A DNA stretch of 38,778 nt from a virus, in IMG/VR virus record IMGVR_UViG_3300022542_000649, positions 1 to 38,778 of that record; one strand, given 5' to 3'. The notes beneath the pieces were generated by a model. It saw nothing but the letters and a program-made list of their open reading frames with translations, was not told where the DNA came from and made no database searches. Positions within the stretch are counted from its first letter, which is position 1. Every line of letters begins with the position of its first letter. Shown one piece after another: positions 1 through 38,778 of this stretch. The translations under genes and the position numbers were made by a program.

Positions 1-141
1 GCCGCGGGAGCGGCTCTTATACCAATCGGGACCATCACTACTTCAGACTGTGCCACGGTGCTTGCGATGACATGGAGTCCTGAAGTTGCCGTGCTATCGA
101 AGACACCGTTTAGTACACCAGGACTTATCGATGCACTACCA
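1..141. repeat. Terminal direct repeat, left copy (circular contig)
   Basis: These 141 bases are identical to the last 141 bases of the window (38638-38778). The simplest reading is a circular or circularly permuted genome cut open by the assembler, because 141 is a common maximal k-mer length and the repeat lies inside one gene that becomes whole when the ends are joined. A true short terminal redundancy of the packaged DNA is less likely but not excluded. Unique genome length is 38,637 bp. Confidence 0.95.
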
Positions 142-296
142 GGAAGATAACCCTTTACAGCATCACCCATCTGAGCGGTTATTTCAGCTTCTTCATATTC
201 CCATTTTAGCGGGCCAACAGTGCGCGAATAGCCACTCATATCATAGCCCGCCATGTAGAAGCGAACCCAACGATTTACTGTTCTTCCCGTTGCCAT
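1..296 (-). CDS. Tail-tube-like protein, N-terminal part (gene spans contig junction)
   Basis: Reading leftward from ATG at 296, the frame runs off position 1 and continues at 38637 to the TAA at 38145, giving one protein of 262 residues. It opens with GRTVNRWVRF and has a DAVKGYLPG segment at about residues 46-54. Both match the next gene downstream (37620-38126), which opens GRTVSRWVNF and carries DAVKGALPG, so the two are paralogues. Position just after the connector and terminator-like genes and just before the tail chaperones is where siphophages keep the major tail tube gene. Which of the two paralogues builds the tube and which has another role cannot be told from sequence. An internal ATG at 38693 is not the real start. 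Confidence 0.7.
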   Translation of the reverse strand, partial: MATGRTVNRWVRFYMAGYDMSGYSRTVGPLKWEYEEAEITAQMGDAVKGYLPGSASISPGVLNGVFDSTATSGLHVIASTVAQSEVVMVPIGIRAAPA

Positions 297-305
297 ACGT
301 TTCTC

Positions 306-758
306 CTAGTTCACAAACTCCATAATTGCGAAGATCAGCCTAGTTCCGATAAACATATTGCCTGCGGGATCTGGCACCGCACCGAATTGGATAGCGTCTC
401 CTATCGTCAAGTCCACCACGCCAGTTATCCCATCGCTGATAATGATTGCATCGATGATTAACCCCACCTTAGTCAGCATGTCGTCGTAAATATCAAACAA
501 GCCTCTACCAGCACCTACCGGAGTGTAGAGAAAGGCATAAGTCATGTTGTAGGTAACGGTTGCCAACGCTGTCGAGCCCGGTCCGGTGCTGTCTCGAGTA
601 TAGGTCAATCCACTAATGAAACCATCCGGCTCTGGATACATAATCGGGCAATCACGAACTAACACGCTCTCTGGGATCTCATCGATGTCTTTTATGGTCA
701 CGCCTGAGACTGAGATCCCCGCAATGCTATCGGTGATAGTCGCAAACGCTAAAGCCAT
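306..758 (-). CDS. Putative tail terminator or neck protein
   Basis: A 150-residue protein overlapping the connector gene by 10 bp and lying directly before the tail-tube gene. Size and place fit the tail terminator (lambda gpU-like) or a head-tail closure protein, which caps the tail tube and joins it to the connector. No clear motif is visible. The assignment rests on gene order within the HK97-type late operon, so another neck role is possible. Confidence 0.45.
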   Translation of the reverse strand: MALAFATITDSIAGISVSGVTIKDIDEIPESVLVRDCPIMYPEPDGFISGLTYTRDSTGPGSTALATVTYNMTYAFLYTPVGAGRGLFDIYDDMLTKVGLIIDAIIISDGITGVVDLTIGDAIQFGAVPDPAGNMFIGTRLIFAIMEFVN

Positions 759-1342
759 CGATTATATTTCCGTAAGATCGCGGCAGCTTGACTGGGAACG
801 TCTTGGGGAGTAACTACTATCCCCGCCGCGGTCACTTTATACGTGCTGGAGACGTTCTCCCCAAAGCGCCGCTTATACATACTTATGGCGATCATCAAGC
901 AAGCCTGTCTGATGTCATGTGGAGCAGTGGCAGCCCATCCCCATGTTCCGGCAACGCTGATCACATATTCTGAGTTTCCATCATCGTCAAAAGTCCAATA
1001 ATAAGTGCTCGAGGCCTTCAGTTTGATCGCCCGATAAGGGGTGACGTTCTTAGGAATGAAGTTGTATTCGGTGCTTGCGATGGTATTGTCATCGCCGTTG
1101 GTCAATGTAGTTATCGTCAGAAGATCGTCATCGAGATCGAGCTGGCGGCTTGCAGGATCTGGAACGCTGAAATAGCGTGTCTCAGTTCTAGCGTAGAAAT
1201 TGCGCGCAGTCTCACCATCGATGTACCGACTAGTGGCTTCTATGATGTTTTCAATTACACTATCATCAGTCGTGTCGGTGCTAGATACAGATTGCCAAGC
1301 CTTGTATTCTGCTAAGGTTGCATACCCATTGCTGATTGCCAT
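749..1342 (-). CDS. Head-tail connector protein (gp6-like)
   Basis: A 197-residue protein whose first part (about residues 7-45, YATLAEYKAW followed by an acidic helix and IIEATSRYIDGET) resembles the alpha-helical start of HK97 gp6-type connectors, which form a ring under the portal. A late helix with ACLMIAISMYKRRF also fits that family. It is translated just before the terminator-like gene in the same operon. The match is by pattern and order, not by alignment. Confidence 0.65.
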   Translation of the reverse strand: MAISNGYATLAEYKAWQSVSSTDTTDDSVIENIIEATSRYIDGETARNFYARTETRYFSVPDPASRQLDLDDDLLTITTLTNGDDNTIASTEYNFIPKNVTPYRAIKLKASSTYYWTFDDDGNSEYVISVAGTWGWAATAPHDIRQACLMIAISMYKRRFGENVSSTYKVTAAGIVVTPQDVPSQAAAILRKYNRWL

Positions 1343-1771
1343 TTATTCGCTCCAATGAACCCTGAATCCATTGAGAGGATCGACGCCCTCAACCTCCGAC
1401 ACCTGCGACATGATGTGCTTTGCTATTTGCCCAGGCTTTTTCATGTTGGAGTCGAGTTTGTGCAGGCCCGCCTTGGCGATCCATGAAACTATCTTGCCAT
1501 GTAGACTAGCGGGAAGATCGTCATCCTTATTCTTCCAGCCGAGCTTCTTTCCATGCACTTCGATTGGGATTGCGAACTCAGTACGCAAGTCAGTGGTGAT
1601 TGCGTCGAGGATGGATTGATCTACGTGAAAGATGTTACCAGCAAAATATTCTCCGTAATCATGTGTAGCCCAGCCAGCCAGCTTATAATTACCTATATAC
1701 CAAGGCGTCCATGCCGTTTCAATCGTTTTGCCATCACCTTTTCTTTTCGCAACCACAAACATGGCCTTCAT
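1343..1771 (-). CDS. Hypothetical virion-module protein
   Basis: A 142-residue basic protein with many Lys and Trp residues, for example ETAWTPWYIGNYKLAGW near residues 19-35. It overlaps the preceding gene by the one-base TAATG arrangement, so it is co-translated with it. The family is not recognised. Its place between capsid accessory genes and the connector suggests a structural or assembly role, but nothing in the sequence proves it. Confidence 0.7.
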   Translation of the reverse strand: MKAMFVVAKRKGDGKTIETAWTPWYIGNYKLAGWATHDYGEYFAGNIFHVDQSILDAITTDLRTEFAIPIEVHGKKLGWKNKDDDLPASLHGKIVSWIAKAGLHKLDSNMKKPGQIAKHIMSQVSEVEGVDPLNGFRVHWSE

Positions 1772-2364
1772 TAGCTGGCCTCCACTGTGAAATCGTCATG
1801 AATTTGCGATCCATCTGGACTGTTATTCCACAGCCCACAGGATGTTTGCGTATTATTGAACGTGTTGGTAATTGAAACTGATGTTCCGTTCTCAGTCCCA
1901 ACCAAATCGTTGCCATCGCAATCAAACGTCACATTATACTCAACACCGTTCGTATAATCATGAGCTGTTCCTGCTAAGCTGGTAAATGCAGCGTCGTCTT
2001 TATAAATTCGCAACTCATCTGTTGCTCCTGCAAGAACACACAAAAAGAGGCAATGAGTAGCATCACTCAGTCTCGCAATCAATCCACTAGGGGCAATAAC
2101 CGAACCTGATACAAGAACGGCGGCTTGGCCAGAATCAATATAGGCGTATTGACGACCTGCGGCGGTTGGAGCTACTACTTTATTACTAGTTATTATGTAT
2201 GCACTTTCACCAACTGCCCACCCGCCAGCCTCGGCATCTTTCTCTGGCGTATGACTCGTTAATGCCGTTGCATCATCATCCGTAAACTTGTCATACACCA
2301 GATAGTCGGCATAAGGATCGGTAGCCGCACTAGGTCCAGCTCCTACAGTAGTTAAACTAGACAT
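1771..2364 (-). CDS. Putative lectin-like (concanavalin/LamG-type) capsid accessory protein
   Basis: A 197-residue acidic, beta-rich protein. The region from about residue 20 (YLVYDKFTDDD) through ATHCLFLCVLAGATDELRIY to NVTFDCDGNDLVGTENG has the alternating hydrophobic pattern and glycine turns of concanavalin A-like jelly rolls, which often bind glycans. It lies among four small genes between the major capsid gene and the connector, where head decoration proteins are sometimes found. A surface-binding role is inference. The fold is a pattern-based guess. Confidence 0.45.
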   Translation of the reverse strand: MSSLTTVGAGPSAATDPYADYLVYDKFTDDDATALTSHTPEKDAEAGGWAVGESAYIITSNKVVAPTAAGRQYAYIDSGQAAVLVSGSVIAPSGLIARLSDATHCLFLCVLAGATDELRIYKDDAAFTSLAGTAHDYTNGVEYNVTFDCDGNDLVGTENGTSVSITNTFNNTQTSCGLWNNSPDGSQIHDDFTVEAS

Positions 2365-2365
2365 T

Positions 2366-2743
2366 TTATACTTCCACGACTGCGTATGTGATTATCCCAT
2401 CAACCGTACAAGCCCCAGTGTCGGCATCAAGAGCTTTGTTGGTTGTGACTTTGATCCACGGCATCGCGAAGTTGCCAGACATGGGTAGAACCCAACCACC
2501 CTCATCGCTGACAGCCATCACTCCCGATAAAGCCGTGTCACTTTCGTCCGTAAGGACCACAGTTCCCGCGTTGGTATCGGCCATCATAAACAAGCCATAT
2601 ACCCAGATTTGTTTGCCTGCGCCTGGAGTGGCAACTAGTTCCTGACTGGCCGTGCTTGCGGCTAGATTTACGACCGCAGTAGAATAGCTAACTATCTGTG
2701 GATCTCCGGGTCCCTGTATTGCACTCGAAAATTTTTGACCCAT
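2366..2743 (-). CDS. Hypothetical beta-rich capsid accessory protein
   Basis: A 125-residue protein rich in Val, Thr and Gly (for example KQIWVYGLFMMADTNAG and VVLTDESD), with no Cys-pair or catalytic motif apart from one Cys near the end. It sits one base before the lectin-like gene and downstream of the capsid gene. Composition and place suggest a small decoration or cement protein of the head. The family is not recognised. Confidence 0.6.
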   Translation of the reverse strand: MGQKFSSAIQGPGDPQIVSYSTAVVNLAASTASQELVATPGAGKQIWVYGLFMMADTNAGTVVLTDESDTALSGVMAVSDEGGWVLPMSGNFAMPWIKVTTNKALDADTGACTVDGIITYAVVEV

Positions 2744-2811
2744 TTGCTTAAATCCTTTTAGATTGCTGATAGGGAGGAGGCTTGGAAACCTCCCCCCTCA
2801 GCACTATTCGA

Positions 2812-3045
2812 TTATTTGGCCTTTGACTTGGCCTTAGCTTTTGGCTTTGCCTTCGGCTTTGCTACAGCTTTCTCGTCCATTCCCTCTTCAAAAAGTTCCA
2901 CCGTTTTATCTTTGAAAAGTTTGTCTACCTGTAACAACGCTGGGGGCGTTGCTTCAGAGACAATCTCACCTTTAGCATGGAACATCTCACCCGAAAATGG
3001 ACCACTGTAGTTTTTTAGAAAACGGACCGTTCGTATCATATCCAT
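2812..3045 (-). CDS. Small protein with lysine-alanine-proline tail
   Basis: A 77-residue protein. The first 55 residues look like a compact head-domain protein found in many phages near the capsid gene (RTVRFLKNYSGPFSGEMF). The last 20 residues are an AKPKAK-type repeat reminiscent of histone H1 tails. The start is ATG at 3045 behind AGGTGA. Such a basic tail could contact DNA or acidic capsid surfaces, but this is inference. Confidence 0.65.
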   Translation of the reverse strand: MDMIRTVRFLKNYSGPFSGEMFHAKGEIVSEATPPALLQVDKLFKDKTVELFEEGMDEKAVAKPKAKPKAKAKSKAK

Positions 3046-3075
3046 TCACCTTTCCTAATGGCTGGCACTTGCTTA

Positions 3076-4050
3076 TTAATGCTGTTCGTCTTGTGTGCCA
3101 CCATCGACAGAGTTGTAGTTGAGTACATAGCTCAAATCATCTGTGCCACCAACCACTAGCTCGCCATCTGCAACGTTCCCGCGGTTTCCGTAAGCGGTTC
3201 CGCTAGCGTGGATTTGAATACAGTGCGTGAAAACGCCTGCGCCGCTGGCAGTTTGATGTGCGCTGAAGTTACAATCATTGACCTGTCCTTTGACCGAAAG
3301 ATTCAAGATGCCTACGGTCGCAGTGTTGTCTGTGTCGCCGATTGCTATATCGGTATTCAGAACACGAACTCCAGTTGCCTGCGAGTTAAACCGGATGATC
3401 GCAGCAATGGTCGCGCTTGCTCCAGCTTGAGACTGGATGAAGTTGCTGTGAAACGTTGACCACGCTCCAGCATCGCCACTTGCGTTGGAGATGTACGGAC
3501 CAAGCATCGGTTCATTCGTCGCTGTATTCAAACGCATTGCCCAATAGTTGTGATGGATGTTCAATCCATAACTCGTATTGGCGATGATTATCCCGCCCTT
3601 GCAATAATAGTTTTTCAGATAGAAACCAGCAATTTCTATTGCCGAATCTGATACAACCATGACTGGATATGCGCCTGTTTGATCAAGACGCACCGAGTTT
3701 CCACATCCATTCGGATAGTAGGGAGATGAACCCGCAGCGATTAGATGCACACCTTTCTTGCTCAAGGTAAGCGCAGCAGTAAGATCATAGTCCGAATCCG
3801 AAGGCATGACCATTACATAGTCATTCCTGCATTCTACAGTAGCGTCTAGTGCAGCTTGAATTGACGTTTGCACACTGGCGCTCCCGTCGCTATATTCAAA
3901 CAGATGATCTTCTAGGAATTGAGCATAGTGAGTCTCTGTCGTTTTGATTACCCAGTAGACATTTCCTATACCCAATCCTAGAGCGGCATGACCGCCCTGT
4001 GGGTCCGATATTCTCGAAACATTCTTCCTCAAAATATATGGTCTACTCAT
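3076..4050 (-). CDS. Right-handed beta-helix-like virion protein
   Basis: A 324-residue protein following the capsid gene. Start chosen at ATG 4050 because AAAGGAGAACGAA precedes it; the frame is open further upstream but without a good site. From about residue 90 on, short strands with Asn/Gly turns repeat (IEIAGFYLKNYY, GLNIHHNYW, VRVLNTDIAIGD, VNDCNFSAHQ), the spacing typical of parallel beta-helix proteins such as pectate lyase-like depolymerases. Being next to the capsid gene instead of with the tail fibres is unusual and would suit a head-surface protein. No catalytic residues can be assigned. Confidence 0.5.
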   Translation of the reverse strand: MSRPYILRKNVSRISDPQGGHAALGLGIGNVYWVIKTTETHYAQFLEDHLFEYSDGSASVQTSIQAALDATVECRNDYVMVMPSDSDYDLTAALTLSKKGVHLIAAGSSPYYPNGCGNSVRLDQTGAYPVMVVSDSAIEIAGFYLKNYYCKGGIIIANTSYGLNIHHNYWAMRLNTATNEPMLGPYISNASGDAGAWSTFHSNFIQSQAGASATIAAIIRFNSQATGVRVLNTDIAIGDTDNTATVGILNLSVKGQVNDCNFSAHQTASGAGVFTHCIQIHASGTAYGNRGNVADGELVVGGTDDLSYVLNYNSVDGGTQDEQH

Positions 4051-4108
4051 TTCGTTCTCCTTTGCCTCCGGGGATTGCTTGTTAGGCAACCCTCATCCAG
4101 CAAGCTAA

Positions 4109-4129
4109 TTAGGACCGATTTTGTCCTAA
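4109..4129 (-). terminator. Hairpin at the end of the capsid gene
   Basis: TTAGGAC / GTCCTAA forms a 7-bp stem with a 7-base loop overlapping the capsid stop codon (TAG at 4126-4128). No run of T follows in the transcribed direction, so it is at best a partial terminator or a 3'-end stabiliser that sets capsid mRNA levels above downstream genes. Confidence 0.4.
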
Positions 4130-5700
4130 ATTGTGATATTGTACGAAATTGCTGAAGCTTCCGTATCCCGCTGAATTAAGCCGAGACGCATTAGCGCGGT
4201 GATCTCCCAGGAGTCAGACCGCGGATAGCGGGTGACTTCCATTGTCATACGACGACGCCAGCCCAACTTCCACTGATCCCAGCGAACCGCGAGGATTGCT
4301 CCCTTGGTGTTATTGGTTGTGGTGTCCTGATCAATCTTACCTGCTGTATCAGCTTTACGAACGGACGACATGAAGTGCATATTGGCCGACACATCAATCT
4401 TGTATCCGAACACGCCAGTCAACTTTCCGTTCTCGATTGTTGGCTGTGCGAATACATCCCGTGTCATAACCTGAGCGAGTTCCAGCGCCTTCCAGTGTGT
4501 GCTCGGATCAATGATGAAGCTCACTTTGTTGATGTCCATTGCATTGATCCCGGCGCTTCCCATCAACTTGATCGTCTCCAAGAAATCGTTGACAGTCAGC
4601 ACGCCACCATCGCGACTGTTGGCCGAGGTGGTGATAATGCACGACTTCCGAAAACCATTTAGAAGTAGGTATAGATCAGTTGAAGGTGGAGTACCACCGA
4701 TGTCGTTGATGTTTGTGGCATTGCTGGTCTCTGTGTCGCCATCGATGAGCAGATGTTCAAGCTGCGCTGCACCAGCCGTTACTAGAGTAGACCGGATTAT
4801 ATTGACGAACGGGATCAGTGAGTCTTCCTGCATTTCACCTGACCAAGGTACTCGTGCACCCATCTTGCCAAGCGTCAACTGTACTCGTTCCGTTTCTTTC
4901 TTAGAGCTCTTCACAGTAGCCACAGGGAACAGCATTGTGGTGTCATGATTCACGGTTTGAGTGACTTTGTAGAACGTGGGATCGGTTTCGTCTATTGGGA
5001 AGTAGATCGATTCCATTCCCGGAGGCATCTCGAAGCTGGGAAGCCGTTGAGCAACGAACGTACCTAATCGGATCTTCTCCCACAGCGATGTCGAGTATGC
5101 AACCCCCACCCATTCATCGCCATAGTCATTAAGATCCGAACCCATCACCTCGTTAGTTTTCATCGACTTGATGCCGACCGCTTTCATCGCACCACGTCCG
5201 CGATGTCCGATCTCAGTCTTGTCCTCAATCAGTTTGATAGCCAGCGCTTTGCGGGCATTTTCCGAGACTGCCCCAGCATATGCTGCTGATGCCGGTCCCA
5301 CCGAACTCAGGATGCCGACCAATAGTGACTGATCGACCGCGTCCAGATTGTCGTACTTCCGAAGTTCAGTGAACTGCGTGATATGAGGAGCGGTGAATTC
5401 ATCATCGCCGCTAGATAGACGATTGGCCTTAGCTGCTTCTGCCTTCCATTTCTTTTCGGCTTCGGCAACCGCTTCTTCGGCGGCCTCTTTCTTCACCTTT
5501 TCGAGTTCGGTTGCTTCTTCTTCACTTAGTTCCTTATCACCTTCAGCGACCTCTCCCGCGGCCTTGATCTGAACTTTGATGCCTTCTGCTTCTTCAAGCA
5601 TAGCCTCGAGCTCAGTGGCCTCTTCCTTGGTGATGTCTGACTTGGCTGCAAGCTCCTTGATTTTAGCCCGGAGCGCGGCGAGCTTCTCTTTCAAATCCAT
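4126..5700 (-). CDS. Major capsid protein (HK97 fold) with N-terminal scaffold-like domain
   Basis: A 524-residue protein. Residues 1 to about 95 are a charged Glu/Lys/Ala coiled coil, the delta-domain type that acts as built-in scaffold and is cut off by the prohead protease encoded just upstream. The remainder has the size and composition of HK97-type capsid subunits, with LRKYDNLDAVDQSLLVG near residue 115 and a C-terminal QWKLGWRRRMTMEVTRYPR segment. The start ATG at 5700 follows GGGAGAATAGTC. It has its own promoter and a long structured leader (5701-5909), which fits the need for many copies. Confidence 0.88.
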   Translation of the reverse strand: MDLKEKLAALRAKIKELAAKSDITKEEATELEAMLEEAEGIKVQIKAAGEVAEGDKELSEEEATELEKVKKEAAEEAVAEAEKKWKAEAAKANRLSSGDDEFTAPHITQFTELRKYDNLDAVDQSLLVGILSSVGPASAAYAGAVSENARKALAIKLIEDKTEIGHRGRGAMKAVGIKSMKTNEVMGSDLNDYGDEWVGVAYSTSLWEKIRLGTFVAQRLPSFEMPPGMESIYFPIDETDPTFYKVTQTVNHDTTMLFPVATVKSSKKETERVQLTLGKMGARVPWSGEMQEDSLIPFVNIIRSTLVTAGAAQLEHLLIDGDTETSNATNINDIGGTPPSTDLYLLLNGFRKSCIITTSANSRDGGVLTVNDFLETIKLMGSAGINAMDINKVSFIIDPSTHWKALELAQVMTRDVFAQPTIENGKLTGVFGYKIDVSANMHFMSSVRKADTAGKIDQDTTTNNTKGAILAVRWDQWKLGWRRRMTMEVTRYPRSDSWEITALMRLGLIQRDTEASAISYNITI

Positions 5701-5909
5701 GACTATTCTCCCGTTGGGCGCTCACAAAAGAAATGACGCCCTTGAATAGCAACGACATAAACCGCTGCTTTTCACAAGGCGTCTACGGTACACCGTCTAT
5801 CGACGCTTACCCTTCCAACCGAGCTTTGTTTACCTCTATACAGTTTTCTCTAAGTAGAAAACCGTCTTTCAGGCTTTATCTTCCCAGCGGAAGGTGTGAT
5901 GATTACGCT
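5701..5909 (-). promoter_or_regulatory. Structured 5' leader of the major capsid gene
   Basis: About 209 bases with no ORF lie between the inferred start of transcription and the capsid ATG. Two hairpins are clear: 5840-5865 (10-bp stem, 6-base loop) and 5716-5741 (6-bp stem, 14-base loop) directly before the ribosome site. In each, the single imperfect pair is C-A on the plus strand but G-U in the leftward transcript, as expected for a working RNA. GACGCC further up the leader can also pair with the GGCGTC arm of the second hairpin, so two alternative folds near the ribosome site are possible. A role in stability or translational control is inferred. Confidence 0.5.
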
Positions 5910-5915
5910 ATGGCA

Positions 5916-5944
5916 ATCCTACATCAAACCATTTACTATGTCAA
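5916..5944 (-). promoter_or_regulatory. Putative sigma70-type promoter for the capsid gene
   Basis: On the minus strand TTGACA (5939-5944) is followed after exactly 17 bases by TAGGAT (5916-5921). The -35 box is perfect and the -10 matches four of six. It lies just inside the end of the protease gene and would start an RNA near 5909 with a leader of about 209 bases for the capsid gene. Confidence 0.5.
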
Positions 5945-5950
5945 CTAATA

Positions 5951-6955
5951 TTACTCTTCTAACAGGAACGCCCTCCCTTTCAACTGAACCAATGTCAGAT
6001 CCGTCTCATCCTCTGGCAATTCAGGCCAGTCTTTACCGGCTTGTTTATACGCTGCTTTCAATACTGGAAGTGCGACAGCATAATCATTAGCCGGCTGTCT
6101 ATGTCCCTCTGTGTCGAATAGTGCCAATTCTACGAAGGGCCAATGGGTTATCAACCCATCACGGGTTACCCGCCTGATATGTTCAATCGTTCCACTTGAA
6201 GCCCTGGCTAAACCTTCTTTGGCGGCTTCCCATACGCGCTTAGCATACTCACTGGCCTTGTCAAGTAAGACACGAACCCATAAGCCATCGCTTTTGTTTT
6301 CTCTGCTCAGGACTTCACCGATTTCCTCTGGATTACCTTGGGGATAACCATCGGGATCGAACCCATGATAATAAGAAACAATTGGACTATTGAACTTATC
6401 CAGATACAGATTGGTTTCTTCGCTAAAATACTCGCCCTCTGCATCACGTCCCTTATTAGGCCCACCATAAGGAATAGCCAATACGTCTAGTTCCCAATCG
6501 CCTACAGCCTTGATACGCGCAGCTTTGATCCTATAGTTCCGAGCCTTAGTTATCCATTCCTCGTCTTTCTGAACCTCTTCCCATTCAACAAATGGAGAAA
6601 AGACGATATTATCACCTTCACGAGAATATGAGACTTTGTAATACTTACCAGATAATTCGACGATCAATAACGCATCGTATGTTGCAACAATCCAGGGATA
6701 AAAGCTACCCATAGGTTGAGCGGCTTCATTACAAGGAAACGTATGATCGAACGCCATTTCGATCTCACGTAGTTCATCCTGCTTGCTCAACTCATCACCA
6801 TAGATTGCTTTACTTTCAGGATGTTCTTCTCGCCACATGGAATAACAAACAGCAATAGCCTGTTCCTGATCCTCGGCTGTCTCATCTTCAATCACAATCG
6901 GAATGCAACGTGCTATGAAGTCCTTTTCCTTTTCACCTTTTTTAGGCTTTGGCAT
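5951..6955 (-). CDS. Prohead maturation protease
   Basis: A 334-residue protein upstream of the capsid gene. The N-terminal 60 residues are a phage-type start (KDFIARCIPIVIEDE, then AIAVCYSMWREE). The central part, about 165-285, carries LDVLAIPYGG, a histidine in VSYYHGFDPDG and a serine in ARASSGTIEHI followed by THWPFVELALFD. This order of His and Ser is that of U35-type prohead serine proteases, which trim scaffold from capsid subunits. The capsid protein's coiled-coil start is the expected substrate. Confidence 0.72.
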   Translation of the reverse strand: MPKPKKGEKEKDFIARCIPIVIEDETAEDQEQAIAVCYSMWREEHPESKAIYGDELSKQDELREIEMAFDHTFPCNEAAQPMGSFYPWIVATYDALLIVELSGKYYKVSYSREGDNIVFSPFVEWEEVQKDEEWITKARNYRIKAARIKAVGDWELDVLAIPYGGPNKGRDAEGEYFSEETNLYLDKFNSPIVSYYHGFDPDGYPQGNPEEIGEVLSRENKSDGLWVRVLLDKASEYAKRVWEAAKEGLARASSGTIEHIRRVTRDGLITHWPFVELALFDTEGHRQPANDYAVALPVLKAAYKQAGKDWPELPEDETDLTLVQLKGRAFLLEE

Positions 6956-6964
6956 GTTCTACTC

Positions 6965-7426
6965 CTATAACTTGAGATCCTTTATGGTCTTATTGACCCA
7001 TGCTTGGTAAACTTTCTGAATGGCTTTTATCTTTTGCTTGGCTACAGCAAACAATTTCTTCCATCCAATACCTTTCATCGCCTCTGCCTGCTCTTCACCG
7101 TGGACATACCTGGCATAACTCACTGGATTGCCAATGACTGTACTAAAGCCTTTCCTCTCGACAACCCACCTTGTTCCTAATCGCTCAGAGTTCATAAGAT
7201 TCCTCGCCGCGTATTGTATTCCCCTACCTCGGATATAATAAGGCACAGGCGGCATATTCGCTTCGGTTATCGGTGGGTAGTTCTGCAATCCTTCAGTTGG
7301 CAGGATCACATCCTTCGCCGACTCTGCTCCTGCCGCGCTGAAATTGCGGGCGATCTTCGCTGGAAACTTATGGAGCTTGGCGAGAACCTTATCAAGCCCT
7401 TCGACTTCGATAGTTACTTCAGGCAT
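6965..7426 (-). CDS. HK97 gp10-like neck or tail-completion protein
   Basis: A 153-residue basic protein beginning VTIEVEGLDKVLAKLHKFPAKI and continuing with a helix and GNPVSYARYVHGEEQ. This is the layout of HK97 gp10-type proteins that sit at the head-tail joint. It is unusual to find it between the MuF-like gene and the protease instead of after the connector. It starts at ATG 7426 one base into the stop of the gene before. Confidence 0.55.
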   Translation of the reverse strand: MPEVTIEVEGLDKVLAKLHKFPAKIARNFSAAGAESAKDVILPTEGLQNYPPITEANMPPVPYYIRGRGIQYAARNLMNSERLGTRWVVERKGFSTVIGNPVSYARYVHGEEQAEAMKGIGWKKLFAVAKQKIKAIQKVYQAWVNKTIKDLKL

Positions 7427-7596
7427 TAGTCATCTCTATCAGAAAGAAAAAGCCGTAGACCAAAATTGTCTAATGTCATTGCTGATCCATAAGGGCCTGA
7501 CCGTTTCCAACCAAACAAGGAACGAAACGCCATGTACAGCCTAAAATGACAAAGATGTTCCCAGAATGATCCGTATGGTTTTATTATAATTTTCAT
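7426..7596 (-). CDS. Small hypothetical protein
   Basis: A 56-residue aromatic-rich protein starting MKIIIKPYGSFWEHL. ATG 7596 was chosen because it overlaps the stop of the MuF-like gene as ATGA and is preceded by GAGG; the frame is open upstream but without a ribosome site. No family is recognised. It is translationally coupled to genes on both sides. Confidence 0.55.
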   Translation of the reverse strand: MKIIIKPYGSFWEHLCHFRLYMAFRSLFGWKRSGPYGSAMTLDNFGLRLFLSDRDD

Positions 7597-8429
7597 TGCT
7601 TCAACCTCGTTGTCGTTGTAGTCCAGCATCTACATCCGATGTGCGGATCTGGCGGTCCTTCAAACTGATTATCAAACAATTCACCTAATAATACCTCTTT
7701 ACCATGTAGAGCTTCGCACACTTCACACAAGCGAGGAGGATCTTGATTGGTCCACCACGTTTGGATAACCTGAACATCGGGATATTCTTTTTGTAGTGCT
7801 TCTCCCGCCAGTCGTTCCGCCGTCGCATAAATCCTAGTGGTTTCTGTTACAGCTATATTCAGCGCCCTAGCTTCCGTATAGGGTAGCATATTGACCAGAT
7901 CACCGATTGTCATCCCGGGTGTATCGATGAATGTCTTAAATATGGTCTGTAATGCTTTTGTAGTTGTCTTATCGATTTTCTTAATGAGCTTATAGGAATA
8001 TTCAGCAGCCCATTTCGCAGCTTCCACATTTGTCAGCGTATAGTCCATGCTCAGACCAATAGTACTTTCGAATAATACGATGCCTTGTTTGGCGGCCTTA
8101 GTAAACAATCTAGCGACTTCAGCTATAAAATCCTCATCAACCCAAAAGTCATCATCTAAGTAATCGAAGTAGAATGAAACTGGTCGATCAGTTATGGCCT
8201 TACGGTCAGAGGCCACGAGCTTCAGCATGTCACGTATGCCCTTAGTCTGTTTGCGGAACTGGCGCATGAATAGGGCAAATAGCGCATCCTCAGACTCTTC
8301 CTTTTGCTTTCGTCCTGGCTCCCTTGGATCCCGCCTCTTCAGAGAGAACGGAACGCCAATACCCCACTTAGCCATTTCGTCTCTCAGTTCGTTGACGGTT
8401 ACTTCTATACCATGAGTGTTGGTTATCAT
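7593..8429 (-). CDS. MuF-like head morphogenesis protein (SPP1 gp7 type)
   Basis: A 278-residue minor head protein. The C-terminal third has the family signature: NIAVTETTRIYATAERLAGE, then QTWWTNQDPPRLCEVCEALHGKEV, ending in GPPDPHIGCRCWTT. The CxxC and GCRC residues are those that mark the MuF fold. The protein is expected to bind the portal in the prohead. It follows the portal gene with one small gene in between, the usual order. Confidence 0.82.
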   Translation of the reverse strand: MITNTHGIEVTVNELRDEMAKWGIGVPFSLKRRDPREPGRKQKEESEDALFALFMRQFRKQTKGIRDMLKLVASDRKAITDRPVSFYFDYLDDDFWVDEDFIAEVARLFTKAAKQGIVLFESTIGLSMDYTLTNVEAAKWAAEYSYKLIKKIDKTTTKALQTIFKTFIDTPGMTIGDLVNMLPYTEARALNIAVTETTRIYATAERLAGEALQKEYPDVQVIQTWWTNQDPPRLCEVCEALHGKEVLLGELFDNQFEGPPDPHIGCRCWTTTTTRLKQ

Positions 8430-8611
8430 AATTTACTTCTAAGGGTTCGTGCGTCCGCATGATGAAAAGTCGGCCAATGCCACAGGTTTTTCCATCCACC
8501 ATCTAATTTAGCTTGTAGCCCATGACTGTATTCAATAGTCCATGAACGATAGCCTCCATCCAACCTTATGAGTTTGATATGTTCGCCATTAATGCGTAAG
8601 AGCAATCTCAT
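8426..8611 (-). CDS. Small hypothetical protein
   Basis: A 61-residue basic protein (MRLLLRINGEHIKLIRLDGG, later HWPTFHHADART), with GAGGTGA before a double ATG; the second ATG has the better spacing. It overlaps the MuF gene start by four bases. Not recognised. Predicted to be a single small beta-rich domain. Confidence 0.55.
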   Translation of the reverse strand: MRLLLRINGEHIKLIRLDGGYRSWTIEYSHGLQAKLDGGWKNLWHWPTFHHADARTLRSKL

Positions 8612-8624
8612 CATTCACCTCAAA

Positions 8625-10160
8625 TTACGCCATCTCTCTCATAGCCAGTGTTGCATTGGTGAGCGCAGCGACTAATGGTGCAAAGTTTCCATATTGTCCT
8701 AGCATCTCGGATTTCACCGCTTTGAAGATTACGCCTATGTCACTGATAGCCTTTGCATCGGTCAGCATACTCAGAACTTTGGCTTTCAATTCAAGGGGGA
8801 TGATGTCGCTCTTGAAATCAAATACTACATCATCGCCACGTCGAATGTGTCCCTCGGCTTTCCTCTGCCACTTGTCGAGCTCGGTCTTTATTTCTTCGCC
8901 TGTAGTTTCCTGAGCTTCCTCTTTAGGCTGGAAAACATCAGGTGCCGGGACTGATCCCGTCATTACTGGTGCTGGGGCAATCTGTAGCGGGAGCAAGAAG
9001 CCGCGCTCATCGCCTATTGCATCATCAGAATAATATTTTGTTCGGATTTCATCAATGCTGTGAGTCCTCGAATATTCCCGCTGTTCCCTAAGTTCGAGCG
9101 TCCGATCAACGAATCTTATATCCTCGAATTCACCTACCAGATCATCGCCGTAAGAAGCCAATACATTATTGCTGATCTTTTCCGCTACCGACACTAGCAA
9201 AGGCCAGAGACAGTGTTCGCTGAATGTGGCCCTACCTGCTATTGCATTGGCTTCTGTTGCGTTCACGTCCAGCATCGAAGCCAATCCAGGAGCGAAGATC
9301 CCGAATATCTCCTCTTTGGTGAACTTGCGACCAGCCATGAACTCCATGTCCTTTTGACTCATCGCAGCTTGCATCCACTCGACGCCACCTTTGCCGGCAT
9401 GACGCAACATCATTAGTTCTCGTTTGGCGGCCTTATCTCGCGTATCCTGCTTGATCTTCTCCCATTCAGCATCGGGAATTGGATCGGCAAACGCTAGGAT
9501 ACCTGGTAGTCTTGCGTTGTTCTCTCCGAACAACTTGGTATTCCAGGCCTGCATCTTCAAGTCGCCTGTAGCCACTATTGCAATAGATTCAATCGGTGAC
9601 AATCCAACGAAAGGCGATAATGGATGGTATTTCTTGAAATGCACGACTTCCCATGGTTCCAGTGCTTGTGGATCGCCTATACCAGGCTCATATAAATAAC
9701 CCTTCAGATAAAGCCTTTCGTCAGGAACGGGCTTAATCTTGTGAGGTGGGAGAATCCATAATTCCATTGGCTCTTGATCTTCTGATGTCCGGTTGAGCCA
9801 CCAGTAAGCATTTCCAGTGATAGAACGATAGCCAATAGTTGCTTCGAGAAATTCAAATCGGCTCATCAGTGGATTGGGTTTGTTGAGTAGCAATTCAAAT
9901 GGATGATTGATACTATCCTCTCGCTCTTCCTTTACCAGTTTCTTGACACCGAAGGCCGTAGTAGCGCAGCTCTGAGCGACAACGGACACCGCAATTTGAA
10001 CCCATGAGAGCTGTTGATATAACCTGGCCTGACTTTCCCATAGCGACCCATCTGGAATCCTAAACTTCTCTCCAGCCGCCGTCGCCAATAACCAGTTTGG
10101 TACTACTAAGTCGGCCTTTGTGTATCCCAAACCCTTGGCTATTCTCTCAAATAAGTTCAT
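8625..10160 (-). CDS. Portal protein (HK97 family)
   Basis: A 511-residue protein with the HK97-type portal layout: a start with LYQQLSWVQIAVSVVAQSCA, then HPFELLLNKPNPLMSRFEFLE, the TGNAYWWL strand, WILPPHKIKPV, WEVVHFKKYHPLSPFVGLSPI and the long helix region FTKEEIFGIFAPGLASML with VNATEANAI. It forms the dodecameric ring through which DNA enters. It starts at ATG 10160 behind GGGG and lies just after the large terminase gene. Confidence 0.9.
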   Translation of the reverse strand: MNLFERIAKGLGYTKADLVVPNWLLATAAGEKFRIPDGSLWESQARLYQQLSWVQIAVSVVAQSCATTAFGVKKLVKEEREDSINHPFELLLNKPNPLMSRFEFLEATIGYRSITGNAYWWLNRTSEDQEPMELWILPPHKIKPVPDERLYLKGYLYEPGIGDPQALEPWEVVHFKKYHPLSPFVGLSPIESIAIVATGDLKMQAWNTKLFGENNARLPGILAFADPIPDAEWEKIKQDTRDKAAKRELMMLRHAGKGGVEWMQAAMSQKDMEFMAGRKFTKEEIFGIFAPGLASMLDVNATEANAIAGRATFSEHCLWPLLVSVAEKISNNVLASYGDDLVGEFEDIRFVDRTLELREQREYSRTHSIDEIRTKYYSDDAIGDERGFLLPLQIAPAPVMTGSVPAPDVFQPKEEAQETTGEEIKTELDKWQRKAEGHIRRGDDVVFDFKSDIIPLELKAKVLSMLTDAKAISDIGVIFKAVKSEMLGQYGNFAPLVAALTNATLAMREMA

Positions 10161-10168
10161 GTTTACCC

Positions 10169-11623
10169 CTATGCAAAATCAACCAAACTAGAAGCAGCTA
10201 GAGAAGGCGGCGCAAAACTAAGCATCAACGAATCTGCTAGATCGGGTGAATGTCCTAGCCGCTTTTTCATATCCGCCTTGGGCTCGATTTTGATCTTGCC
10301 CGCACTCGTATATGTATATTTTATCGCAGTCAGTTCTCCAGACAACCGATCATACACATGCTGAGGTAATCGACTGAGATCAATATCCCCATCTCTGAAG
10401 CGCTCTCGTAATCCCCAATGCAACTCAGCTCGCTTGTTTAGAAAATGCTCCTTATCCCGCGCTCCCGCTCCTACGTTAATAGCCGAGTTAGGATGTTCCA
10501 ATTCCCTCAATCTCGAACAGACGCCGGCACCCACACCGATCGAGTCCACATTCACATGCAGACCGATACTCTTGGCTTTCCCCGTAGTTGCCATGAGCTC
10601 GTGTCCATGCCACCACTCACCACTGAGTACAACTGGTCCCTGCCTGATGAACATGGCACTGTCGTCTGCTCCAGTATCGGCCACATCTAGGCCGGCAATC
10701 TTTTCGTTCTCGCCCGGATCCAGTTCTCGTAATCTAGCCGCTTCCAGCCATTTCAACGAAATAAGTGCATCTTCGGCCTGCTCTGGAAATTCACCCAATA
10801 CACGAGCTTGATAAACTGGACTATCTTTACCCCATTGACGTTCACGGGCTTCTGCCCATTCTCGTCTGATGCGTCCAGCCTTGATTGCCTCTTCGAGTTT
10901 GACATGCCTTGTCCACCAGTCCTCAAGTCCAGGGGCTCGACGGTGAATGTTGTAAAATCTTCCACTCATGTCCCCGGGAGTGGAGATTGCCAGCCAATAA
11001 GCATCACCTGTAGCAAACGCACCTTCGGCAGCATCCCATGTCTTTTCTGGTACAGCCTTGCTCTCATCAAATACATAAAGTAGATTGGTGCCGTGAGCTC
11101 CTTCGATCAATGCCTCATTATCCGAGGCTAGAGCAAATGCTTCGCAGCCAACTCCCACTTTCAACTTGAGCATGAGCAGATTAGGCTTGATCCCGCCTTT
11201 ACTATCCCACTTATCCCAATCACCACGTCGATACCACTTGTGTATTTCGGGCCACAGGAATTTCTCGAGCTGGCGCCAGGCGCTTGCTGTGGTAGGGATC
11301 TTGGTGTCATCTGGCCGCGTGCAGGCAAACCATAAGACAGCCCATGCAGCTAAAGCAGTTTTCCCCAATCCATGAGGTCCGCGCAAGCTGACTCGGTGTT
11401 CTACAACGAGTCTTTCTAGTGCTTCAGATTGGTAAGGTGCTATTTCCTCGCCTTCAGGAAATGTGAAAAGGTCAACGACAAATGCAACTGGATCATCTAT
11501 GTAATTCTGCCAACCTATTCCGGCTGGAAGTGATCGGGATTGAACTACCGTCGCTATTGCTTCGACTAATTCCGGTAGCTTTCCTGAGTTCACTAACAAA
11601 GGCGAGCCGTTTATTTGGATCAT
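10169..11623 (-). CDS. Terminase large subunit
   Basis: DNA-packaging motor. A Walker A motif GPHGLGKT lies near residues 82-89 and a Walker B-like LLYVFDE about 90 residues later, followed by AISTPGDMSGRFY as coupling region. The C-terminal nuclease half starts at KIAGLDVADTGADDSAM, with a further acidic site in HSPDLADSLMLSF, as in RNase H-like terminase nucleases. ATG 11623 was taken as start; it overlaps the small-subunit gene by 131 bases, so a later start is possible, though no other convincing ribosome site is evident. Confidence 0.9.
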   Translation of the reverse strand: MIQINGSPLLVNSGKLPELVEAIATVVQSRSLPAGIGWQNYIDDPVAFVVDLFTFPEGEEIAPYQSEALERLVVEHRVSLRGPHGLGKTALAAWAVLWFACTRPDDTKIPTTASAWRQLEKFLWPEIHKWYRRGDWDKWDSKGGIKPNLLMLKLKVGVGCEAFALASDNEALIEGAHGTNLLYVFDESKAVPEKTWDAAEGAFATGDAYWLAISTPGDMSGRFYNIHRRAPGLEDWWTRHVKLEEAIKAGRIRREWAEARERQWGKDSPVYQARVLGEFPEQAEDALISLKWLEAARLRELDPGENEKIAGLDVADTGADDSAMFIRQGPVVLSGEWWHGHELMATTGKAKSIGLHVNVDSIGVGAGVCSRLRELEHPNSAINVGAGARDKEHFLNKRAELHWGLRERFRDGDIDLSRLPQHVYDRLSGELTAIKYTYTSAGKIKIEPKADMKKRLGHSPDLADSLMLSFAPPSLAASSLVDFA

Positions 11624-12062
11624 CAATATATCTCATCAATAAGTCTATCAACGTTACTTGTAAATAGTGGAGCTCAACCTGGGTCAGTGCAGTTGCATTC
11701 AATATGCGACTGATCCGCTCCACTAGCTTTGATACTTGATCAATCATCCCAAACGCGTGATCAATGGCGCTCACAGGCATGGGAAGAGGATCTTCGTAAC
11801 GACCAAGAAAATCTTGCAATAGTGCCCTCATCAGAGCCAATTCAGAAGTTAAATCGCCTGGCGATGGATCCTCTAAAAACTTCTGTACCTTCTCCGCTAA
11901 TGATTTGCGGTGCTCGACACTATAGCGACCATGAATAATGGGGCGCCCCGCGTGTCCACCATGCAATCGACAAACGGTACGCCCCTTAACGGCAGGATTA
12001 TTACAGCGCTTTCCTGTACTTTTAGCTTTCGCAGTACATTGTTGTGCATTTCTGTTGAACAT
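11493..12062 (-). CDS. Putative terminase small subunit
   Basis: A 189-residue protein with an N-terminal Cys/His segment (CTAKAKSTGKRCNNPAVKG, then VCRLHGGHAGRP and HGRYS) common in a group of phage proteins encoded just before the large terminase. It may bind zinc and recognise packaging DNA. The rest is helical. Position directly upstream of, and overlapping, the large subunit is the main support. It heads the late operon. Confidence 0.65.
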   Translation of the reverse strand: MFNRNAQQCTAKAKSTGKRCNNPAVKGRTVCRLHGGHAGRPIIHGRYSVEHRKSLAEKVQKFLEDPSPGDLTSELALMRALLQDFLGRYEDPLPMPVSAIDHAFGMIDQVSKLVERISRILNATALTQVELHYLQVTLIDLLMRYIDDPNKRLAFVSELRKATGISRSNSDGSSIPITSSRNRLAELHR

Positions 12063-12167
12063 CTCTGAGTGTCACGTTACTTCGGATTTCCACTAATTCC
12101 CTATGTCTATGACATTATGAACATACTAGCGCGGTTTGTTTCTCTCATATCTTACCTTCGGATTAAT

Positions 12168-12968
12168 CTATTGATAAATTTCTTGTCTACCATTTCCCAA
12201 ATACCTATTTTCTGAGTTCTCCAAAGCCTCTTTTAATAGCTCCCAAAACACGTTGTCCTGAGGATATTCATCTCTCCAGATCTCGCCGCGTGAGAAAAGC
12301 TGTATACTCTTCAATCCACCTGGACGATTGCGTTGACCATGCCATGCTATCGATGGAGCTCGGAAACTATCAAACCCTTTCAATTGCTCGGGGTAATCTG
12401 ACATTGGTGCATCTACTATCTTGAGTGCAACTATGTAAGTCAGATAAAATGCCCCAAGCTGCTTATCCGTTGGTGAGATCATCGCTCGAATATGTGAATT
12501 CACAATCAACGGAAAGTATACATTGTTGGTCGCCGTCACTGGTGCATACTGACCACTGACGCCTTCTCTCTTGATTGATGTCGGCGGCCCCCAACGATCT
12601 GGTTCTGCCCTCCATCCACCATAAGCACCGGCGTTCTTGAAACCAAGCTCTGCCCTCAATCTAATGTTCCACATGACCATGATACGGTCATCAATACAAC
12701 TCGGAGCTTCACCCATCGCTATCCGAGTTAGCACCATTGCATCACTTTCGGTCAGCATATATTCTCTGATCGAGCCATTCCCTTCGTGCCAAATTTCGTG
12801 GGTCGTGATTCTGAATTGCTCGACCAAATCCAGACCGATGTAATCAGCGAATGGCGAAAACACAACAGCAGTCGCTACCGATGTCGGTTTTAACTCATGC
12901 GCTGGTGAGCTGTAAGGCACGAAGAGACTCAAGCCGACTACCAGCAGTACGATCAAGAGTCTCTTAAT
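12168..12968 (-). CDS. Exported SleB-like cell-wall hydrolase
   Basis: About 266 residues with a classic signal peptide (KRLLIVLLVVGLSLFVPY then a small-residue cleavage region). The mature part has LTRIAMGEAP followed by IMVMWNIRLRAELGF, matching the SleB/Hydrolase_2 pattern of a catalytic Glu in a GEA motif and a downstream V..N(I)R helix. Such enzymes cut peptidoglycan. The start is odd: a strong AGGAGG (12984-12989) has no ATG, GTG or TTG at normal spacing. The first codon that gives the positively charged n-region is ATT at 12968; the next standard start, TTG 12956, removes it. It lies before the late operon and away from the other lysis genes. Confidence 0.5.
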   Translation of the reverse strand: MKRLLIVLLVVGLSLFVPYSSPAHELKPTSVATAVVFSPFADYIGLDLVEQFRITTHEIWHEGNGSIREYMLTESDAMVLTRIAMGEAPSCIDDRIMVMWNIRLRAELGFKNAGAYGGWRAEPDRWGPPTSIKREGVSGQYAPVTATNNVYFPLIVNSHIRAMISPTDKQLGAFYLTYIVALKIVDAPMSDYPEQLKGFDSFRAPSIAWHGQRNRPGGLKSIQLFSRGEIWRDEYPQDNVFWELLKEALENSENRYLGNGRQEIYQ

Positions 12969-13000
12969 ATGATTGAGGGTTGACCTCCTAAGCTAATCGC

Positions 13001-13029
13001 ATGTTACATGGTGAAGGAGTGTTTGTCAA
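13001..13029 (-). promoter_or_regulatory. Putative promoter P1 upstream of hydrolase/late operon
   Basis: Minus strand TTGACA (13024-13029), 17 bases, TAACAT (13001-13006). The -35 lies in TACTTGACAA, a ten-base string shared with two other putative phage promoters (13129-13134 and 20525-20530). It would transcribe the wall hydrolase and possibly the whole late operon. Confidence 0.5.
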
Positions 13030-13037
13030 GTAGTGTT

Positions 13038-13064
13038 AGGGGGCCGATTGACAGTCGGCCCCCT
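13038..13064. other. Perfect 10-bp inverted repeat between tandem promoters
   Basis: AGGGGGCCGA and TCGGCCCCCT are exact complements separated by seven bases. No T-run follows on either strand, so a simple intrinsic terminator is unlikely. It lies between the two tandem promoters, so it may be an operator, an RNA hairpin at the 5' end of the upstream transcript, or a pause site. Confidence 0.55.
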
Positions 13065-13105
13065 CGATCGGAGGATACGCGCACAATGGAAAGCGTATCG
13101 TCTAA

Positions 13106-13134
13106 AGATTACACGCTATCGGAATTGTTGTCAA
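13106..13134 (-). promoter_or_regulatory. Putative promoter P2 upstream of hydrolase/late operon
   Basis: Minus strand TTGACA (13129-13134), 17 bases, TAATCT (13106-13111). The -10 is weak (three of six), but the -35 context TACTTGACAA equals that of P1 and of the divergent promoter at 20525. Tandem placement 105 bp apart suggests a late-gene control region. Confidence 0.4.
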
Positions 13135-13151
13135 GTAATAATAGATAAAGT

Positions 13152-13367
13152 CTATATGGTATTAGTTTTGGCAGTCACTTGTCGAGATATTCTCCCAAAC
13201 AATTCATCTAGCGGAAACCACTCTGACCATTCTTCCCAATTGTCATTAATGATTCCTTCTTCCACTTTTTTCTTGCCGACTTTGGATAATCCGCAAATCG
13301 CCGCCGTTTCATCCAAGATGTCTATGCAAAGTCCTAAGATTATTTGTTCGTTCATTTCGTCCATCAT
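13152..13367 (-). CDS. Small acidic hypothetical protein
   Basis: A 71-residue protein (IILGLCIDILDETAAICGL, WEEWSEWFPLDELFG). Start ATG 13367 follows GGAGATTGA and abuts the stop of the nuclease gene. No family recognised. It is the last gene of the leftward early block, before the tandem promoters. Confidence 0.6.
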   Translation of the reverse strand: MMDEMNEQIILGLCIDILDETAAICGLSKVGKKKVEEGIINDNWEEWSEWFPLDELFGRISRQVTAKTNTI

Positions 13368-13655
13368 TCAATCTCCATTTACCCCAATCGCTCCGATAGC
13401 TCTCAAAGCATCCCCGAGATTATAAACCACATGAGCAGTACAACCACAGGCTTTCATCTGCCTGATCACTTGCTCTTGTTTCTTGCTCGGAATCTTACCT
13501 TGCATCTTTACTTCAAGAACATGAAAACTTCCCCTGAAAGCAACCAATAAATCCAGGGGCCATCCGATATACCATACCTGAGCTCCTACGCCTCTCAAGA
13601 CTTCCAAGATCTCAGGCTGGTTGGTATCAGTGCTGACTGCGGTGAAGCGTTTTAT
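13368..13655 (-). CDS. VRR-NUC-like nuclease (Holliday-junction resolvase type)
   Basis: A 95-residue protein if read from ATA 13655. It has the small VRR-NUC layout: NQPEILEVLRGVG, GWPLDLLVAF, a catalytic-type LEVK and a final QxxxxxQMKACG helix. These are the Glu, Asp and ExK of PD-(D/E)XK nucleases that resolve branched DNA. The start is unusual: GGGAGG (13662-13667) lies six bases before ATA, and an in-frame TGA just upstream excludes an earlier start. The first standard start, TTG 13607, would delete the conserved N-terminal Glu region. Confidence 0.6.
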   Translation of the reverse strand: MKRFTAVSTDTNQPEILEVLRGVGAQVWYIGWPLDLLVAFRGSFHVLEVKMQGKIPSKKQEQVIRQMKACGCTAHVVYNLGDALRAIGAIGVNGD

Positions 13656-13665
13656 GACTCACCTC

Positions 13666-13711
13666 CCGGAGACGATTATCTCTCAGGACCATCACTCGAA
13701 GCAACACTTGT
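13666..13711 (-). repeat. 3'-end repeat, copy 1
   Basis: One of four related about 45-base segments (others at 14465-14508, 24708-24752 and 25374-25419). It begins ACAAGTGTTGCTTCGAG, covers the last codons of the gene, and forms a CTGAGA...TCTC hairpin around the stop codon. It matches copy 3 at most positions although that copy is on the other strand, 11 kb away. Confidence 0.7.
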
Positions 13712-13966
13712 ACATTCTATAATCTCACCTCCGAGGGCTACTTTCGCCGCGTGACCCATTACACTCACGAGAGTTTCTGGATAGCCACCCCCATGATTGA
13801 CAATATGCTTCAGTGCAGTTTCATACCTATCAATTCTGGCTTCGAGTTGGCGCACTTCGCCGATTACCTCATCTACCATAGACCAAGCAACGCGTATATC
13901 TTCATCCCTTACTGGATCAGTTAGCGTGGCTTGTAGATTTTCTAACTTGATGGTTAATTCACTCAC
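13676..13966 (-). CDS. Small coiled-coil protein with shared C-terminal peptide
   Basis: A 96-residue protein with a heptad-like middle (MVDEVIGEVRQLEARIDRYETAL trimmed here by region, residues 30-52) and the C-terminal end TSVASSDGPER. That end recurs in the 14459 and 25152 genes. The start is GTG 13966 behind GGAGGTGAACA. It probably forms a helical dimer. Function unknown. Confidence 0.65.
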   Translation of the reverse strand: MSELTIKLENLQATLTDPVRDEDIRVAWSMVDEVIGEVRQLEARIDRYETALKHIVNHGGGYPETLVSVMGHAAKVALGGEIIECTSVASSDGPER

Positions 13967-13990
13967 TGTTCACCTCCAAAGCCATGATCA

Positions 13991-14182
13991 TCAAAACATC
14001 TTCTCTTGTTCTGGTGTCATATCAAATTCGTCGGCATTTTGAATACTTCTGATAGCCTCAAATAAATCATTAGCACATTTATAATGCACCCATGTATTAT
14101 TCTTCCACTCAATGCCCCAAGTTTCTGGCTTCGGGCTGGCATATACTAATTCCCCACAAAAGACACACGGCGTTTCAATCAC
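13991..14182 (-). CDS. Small zinc-ribbon-like protein
   Basis: A 63-residue protein with CVFC near residues 6-9 and WVHYKC near residues 31-36, a CxxC...HxxC set likely to hold one zinc. The start is GTG 14182 behind GGAG. It overlaps the stop of the next upstream gene. A similar Cys/His layout is seen in the rightward gene at 23714. Role unknown; such domains often bind nucleic acid or protein. Confidence 0.6.
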   Translation of the reverse strand: MIETPCVFCGELVYASPKPETWGIEWKNNTWVHYKCANDLFEAIRSIQNADEFDMTPEQEKMF

Positions 14183-14351
14183 GTTCTAGCTCCATAATCA
14201 ACAAATCATCCTCGGTCAGGATCTCGCAGTAGCAATGGCCACCATTACTCACTCTCTCCCGGCACAACTCCACCTTTGGGCATTCATCACAGATGCTATT
14301 TCCCAATGCTCCTCGATGTCTCTTAGGTGTGTACTCTGGCTTCTCAGACAT
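14175..14351 (-). CDS. Small cysteine-cluster protein (58 aa)
   Basis: Starts at ATG 14351, overlapping the stop of the gene before it (GATGTCTGA), and ends at TGA 14175, overlapping the next gene. The middle reads CDECPKVELCRER...GHCYC, five Cys plus His that could bind zinc or an iron-sulphur cluster. Coupled overlaps on both sides support that it is translated. Confidence 0.55.
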   Translation of the reverse strand: MSEKPEYTPKRHRGALGNSICDECPKVELCRERVSNGGHCYCEILTEDDLLIMELERD

Positions 14352-14451
14352 CAAAACTATAAGATGATCGAAGACAGTCCTTGCACATCCACCTGCCCTC
14401 TCTCATCATTCCACCACAGGAGGGACATACTTCTAGATCTTCACCCACCAA
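14344..14451 (-). CDS. Tiny zinc-ribbon protein (35 aa)
   Basis: A 35-residue frame with CPSCGG at residues 9-14 and CKDC at 23-26, a textbook minimal zinc ribbon. The start is TTG 14451 or GTG 14448; no strong ribosome site is seen, but it directly follows the stop of the upstream gene and overlaps the next start, so coupling is likely. It is kept as a gene because two CxxC knuckles at ribbon spacing are unlikely by chance. Confidence 0.45.
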   Translation of the reverse strand: MVGEDLEVCPSCGGMMREGRWMCKDCLRSSYSFDV

Positions 14452-14458
14452 AGTTCAA

Positions 14459-14656
14459 TCACTTTCTGAGACGATCATTCTCAGGACTATCACTCGAAGC
14501 AACACCTTTACCCTCTTTAATCAATGTGAGGAATGCTATTATTATACGTTTGTCATCTCTTATTTTGCCTAGCAAGTGTTGAATTAACTCAGCCAAATAA
14601 GGATCAGCAGTTTCCGCAACATAGCCATCAATCTGGAATTTCCATGTTTGACTCAT
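14459..14656 (-). CDS. Small hypothetical protein with shared C-terminal peptide
   Basis: A 65-residue protein from ATG 14656, which GGAGG precedes by five bases; upstream starts have no such site. It ends GVASSDSPENDRLRK, related to the ends of the proteins encoded at 13676 and 25152. A hydrophobic stretch DKRIIIAFLTLI lies in the middle. Function unknown. Confidence 0.55.
   Translation of the reverse strand: MSQTWKFQIDGYVAETADPYLAELIQHLLGKIRDDKRIIIAFLTLIKEGKGVASSDSPENDRLRK
14465..14508 (-). repeat. 3'-end repeat, copy 2
   Basis: Related to copies at 13666, 24708 and 25374. Here the hairpin is perfect: CTGAGA, seven bases, TCTCAG. It lies within the final codons of the 14459 gene. Confidence 0.65.
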
Positions 14657-14669
14657 CATACCCTCCGCT

Positions 14670-14864
14670 TTATTCATGATGTCCATCCTCTCTCTCGATA
14701 CAATATTTGCACTTCTTTTTTTGGGGATTCGGCTGGGGCTCTTTGATCGCGAATGAACGGCCACAAATAGACGACCATCGGATTAACTTGCCCTGCATAA
14801 AAAATGGCTTATCTATCTTGTTGAAGACATGCTGGTATTTGCCATTCTCGACTACGGTCCACAT
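14670..14864 (-). CDS. Small Cys-containing hypothetical protein
   Basis: A 64-residue basic protein with CGRSFAIKE and KKKCKYCIER, possibly a zinc site made of C..C pairs. It starts at ATG 14864, sharing one base with the stop of the previous gene (TAATG). Not recognised. Confidence 0.6.
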   Translation of the reverse strand: MWTVVENGKYQHVFNKIDKPFFMQGKLIRWSSICGRSFAIKEPQPNPQKKKCKYCIEREDGHHE

Positions 14865-15118
14865 TAATTAATTTTCCTAATTATCAAGCTAAGACCTAAA
14901 CGCTCATTTGTGCGTTCCACATCATCTACGAATCGTTTCCAACCTTCTTCTGGCATCGGCCATTCGTCTTGCATGGCGACAATGGTATCTATCATCATCT
15001 GGAGTTGTTCCGGCACTTTAATTATGCCTTTCACAATCTCTTCAAATGCCTCTTCACTATTCATGGTACTAGTTTTAGCCGCCGCTTTCGCTATCTCTTC
15101 AAGACGTTGTGGTTTCAT
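14864..15118 (-). CDS. Small helical hypothetical protein
   Basis: An 84-residue mostly helical protein (RLEEIAKAAAKT, then a long helix ending RLGLSLIIRKIN). ATG 15118 was chosen: AGGAGGG stands five bases before the upstream TTG and eight before the ATG, and the ATG overlaps the stop of the HNH-like gene as TGATG. Function unknown. Confidence 0.6.
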   Translation of the reverse strand: MKPQRLEEIAKAAAKTSTMNSEEAFEEIVKGIIKVPEQLQMMIDTIVAMQDEWPMPEEGWKRFVDDVERTNERLGLSLIIRKIN

Positions 15119-15474
15119 CAAACCCTCCTAATTTTCAGGGGAGCATTAGCTATCCAATTAGCCACATTAGCCCCGCCATAAATAGCTGATACATGCTGCA
15201 TGAACCACCTGCGGAAGCCTCTTGAGTGACCGATGCTTCGATGGAACGCTCGACAATTCAATGAGCAGTTATACTCATGGAAGAAGTAGGCTTGTTTCTC
15301 CTTCGAGAGCTTCTGGAACACGCGTCGAGTGATCAGCACTTCGTTGACATCAAGCGGTCCTTGGCACTCGTGTTTGAGATAAGCCTGACCTTCACAGTGA
15401 CTCATACAACCGTTCACCCACACTTGCCTATGTGGATTTTCGAGTAGGTTGATGTGAAGCTGAAATCTATCCAT
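15118..15474 (-). CDS. HNH-like nuclease-fold protein
   Basis: A 118-residue protein with CMSHCEG near residues 23-29, a LDVNEVLITRRVF segment, and the core FHEYNCSLNCRAFHRSIGHS followed by GFRRWF. This resembles the beta-beta-alpha metal site and the R-x-x-W-F end of HNH proteins encoded in phage replication regions. Several Cys could add a structural zinc. It lies after the methyltransferase gene with an eight-base overlap. Catalytic activity is not certain, since the second core His is displaced. Confidence 0.45.
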   Translation of the reverse strand: MDRFQLHINLLENPHRQVWVNGCMSHCEGQAYLKHECQGPLDVNEVLITRRVFQKLSKEKQAYFFHEYNCSLNCRAFHRSIGHSRGFRRWFMQHVSAIYGGANVANWIANAPLKIRRV

Positions 15475-16057
15475 TTTTGAATACCAAAAAGTACGAATGA
15501 TATTTTCTGGCGTGTTGATAAGTCTTGCGATTCCATTGGGGAATACGTGACTTGGCTAGTAGAATGAATAAATCTTTCAAAATAAGCCCTGCCTCTTTAG
15601 CATAATTTATAATCTCTACATGCGAGAACCAGTTCTTGCCGCTCGAAACTGTGTCTTGGCATTTAATTATCACAATGCCATCCGGCGCCATTACTCTCTT
15701 GAATTCCTGTACTGACTTTCGATAAAATTCCCATAGCAAAGTAATAGAAGGAAAATCCCCGTATCGCTCTTTAATCATGGAACCATCACCGCTCTTGTGT
15801 AGAAACGGAGGATCGAAAATTAGGGACCGGATCCGACCACTGGCATATGGCAAAAAACAACAATCAGCAATGATATTCCCTGTGGCTTTCAAATCGCTAC
15901 GATAGCGCGGCTTGTTGCCATCCCAAAAACATCCATTTCCATATGTCACATCTGCTTCAATTCCGGCCGGGCAATGAAGCTCTGTAATCATCCGCAGGAT
16001 TGCATCTTGAGAAAAGCTGATAGATGGATAGTCAACAAATCGAAATTGCTTATTCAC
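15467..16057 (-). CDS. DNA methyltransferase (N4-cytosine/N6-adenine type)
   Basis: A 196-residue protein with motif I-like ADVTYGNG near residues 35-42 and motif IV FDPPF near 81-85, then DGIVIIKCQD as the next core strand. This is the pattern of amino-DNA methyltransferases that use S-adenosylmethionine. Solitary phage enzymes of this kind usually protect the phage genome from host restriction. The start is GTG 16057, overlapping the stop of an XRE regulator gene. No restriction partner is nearby. Confidence 0.75.
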   Translation of the reverse strand: MNKQFRFVDYPSISFSQDAILRMITELHCPAGIEADVTYGNGCFWDGNKPRYRSDLKATGNIIADCCFLPYASGRIRSLIFDPPFLHKSGDGSMIKERYGDFPSITLLWEFYRKSVQEFKRVMAPDGIVIIKCQDTVSSGKNWFSHVEIINYAKEAGLILKDLFILLAKSRIPQWNRKTYQHARKYHSYFLVFKNG

Positions 16058-16304
16058 TGAAAGCCACCTGCATAATTCTCTCGGCTATACGAGCTGCTTT
16101 GATCGGACCTCGAAACCAGATGTAAAGTAACGAACCTCTTCGGAACATGGGACTCTTACTTCCAATCTCCCAATTCGATATTGTCTTTTGACTCACTCCC
16201 AGTAATTCCCCGAAAGCCGCTTGACTCAATCCCAGTTCGAATCTAATTTCGTTGATTTCATGCTGAGCTCTTATTTCTCTAGGGTGTCTTATTGCTATAT
16301 TCAT
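16050..16304 (-). CDS. XRE-family helix-turn-helix regulator
   Basis: An 84-residue protein with a clear HTH at about residues 23-50 (LGLSQAAFGELLGVSQKTIS, then NWEIGSKSP), the Cro/C1-type fold. It is translated just before the methyltransferase with an eight-base overlap, so it may control it, as small control proteins do, or play another regulatory role. Confidence 0.8.
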   Translation of the reverse strand: MNIAIRHPREIRAQHEINEIRFELGLSQAAFGELLGVSQKTISNWEIGSKSPMFRRGSLLYIWFRGPIKAARIAERIMQVAFSE

Positions 16305-16519
16305 TCCAGCAATTCCTTAGCGTCGTCGGAGAGATTGTTGAATGCCACGCATGATTCAACAGACCATTCGCTTGTTGGATTCCCCTCAAATGTTTCTAGG
16401 CATTCCGCAAACTCCCTAATCACACGAGCCATACGCCTGATGTCCTCATCCTTTTCTCTTTCTTCCCAAGCCTCAAGCTCACTTAACCAATCATTTTTGA
16501 TCTTGCTGACTTTACCCAT
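16301..16519 (-). CDS. Small protein, paralogue of the 23502 gene
   Basis: A 72-residue acidic protein. NDWLSELE, RMARVIREFAE and NLSDDAKELLE each have a counterpart in the rightward gene at 23502-23717 (NDWLSNVE, RMARVLRELAK, NLSDDAKELVK). The start is ATG 16519 behind GGAGGACTA. The two copies lie on opposite arms. Function unknown. Confidence 0.65.
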   Translation of the reverse strand: MGKVSKIKNDWLSELEAWEEREKDEDIRRMARVIREFAECLETFEGNPTSEWSVESCVAFNNLSDDAKELLE

Positions 16520-16528
16520 TAGTCCTCC

Positions 16529-16663
16529 TTACCCAATCAACCTTATCAAGCATACTATGATGCAGGCCCACATCGGGATACTGATTAGCAATCCTAGACA
16601 GCAACCTTTAGCAGCCCTGCGTGACTCTTCGATGTCAGTGGAGAGCTGTTCTTCGTAATTCAT
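16529..16663 (-). CDS. Small membrane protein (44 aa)
   Basis: MNYEEQLSTDIEESRRAAKG precedes one strongly hydrophobic helix (about residues 21-43) with three Cys. The start ATG 16663 overlaps the stop of the upstream gene, and the stop is followed directly by the ribosome site of the next gene. It fits the string of tiny coupled early genes. Likely a single-pass inner-membrane protein. Confidence 0.55.
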   Translation of the reverse strand: MNYEEQLSTDIEESRRAAKGCCLGLLISIPMWACIIVCLIRLIG

Positions 16664-16845
16664 TCGTCATCTCCCGATAACCCTTCCGCGATGCACTTAG
16701 CCTTTCTCAGATGTTCAGCCAAGATTAGAAATTCCGCTGGTTGGTCTCCACGAATCAGAGGCCTCACGAAAGCCAGAGCCTTCGCAATATGCTCTCTAAC
16801 TTGCCCCATGAACTCCAGGATTGTCTCTTCGCTTACTTCAGTCAT
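16660..16845 (-). CDS. Small helical hypothetical protein
   Basis: A 61-residue protein (ILEFMGQVREHIAKALAFVR) starting at ATG 16845, which overlaps the helicase stop as ATGA. Translational coupling to the helicase suggests a role in early infection. Not recognised. Confidence 0.6.
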   Translation of the reverse strand: MTEVSEETILEFMGQVREHIAKALAFVRPLIRGDQPAEFLILAEHLRKAKCIAEGLSGDDE

Positions 16846-18119
16846 GGCAAACTCCCTTGTCGCGGTTTTGGTTCAAATCGCTTTTGCGAACCTCGCAGAA
16901 TAAGTGGGATCTTCAAATACATGTCTGCTTCCCGGGCCTTGGTGAACATGAGCTCACGAGCAGTCGTCCCAGGGTACTTGTCATCTGACGGAACTTGTAG
17001 TAAAGATATGACATCTGCATCGTACACTTTTTGCCCGCTCCCCCGCCCCCCCGCCATCCCCCGCTCGCCGCGCAGACCGGCCTTATTCAAAGTCTCCACA
17101 ACTATCATCGCTACTCCCATCTTAGCAATGTCGTGCAACGAACGTGATATTTTTATCTCCCGAGAAATCTCGCTTTCTGCTGGATCTTTCAACAACCCGG
17201 CATAGTCCACAATCACCCATTCAATCCCATATTCGTCTATCAATCGAGCAACGTCAGCCCGCATTGTCGTTGTATTCCATTCCGTAGAATCGGAGATGAA
17301 CACCGGTGCATATTCGATTGTTTCAACTGCCTCCATAAAGCGCCTTTGCTCTTCCATCGACAACTTGCCAGACCGAACCTTGCGGTATTCAATCTTAGAC
17401 AGGGCGCACAACGCCCGCCGAATGATAGCCTCTTCGCTCATCTCAAGATGGTACATTACCCCAGGCGATTTCCCCACAATCTGTTCATTCCAGAATTGCA
17501 CTCCAGCCATTTGATAACCCAGTTGGGTGCTGAATATGCTTTTACCAACTCCCGGGTCGCCGGCAATCATGAACGTCTCGCCTTTGTGTATACCGCCGAG
17601 CTCATGATCGATCGCCCCTATCCCGCTACGTATTCCCCAAACATCCCGCGGATTGGCATACGCTTCCAAGAATTCATCTACCACGTGGCTGATCCCTGCC
17701 TCACGCGCCTGACTTGGTCCACGGGCATACTGAAAACTATCAGCCTGCAGGTTTGCTACTATCTCGCTAACCTCTTTACTGTCACTTATTGATTTGGCCG
17801 CTACCTCGAGCACTCTCATTAATCCCCGACGATGTGCTAAGTCAACAACCCTCTTGGCATATTCCGGAGCTGCCAAAGTCGAAGTAGTTGAAATGAGTTC
17901 GGTGAGATATGCTATCTGAGTGAGGTCTCCCAGCTTGGCGATCAGCGTTTCGATTGTCACTGGCCTGCGTTCGGCAGTCATGCTCTTGATTGCCCGCCAT
18001 ATTGGTCGATGGTCTATCAGATGAAAATGTTCTATCTCGACTTCTGTTTCCACATGCCCAACAAGTGCCGCACCAATAACTTGCCTTTCAGCACTGTGGT
18101 CGAAGAGGTTAACGTTCAC
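16842..18119 (-). CDS. DnaB-type replicative helicase
   Basis: A 425-residue protein with the two-part DnaB plan. Residues 1 to about 110 form the helical N-terminal domain (SAERQVIGAALV, FHLIDHRPIWRAI). The RecA-like domain starts near 165 with SGIGAIDHELGG, Walker A GDPGVGKS at 187-194, and a Walker B strand WVIVDYAGLL. The late loop ETLNKAGLRGERG and DADVISLLQ match helicase motifs. It would unwind phage DNA ahead of the fork. The gene overlaps the initiator-like gene by four bases. A C-rich tract at 17041-17060 encodes a Gly/Arg loop. Confidence 0.88.
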   Translation of the reverse strand: MNVNLFDHSAERQVIGAALVGHVETEVEIEHFHLIDHRPIWRAIKSMTAERRPVTIETLIAKLGDLTQIAYLTELISTTSTLAAPEYAKRVVDLAHRRGLMRVLEVAAKSISDSKEVSEIVANLQADSFQYARGPSQAREAGISHVVDEFLEAYANPRDVWGIRSGIGAIDHELGGIHKGETFMIAGDPGVGKSIFSTQLGYQMAGVQFWNEQIVGKSPGVMYHLEMSEEAIIRRALCALSKIEYRKVRSGKLSMEEQRRFMEAVETIEYAPVFISDSTEWNTTTMRADVARLIDEYGIEWVIVDYAGLLKDPAESEISREIKISRSLHDIAKMGVAMIVVETLNKAGLRGERGMAGGRGSGQKVYDADVISLLQVPSDDKYPGTTARELMFTKAREADMYLKIPLILRGSQKRFEPKPRQGSLP

Positions 18120-18820
18120 GCGCTCACCTTTCTATATGCGTCTACCATCTTCTGTTCTGGGTTGCAGAAAACTTCCAAGAGTCCTTTGACGTTCTGCTTA
18201 TTCCAACCGCGCCCAATCCAATCATGGACTACGGTGCGCCAGCGCTGAACATCCGCAGGGTCGTCCCCCACGGTTTCGGCCACCTGTTTCCGCCAAGTTA
18301 TCGGTACATGAAGGTGAGCTTCGTCCCTATACTCAATGATGGCTGGATGGTCTAATAGTGGGTCGCGTGTGCTCTTTGCACGCGATTCTTTTAACTCAGT
18401 CTCGGTAGACTCAGTCTTAAGTACGTTTTGCCGCTCCGGCAATACTGATCGCGCCGCTACGGCAATACTGGCATCTTGCAGTTCTGCCGCTACGGCAATA
18501 CTGGCGGTTTCATCATCTAGTACCGCCACATGTGGTGGTTTGGTTAGGAAATACTCAGTAGACTTACCATAACGCTTGCGTCTTTCGAGGAGCTTGGCCC
18601 CTTCCAGCTTCTTAATGGCGTTCCTAATTCTGTGTTGTCCCCAACCTATATCCTTGCACATCGTTTCGTATTTCGGGAAAGCACAGCCCCGTTCATTGTT
18701 TGTGCGATACCGGAAGTACATAAATAAATAGACGGCATCGCTTCCGATTTCTGCCGCCATCTCAATTACACATTCTGGCATCTGAGTAAAAAAACCCCAT
18801 TCATCAAAGAACTCACTCAT
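18116..18820 (-). CDS. Replication initiator / helicase-loader-like protein with winged helix
   Basis: A 234-residue protein. Residues about 25-85 form a winged helix typical of phage replication proteins (CAFPKYETMCKDIGWGQHRIR, trimmed, then NAIKKLEGAKLLERR). The C-terminal part (about 180-225: DVQRWRTVVHDWIGRGWN, VKGLLEVF) resembles the DnaD-like or loader end that contacts the helicase. It is encoded directly before the helicase. The start ATG 18820 follows AGGAGAATAAG. Its leader contains a three-way-junction structure (18841-18914). Confidence 0.6.
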   Translation of the reverse strand: MSEFFDEWGFFTQMPECVIEMAAEIGSDAVYLFMYFRYRTNNERGCAFPKYETMCKDIGWGQHRIRNAIKKLEGAKLLERRKRYGKSTEYFLTKPPHVAVLDDETASIAVAAELQDASIAVAARSVLPERQNVLKTESTETELKESRAKSTRDPLLDHPAIIEYRDEAHLHVPITWRKQVAETVGDDPADVQRWRTVVHDWIGRGWNKQNVKGLLEVFCNPEQKMVDAYRKVSA

Positions 18821-18840
18821 CTTATTCTCCTAAATGAAAA

Positions 18841-18914
18841 CCTGCCGAGATCTGAGTAAGGGTGCTAACGGTACCCTCGGGTAAGGGTTTCGCCCTCACC
18901 CAGATCTCGACAGG
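18841..18914 (-). ncRNA. Three-way-junction RNA in leader of replication initiator gene
   Basis: In the leftward transcript a 14-bp closing stem (18901-18914 with 18841-18854) encloses two hairpins: 18893-18901 with 18879-18887 (loop CGAAA) and 18873-18877 with 18859-18863. The only imperfect pair in the closing stem and the only one in the first hairpin are G-U in the minus RNA but C-A on the plus strand. That is what selection for an RNA fold would leave. It lies about 20 bases before the gene start, within the 5' leader. A riboswitch-like or translational control role, or an origin structure, is possible; no known class was recognised. Confidence 0.55.
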
Positions 18915-18953
18915 CTTTGTTACCCGATACTGGCCCGTTAGAACCTCATTCAT

Positions 18954-18981
18954 ATTATACATACTTTTCAATTGAGCACAA
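18954..18981 (-). promoter_or_regulatory. Putative promoter for the replication genes
   Basis: Minus strand TTGTGC (18976-18981), 16 bases, perfect TATAAT (18954-18959). The -35 context TACTTGTGC begins like the TACTTGACAA of other putative promoters here. Transcription would start near 18947 and include the three-way junction. Confidence 0.55.
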
Positions 18982-19024
18982 GTAGTCCTTCAGAACAACC
19001 TCGCTTGAACGACTCTATAAGAAC

Positions 19025-19120
19025 CTAAAATCGGAATATGATCGGTGTGACGACCAACATTAAAAGGATTAGCAACCACGCTGCCAAAACAGCAATAATA
19101 AAAGTTTCACTTTTACTCAT
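19025..19120 (-). CDS. Tiny membrane peptide (31 aa)
   Basis: MSKSETF followed by a single hydrophobic helix to residue 28 and a final IFRF. The start ATG 19120 overlaps the stop of the winged-helix gene as CGATGA, with AGG eight bases upstream. One of several one-helix peptides in the early block. Function unknown. Confidence 0.45.
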   Translation of the reverse strand: MSKSETFIIAVLAAWLLILLMLVVTPIIFRF

Positions 19121-19416
19121 CGGAATAACCTCGCTTGAACGACTTGATAAGGAATCTCCAAATATCCGACTCGATGATTTGTCACCGGATCAACTGCAAA
19201 GTGTTCTTCCACCAGATCACCGTTCCCGATCAAGGCATTCACCCGGGCAGTCACAACATTGATCGGGTATCCAGTAAGTAATGCGATCTCCCGCCTGTTT
19301 CTGGGGAGCTGGTGTCGCTCCATGAATTCTAAGATCCTCATGCGCTGGGATTGTGCCCTACCCGATTTGACATGATCTAAGTAGGCTGCGCGGGAGGCTT
19401 GTTTAGGACCGGTCAT
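19117..19416 (-). CDS. Winged-helix DNA-binding protein
   Basis: A 99-residue protein. QSQRMRILEFMERHQL, RNRREIALLTGYPINVVTAR and VNALIGNGDLVEE form a winged helix, and YLEIPYQV follows. It resembles small phage transcription regulators. ATG 19416 was chosen over the TTG just before it. The ribosome site is weak. Confidence 0.65.
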   Translation of the reverse strand: MTGPKQASRAAYLDHVKSGRAQSQRMRILEFMERHQLPRNRREIALLTGYPINVVTARVNALIGNGDLVEEHFAVDPVTNHRVGYLEIPYQVVQARLFR

Positions 19417-19431
19417 CAAGAATGTTTCCAG

Positions 19432-19638
19432 TTAGCTATCACCATCATCAACATTCTCGCCAGTATTGAATACATTGCCCGAAATATTCGTATTCATAAT
19501 CCGCGTCGAGTGCATAAATGTGTCTAATGCTTTTCGCAACGTCTTTTGCTCCTGGCCCGCATCCAATATCGCCAGTATTGATTCGGCAACTGTCTGTACA
19601 GCCTCTTTCTCTATTGCTATCTTTATCATTGCGTCCAT
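19432..19638 (-). CDS. Small hypothetical protein
   Basis: A 68-residue protein with an N-terminal amphipathic helix (MIKIAIEKEAVQTVAESILA) and an Asn/Gly/Asp-rich end. The start ATG 19638 follows AAGGAGATTGAA. Not recognised. Confidence 0.6.
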   Translation of the reverse strand: MDAMIKIAIEKEAVQTVAESILAILDAGQEQKTLRKALDTFMHSTRIMNTNISGNVFNTGENVDDGDS

Positions 19639-19639
19639 T

Positions 19640-19813
19640 TCAATCTCCTTTGCCTTCTATCTCAGGCGGTTTTGGTTCCCAAACTAGACAATCCTTCACC
19701 TCTGACTCGAAGTTAGTCCGATAGCCATTCTCATGCCGTGGTCCCCACTTCAGAAAATTCACTGGGACTATCACAGCGTTTGCGGGTTTAGGGGATGATT
19801 GTTTATTGTCCAT
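19640..19813 (-). CDS. Small hypothetical protein
   Basis: A 57-residue protein (NAVIVPVNFLKWGPRHENGY, then CLVWEPKPPEIE). ATG 19813 was chosen because it follows the stop of the tiny membrane gene by one base; a GTG at 19828 is also open. It is one base from the next gene. Not recognised. Confidence 0.55.
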   Translation of the reverse strand: MDNKQSSPKPANAVIVPVNFLKWGPRHENGYRTNFESEVKDCLVWEPKPPEIEGKGD

Positions 19814-19814
19814 T

Positions 19815-19907
19815 TTAGATATAACCACTAATCCACAGTGTAGCTATTATGAATAAATAAAGCTCAATGCCTATAACTGATATGGCGCATATAGTCTGTT
19901 TATCCAT
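19815..19907 (-). CDS. Tiny membrane peptide (30 aa)
   Basis: MDKQTIC followed by one hydrophobic helix (residues 8-28). The start overlaps the stop of the 19900 gene, and the stop lies one base before the next ATG, so it fits the coupled chain of small genes. Function unknown. Confidence 0.4.
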   Translation of the reverse strand: MDKQTICAISVIGIELYLFIIATLWISGYI

Positions 19908-20121
19908 TATCTCTGAGGGTTTCAATCTGCAATTCTCTTAATCTTGTTACTTCGCTCCATGCTACTTGAGAATGTTTACACCAAGTCATTACGCTCTCTT
20001 GTAGTCTCTTCCTTTCAGCTTCAAGCCATTCGAGATAGTCCTTTTCAACTTCAACCATTTCTTCTGGTGGGCGTTGTTCTTGGTTCTCTAAGTGTGCTTC
20101 TAGTGCTTGCTCGCTCATCAT
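19900..20121 (-). CDS. Small coiled-coil protein
   Basis: A 73-residue, Glu-rich, fully helical protein (VEVEKDYLEWLEAERKRLQE). A double ATG (20121 and 20118) lies behind GAGGTGA. It is the first protein gene after the structured RNA elements on the leftward transcript. Function unknown. Confidence 0.65.
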   Translation of the reverse strand: MMSEQALEAHLENQEQRPPEEMVEVEKDYLEWLEAERKRLQESVMTWCKHSQVAWSEVTRLRELQIETLRDNG

Positions 20122-20138
20122 TCACCTCGTTATATTTT

Positions 20139-20190
20139 GGGACCAGCCCGCCGTCTAGGAGGAGTTCCAGGTCACGAGCGGGCGAGTCCC
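20139..20190 (-). ncRNA. Structured hairpin RNA element E1
   Basis: GGGAC-CA-GCCCGC (20139-20151) pairs with GCGGGC-GA-GTCCC (20178-20190), a 13-bp stem with one small internal loop and a 26-base apical loop. One of the two internal mismatches becomes G-U in the leftward RNA. No T-run follows on either strand. It lies just upstream of the 20121 gene start. Confidence 0.45.
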
Positions 20191-20216
20191 AGTTCAAGGA
20201 GAAGGATGCGCTGTTT

Positions 20217-20314
20217 CCTGACGCACCCCTTGGAGTAGACCAGTGTCCTTGAGAGAAGGCACGATTCATCGCGCAGTATGGCGCAATCTGATCTACTCCA
20301 AACGACGCGCCAGG
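20217..20314 (-). ncRNA. Three-way-junction RNA element E2
   Basis: In the leftward transcript an 8-bp outer stem (20307-20314 with 20217-20224), a 5x5 internal loop and a 14-bp stem (20288-20301 with 20230-20243) enclose two hairpins: GCGC-six bases-GCGC (20271-20284) and GTG/CCTT...AAGG/CAC (20243-20262). Both imperfect pairs in the long stems are G-U in the minus RNA and C-A on plus. The element starts three bases after the stop of the RHH gene and is not coding. It could be a cis-acting RNA of the early leftward transcript, for example an antitermination or processing signal; that is inference. Confidence 0.55.
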
Positions 20315-20316
20315 GA

Positions 20317-20493
20317 TTAAAATTTGCCATACTTGGTCGGCACAACCATTTCGGCATAAGCCTTGCGTATGAGCATACGAATCGTGGCTGACATCTTCTC
20401 GCCAACCTGCCCGCAGATTTCATGTAATTGCCGGCGTTCTTTCTCTGTCATCCGCACTCGCAACATATAGATTTTCTTCTCGTTTTCATTCAT
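20317..20493 (-). CDS. Ribbon-helix-helix repressor (58 aa)
   Basis: A short Arc/CopG-type regulator. A beta strand KIYMLRVRMT (residues 7-16) is followed by two helices (EKERRQLHEICGQV and SATIRMLIRKAY), the RHH plan in which a dimer's paired strands read the DNA major groove. The start ATG 20493 lies about three bases after the inferred start of transcription, with no ribosome site, so it is probably translated leaderless. It is divergent to another RHH-containing gene whose promoter -35 overlaps its own. It heads the leftward early transcript. Confidence 0.7.
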   Translation of the reverse strand: MNENEKKIYMLRVRMTEKERRQLHEICGQVGEKMSATIRMLIRKAYAEMVVPTKYGKF

Positions 20494-20502
20494 GGCATAA
20501 AT

Positions 20503-20531
20503 AGAATAGCATACTTTTTGCTACTTGACAA
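20503..20531 (-). promoter_or_regulatory. Putative leftward early promoter
   Basis: Minus strand TTGTCA (20526-20531), 17 bases, TATTCT (20503-20508). Its -35 lies on the opposite strand of the same palindrome ACTTGACAAGT (20523-20533) that holds the rightward -35, so the two promoters cannot be bound by polymerase at once without interference. Expected RNA start is near 20496. Confidence 0.5.
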
Positions 20532-20552
20532 GTACCAATTATCTGCTATACT
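20525..20552 (+). promoter_or_regulatory. Putative rightward early promoter
   Basis: TTGACA (20525-20530), 16 bases, TATACT (20547-20552; five of six). The inferred RNA start near 20559 is only seven bases before the ATG at 20566, and no Shine-Dalgarno is present. The context TACTTGACAA is shared with the tandem promoters at 13024 and 13129. Confidence 0.6.
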
Positions 20553-20565
20553 GTAGCTACAAATC

Positions 20566-21042
20566 ATGAATAAGACTGAACACTTACACATTAGGGCTAG
20601 TCGAGAAGACAAGGATAAGTTAGCTACAATTGCTAAGAGACTTGGTTTGAATATGTCTAGGGCACTTATTGTTGCGATTGAATTTGCATCGGAAAGTCCA
20701 GAATTTCCAGAATTCATGAGGATGCTTGAAGAAAATGATAAGGAGCTCAGATTAAGGGCTTTGAAATTAAAATCTCAAGGATATACATATCAGGAATTAG
20801 CAGACTCGATGAATAAGTCAACAGGATACATAAATTATCTGATTGGACCTGACAAATATACGCGTAAAGAAATATTAAATCAGCGCAATAACCAATGTTA
20901 TTTTTGTGGTCTGAATCATAAATCTCTACACTTGCATCATATTGATTATTCGCTGAAACCACTATTGATACCATTGTGTCCTTCATGTCATCGTAAATTA
21001 GAGTGGGTATTGAAATGGTCAACACAAGAAAGGAAACGGTGA
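20566..21042 (+). CDS. RHH-HTH-HNH fusion protein
   Basis: A 158-residue protein with three visible parts. Residues 5-40 are a ribbon-helix-helix (EHLHIRASREDKDKLATIAK). Residues 62-93 are a helix-turn-helix (SQGYTYQELADSMNKSTGYI). Residues 111-145 are an HNH-type metal site: C111xxC114, HLHHID at 122-127, and C138xxCH142. HNH proteins nick or cut DNA; joined to two DNA-binding parts this could be a site-specific nuclease or a regulator. The gene is clearly richer in A+T than its neighbours, which suggests recent arrival. It is probably leaderless and first in the rightward operon. Confidence 0.7.
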   Translation: MNKTEHLHIRASREDKDKLATIAKRLGLNMSRALIVAIEFASESPEFPEFMRMLEENDKELRLRALKLKSQGYTYQELADSMNKSTGYINYLIGPDKYTRKEILNQRNNQCYFCGLNHKSLHLHHIDYSLKPLLIPLCPSCHRKLEWVLKWSTQERKR

Positions 21043-21308
21043 ACAAGATGCCACTTAGAAAGCCCAATATAGAGAAGACAGCCAGCGAGCTTACTGAAAA
21101 ACTGGCTGATGCAGCCCGAGCTCCTCTTATCAACCACCTCAAGCAATTGGCACTGGAGAAAAGGCGATTGCAGGAGGCGGCATATTGGCTACTCTTTGAG
21201 ATCTATCTATCCGAGTTTGAAATGGTTGAAGGGATAAATCAGCATCCAGACGGCCTGACATTTGATCAGTGGTTAGTCCAGCGCATGAGGAAAGAACTTA
21301 CACAATGA
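21039..21308 (+). CDS. Small helical hypothetical protein
   Basis: An 89-residue protein (TASELTEKLADAARAPLINH, QLALEKRRLQEAAYWLL). GTG 21039 was chosen since it overlaps the previous stop as GTGA and has AAAGGAAA just upstream; ATG 21048 is the alternative. Its stop overlaps the peptidase start. Function unknown. Confidence 0.6.
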   Translation: MNKMPLRKPNIEKTASELTEKLADAARAPLINHLKQLALEKRRLQEAAYWLLFEIYLSEFEMVEGINQHPDGLTFDQWLVQRMRKELTQ

Positions 21309-21736
21309 AAAACAAGACGAGCTGGAAGCGCATTACCCATAGCTTCAACTGCATTATGGAACTATTAGAAACTCCCCCTATTCAGTTGTTGCGCCCAAGT
21401 GAATTCAAGAAAATAACTGGCGTTTCGCTTAACGCATACGTCGGGCGCTGTCACCATCATACGCAATCTATAACTACAAAACGAAACATGCCCCTGAACG
21501 AAATCAAACATACAATCTGGCACGAAATAGGACATGTACTATTTCGTTCAAAACCCCATTGGTGGATTGAACTATACGCTGATGTTATGTCGAAACATTG
21601 TGGATATAAACGTTATGCCCCTAAATATGGTAAATCCAAATCAATCATGCCGCCGCGAACTAAACTTCTTGAACTGTCAGTGCGAGCAGGAAGGAGATTA
21701 GTCCAGCGTGTTCGGAAGGAGATAATAGATGACTGA
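21305..21736 (+). CDS. HEIGH zinc metallopeptidase-like protein (ImmA/IrrE-like)
   Basis: A 143-residue protein from ATG 21305, which overlaps the previous stop as ATGA. H73-E74-I-G-H77 forms the zinc site, and a third ligand is likely E89 in WIELYAD. The HEIGH...ELYAD spacing matches ImmA/IrrE-type gluzincins, which cleave repressors of mobile elements, as well as other small peptidases. It lies one gene after an RHH-containing regulator, so one of the RHH proteins is a natural candidate substrate. That link is inference. Confidence 0.65.
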   Translation: MKNKTSWKRITHSFNCIMELLETPPIQLLRPSEFKKITGVSLNAYVGRCHHHTQSITTKRNMPLNEIKHTIWHEIGHVLFRSKPHWWIELYADVMSKHCGYKRYAPKYGKSKSIMPPRTKLLELSVRAGRRLVQRVRKEIIDD

Positions 21737-22013
21737 GCATACACCTACCTATAGAGATACCACCTGGAGAGCCGAACTGATGGGTAGCGAGGGGTGGGCG
21801 GTATTCGTCGGCCCCAGAATGTTGGCAAGTTGTTTGTGGGAACATCAAGCACGCTTCATCGTCACCTCTTGCAATTGCCATGCTGAATTGCTGGAGGCTT
21901 TGAAAGAAGCTAAAAATGTGTTGACTTCATTATGCACCCCCGATGAACAGCAAACCCTCAAAACCCTGAGTAATATAGTAAAAGCCATCCGCCACGCAAA
22001 GGAGCAAGCATGA
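21729..22013 (+). CDS. TPGPW-type phage protein, copy 1
   Basis: A 94-residue protein of the common phage group that begins MTEHTPGPW and contains an ARLIAAAPELLEALK-like motif. Here the start is MTEHTPTYRDTTW and the motif reads ARFIVTSCNCHAELLEALK, trimmed. The ribosome site AAGGAG lies seven bases before ATG 21729. A 53-base block (21852-21904) is identical to one in the next gene except for one base. Function of the group is not established. Confidence 0.7.
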   Translation: MTEHTPTYRDTTWRAELMGSEGWAVFVGPRMLASCLWEHQARFIVTSCNCHAELLEALKEAKNVLTSLCTPDEQQTLKTLSNIVKAIRHAKEQA

Positions 22014-22369
22014 TGACTGAGCATACTCCAGGACCTTGGGAAATAATAGGAAGAAGCATTTATCAAACCGAAACCGCCGGAGGCCGAGAGGTTATTCATG
22101 GCAGTGGTATTAAAGGACGCGACAGTGAGGATCGCAACAGAGAAGATGTAATTAAAGAAGCCGAAGCCAACGCCCGCTTCATCGTCACCGCTTGCAATTG
22201 CCATGCTGAATTGCTGGAGGCTTTGAAGCGTCTACGCCTTGCGGAGAAAGATTGCAATGCATTAAGTAACTGGGATGAGGGCTTTGAAGATTGGGCAGAC
22301 GTTGCCGAACTGAAAGAAGCACAGAAAGATGCAGACGAAGCCATCCGCCACGCAGAGGAGCAATCATGA
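22010..22369 (+). CDS. TPGPW-type phage protein, copy 2
   Basis: A 119-residue paralogue of the preceding gene with the intact HTPGPWEI start and ANARFIVTACNCHAELLEAL motif. Start, motif and 3' end are nearly identical in DNA between the copies while the parts between differ, as if exchanged by recombination. AAGGAGCAAGC precedes the double ATG at 22010/22013. Confidence 0.75.
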   Translation: MMTEHTPGPWEIIGRSIYQTETAGGREVIHGSGIKGRDSEDRNREDVIKEAEANARFIVTACNCHAELLEALKRLRLAEKDCNALSNWDEGFEDWADVAELKEAQKDADEAIRHAEEQS

Positions 22370-22665
22370 AACGCAGAGGACTTGCCGACATCAAAAGTAG
22401 ACTCGCTTACGCTGAATTCGCAGACGTGCTTGATAGCTTATCAAAAGAGAAGATCCAGCTTGCCGAGTTCATTGATCGTAATACTGATTTAGACTTCGAT
22501 CAAGCATGGAAGCAGATCGAAACAATGTTTACTGAGCTCCTACCAGGCTACAGAGGGATGGGTAAGCTCATAATATTCAGGAATGAGATTCGGGATAAAT
22601 TGAAGAAGCCGATCTTAGAACGAATGGCTTATGAAAAGTGGCTAAAGGAGCAGGTGAATGTCTGA
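22366..22665 (+). CDS. Hypothetical helical protein
   Basis: A 99-residue protein (LAYAEFADVLDSLSKEKIQL, later ERMAYEKWLKEQ). ATG 22366 overlaps the previous stop as ATGA and has GAGGAG upstream; the frame is open further back without a ribosome site. It directly precedes and overlaps the ERF gene, so it may be a recombination partner, but no motif shows this. Confidence 0.6.
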   Translation: MKRRGLADIKSRLAYAEFADVLDSLSKEKIQLAEFIDRNTDLDFDQAWKQIETMFTELLPGYRGMGKLIIFRNEIRDKLKKPILERMAYEKWLKEQVNV

Positions 22666-23500
22666 GATTAAGAACGTACATGAAGCTATAAATTTTGTGA
22701 TGGAAAAAGTTGGATATGTCCAGAAAGAGACGAGTAAAAAATTGAGTTATTCCTTCGCAGGCGAATCGGCCTTCATCCGAGCCATAAGGCCACACATGGT
22801 TGAGGTCGGTTTGTTTGTCTATCCTTCATCGATGATTGATTTGCCAGCCGAGCCCTTCACTTCCAGAGCGGGAAATGTGATCAATATCACGAAGCTGGCG
22901 ATGACCTATTGTTTCCATCACGCTCCGAGTGAAACTAAGTTCTTCGTCAACGTGATCGGAAAAGGGATGGACTCAGGTGACAAGGACGCCAACAAAGCAA
23001 TGACCGCCGCCTTCAAGTACGCTCTACGTCAAACGTTGATGATCGAAACTGGTGATGATCCTGATAAGGAAGGGAATAGTAAATTTGAAAGGGGCAAACC
23101 AATTGAGCGTCCTCTATCCCCTGAATGGTTGAAGAACTCTCTGGATATGAAAGCTGGTGGTCATGCTAGTGATAAAGCCACAGTTGAACAATTAGGACTG
23201 GCAATGGGAATGCTTGAGGCTTGCTTTGCAGGTGATCCGGCATCTGAAGAAAAGCGTCGATCAGCACTTGCTTATCTATTCGAGGTCGATAGCGGTAGGG
23301 ATCTAACCAATGGCGAGATCCTAGCCCTCCTCGATTTGCTCAAACCAACCAAGGACAGCGGGGGCGCTTATACCCCCGATTCTATGGCAGTGAAAGAGAT
23401 ACAAGCCGTGGTGACTGAGCGAATAAAAGAGTTGGGACAAGGCGAATTACCAATGGATGAAGCACCTAAAGAGGCCGACACCTACATGAAGGAAGACTGA
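22658..23500 (+). CDS. ERF-family single-strand annealing protein
   Basis: A 280-residue recombination protein. The N-terminal 140 residues carry the ERF pattern: YVQKETSKKLSYSFAGESAF, then GKGMDSGDKDANKAMTAAFK, trimmed, at about 101-120, followed by TGDDPD at 131-136. ERF proteins anneal complementary single strands and help circularise or repair phage DNA. The rest (150-280) is helical and less conserved. The gene overlaps its upstream neighbour by eight bases. Confidence 0.85.
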   Translation: MSEIKNVHEAINFVMEKVGYVQKETSKKLSYSFAGESAFIRAIRPHMVEVGLFVYPSSMIDLPAEPFTSRAGNVINITKLAMTYCFHHAPSETKFFVNVIGKGMDSGDKDANKAMTAAFKYALRQTLMIETGDDPDKEGNSKFERGKPIERPLSPEWLKNSLDMKAGGHASDKATVEQLGLAMGMLEACFAGDPASEEKRRSALAYLFEVDSGRDLTNGEILALLDLLKPTKDSGGAYTPDSMAVKEIQAVVTERIKELGQGELPMDEAPKEADTYMKED

Positions 23501-23501
23501 A

Positions 23502-23717
23502 ATGAACGATTGGCTAAGTAACGTTGAAAAGGGTAACAAGAAAATCCGTGATCATGTAAGGCTACATTCTGAGACGAACTCAGAACGCATGGCCCGTGTG
23601 CTGAGGGAGTTGGCTAAATATACTGAGGGGCTAGAAGAACACGTAGACAATAATACGATGATGGAAGAAAGAGAATTTGCCAATCTCTCCGACGACGCCA
23701 AGGAACTGGTGAAATGA
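23502..23717 (+). CDS. Small protein, paralogue of the 16301 gene
   Basis: A 71-residue protein sharing NDWLS, RMARVLRELA and NLSDDAKEL with the leftward gene at 16301-16519. AAGGAAGACTGAA precedes ATG 23502. Keeping the same small protein on both transcription arms suggests it is useful in both phases or was recently duplicated. Confidence 0.65.
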   Translation: MNDWLSNVEKGNKKIRDHVRLHSETNSERMARVLRELAKYTEGLEEHVDNNTMMEEREFANLSDDAKELVK

Positions 23718-23899
23718 AAGCCAAATTCCCTGGGGTTTGTGGCCTGTGCTTTAAGAAGTTCAAAGTAGGCGATGAGATTATCAAGGTTCATCAACAACTT
23801 TTAGGGCCTGTAACTCCACCTTGGGCTCACAAAGTCTGTGGAGATCGTATCAATAGAGTATTGGCACCAGAGCCAAGCTCGGAGGTGATTGATGAATGA
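23714..23899 (+). CDS. Small zinc-finger-like protein
   Basis: A 61-residue protein: KFPGVCGLCFKKFKVGDEII, then WAHKVC near residues 37-42. The CxxC...HxxC set with KVGDEI between is a frequent phage zinc-binding domain. It overlaps its neighbours by four and eight bases. Function unknown. Confidence 0.65.
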   Translation: MKAKFPGVCGLCFKKFKVGDEIIKVHQQLLGPVTPPWAHKVCGDRINRVLAPEPSSEVIDE

Positions 23900-24149
23900 G
23901 AATCTAAAGATGGGAGGACTCAATCCAGAGGAACTGAAAGAGGCATTACAAGGTGTTGCTGATGAATATTGTGAAGGTGTCTGGGCACTAGAATATATCG
24001 CCCAACTCGAAGCCGAGATTGAGCGGTTGATGTCTGCTTGGTACGAATGCCCGCAAGATAGTGTGCCAGATATACTGGATGACATATTTCAGGACATAGA
24101 ATTGAGACAAGCCCTCGGAGGAGAGCGAGTGGCGAAGGAGCAGCCATGA
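23892..24149 (+). CDS. Small coiled-coil hypothetical protein
   Basis: An 85-residue acidic protein with a helix YIAQLEAEIERLMSAWYE. ATG 23892 lies six bases after GGAGG; the TTG before it is less suited. Its last codons (24110-24130) share a 21-base string with the end of the 24478 gene but in a different frame. Confidence 0.6.
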   Translation: MNENLKMGGLNPEELKEALQGVADEYCEGVWALEYIAQLEAEIERLMSAWYECPQDSVPDILDDIFQDIELRQALGGERVAKEQP

Positions 24150-24379
24150 AGAAACGTAACAATCTATGGCCAGCTTTAATCCTCGTTGTGCTGTGCCTGG
24201 GTATCTCGATATGTGGAGGTGCATCTACAGCGTCGGAAACATATACCCCGACAGCTACATCTGGTGGGCCTAGACCTACGAGGACACCTAAGCCCACTAA
24301 AACTCCGAAACCCACTAAGACACCTAAACCGACCAAAACTCCTCGGGCTTCTAATATAGGCAGCCCTTGTCTGGGCTAG
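24146..24379 (+). CDS. Exported protein with PTKTPK repeats
   Basis: A 77-residue protein with a signal peptide or anchor (residues 8-25, ending in CGGAS, where a lipobox-like Cys is possible), then a stalk with three to four hexapeptide repeats of the KPTKTP type built from 18-base DNA repeats. Thr-Pro stalks like this are frequent in Chloroflexota surface proteins. It could be a short cell-surface protein or the remnant of a longer one. The ATG overlaps the preceding stop as ATGA. Confidence 0.6.
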   Translation: MKKRNNLWPALILVVLCLGISICGGASTASETYTPTATSGGPRPTRTPKPTKTPKPTKTPKPTKTPRASNIGSPCLG

Positions 24380-24400
24380 AATGATAGATAGGGGCTGCCT
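24358..24400 (+). terminator. Inverted repeat at the end of the stalk gene
   Basis: AGGCAGCCC (24358-24366) pairs with GGGCTGCCT (24392-24400) around a 25-base loop that contains the stop codon; AGCCC/GGGCT can also form a smaller hairpin inside it. No T-run follows, so termination would be weak. It may be a 3'-end structure. Confidence 0.35.
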
Positions 24401-24477
24401 TACTTAAATGGACAACTGACACGTTGACTGACTATGAACCAACATTCGAAGCAACAGGCTGTAGAGGAGCAGGCAAG

Positions 24478-24705
24478 ATGAAGACAAGCGAGAAGATGCA
24501 AGCGTATTATGATGTAGCGATGAGATTTGATGGTGTGGTTCACATATCTGGGGCTGAGTGCCTAATCTTGATAGATAGAGTAGTAAGGCTTGAAGAAGGA
24601 GTAGGATATTCCTTGCAAGTGTTTACAAATATGGGTATGGACGACACCACAGATTACATTGAAGAGGAATATTTAACGGACCAGCCCTCGGAGGAGAGTA
24701 AGTAA
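24478..24705 (+). CDS. Small hypothetical protein
   Basis: A 75-residue acidic protein (SEKMQAYYDVAMRFDGVVHI, ECLILIDRVVRLEEGVGY). ATG 24478 was chosen for the GAGGAGCAGGCAAG in front. The end QPSEESK comes from a DNA string also present at 24110 in another frame, and copy 3 of the 3' repeat follows right after the stop. Confidence 0.55.
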   Translation: MKTSEKMQAYYDVAMRFDGVVHISGAECLILIDRVVRLEEGVGYSLQVFTNMGMDDTTDYIEEEYLTDQPSEESK

Positions 24706-24707
24706 CT

Positions 24708-24752
24708 ACAAGTGTTGTGGCAAGTGACGGTGCTGAGTAACAGTCGTCTCAG
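24708..24752 (+). repeat. 3'-end repeat, copy 3
   Basis: ACAAGTGTTGTGGCAAGTGACGG, trimmed, and onward to CTCAGG. In one frame it still spells TSVVASDGAE-stop, but here it lies after the stop of the upstream gene, so the element persists as DNA or RNA. CTGAG and CTCAG form a hairpin. Confidence 0.65.
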
Positions 24753-24770
24753 GAATTAAAGGATCATAAC

Positions 24771-24974
24771 ATGACATTCTCAGATACACTAACGATAGGC
24801 TTGTGGCTCGCATGGTGGCTTTACTCCTTGATGGTTGCCAGCATAAGCGTGGGTTGGGTGAAAAGACTGTGGTGGTATTTGGATGAATTAGATGAGGAAG
24901 TGGAAAAGCGCAAGGCACATCAGGCAAGGAAAAGGTATGATGAGTGGCTTGAAAGACTAGCTGTCTTACCATGA
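24771..24974 (+). CDS. Small membrane protein
   Basis: A 67-residue protein with one long hydrophobic, Trp-rich helix (TIGLWLAWWLYSLMVASISV) and a charged helical tail (DELDEEVEKRKAHQARKR). Likely a single-pass membrane protein with a cytoplasmic tail. AGGA lies about 15 bases upstream, so initiation may be weak. Confidence 0.6.
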   Translation: MTFSDTLTIGLWLAWWLYSLMVASISVGWVKRLWWYLDELDEEVEKRKAHQARKRYDEWLERLAVLP

Positions 24975-24987
24975 TCCATAATCAGCA

Positions 24988-25103
24988 AGTGAGCCGTATT
25001 TGGATAGAGACCCACCAGCCCACAGCGAGCCAACAGCCAGTAGAGACCCATTGAGAGGAAGCGAGCCATACAAGCTTAGAGACCCAGCAGGACAAAGCGA
25101 GCC
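24988..25103. repeat. Iteron-like array, AGNGASCC core every 18 bp (seven units)
   Basis: The eight-base core AGYGAGCC or AGAGACCC starts at 24988, 25006, 25024, 25042, 25060, 25078 and 25096, exactly 18 bases apart. The two core types alternate without exception, giving a 36-base super-repeat. The nine or ten bases between cores are unrelated from unit to unit. A degenerate eighth unit (TGATCC) is in phase at 24970. It lies in a non-coding gap between two rightward genes. Constant cores at fixed spacing with random spacers point to a protein-binding array, for example replication iterons. Confidence 0.8.
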
Positions 25104-25151
25104 AAAAGGCACAAGATGACAATACCACACAACACAATAGGAGAGTGAGGG

Positions 25152-25409
25152 ATGGAAATGCTTAATGCGGGACTTGAGCAAGCACATATTATTAGTGGAC
25201 TCAGAGAGCAGTTGCATCAACTCAAAGCCGAGAATGAGCGGTTGCTAAAAGCATTGAATCTGATTGCAGTTCGTGGTGAAGGTCAGGATGCTTCTAATTT
25301 TGACAATTGTTGGTATAGCGAATATGCTTATGCAACAGCAGAAAAAGCCCTCAGAGTTGAGATTGAAGAAGATACAAGTGTTGTGGCAAATGACAGCGCT
25401 GAGAAATAA
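25152..25409 (+). CDS. Small coiled-coil protein with shared C-terminal peptide
   Basis: An 85-residue protein with a leucine-zipper-like helix (LREQLHQLKAENERLLKAL) and the end TSVVANDSAEK, the same peptide type as in the 13676 and 14459 genes. ATG 25152 or 25158 may start it, GAGG lying just upstream. Probably a helical dimer. Function unknown. Confidence 0.6.
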   Translation: MEMLNAGLEQAHIISGLREQLHQLKAENERLLKALNLIAVRGEGQDASNFDNCWYSEYAYATAEKALRVEIEEDTSVVANDSAEK

Positions 25410-25419
25410 GAAACTCAGG
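25374..25419 (+). repeat. 3'-end repeat, copy 4
   Basis: ACAAGTGTTGTGGCAAATGAC and onward to ACTCAGG, within the last codons of the 25152 gene and its 3' flank. CTGAG...CTCAG can pair around the stop codon, as in the other copies. Confidence 0.65.
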
Positions 25420-25433
25420 CCCAAGGAGCATAC

Positions 25434-25550
25434 ATGAATCATAAACCACTTCACTGGCTACTATTCGCCATTGCCTTACTGGGTGCATTGGCCTCGGCTT
25501 ACAACATCGCCGCCGCAGTCTATAATGTGATTTTAGTGATAGGAGGGTGA
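25434..25550 (+). CDS. Tiny membrane protein (38 aa)
   Basis: MNHKPLHW followed by two short hydrophobic stretches (LLFAIALLGALASAY and AAAVYNVILVIGG). AAGGAG stands six bases before ATG 25434, and the ribosome site of the oxidoreductase gene lies inside its last codons, so the two are coupled. It may help the neighbouring exported protein or act alone. Confidence 0.6.
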   Translation: MNHKPLHWLLFAIALLGALASAYNIAAAVYNVILVIGG

Positions 25551-25551
25551 A

Positions 25552-27585
25552 ATGAAAAAACCAGTTGTTTTGTTTGTTCTACTCGTTGTTCTAGCCGTCT
25601 TAGCGATGCTCTTCGTGCTACGCGATATGGCATCTGCAAGCGGAGGTGAATCATCAAGCTATGACGTGATCGTTGTCGGTGCAGGAACTGGAGGGGTTGC
25701 TGCGGCGATCAGTGCAGCCAGAGAAGATGCTTCTGTTCTCCTGATCGAAGAGACGGATTGGGTCGGCGGTCAAGCCACAGCCGCGGGAGTTTCGACAATG
25801 GATGGGGGAAAAGATATACAGCAAAAGCAACCAGAGGGAATATACGCAGAGTTTATCGGGAAGATCGAAGCTCACTATCAATCGATTGGCAAAAGCATTC
25901 ATACCTGTTATTGGGGGGATGACGAAATCTGCTTCGAGCCACATATTGGACAAGCTATCATGCGTCAGATGCTTACCGAGGCGGGGGTCACTCTTCTGGA
26001 GCGGACGATAGTGACTGGTGTACTCTTTGACTCTGATGGAGCGATTTCTGGAGTCCAGACTGATCGAGGGGATTTCTACGCCCTTTCTCTTATCGAGGCG
26101 ACTGAGTATGGCGATGTATTGGAGTTGCTCCCTGATAGCTACATGATCGGTGAGCAGGTACAGGATGTAACATGGACTGCCATAGTGAAATACTATCCTG
26201 ATGGAGTCCCAGACGATTTGATCATCAAGACAGCCCCCCCAGGATATGAGCAAGATGTTGAGAAGTTCCGTTCGTATGTGACGGTCGATCCTGCTTTTTG
26301 GGATGTGCCTGTTGATCATTGGACCGCCGCATGGATTGAGCAATTGGCGAGAGACAAGATAACCATCGGTTGTGGAGACAAGATGTATTGTCCCGACTCT
26401 TATATCTTTCGAGCGCAGATGGCGATCTTCTTAGAGAGAATGCTGCATGGGAGTGACTATGCTCCCCCACCAGCGGTAGGGTTATTCGAGGATGTTCCCG
26501 ATAATTGGGTAGCAGATTGGGTTGAAGCGCTGTTTGCAGATGGGATAACATTGGGTTGCTCAATAGATCCGCCGAGGTACTGTCCAAACGCCAGAGTAAC
26601 CCGAGCGGAGATGGCTATCTTTCTTGGGCGGGCTATTCGAGGAACGTCTTATGTCCCACCAGCACCAATAGGAAGATTTGATGATGTCCCTATCGATTAT
26701 TGGGCGGCGGCGTGGATCGAACAGTTGGCAAGAGACGGTATAACTCTTGGTTGTAGTGCTACTAAGTTCTGCCCGACGAAGTTGGTGACGCGGGCGCAAA
26801 TGGCAGTCTTCCTAGAGCGAGCCATGCACTGGCCGGAACCATATAAACCTCCAGTAGCAACAGGCGGATATTCCGATTGGCCCGTCATTAAATATCCCGT
26901 TAGCTGGACGTTCCACAATGCCTACCGGGGCATTCCAGATAGTTCGACATCTGGTGATCTTATTACCAAAACCGGAATCAACTGGGCGAACGATTGGGCA
27001 ATAACGCCAAGTGCTATTTTGGATCGGGACGAGCGCCACGATCAGATGTGCCGAGCCAAGCTACACACGCTGAATTTCATTTATTACATGCAGACAGAGA
27101 TAGATTCAAGATGGGCAATTGCCAATGACGAAGGATATGATACGGAGTACAACCGCCAGAATCGTTGCCTACCTGACGAATACGAGGCGATCGAGATTCA
27201 CTTTCCATTGATCCCCTATGTCCGTGAAGCAAGGCGCATGATTGGTATTCATGTCCTGCTTGCAAGTGAGATCAGATATGTCTTGTTTGACGATGCTGTA
27301 GCCTGGGGCGACTATCCAATAGACTTTCACGGCGGGAGAGGATCTCTTGATTTCGGAGAGACCTGGGACATGGTTGATTATAGTGTCACCGGTATTTTCG
27401 ACATCCCAGCCGGATCCTTGATTTCGAGCTTATATCCCGGGCTATTTGCCACTGAGAAAAACATATCCGTCAGTCGATTAGTGAATGGAGCAACTCGACT
27501 CCAGCCAGTAACGATGTCAACTGGGGAGGCGGCTGGGAAATTGGCGGCTGCTTGGGCTGAATCCTTAGAAACAGGGGGATATTGA
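25552..27585 (+). CDS. Exported FAD-dependent oxidoreductase with three inserted SLH domains
   Basis: A 677-residue protein. Residues 4-23 are a signal peptide or anchor. YDVIVVGAGTGG (37-48) is the dinucleotide-binding GxGxxG, followed by SVLLIEETDWVGGQATAAG, the start of FAD_oxidored-type flavoproteins, and by ATEYGDVLEL near residue 183. Three SLH domains follow at about 247-300, 310-365 and 374-425, each ending in a TRAQMAIFLERA-like motif. The flavoprotein then resumes (about 440-677, with IDFHGG and the final VTMSTGEAAGKLAAA that closes the FAD site). SLH domains bind cell-wall polymers, so the enzyme should sit on the host surface. Substrate unknown. It is far from the virion genes and by far the largest gene of the rightward arm. 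Confidence 0.8.
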   Translation: MKKPVVLFVLLVVLAVLAMLFVLRDMASASGGESSSYDVIVVGAGTGGVAAAISAAREDASVLLIEETDWVGGQATAAGVSTMDGGKDIQQKQPEGIYAEFIGKIEAHYQSIGKSIHTCYWGDDEICFEPHIGQAIMRQMLTEAGVTLLERTIVTGVLFDSDGAISGVQTDRGDFYALSLIEATEYGDVLELLPDSYMIGEQVQDVTWTAIVKYYPDGVPDDLIIKTAPPGYEQDVEKFRSYVTVDPAFWDVPVDHWTAAWIEQLARDKITIGCGDKMYCPDSYIFRAQMAIFLERMLHGSDYAPPPAVGLFEDVPDNWVADWVEALFADGITLGCSIDPPRYCPNARVTRAEMAIFLGRAIRGTSYVPPAPIGRFDDVPIDYWAAAWIEQLARDGITLGCSATKFCPTKLVTRAQMAVFLERAMHWPEPYKPPVATGGYSDWPVIKYPVSWTFHNAYRGIPDSSTSGDLITKTGINWANDWAITPSAILDRDERHDQMCRAKLHTLNFIYYMQTEIDSRWAIANDEGYDTEYNRQNRCLPDEYEAIEIHFPLIPYVREARRMIGIHVLLASEIRYVLFDDAVAWGDYPIDFHGGRGSLDFGETWDMVDYSVTGIFDIPAGSLISSLYPGLFATEKNISVSRLVNGATRLQPVTMSTGEAAGKLAAAWAESLETGGY

Positions 27586-27610
27586 CATAGAAAATTCCAT
27601 CCATTATAAT
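27582..27610 (+). promoter_or_regulatory. Consensus sigma70-type promoter
   Basis: TTGACA (27582-27587), 17 bases, TATAAT (27605-27610): both boxes perfect and spacing ideal. The -35 overlaps the oxidoreductase stop codon. It would transcribe the small HTH gene at 27687 and run toward the GGYNN array. It is the strongest promoter match in the window. Confidence 0.75.
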
Positions 27611-27686
27611 AAGTAAAGACGGCCTGTGACTACCAGCACATACAGAGCACGCTAGATTATATGCTCCCCAATTGGTAGGCGTAAAT

Positions 27687-27923
27687 ATGACCAAAACCAT
27701 ATCGTTAGAGAACCTCAAGATCAAGCTAATAAAAAGGAATGAAGATGGCGAGACATGGCTTTCAATGGCCCGGGGATACGGTGTAAGCTCCGCTACGCTC
27801 TGGAGGATAGCACATGAGGGCTACGATCCTAGAAGAGCAGATATTAGGCAGAAGTTGAGTTTGCCAGAACTTATTGAGATACAAATCCGACGTGACAAGC
27901 TAGGCAGATTTGCCGCGGAATGA
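27687..27923 (+). CDS. Small HTH protein
   Basis: A 78-residue protein: TWLSMARGYGVSSATLWRIA (about 26-45) is a helix-turn-helix, followed by HEGYDPRRADIRQKLSLPEL, a tail often seen in small phage HTH proteins. ATG 27687 was taken as the start, with TTG 27672 as alternative; the ribosome site is poor. It is alone behind a perfect promoter and ends five bases before the pentamer array. Confidence 0.65.
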   Translation: MTKTISLENLKIKLIKRNEDGETWLSMARGYGVSSATLWRIAHEGYDPRRADIRQKLSLPELIEIQIRRDKLGRFAAE

Positions 27924-27927
27924 TCCT

Positions 27928-28140
27928 GGTTTGGCTAGGCGAGACAAGGCTTGGTGGGGCACGGTTGGGCCAGGCCGGGTGGGGCCGGGCATGGCGGGGC
28001 GAGGCTCGGCAAGGTTAGGTGCGGCCCGGCGTGGCAAGGCGAGGACGGAATTACATTCAAGGCGAGGCAAGGCACGGCATGGTGGGGTAAGGCGGGGTGG
28101 GGTAAGGCACGGCCGCGCGGGGCCTGGCTTGGCTTGGCAA
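27928..28140. repeat. GGYNN pentanucleotide array at the convergent junction
   Basis: Two blocks, 27928-28047 (24 units) and 28061-28140 (16 units), read as consecutive five-base units GG-pyrimidine-NN; 37 of 40 units fit. The last two bases vary freely (aa, ga, cg, gg, tt, ac, at, ta and others). A 13-base AT-rich break (28048-28060) separates the blocks and shifts the phase. The array fills the gap between the last rightward and last leftward gene. Five-base units cannot be a codon repeat, although they give long stop-free frames. Confidence 0.9.
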
Positions 28141-28212
28141 GGAAAAGGCCAACGGATAAAGGAGGAGGAAATCCACTGGCCTTTCCTTTCGCCGAGCGAC
28201 TGACTTGATTTA

Positions 28213-28506
28213 CTAAACTTTTCGCAATACTTTCTCTAGCAGCACGTTATAAATCAGGCTTGCAGAGCCTAGTACCGCCGCTGCATTTGCGATTAGCGCC
28301 CCTGCTAATTCCATCGGATCTTCGCTGACCACTTCAGGCAAACCGAAAAACGCAACGCCTAAGACAATCGAAATGACGAATAGCGCGATGTTGACTATAG
28401 CGCGCGACGGCTTGTACTCGAAATGACTGGCCAGTAACCGTAATGCTTGTGTAATTACAGACGCGACTACTCCGATATAGATAAGTTGTTCCGCTGTTAG
28501 CTCCAC
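28213..28506 (-). CDS. Holin-like membrane protein
   Basis: A 97-residue protein with three hydrophobic segments: about 8-24 (IYIGVVASVITQALRLL), 35-55 (AIVNIALFVISIVLGVAFFG) and 66-88 (ELAGALIANAAAVLGSASLI). Short length, membrane segments and a charged C-terminus (LEKVLRKV) fit a holin that opens the membrane for the endolysin. The start is GTG 28506 behind AGGAGGTGAATC. It is the last gene of the late operon. Confidence 0.6.
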   Translation of the reverse strand: MELTAEQLIYIGVVASVITQALRLLASHFEYKPSRAIVNIALFVISIVLGVAFFGLPEVVSEDPMELAGALIANAAAVLGSASLIYNVLLEKVLRKV

Positions 28507-28583
28507 GATTCACCTCCTATGGAATCGATTCCTTTTGTCATTATACTTGTTTCAAACTACTATGGGCAACTCCTTTTATATTG

Positions 28584-29138
28584 TTAACATTTTGTAATCG
28601 CATATCCTAATGTAGTGAGCACTTTTATCATATCGTATTCGCCTACTCCATGCGGGTGATTTGTTCTCATTCGGAGTTCAAGATTTTCTGGTTTATTGTC
28701 TGCCTTGTCTCCGTTGATATGGTGTACTGTTCCTCCATTTTGAAGGATGGCGAGTAGTTCTGGAGTCGAGTTGTGGGCTTCCCAGTATATTAGTCTGTGC
28801 TGGAAGACGTATTGATTTCCGTTGGCAAGTGGATGATTGTTTATACGCTTAATAACATATCCGTATTGGTCTTGTCGCCAGCCTAGGCGTTGCCCATCAT
28901 CATAACAGGGACGCGAGCAGTATTTTCTTCCAATCTCGCTATTTTTTGCCCAGAATCTCTTATCGCATGATGGGCAAATTATATATTTGCCATTACCTCT
29001 CATTTCCCTGTGTGCTTCTTGGTCTTTATCCCAGCATTTCTTAGTGCAATATCTTTGTGGGTCGTGAATACTGACAGTAAAGGGCAAATCACAGTTCGGG
29101 CTGGCACAAGTCTTAGTAATTCTTGGTAGTTTTCTCAT
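28584..29138 (-). CDS. HNH homing-type endonuclease
   Basis: A 184-residue protein. The N-terminal half has two zinc-finger-like Cys groups (CASPNCDLPF...YCTKKC and CPSCDKRFWAK...KYCSRPC). The C-terminal half carries FQHRLIYWEAHN, then TVHHINGDKADNKPENLELR, the HNH core with the N-x-x-x-N-x-E-x-L end seen in free-standing homing endonucleases. It overlaps the stalk gene as ATGA and splits the lysis cassette, so it is probably a mobile insertion that spreads into phages lacking it. Confidence 0.85.
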   Translation of the reverse strand: MRKLPRITKTCASPNCDLPFTVSIHDPQRYCTKKCWDKDQEAHREMRGNGKYIICPSCDKRFWAKNSEIGRKYCSRPCYDDGQRLGWRQDQYGYVIKRINNHPLANGNQYVFQHRLIYWEAHNSTPELLAILQNGGTVHHINGDKADNKPENLELRMRTNHPHGVGEYDMIKVLTTLGYAITKC

Positions 29139-29707
29139 TTACAACGTCCGAGGTAATCGCCATGCCCCAAATGTGCCGCAACACAGCCAGCACTATCACA
29201 GCAATAATCCGCCTCCGCCGCCGTTCCCGGCTTATGACACAGCCATTGATAACATTCTATTACAACAGTAGCCGTCGGTAGTAATCTAGTAGTTGTCGGT
29301 AAAGGTGTTGTTGTTTCGATGTCATAAACAGTAGATGTCGCAGTCGGCGGTGCATCGGTGATGGTTGGCTCTTTGGTTGAACGACGCGTACTCGTACTTG
29401 TCGCATGCTTAACGGAAGTCGGGGTAGACGTATATCCTCTTTTAGTTGCGGTTGGCGTATGGCTGGGAAAAAGCGGTGTAACTGTTGATGTGCCGAATGG
29501 TACGATGGTTTCTGTCGGCGTCGGTGTCTCAGTAGGGCAACAACAGTCAACAGTAACATTACAATCGCAATGTATATCAGATTGAGTAGGGCAAACCACT
29601 TCATCGTTCTGGACCTCCATCTGTTTGATCATCAAGAATCCTACAATGAGAAGGATGATCACAAGTAGTACGATTCCAAACGTAATCAGAATATTGCGGT
29701 TCTTCAT
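29135..29707 (-). CDS. Membrane-anchored Thr/Pro-stalk protein of the lysis cassette
   Basis: A 190-residue protein. An N-terminal membrane anchor (about 7-28) is followed by a Cys-containing stretch, a Thr/Ser/Pro stalk (about 58-150, TPTPTETIVP, SHTPTATKRG and similar) and a compact Cys-rich end (CYQWLCHKPG, YCCDSAGCVA). The end could be a small disulphide-bonded domain outside the membrane. An anchored protein with an extended linker and outer domain in the lysis region could be a spanin-like or wall-binding lysis factor. It overlaps the adjacent small membrane gene by four bases. Confidence 0.6.
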   Translation of the reverse strand: MKNRNILITFGIVLLVIILLIVGFLMIKQMEVQNDEVVCPTQSDIHCDCNVTVDCCCPTETPTPTETIVPFGTSTVTPLFPSHTPTATKRGYTSTPTSVKHATSTSTRRSTKEPTITDAPPTATSTVYDIETTTPLPTTTRLLPTATVVIECYQWLCHKPGTAAEADYCCDSAGCVAAHLGHGDYLGRCK

Positions 29708-29970
29708 AAATCCCTCCCAGAGTTGATCTTAAGATAGCCCCGGGCGATGCCTTGCTCCATGCCTTCAGCGATGCCGTTCTTCATCTTCTCACCCATTTCT
29801 GAGGCGATTAGTTTGGCTGACTGTTCGGCGGCTATACGCTGGGCATCAAGCATCTTATCCACCATCTTCTCCGGCCATATCTTGCCTTTTACAAATGCTA
29901 GGATTCCCATGATCAACACTCCTATTATACCCAATTCTGTTATGAGCTCAAACAAATTCAAATCATCCAT
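29704..29970 (-). CDS. Small membrane protein, holin-like
   Basis: An 88-residue protein with one membrane helix at about 5-26 (LFELITELGIIGVLIMGILA) and a long amphipathic helical tail (MVDKMLDAQRIAAEQSAKLI). It starts at ATG 29970 directly after the hydrolase stop. One-helix proteins next to endolysins often act as holins or lysis regulators. Confidence 0.5.
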   Translation of the reverse strand: MDDLNLFELITELGIIGVLIMGILAFVKGKIWPEKMVDKMLDAQRIAAEQSAKLIASEMGEKMKNGIAEGMEQGIARGYLKINSGRDL

Positions 29971-30897
29971 CTACACTACTCCTCTGCGACGGAGATCGCC
30001 GCCTACTATACCCCACCGTTTGACTTCGGGCAACTCTTCAAATGGGATCTGGGGTTCGGGTTCTTCACCGTTTCCCCAATCATAGCCAGCCAGCATTACT
30101 CGGACATCCTCTAACTGTTTGTCCATCAGCCAGCCCAGCCGGAAGAAGTCTACTCCCTTCAGCCGATCACTGAGCTCGTTACGCAGGAAACCAATCCCTA
30201 CTTCCAAACTTTCAGCGGTGGGTTGCCAGTCATGCTCTCGGTAGGTTGGTAAGGTAACGTGCCAATCGAATGTGCGGTGTATTTCCAGACTCAGCTTATC
30301 GTAGGCTCTCAGCATTCTTGCATAGTCGCTCAGGCTGTCATCTGTTCCAGCATAGTAAGCCTGGGGAGCCACACCTTCCAGTAGATAGATGCCAGCCTGG
30401 TCGGTATATGTCAACCATTTATGCCATGCGATCGGATGTAAGTCTGGCCGGCGATATGACTGTAGCCATACTTTCACAGGAGTACCATCATGCCGATAAA
30501 GCCTCCCTAGGCTTCGCAGGAAGGCACCAGTGTTGTAAGCGTACTTTTTGGCCACTCCACCCTCAACATCTAGTTTCACATTCCGGGGATTCCACCTAGC
30601 AGTTGCTTCTTTCACTCTCGTTGCTTGCGTTGCTGGATTCTTACAATCCACCCAACACCAAAGGTCAACCGCGAGACTTTGTGCCTTGGCCTCCTGCTCC
30701 ATTGCATCGTTGCTATGTGCTTTGTAGGGCCAAGGGAGATTCTCCTTTGCACCATAGACCCAAGTTTTATTAGTTCCCTTGATCGCGATGGCATCAGCCT
30801 GGACAGCAATCGCCGCCTTGACCTGATCCTCAATCGAGATGAAGTGAGGCCATGTTGCCGTTCGCCAAGGACGCCACACACTCACAACAACATCCAT
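29971..30897 (-). CDS. Putative TIM-barrel glycoside hydrolase (endolysin candidate)
   Basis: A 308-residue protein without signal peptide. Strand-like blocks WCWVDCKNP, NVKLDVEGG, VKVWLQSYRRPDLHP, GIYLLEGVAPQAYY and HVTLPTYREHDW recur at barrel-like intervals; acidic residues at strand ends (D and E in KLDVEGG) are where GH25-like lysozymes keep their catalytic pair. Position before small membrane proteins fits an endolysin. The family match is not certain; a tail-associated glycosidase is the alternative. Its start overlaps the previous stop. Confidence 0.5.
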   Translation of the reverse strand: MDVVVSVWRPWRTATWPHFISIEDQVKAAIAVQADAIAIKGTNKTWVYGAKENLPWPYKAHSNDAMEQEAKAQSLAVDLWCWVDCKNPATQATRVKEATARWNPRNVKLDVEGGVAKKYAYNTGAFLRSLGRLYRHDGTPVKVWLQSYRRPDLHPIAWHKWLTYTDQAGIYLLEGVAPQAYYAGTDDSLSDYARMLRAYDKLSLEIHRTFDWHVTLPTYREHDWQPTAESLEVGIGFLRNELSDRLKGVDFFRLGWLMDKQLEDVRVMLAGYDWGNGEEPEPQIPFEELPEVKRWGIVGGDLRRRGVV

Positions 30898-31112
30898 TAC
30901 AGAAATTCTCCCATCAATAAGGATGCAAGTTCAGGATCATACACTTCCATAAATACTCCAATCTTGCTGACTTTCTTCTCCAGCACCATAGCCGCCGAAC
31001 TGTGTCTGGATAGATTTCTCACGGAAACTCCCCCCAGCCCAGCACCGGTATTCGCGGCGTCGTAAATAATTATAATGGCTTCTGCACCTGCCCCATTAAT
31101 CATTACTCCCAT
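30897..31112 (-). CDS. Small hypothetical tail-module protein
   Basis: A 71-residue protein (EAIIIIYDAANTGAGLGGVS, VFMEVYDPELASLLMG) between the hub-like protein and the hydrolase. It abuts both neighbours. Not recognised. Confidence 0.6.
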   Translation of the reverse strand: MGVMINGAGAEAIIIIYDAANTGAGLGGVSVRNLSRHSSAAMVLEKKVSKIGVFMEVYDPELASLLMGEFL

Positions 31113-32252
31113 TTAACTCACCATCCCTCCCAGTCGTTTCAAAAATGACTGAAGCATACTTTCTTTCGTTGCTCGTACCTTGACCTTATTAGCATCATAT
31201 CGATAACTCACATTCTCAACAAAGCTAATGTATGGTGTCTCCAGATCACTATCGTATACTTCCGATGTAGGTCTTGCGGATCCGATCAACCGTATTCCTT
31301 CATTGGGTTCAATCTCATCTGGTGAAACAATAGAACCATCTCTATCGATCATCTGCTTATCTTTATCCCAAACATTAATAGAGTATCTAAATCTCACATT
31401 CGTTATTGGGCCAAGAGAATAGATCCGATCCGCTTCGACTCTGGAGAGCCACCGATTTCCTGAAGCATCCCCCATTCCGGCCAAACTCTCTAAAACATCT
31501 TTAGCCTTTCTATCATTGTCGTATTCTTTCGGCACCTGAATGGTATTAGTGGTGATGTCTGTACTGGCAACGAATTGACCACAAGCAGTTATAATCGCGG
31601 CGGCTATAGTAGATAAATTATCGTCCCCGCCCGCGGCTGTTTGATTGTATGTTCTCCAAGCCAACGTGCGTTGATAGCCATCTGCGATGATTTCAATATA
31701 GGGATCCCCTCTACCAGCATCGTAATCCATATCTATCATAGGCCAAGCATACCAGCTTAATTTGTTCTGGACTGCTTGATTGATTGCCGCAGCAGCAGAT
31801 TGTTGACCTCCTCCAATAACGTGCTCGATGATGCCAAAGCGGGTTTGGCTTGCAGTGTTCTGATAAACAGTTGAACGTTGAGTTGGGTCAACCCCACCAG
31901 TCGCATCAAACCGAGCCCATACCTTATTGAATATGTGCTGCATAGACTTTCGTAAGATGTGAACGCCAGTGTTCAGGATTAGACTGAAGACGAAACCATG
32001 ATAGTCAACAAGTCCCTTCTGGTTGTAAATCTTGATGTCTCGACCTAAGCCATATTCAAAAAACGATTCCAACTCTGGGCGAGTTCCACGGAACTTGAAA
32101 CGCAGACGACCATAACCCCCATCGGCAACTTTCGTCCTGTCTAGCTGGAAGAAATCTGAAGGGCGACCGACAGCCTTGGGATATAAATTTCGACTATAAA
32201 TTTCCCAAGCCGTTACTGGGTTTTGAGAGATTACAATAGACTCGATGGGCAT
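31113..32252 (-). CDS. Tail hub/baseplate-like protein
   Basis: A 379-residue protein immediately after the large fibre-like gene. The start (WEIYSRNLYPKAVGRPSDFF, then LRFKFRGTRPELESFFEYG) looks like the first domain of tail hub proteins with a swivelling beta barrel, and later DGYQRTLAWRTYNQ and ADRIYSLGP fit repeated barrel folds. It is likely part of the tail-tip complex that opens the tail at infection. Assigned by order and general pattern. Confidence 0.5.
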   Translation of the reverse strand: MPIESIVISQNPVTAWEIYSRNLYPKAVGRPSDFFQLDRTKVADGGYGRLRFKFRGTRPELESFFEYGLGRDIKIYNQKGLVDYHGFVFSLILNTGVHILRKSMQHIFNKVWARFDATGGVDPTQRSTVYQNTASQTRFGIIEHVIGGGQQSAAAAINQAVQNKLSWYAWPMIDMDYDAGRGDPYIEIIADGYQRTLAWRTYNQTAAGGDDNLSTIAAAIITACGQFVASTDITTNTIQVPKEYDNDRKAKDVLESLAGMGDASGNRWLSRVEADRIYSLGPITNVRFRYSINVWDKDKQMIDRDGSIVSPDEIEPNEGIRLIGSARPTSEVYDSDLETPYISFVENVSYRYDANKVKVRATKESMLQSFLKRLGGMVS

Positions 32253-35200
32253 CAGTCATTCCCCCTCAATAGCCTATAGCTGTGGTGAAGTTGAAGTTCT
32301 CCTACCAGATGACAGCCTGGGGATGCGATCATTGGTCCTGTACCCCAGGAACCACCTAGCGGATAATGGAGCAATAAAAAATAAATACGAGAAGCGACAG
32401 CGAGTCGATTGATTTCGATAAATGCTCCGCCGCTGTCCCAACTCATGACAGAATGATGATTTACCCCAGCCATTACAACTTTATTGGTTCCCCGTTCAAC
32501 AACTCCGCCATCATGATCAATAGCTTGGCCTCCTATAAGTGCAAAACCACTGCCAGGAACAGCTCCAGTGGTGTCATTAGGCGTTCCCGATGCCTGATCA
32601 ATTGGCATCAATACTAATGCATGTATTCGAAGAGTTGCCCCCGAGGCTGCCACACGACTAGCAAATAACTGGAATATGAGATCGGTAGCGCTGAATACTC
32701 CTTCTGAAGAGTAAGGACCAAATGGGATGTTTAGCTCTCCCATGTCAAGCGCTTCATATCCCACAGCTACCCCGACAAGCGGAACAGTGGCAGAGTCTAC
32801 ATGGGGATCATAATCGTTCACTCCCTCTAAGAATGTGCGAAGTCGAAGACTCGTCTGACCAGTAGCTCCACCCGTCTGGCGACAGATCACGTAGACACGA
32901 TAGTTTCCGAGCCAATACTGAGTTTTATTTGTTCCCGTGAACGTCGTCCGAATAGCTAACGCATCTCCACCAGCAAACGTAATCGCGTTACTATAACCTC
33001 CTGGTCCCGATGGATCAAGAGAACTGGAAGAGTCGGCTCCATATGTTACTGCCCAGCCTGCTGGGTTGTCTTGATTACCAGCGTTCAAGTTTGAAGTAAA
33101 TCCAGTCAGTCCCTTCGACTTGATCCCCCAAACAATCCTTGAAAGGCGAGCAAAACCTGGATCAGCGTCACCTCCGCCATCGGCATGTAGCCTCAAGAGA
33201 ACTTTGGGAGGAGCATCACCATGTAGTGAAGCGGCTGGAATGCGAATTTCATTTTTCCTAGCGGCATATGCCAATTGCCCAGCATGAATTGGATGGGTTG
33301 CATAGACAGGATTAGCATGAGACTCTCGTATTCTGAGACAATACGCGTCAGTACCAGTACCAGGATCGACTTTGAGATAGTCTGATGGTGGTATCATGCT
33401 GATAACCGCGTTACCTTTGCTTTCTAACATTTCCTCCAACGTGGCACCTGGATAGACAGCATAATCTTCATTGATTACCAGCGCAGTCCAAGCAGGATCG
33501 GTATTCCAATACTCGAGTACCAATGTAGTATCTGTCAAATCTCCCGCTGTACGAAAATTGAAAATAACGTGCTTAAGAGGTTGATCTGTCGAACCGACTA
33601 ACACAAAGTCATCTTGGGCAACCGCATTGGGGAATAGAGTAAATTCCTCCTCGGCAGCAAAGTTAGCACTCCATCCGTCGCCGTCAACCTTATTGTAAAT
33701 CTCGTCAATTTCTACGTCATCCCTGAAGTTGGCTATGTGATCCCAGCGGGGACCGTCGAAGGGTAGATAGAGCTTTAGTTCAGGATCGCCCACAAAGGGC
33801 TTGCCGGAATCAACGTAGTCCTGGATCTCAGCAGCAGACAGAACGCGATGGATGATAATAAACTCATCAAAAACGCTGTTGCATTTGAGAGCAGTGTGGC
33901 GGTCAGTACCAATTTTGAATAAGGTGGGAACAGATATATCAAGGGCAGTTGTATCATTGCCAGAATACATAACACCGTCAGTCGGATCAAGAACATAGAG
34001 ATTGTAATCATCTTCGTCGTAATCTAAGGTTACACACCAGAAAGTCCAATCTCCAAATTCCGGCTCTGTACCACTACCGATGCTTTGTATCCTGTAAGCA
34101 CCATTCAGATAAAGATCAAATTCATGATCTGTCTGCCTAATACACGCTATCTTCTTGGGATCGCTCTCCCACATATCAAACATACATATCTGATAATTAG
34201 GATCACTATGTTCTATCCATCCCATGACTGTCATCTGTGAATTGATCAGGGTTGCAGCGTCGTCATCGAAAGCCAACTCAGATGCTACCCTATCGCTCTT
34301 GCTGGCATGTGCTACACCCTGCCAGGAATGACCAGGACCAAGAGAACCATCACAATAACAAGTAGGTTGATTTCTCGCTTCGACTTGTACAGCATCGATG
34401 TAGATAAATCTACCAGCCGAAGGATTGGAGACAGACCTTTCGACATAAATAGCACCGACAAGATCACCTCCGACTGGGGTTAGGTGAGCAGGTATAAATT
34501 GCCATTCGTCCCTTACATCCATGTCGGCATTACCTATCACAGAACTACCTGCACCAGCGAAATCGGCAAGATAAATTTTTACCCCACCTCCATCATAACT
34601 AGTTGGAATATACATCCACATACCTAAAGTATGCGCAGCCGCAGTTAGCGTGATGGGGTAATAAGCAAGTACGCTATTATCTTGCCAAGTACATTTCAGC
34701 GATTTGGCACCATACCTATAACGTACAGCGTCCTGAGCAACTGTGTTAGCCCCTCCCGCACTCCACCCAGTCGTATTGGTTTCAAAGCTCGGATTGGCAA
34801 CAATGTTCTCCACCACCTGAGCAACCTGCGCCCCCCGCCCGAACTTCCCAGGTCTGCCGATGAGACCACCAGTCATCGTGGTTGGATGATGCCCAAACGT
34901 GCTGACCAAATCAATATCAAAATCAGTCTGGGATGGGGAGTAATCAGGACCATCGGTCTCATCTAGCTGAATGCGTCCAGGCAGGATACCGGGCTTGTGA
35001 GAACTCCAGGGATGCGCACGAGTGATCACCAAATCAATTGATCGGAATACATGATGTGTCTTGGCTATATAATCAAATGGGGATACTTTGAAGCGAGCAT
35101 AATCTCCCGCGATAAGAGCATAACGTTTGTTGGTTTCGTCCTCGTATTGGGTTTCGATATAAACGGGGACGTTCTGAACTGGATCATTCTCGGAATACAA

Positions 35201-35416
35201 AACTGCGTCCCTGAGCAAATCATTGAGTGTCTGAAATTGACTGGCCGCATCATCTGGATCAGTCGCAATCAGGTTGCAGCTAATCCGCTCCCTTACAACA
35301 CCCGCCTCTCTTTCGGCTGGAGCCATATTCCAGCCCCGCATCTGCAAATTGAATCCGCCAGTATCTAATAGACTGATCTCTGTGGTGCCTTTGACCACCT
35401 TGATGATAGATGACAT
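32252..35416 (-). CDS. Large tail-tip protein with carbohydrate-binding modules
   Basis: A 1054-residue protein after the tape measure. Residues 1-150 resemble a distal-tail domain (TEISLLDTGGFNLQMRGWNM, ERISCNLIA). About 205-350 is a carbohydrate-binding-like jelly roll starting NPSFETNTTGWSAGG. About 370-560 is a LamG/concanavalin domain (MTVMGWIEHS, FDLYLNGAYR, FDEFIIIHRVLSAAEIQDYV). The remainder is beta-rich with another possible module near 770-930. It is the best candidate for binding host surface glycans. Confidence 0.65.
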   Translation of the reverse strand: MSSIIKVVKGTTEISLLDTGGFNLQMRGWNMAPAEREAGVVRERISCNLIATDPDDAASQFQTLNDLLRDAVLYSENDPVQNVPVYIETQYEDETNKRYALIAGDYARFKVSPFDYIAKTHHVFRSIDLVITRAHPWSSHKPGILPGRIQLDETDGPDYSPSQTDFDIDLVSTFGHHPTTMTGGLIGRPGKFGRGAQVAQVVENIVANPSFETNTTGWSAGGANTVAQDAVRYRYGAKSLKCTWQDNSVLAYYPITLTAAAHTLGMWMYIPTSYDGGGVKIYLADFAGAGSSVIGNADMDVRDEWQFIPAHLTPVGGDLVGAIYVERSVSNPSAGRFIYIDAVQVEARNQPTCYCDGSLGPGHSWQGVAHASKSDRVASELAFDDDAATLINSQMTVMGWIEHSDPNYQICMFDMWESDPKKIACIRQTDHEFDLYLNGAYRIQSIGSGTEPEFGDWTFWCVTLDYDEDDYNLYVLDPTDGVMYSGNDTTALDISVPTLFKIGTDRHTALKCNSVFDEFIIIHRVLSAAEIQDYVDSGKPFVGDPELKLYLPFDGPRWDHIANFRDDVEIDEIYNKVDGDGWSANFAAEEEFTLFPNAVAQDDFVLVGSTDQPLKHVIFNFRTAGDLTDTTLVLEYWNTDPAWTALVINEDYAVYPGATLEEMLESKGNAVISMIPPSDYLKVDPGTGTDAYCLRIRESHANPVYATHPIHAGQLAYAARKNEIRIPAASLHGDAPPKVLLRLHADGGGDADPGFARLSRIVWGIKSKGLTGFTSNLNAGNQDNPAGWAVTYGADSSSSLDPSGPGGYSNAITFAGGDALAIRTTFTGTNKTQYWLGNYRVYVICRQTGGATGQTSLRLRTFLEGVNDYDPHVDSATVPLVGVAVGYEALDMGELNIPFGPYSSEGVFSATDLIFQLFASRVAASGATLRIHALVLMPIDQASGTPNDTTGAVPGSGFALIGGQAIDHDGGVVERGTNKVVMAGVNHHSVMSWDSGGAFIEINRLAVASRIYFLLLHYPLGGSWGTGPMIASPGCHLVGELQLHHSYRLLRGND

Positions 35417-36996
35417 TATAGAAGTTCCTCCAGTACTCTCAACAATGAATCTTCCATCGCCATCTGTGTTTCGATCTCCTGGCCTCCGCCTTGAATGATA
35501 AGCTGCTCGACGGTTACGCTTGCGGTTCGGCTGTTATCTGTCCGTTCTATCCGCCCTGCTTGAGTTGGCACAAATGTTTCTGGTCCACGTTCGCCTACAA
35601 GGTAAGGCATACCTGCCGATACTGGTCCGCCGTATTGACGACCAGGTGCCCTAACCCATTCACCACCCACATGCTCGAAACCCGCAGCAATTCCCGCTGC
35701 CCAGCTAGGAAAGCCCCTACTAGGTATTTCGGTGGTAGGTGTAGGTGGACCTCCTACTCCGCCTACTCCTGTGACTTCAGCACCAAACAGCGTATAATAA
35801 ACGCTCTTACCATCAAGATCGTCGAGTGCTTGTATTAGCTCTTGTATTCTGTCCCTATTCTGCTCTACCTCATAAGCCATGTCTGCGAAATGCTGAGCGG
35901 CGGCATAATCACCAGCGATCATTGCTTCCGCTGCCATCTGGAGCCATTGGGCTTCCGTAAGATCCTCAATATCCGAAGTTGTGTCTCCAATGACTCCACC
36001 TAGCTCTTTTTGCTTAGTTATCTGTTCGGCTGTCGCAATATTTACTCCCCTAATTATCTCTTCAAGTTCCCAAGCTTCCTCGCTCAATTCACCGATCAAT
36101 TGTCCAAAAAGCAATGTGGCTTTACCGGACTTGATCGCTCCAGCAATATATTCTTCATAAGTATCGGCATTATCCATCATTGCTTCGCCGATCATTTCAT
36201 GCCAGTTGAGTAGTAAATTGGCAGTATCAAGTCCTTCCCTCATTGTCTTGAAGAACCAAGTTAGCCCTTCAACTGCTTCGGCCAAAACCGGAATGAATAA
36301 AGTACCCAACGAAACCTTGAACTCTTCTACATATCGATCAAGCGAAAGCAATTGCTTTCCAGCCGTTTCCATTGCGGCTTCGTAGACACCAGTAATGCGG
36401 GTGCCTGCCTTCATGACTGCATTTGTACGAGCCAGCATTATTTCTTCTTCAGTGAGTTCTTCAGTTGTTTTATCTAATTGTTTAGCAGTTTCTTCTAGCG
36501 CAGCCCGAAAACTGACTTGTAGACCCATTGTGCGAGCCATCCGCACATTGCCAGTTTGAATAACGTAAATGAGATTTCGGAATGCGTCAGAAGAATTTAT
36601 ATTCGCGATTACTGCTGCATTCTGGGCAAGCCGAGCTAAATCAGTGGATCTCTCCAAATCAACATTGGCTTGTATCATCATAGCGATAGATTGTCGAGAA
36701 CTCTGGAGTGTAATACCTGTATCAATTAAAGACTGTTCTAAAGCTCTAATTTTCTCTTCCGACCAGCCAACAGTCTCCCCCATCTTCTTCGTCACAACCC
36801 CAAGCGTTTCTACTCTAGCCGCCAATTTAGTTGAGGAAATGATAAGGGCACCGGTGCCAGCTATAACCACAGCACCCGCAAGTTTGGCATATTTTGATAA
36901 TGCGGTGTTTAGACTACTAACGGATTTCTCCGTCTTTTTGAAGACTCCGCTAGTCTTGTCTATACCTTTTAGTGTTATTTCTATGATATTAGCCAC
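35416..36996 (-). CDS. Tape measure protein
   Basis: A 526-residue protein after the tail chaperones. It begins with the usual LKGIDKTSGVFKKTEKSVSS, a hydrophobic stretch (about 37-60), then long helices, and ends in a Gly/Pro region with a VGERGPETFVPTQAG segment common in tape measure C-termini. Its length sets tail length; by the usual 0.15 nm per residue a tail of about 80 nm is expected. The start is GTG 36996, overlapping the chaperone stop by eight bases. Confidence 0.82.
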   Translation of the reverse strand: MANIIEITLKGIDKTSGVFKKTEKSVSSLNTALSKYAKLAGAVVIAGTGALIISSTKLAARVETLGVVTKKMGETVGWSEEKIRALEQSLIDTGITLQSSRQSIAMMIQANVDLERSTDLARLAQNAAVIANINSSDAFRNLIYVIQTGNVRMARTMGLQVSFRAALEETAKQLDKTTEELTEEEIMLARTNAVMKAGTRITGVYEAAMETAGKQLLSLDRYVEEFKVSLGTLFIPVLAEAVEGLTWFFKTMREGLDTANLLLNWHEMIGEAMMDNADTYEEYIAGAIKSGKATLLFGQLIGELSEEAWELEEIIRGVNIATAEQITKQKELGGVIGDTTSDIEDLTEAQWLQMAAEAMIAGDYAAAQHFADMAYEVEQNRDRIQELIQALDDLDGKSVYYTLFGAEVTGVGGVGGPPTPTTEIPSRGFPSWAAGIAAGFEHVGGEWVRAPGRQYGGPVSAGMPYLVGERGPETFVPTQAGRIERTDNSRTASVTVEQLIIQGGGQEIETQMAMEDSLLRVLEELL

Positions 36997-37330
36997 TAAT
37001 CAAACCCTCTTCATCGGCTGCTTTTATAGCTCTCGCCAGAAATGCAGCATCATCAGGATTATCTTTTGCCCAGTCAGCCCAGTCCGTGCATCTCTCTTTT
37101 TCTTCGTGTGTCTGCAATACCTTTTCGGCTGAATAGATGCTTTTAATCTCACGCGCCCCTAAGTAGGGACGCCCCATTACAGCATGAACGCCGAAGCGGT
37201 CTATCATTCGACCCATGACGATCTCATTAGAGACATCGCCACCACTAGCATATTCATAAGCGGCGGCGATCACTCGTTTGGGACTGTTTCCGCCTCGACG
37301 ACTAGACTCGTTATTTCGTCCCGCAGCCAA
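36989..37330 (-). CDS. Tail assembly chaperone, T part (made by -1 frameshift)
   Basis: A 113-codon frame overlapping the end of the G-like gene in the -1 frame. An in-frame TGA lies just before the TTG at 37330 and no ribosome site is present, so it is best read as the extension made when ribosomes slip at CCCAAAC (37276-37282). The fusion would have about 209 residues: 114 from the first frame plus about 95 from this one. Such G/GT pairs are standard chaperones for the tape measure. Confidence 0.78.
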   Translation of the reverse strand: MAAGRNNESSRRGGNSPKRVIAAAYEYASGGDVSNEIVMGRMIDRFGVHAVMGRPYLGAREIKSIYSAEKVLQTHEEKERCTDWADWAKDNPDDAAFLARAIKAADEEGLISG

Positions 37331-37617
37331 TCAACTAGCAAGCCCGCGGCAGTCATGGGTGTCGCTGGGAAGTTCTTTATTGTGAGCTTTTTGGGCAGGT
37401 TCTTGAGCTGCCACTTTTCGATACACGGCAAGATGCCCGGAAGCATAGCATAATGCAGCTTCGCAAGTGCTATATTTTCCCTTCCATTTTCATTTATTAG
37501 GTTCATCGTTTCTCTGACTGCATCCTGAAAAGCGATGACTTGCGGGAATGTCAATGGATCTGAGAGCTCCACAGTCCCTTTGAAATGCTCAACTGGCGAT
37601 TCGATGATTTTAGCCAT
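37270..37617 (-). CDS. Tail assembly chaperone, G part
   Basis: A 115-residue protein between the tube-like genes and the tape measure. It starts PVEHFKGTVELSDPLTFPQV and is helical in the middle. Placement and the overlapping second frame identify it as the first part of the G/GT chaperone system. The stop TGA (37270-37272) lies three bases after the slippery heptamer. Confidence 0.75.
   Translation of the reverse strand: MAKIIESPVEHFKGTVELSDPLTFPQVIAFQDAVRETMNLINENGRENIALAKLHYAMLPGILPCIEKWQLKNLPKKLTIKNFPATPMTAAGLLVDWLRDEITSLVVEAETVPNE
37276..37282 (-). promoter_or_regulatory. Programmed -1 frameshift site CCCAAAC
   Basis: In the G frame the codons are CCA AAC preceded by C, giving the heptamer C-CCA-AAC of the X-XXY-YYZ type. 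After a one-base slip the tRNAs repair to CCC AAA and reading continues as CGA GTG ATC in the T frame. It sits one codon before the G stop. The two frames are offset by exactly -1. Confidence 0.82.
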
Positions 37618-37619
37618 GT

Positions 37620-38126
37620 TTACAGTACCACTTCAATCGTGGTTCCCCAAGCTGGTATAGCTGATCCAGCAGTCACAACGAATTTTGCCGAGTAAGTCAT
37701 TGTGCTGACATCTACCGTGTAGTTTACGCATAGATACCCATTGGCGGCTGTAGCCGTGATCCCAAACTGAGGAGCCCCATCTTCCCAATGTGTCCTGATA
37801 CCGAATTTTATATCAAGAGCTTTGGGGTCGCTCCCTCCGTTGATCACACTTAACACCGTATGCGAACCAGTTAGAGCGGGAGCTTCCCCTGACGCTGCCG
37901 CAGTTACCGCCGCGGTGGTGTCAAAAGGTCCGCTAATCTCGATTGGAGCATCCGGCATCCCCGGAAGTGCCCCTTTCACGGCATCCTGAAAAGCGGTTAG
38001 ATCCTGCTCTTCGTATGGGATGCCGCAAACGCTGAGGGTGTTGAAGGGAATGTCGCGCATAGCAGAAGCATCCTCCACAGAGAAATTCACCCAACGGCTT
38101 ACTGTTCTTCCTGTTAATGCTGACAT
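37620..38126 (-). CDS. Tail-tube-like protein, second paralogue
   Basis: A 168-residue protein opening GRTVSRWVNF with DAVKGALPG and SGPFDTTA further on, which line up with GRTVNRWVRF, DAVKGYLPG and NGVFDSTA of the adjacent junction-spanning gene. AGGAGTAAGAAA precedes ATG 38126. Both lie where the tail tube gene is expected, so the tail may be built from two related subunits, or one serves as tube and the other as a tail-tip or terminator ring. Confidence 0.65.
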   Translation of the reverse strand: MSALTGRTVSRWVNFSVEDASAMRDIPFNTLSVCGIPYEEQDLTAFQDAVKGALPGMPDAPIEISGPFDTTAAVTAAASGEAPALTGSHTVLSVINGGSDPKALDIKFGIRTHWEDGAPQFGITATAANGYLCVNYTVDVSTMTYSAKFVVTAGSAIPAWGTTIEVVL

Positions 38127-38144
38127 TTTCTTACTCCTGTTCTA

Positions 38145-38778
38145 TTAGAATCCTACTGTAATTGTTCTACAGAACGCTAATGCGAATGTGACTGTGGTAG
38201 CGGTATTCAAGCTGAGTTGCCACCTAAGATACCTTTTTACGGCCCTGGTCGCCGTGAGATCGACGACTCCTTTCTGAACAGAGGAACAATCCAATTCTCC
38301 GGTAGTGGCACCTGTGAGGGCGGCGAAATTTGGATTTGTATTAGTGGAAGCGTCTTCTATGGTTATCGTTGCAGTTCCATCCCCGGCGAATATTTGATAC
38401 ATCATATAGCCGCCGAGTGCTGTCGCTGCCCCATAGTCGTCGATGCCTACCGCTGTGTTTGCTGCCGTCCTCGCTGCCTTAGCATGGATCAGAACTCCCC
38501 ACGGTTTACTACGAGAATGAGAGAGAAGATCGGAAACATCCCACTCACCAAAGGGGATATTAGCAAATATTGCGCCTCCCTCTTCTACAGCATGATAACC
38601 AAGCTGCACAAACTCACCCATAAACACCGGATCACCTGCCGCGGGAGCGGCTCTTATACCAATCGGGACCATCACTACTTCAGACTGTGCCACGGTGCTT
38701 GCGATGACATGGAGTCCTGAAGTTGCCGTGCTATCGAAGACACCGTTTAGTACACCAGGACTTATCGATGCACTACCA
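38145..38778 (-). CDS. Tail-tube-like protein, C-terminal part (gene spans contig junction)
   Basis: The continuation of the gene that starts at 296: reading from the right end of the window leftward to TAA 38145. The joined product is 262 residues, larger than its paralogue by about 94 residues, mostly at the C-terminal side (LTGATTGELDCSSVQKG, RAVKRYLRWQLSLN). The part 38638-38778 duplicates 1-141. Confidence 0.7.
   Translation of the reverse strand, partial: GSASISPGVLNGVFDSTATSGLHVIASTVAQSEVVMVPIGIRAAPAAGDPVFMGEFVQLGYHAVEEGGAIFANIPFGEWDVSDLLSHSRSKPWGVLIHAKAARTAANTAVGIDDYGAATALGGYMMYQIFAGDGTATITIEDASTNTNPNFAALTGATTGELDCSSVQKGVVDLTATRAVKRYLRWQLSLNTATTVTFALAFCRTITVGF
38638..38778. repeat. 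Terminal direct repeat, right copy
   Basis: Exact repeat of positions 1-141. Merging the two copies restores an uninterrupted reading frame for the tail-tube-like gene, which supports a circular genome map. Confidence 0.95.

What the first reader, a model, noticed from the sequence alone, without database searches (positions are those of the whole stretch)
27928..28140. GGYNN pentamer array filling the only convergent junction
Seen: 40 consecutive five-base units, 37 with GG-pyrimidine, the other two positions free, in two phased blocks with a 13-base AT-rich break. It lies exactly where rightward and leftward transcription meet. The fixed core with free positions is not a simple slippage repeat, since unit sequences differ. 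The leftward strand is C-rich and G-poor within units, as Rho-type termination sites are; the rightward RNA is G-rich. Possible roles: bidirectional termination, packaging or recombination signal, or a binding array for a modular protein.
Basis: partly seen in the sequence, partly recalled or inferred. Interest (0 to 1): 0.82.

Follow-up and report, generated by a model that had tools for sequence, protein, structure and literature searches.

The report
Orphan phage guide-RNA array (VIPR type)
The odd five-letter array in this phage has the form of a guide RNA of VIPR, a CRISPR-like system first reported in 2026 with which phages fight other phages, but here the phage's whole genome shows no gene for the protein that normally reads the guide.

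Summary
Window 27928-28140 holds 40 in-phase five-base units, 37 of them GGY, in blocks of 24 and 16 with a 13-base break, at the one + to - convergent junction. Chance gives runs of at most 4 units; here the longest perfect run is 19.

The array is not a terminator, a packaging site or a simple repeat. Degenerate GGYNN arrays occur in at least 105 other viral contigs, always on one strand per locus. In 88 of 111 loci one gene family (PHROG phrog_4652) lies beside the array. That family is Vipr, the RAMP/Cas7-like protein of VIPR systems (bioRxiv 2026, PMC13142463; PDB 36pp). There, GGY/NN 'vrRNAs' guide Vipr to DNA by a gapped code.

So the window array is most likely a vrRNA. Two things are unusual. 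The window has a 141-bp terminal repeat, so it is probably a complete circular genome, yet HMM, HHalign and motif searches find no vipr. And the array has its own unit: a consensus promoter, an 83-codon HTH ORF, the array and a 3' hairpin.

I call it an orphan vrRNA array, perhaps read by another element's Vipr. No target was found. The kind is known; this variant may be new.

The parts
27582..27610 (+). perfect sigma-70-type promoter, TTGACA-17-TATAAT, in front of the HTH ORF and the array
   Evidence: 12 of 12 consensus match; activity not tested
27687..27923 (+). small HTH protein gene (ATG at 27687; longest ORF from TTG at 27672, 83 aa); possible accessory (Vap-like) DNA-binding protein or unrelated regulator
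   Evidence: Pfam CENP-B_N HTH E 2e-4, just under the curated cut-off; no PHROG and no relative in IMG/VR; not a detectable phrog_5926/Vap1 relative
27928..28047 (+). GGYNN array block 1, 24 units (22 GGY); unit 4 (GACAA) and unit 24 (GGACG) deviate
28048..28060 (+). 13-base AT-rich break that shifts the phase; no RNA fold of its own
28061..28140 (+). GGYNN array block 2, 16 units (15 GGY; unit 12 is CGCGG)
28136..28193 (+). 3' hairpin closing the array (GGCAAGGAAAAGGCCA ... TGGCCTTTCCTTTCGCC), the likely vrRNA tail and/or transcription end
   Evidence: RNA fold -24.3 kcal/mol, z -3.1 against dinucleotide shuffles; not scored as an intrinsic terminator
28213..28506 (-). convergent neighbour gene, 97 aa, hydrophobic, holin-like by eye only
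   Evidence: ORF; no PHROG or Pfam hit
1..141 (.). exact direct repeat of 38638-38778: the record closes into a circle of 38,637 bp

Best explanation
The array is the DNA for a VIPR-type guide RNA (vrRNA), carried without a vipr gene. Inferred mechanism: the + strand is transcribed from the promoter at 27582-27610 through the HTH ORF and the two GGYNN blocks to the 3' hairpin. Copies of a Vipr protein, a single-RRM RAMP, bind the GGY triplets at five-nucleotide pitch. The free NN pairs, read with one skipped base, pair with double-stranded DNA of a competing element and silence its transcription. The code and the silencing are shown for phage SUSP1 in PMC13142463; for this window they are inferred from form alone. 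Because this apparently complete genome has no recognisable vipr, the Vipr must come in trans (host, prophage or co-infecting phage), or be too divergent to recognise, or have been lost.
For: Array form matches the published vrRNA consensus of GGY alternating with hypervariable NN (paper). Of 111 loci with degenerate arrays, 88 carry a phrog_4652 gene, 87 on the array strand, median distance 27 bp; searching whole records added L045 and L068 plus fragments in L048 and L066. phrog_4652 is Vipr: the profile hits PDB 36pp 'SUSP1 Vipr protein' at E 1.3e-36 and Trine gp41 alone at 6e-34. AlphaFold2 model pLDDT 97.6, best PDB matches Csm3/Cas7-type RAMPs. The second gene of the VIPR pair (phrog_5926) follows in many loci. 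No locus mixes strands. Window genome closes by a 141-bp terminal repeat.
Against: No vipr in the window by HMM, six-frame profile search, HHalign (best probability 3.4%, against 98% or more for held-out divergent Viprs) or G-loop motif. No target found in IMG/VR or in 150 Chloroflexota genomes. Blocks of 24 and 16 units differ from the 9-16 reported for type II, and three units deviate, which could mean decay. Expression is not shown. VIPR rests on one 2026 preprint.
Confidence: 0.85

Rival explanations
1. A complete VIPR system whose Vipr protein is too divergent for sequence search and lies elsewhere in the 38.6-kb genome.
For: Several viral contigs over 30 kb with arrays also lack a detectable Vipr (G001, G002, G003, G010, G014, G017, G019), which could point to an undetected Vipr type; the preprint describes seven types.
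Against: Held-out divergent Viprs are found by HHalign at 98% probability or more while the best window ORF scores 3.4%; G-loop patterns that catch 96-98% of Viprs find no fitting ORF; no Pfam hit for the unknown ORFs.
Confidence: 0.15
2. A decaying remnant of a former VIPR locus without present function.
For: No vipr gene; one non-GGY unit inside each block and a GGA unit at the end of block 1; phase break between blocks.
Against: 37 of 40 units are intact with 19 in a row, a 12/12 promoter and a stable 3' hairpin remain; neutral decay would hit GGY as often as NN.
Confidence: 0.2
3. A bidirectional (Rho-type or hairpin) terminator or other DNA signal at the convergent junction.
For: Position between convergent genes; C-rich leftward strand; hairpin at the + end.
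Against: Arrays in other phages lie in co-directional operons and are tied to vipr; no terminator-like site scored here; fixed five-base phase is not needed for Rho.
Confidence: 0.05
4. A decoy or self-protective RNA that soaks up the Vipr of a competing phage (an RNA anti-VIPR).
For: Array without its own vipr; by analogy, solitary CRISPR repeats act as RNA anti-CRISPRs (own knowledge).
Against: Nothing specific; an orphan guide predicts the same anatomy.
Confidence: 0.15

Closest known systems
VIPR vrRNA arrays (PMC13142463; Escherichia phage SUSP1, Pseudomonas fulva prophage)
   Same: Tandem five-base units, fixed GGY and free NN, single strand, 3' structured tail, in a phage genome
   Different: No vipr gene in the genome; blocks of 24 and 16 units rather than 9-16; coupled to a small HTH ORF that is not a detectable Vap1; no tail sequence in common was established
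Vipr-bearing isolates found here: Gordonia phages Trine and UmaThurman, Mycobacterium phage LittleE, Escherichia phage wV8, Pseudomonas phage LESphi2
   Same: Arrays of the same form
   Different: All have phrog_4652 next to the array and most have phrog_5926
Orphan CRISPR arrays and phage solitary CRISPR repeats (own knowledge)
   Same: Guide-like repeats without the effector gene
   Different: Contiguous spacers and 25-40-bp repeats; no GGY/NN code

Membership tests
VIPR system | vrRNA with alternating GGY and hypervariable NN | tested here: met
   37 of 40 units, 15 of 16 NN pairs used
VIPR system | vipr gene (RAMP, phrog_4652) in the locus or genome | tested here: not met
   HMM, six-frame, HHalign and motif searches negative; genome closes into a circle
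VIPR system | vap accessory gene | tested here: inconclusive
   An HTH ORF lies 4 bp upstream of the array but is not a phrog_5926 member; other Vap types were not available as profiles
VIPR system | 3' structured tail on the vrRNA | tested here: inconclusive
   Strong hairpin after block 2, z -3.1; no conserved tail could be compared because no relatives were found
VIPR system | guide matches a competing element under the one-base-skip rule | tested here: inconclusive
   No match in IMG/VR; four 9-unit matches do not extend beyond chance; none in 150 Chloroflexota genomes
VIPR system | RNA expressed and bound by Vipr | not testable with these tools
   needs small-RNA sequencing and pull-down
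Rho-dependent or intrinsic terminator | terminator signature and constant place at gene ends | tested here: not met
   No terminator-like site; homologous arrays inside operons

The most novel reading that the evidence does not exclude
Vipr-less phages carry stand-alone vrRNA genes that load foreign Vipr proteins (of hosts, prophages or co-infecting phages) and so redirect or block another element's VIPR system: trans-acting or decoy guides in inter-phage conflict.
Probability: 0.3. Interest if true: 0.8.

Novelty: new variant of a known kind. Interest (0 to 1): 0.62.

Why it matters
VIPR is a months-old discovery proposed as the root of CRISPR. A phage that keeps a clean guide array but no Vipr would suggest that guides and effectors are separable in nature, as with orphan CRISPR arrays, and would make trans-acting or decoy guides testable. 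The survey also gives a simple DNA pattern (12 or more in-phase GGYNN units with diverse NN) that finds VIPR loci without protein search.

Tried and rejected
Coding repeat: rejected, a five-base unit cycles all frames, stops occur in several frames, and NN are near random. Simple microsatellite: of 120 genome-contig hits to 18 exact units nearly all were microsatellite-like, and only five carried degenerate arrays like this one. RusA or recombination hotspot: considered because a RusA-like gene follows two arrays (L117, L037, read by eye), dropped because phrog_4652, not RusA, is the common neighbour. Rfam: only a sub-threshold spurious hit. Relatives of the window phage by HTH or tail protein in IMG/VR: none. 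Peptide-style target search: no match. Vipr in 150 genomes of the presumed host family: none. Common 3' hairpin after all arrays: only weakly enriched, 22% against 14% of controls. Literature searches for the motif itself found nothing; the preprint came up only after the PDB name Vipr.

Full report
Observation. The array is as described: 24 + 16 five-base units at 27928-28047 and 28061-28140, 37 of 40 with GGY, separated by GAATTACATTCAA. Its longest perfect run is 19 units; simulations and shuffles give at most 4. It sits where + strand genes (to 27923) meet - strand genes (from 28213 on). The record begins and ends with the same 141 bp, and the head and tail genes continue across that junction, so it is most likely a complete circularised siphophage genome of 38,637 bp, although IMG/VR classes it as linear.

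Wider survey. A scan of IMG/VR for 12 exact GGYNN units stopped at 120 contigs. After dropping simple repeats, 111 loci (105 viral contigs, five genome contigs and the window) have degenerate arrays with near-random NN, and no locus has arrays on both strands. In bacterial and archaeal genomes the same pattern mostly finds microsatellites; degenerate arrays appeared in five contigs only, including one of Alicyclobacillus sendaiensis.

The neighbouring gene. Reading four loci showed a shared gene beside the arrays. Iterated profile search found it in 88 of 111 loci, on the array strand in 87, median distance 27 bp; 68 of the 88 lie within 200 bp, against 9% of control ORFs. It is PHROG phrog_4652, unknown function, present in cultured phages: Gordonia phages Trine and UmaThurman, Mycobacterium phage LittleE, Felixounavirus wV8, Pseudomonas phage LESphi2 and others, several of them with arrays beside it. 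A second family, phrog_5926, usually follows it in these phages.

Identification. The phrog_4652 profile matches PDB entry 36pp, 'SUSP1 Vipr protein', at E 1.3e-36 (single protein 6e-34). An AlphaFold2 model of Trine gp41 (pLDDT 97.6) matches Csm3/Cas7-type RAMPs. The preprint PMC13142463 describes VIPR: a phage-encoded ancestral RAMP with vrRNAs of alternating GGY/NN, which recognise double-stranded DNA with the NN pairs and one skipped base and repress competing phages and satellites. The arrays found here are therefore vrRNA genes. The link between array and gene family was reached from the DNA pattern before the preprint was found.

What is odd in the window. No vipr was found: profile HMM best E 0.14, on a + strand frame lying over the - strand tail gene, no candidate in a six-frame search, HHalign at most 3.4% probability while held-out divergent Viprs score 98% or more, and no ORF with a fitting glycine loop. 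The array instead follows an HTH ORF of about 79-83 codons by 4 bp, behind a perfect -35/-10 promoter at 27582-27610, and ends in a stable hairpin at 28136-28193. Some other long viral contigs with arrays lack a detectable Vipr, but none of ten tested had a long terminal repeat, so the window is the best case for a true orphan.

Host and target. The SLH part of the cargo protein at 25552-27585 is 52-57% identical to proteins of one Chloroflexota genome, a hint at the host. None of 150 genomes of that genome's family has a detectable Vipr, though no positive control was known in that set. The decoded guides gave no credible target: exact scans of IMG/VR were empty or gave four 9-unit matches that do not extend beyond chance, and 150 Chloroflexota genomes gave nothing at up to 3 mismatches.

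Reading. Shown: the array, its form, the family link in other phages, the promoter-like and hairpin elements, and the lack of a recognisable vipr in an apparently complete genome. Inferred: transcription, binding by Vipr and DNA targeting. I hold the vrRNA identity at about 0.85, and trans-use of a foreign Vipr or a decoy role as open.

Noticed in passing
window 1-141 and 38638-38778: Exact 141-bp direct terminal repeat, so the record is probably a circular assembly (overlap of assembler k-mer length) although listed as linear.
   Followed up: yes
window 25552-27585: Phage-carried FAD-dependent oxidoreductase with an S-layer homology domain and a signal-like N-terminus; the SLH part is 52-57% identical to several proteins of a Chloroflexota genome, a hint at the host.
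   Followed up: partly
L251 4750-4807 and 6143-6200 (Escherichia phage wV8): GenBank's DR_4 direct repeats lie beside or partly within the GGYNN arrays around genes 95 and 94; they may be parts of vrRNA genes.
   Followed up: partly
L250 5130-5510 (Mycobacterium phage LittleE): Array blocks are separated by hairpins that look by eye like tRNA T-arms (GATGGTTCGAGTCCATC), possibly processing signals.
   Followed up: no
L117 2900-4600 and L037 7600-9200: About ten array blocks in one intergenic region; in L117 they are interspersed with near-identical hairpins (GGTCAAGGTAAGGCGAG...TTTACCTCGACC). Large multi-guide VIPR arrays followed by a RusA-like gene.
   Followed up: no
L030, L036, L039, L108: Short arrays of 12-17 units without detectable vipr lie next to recombination-type genes (RecT-like, nuclease-like, Sak4-like), judged by eye.
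   Followed up: partly
L249 6591-7394 (Gordonia phage Trine gene 40): The annotated start appears too early: the N-terminal part overlaps the array and the PHROG match begins at residue 111.
   Followed up: no
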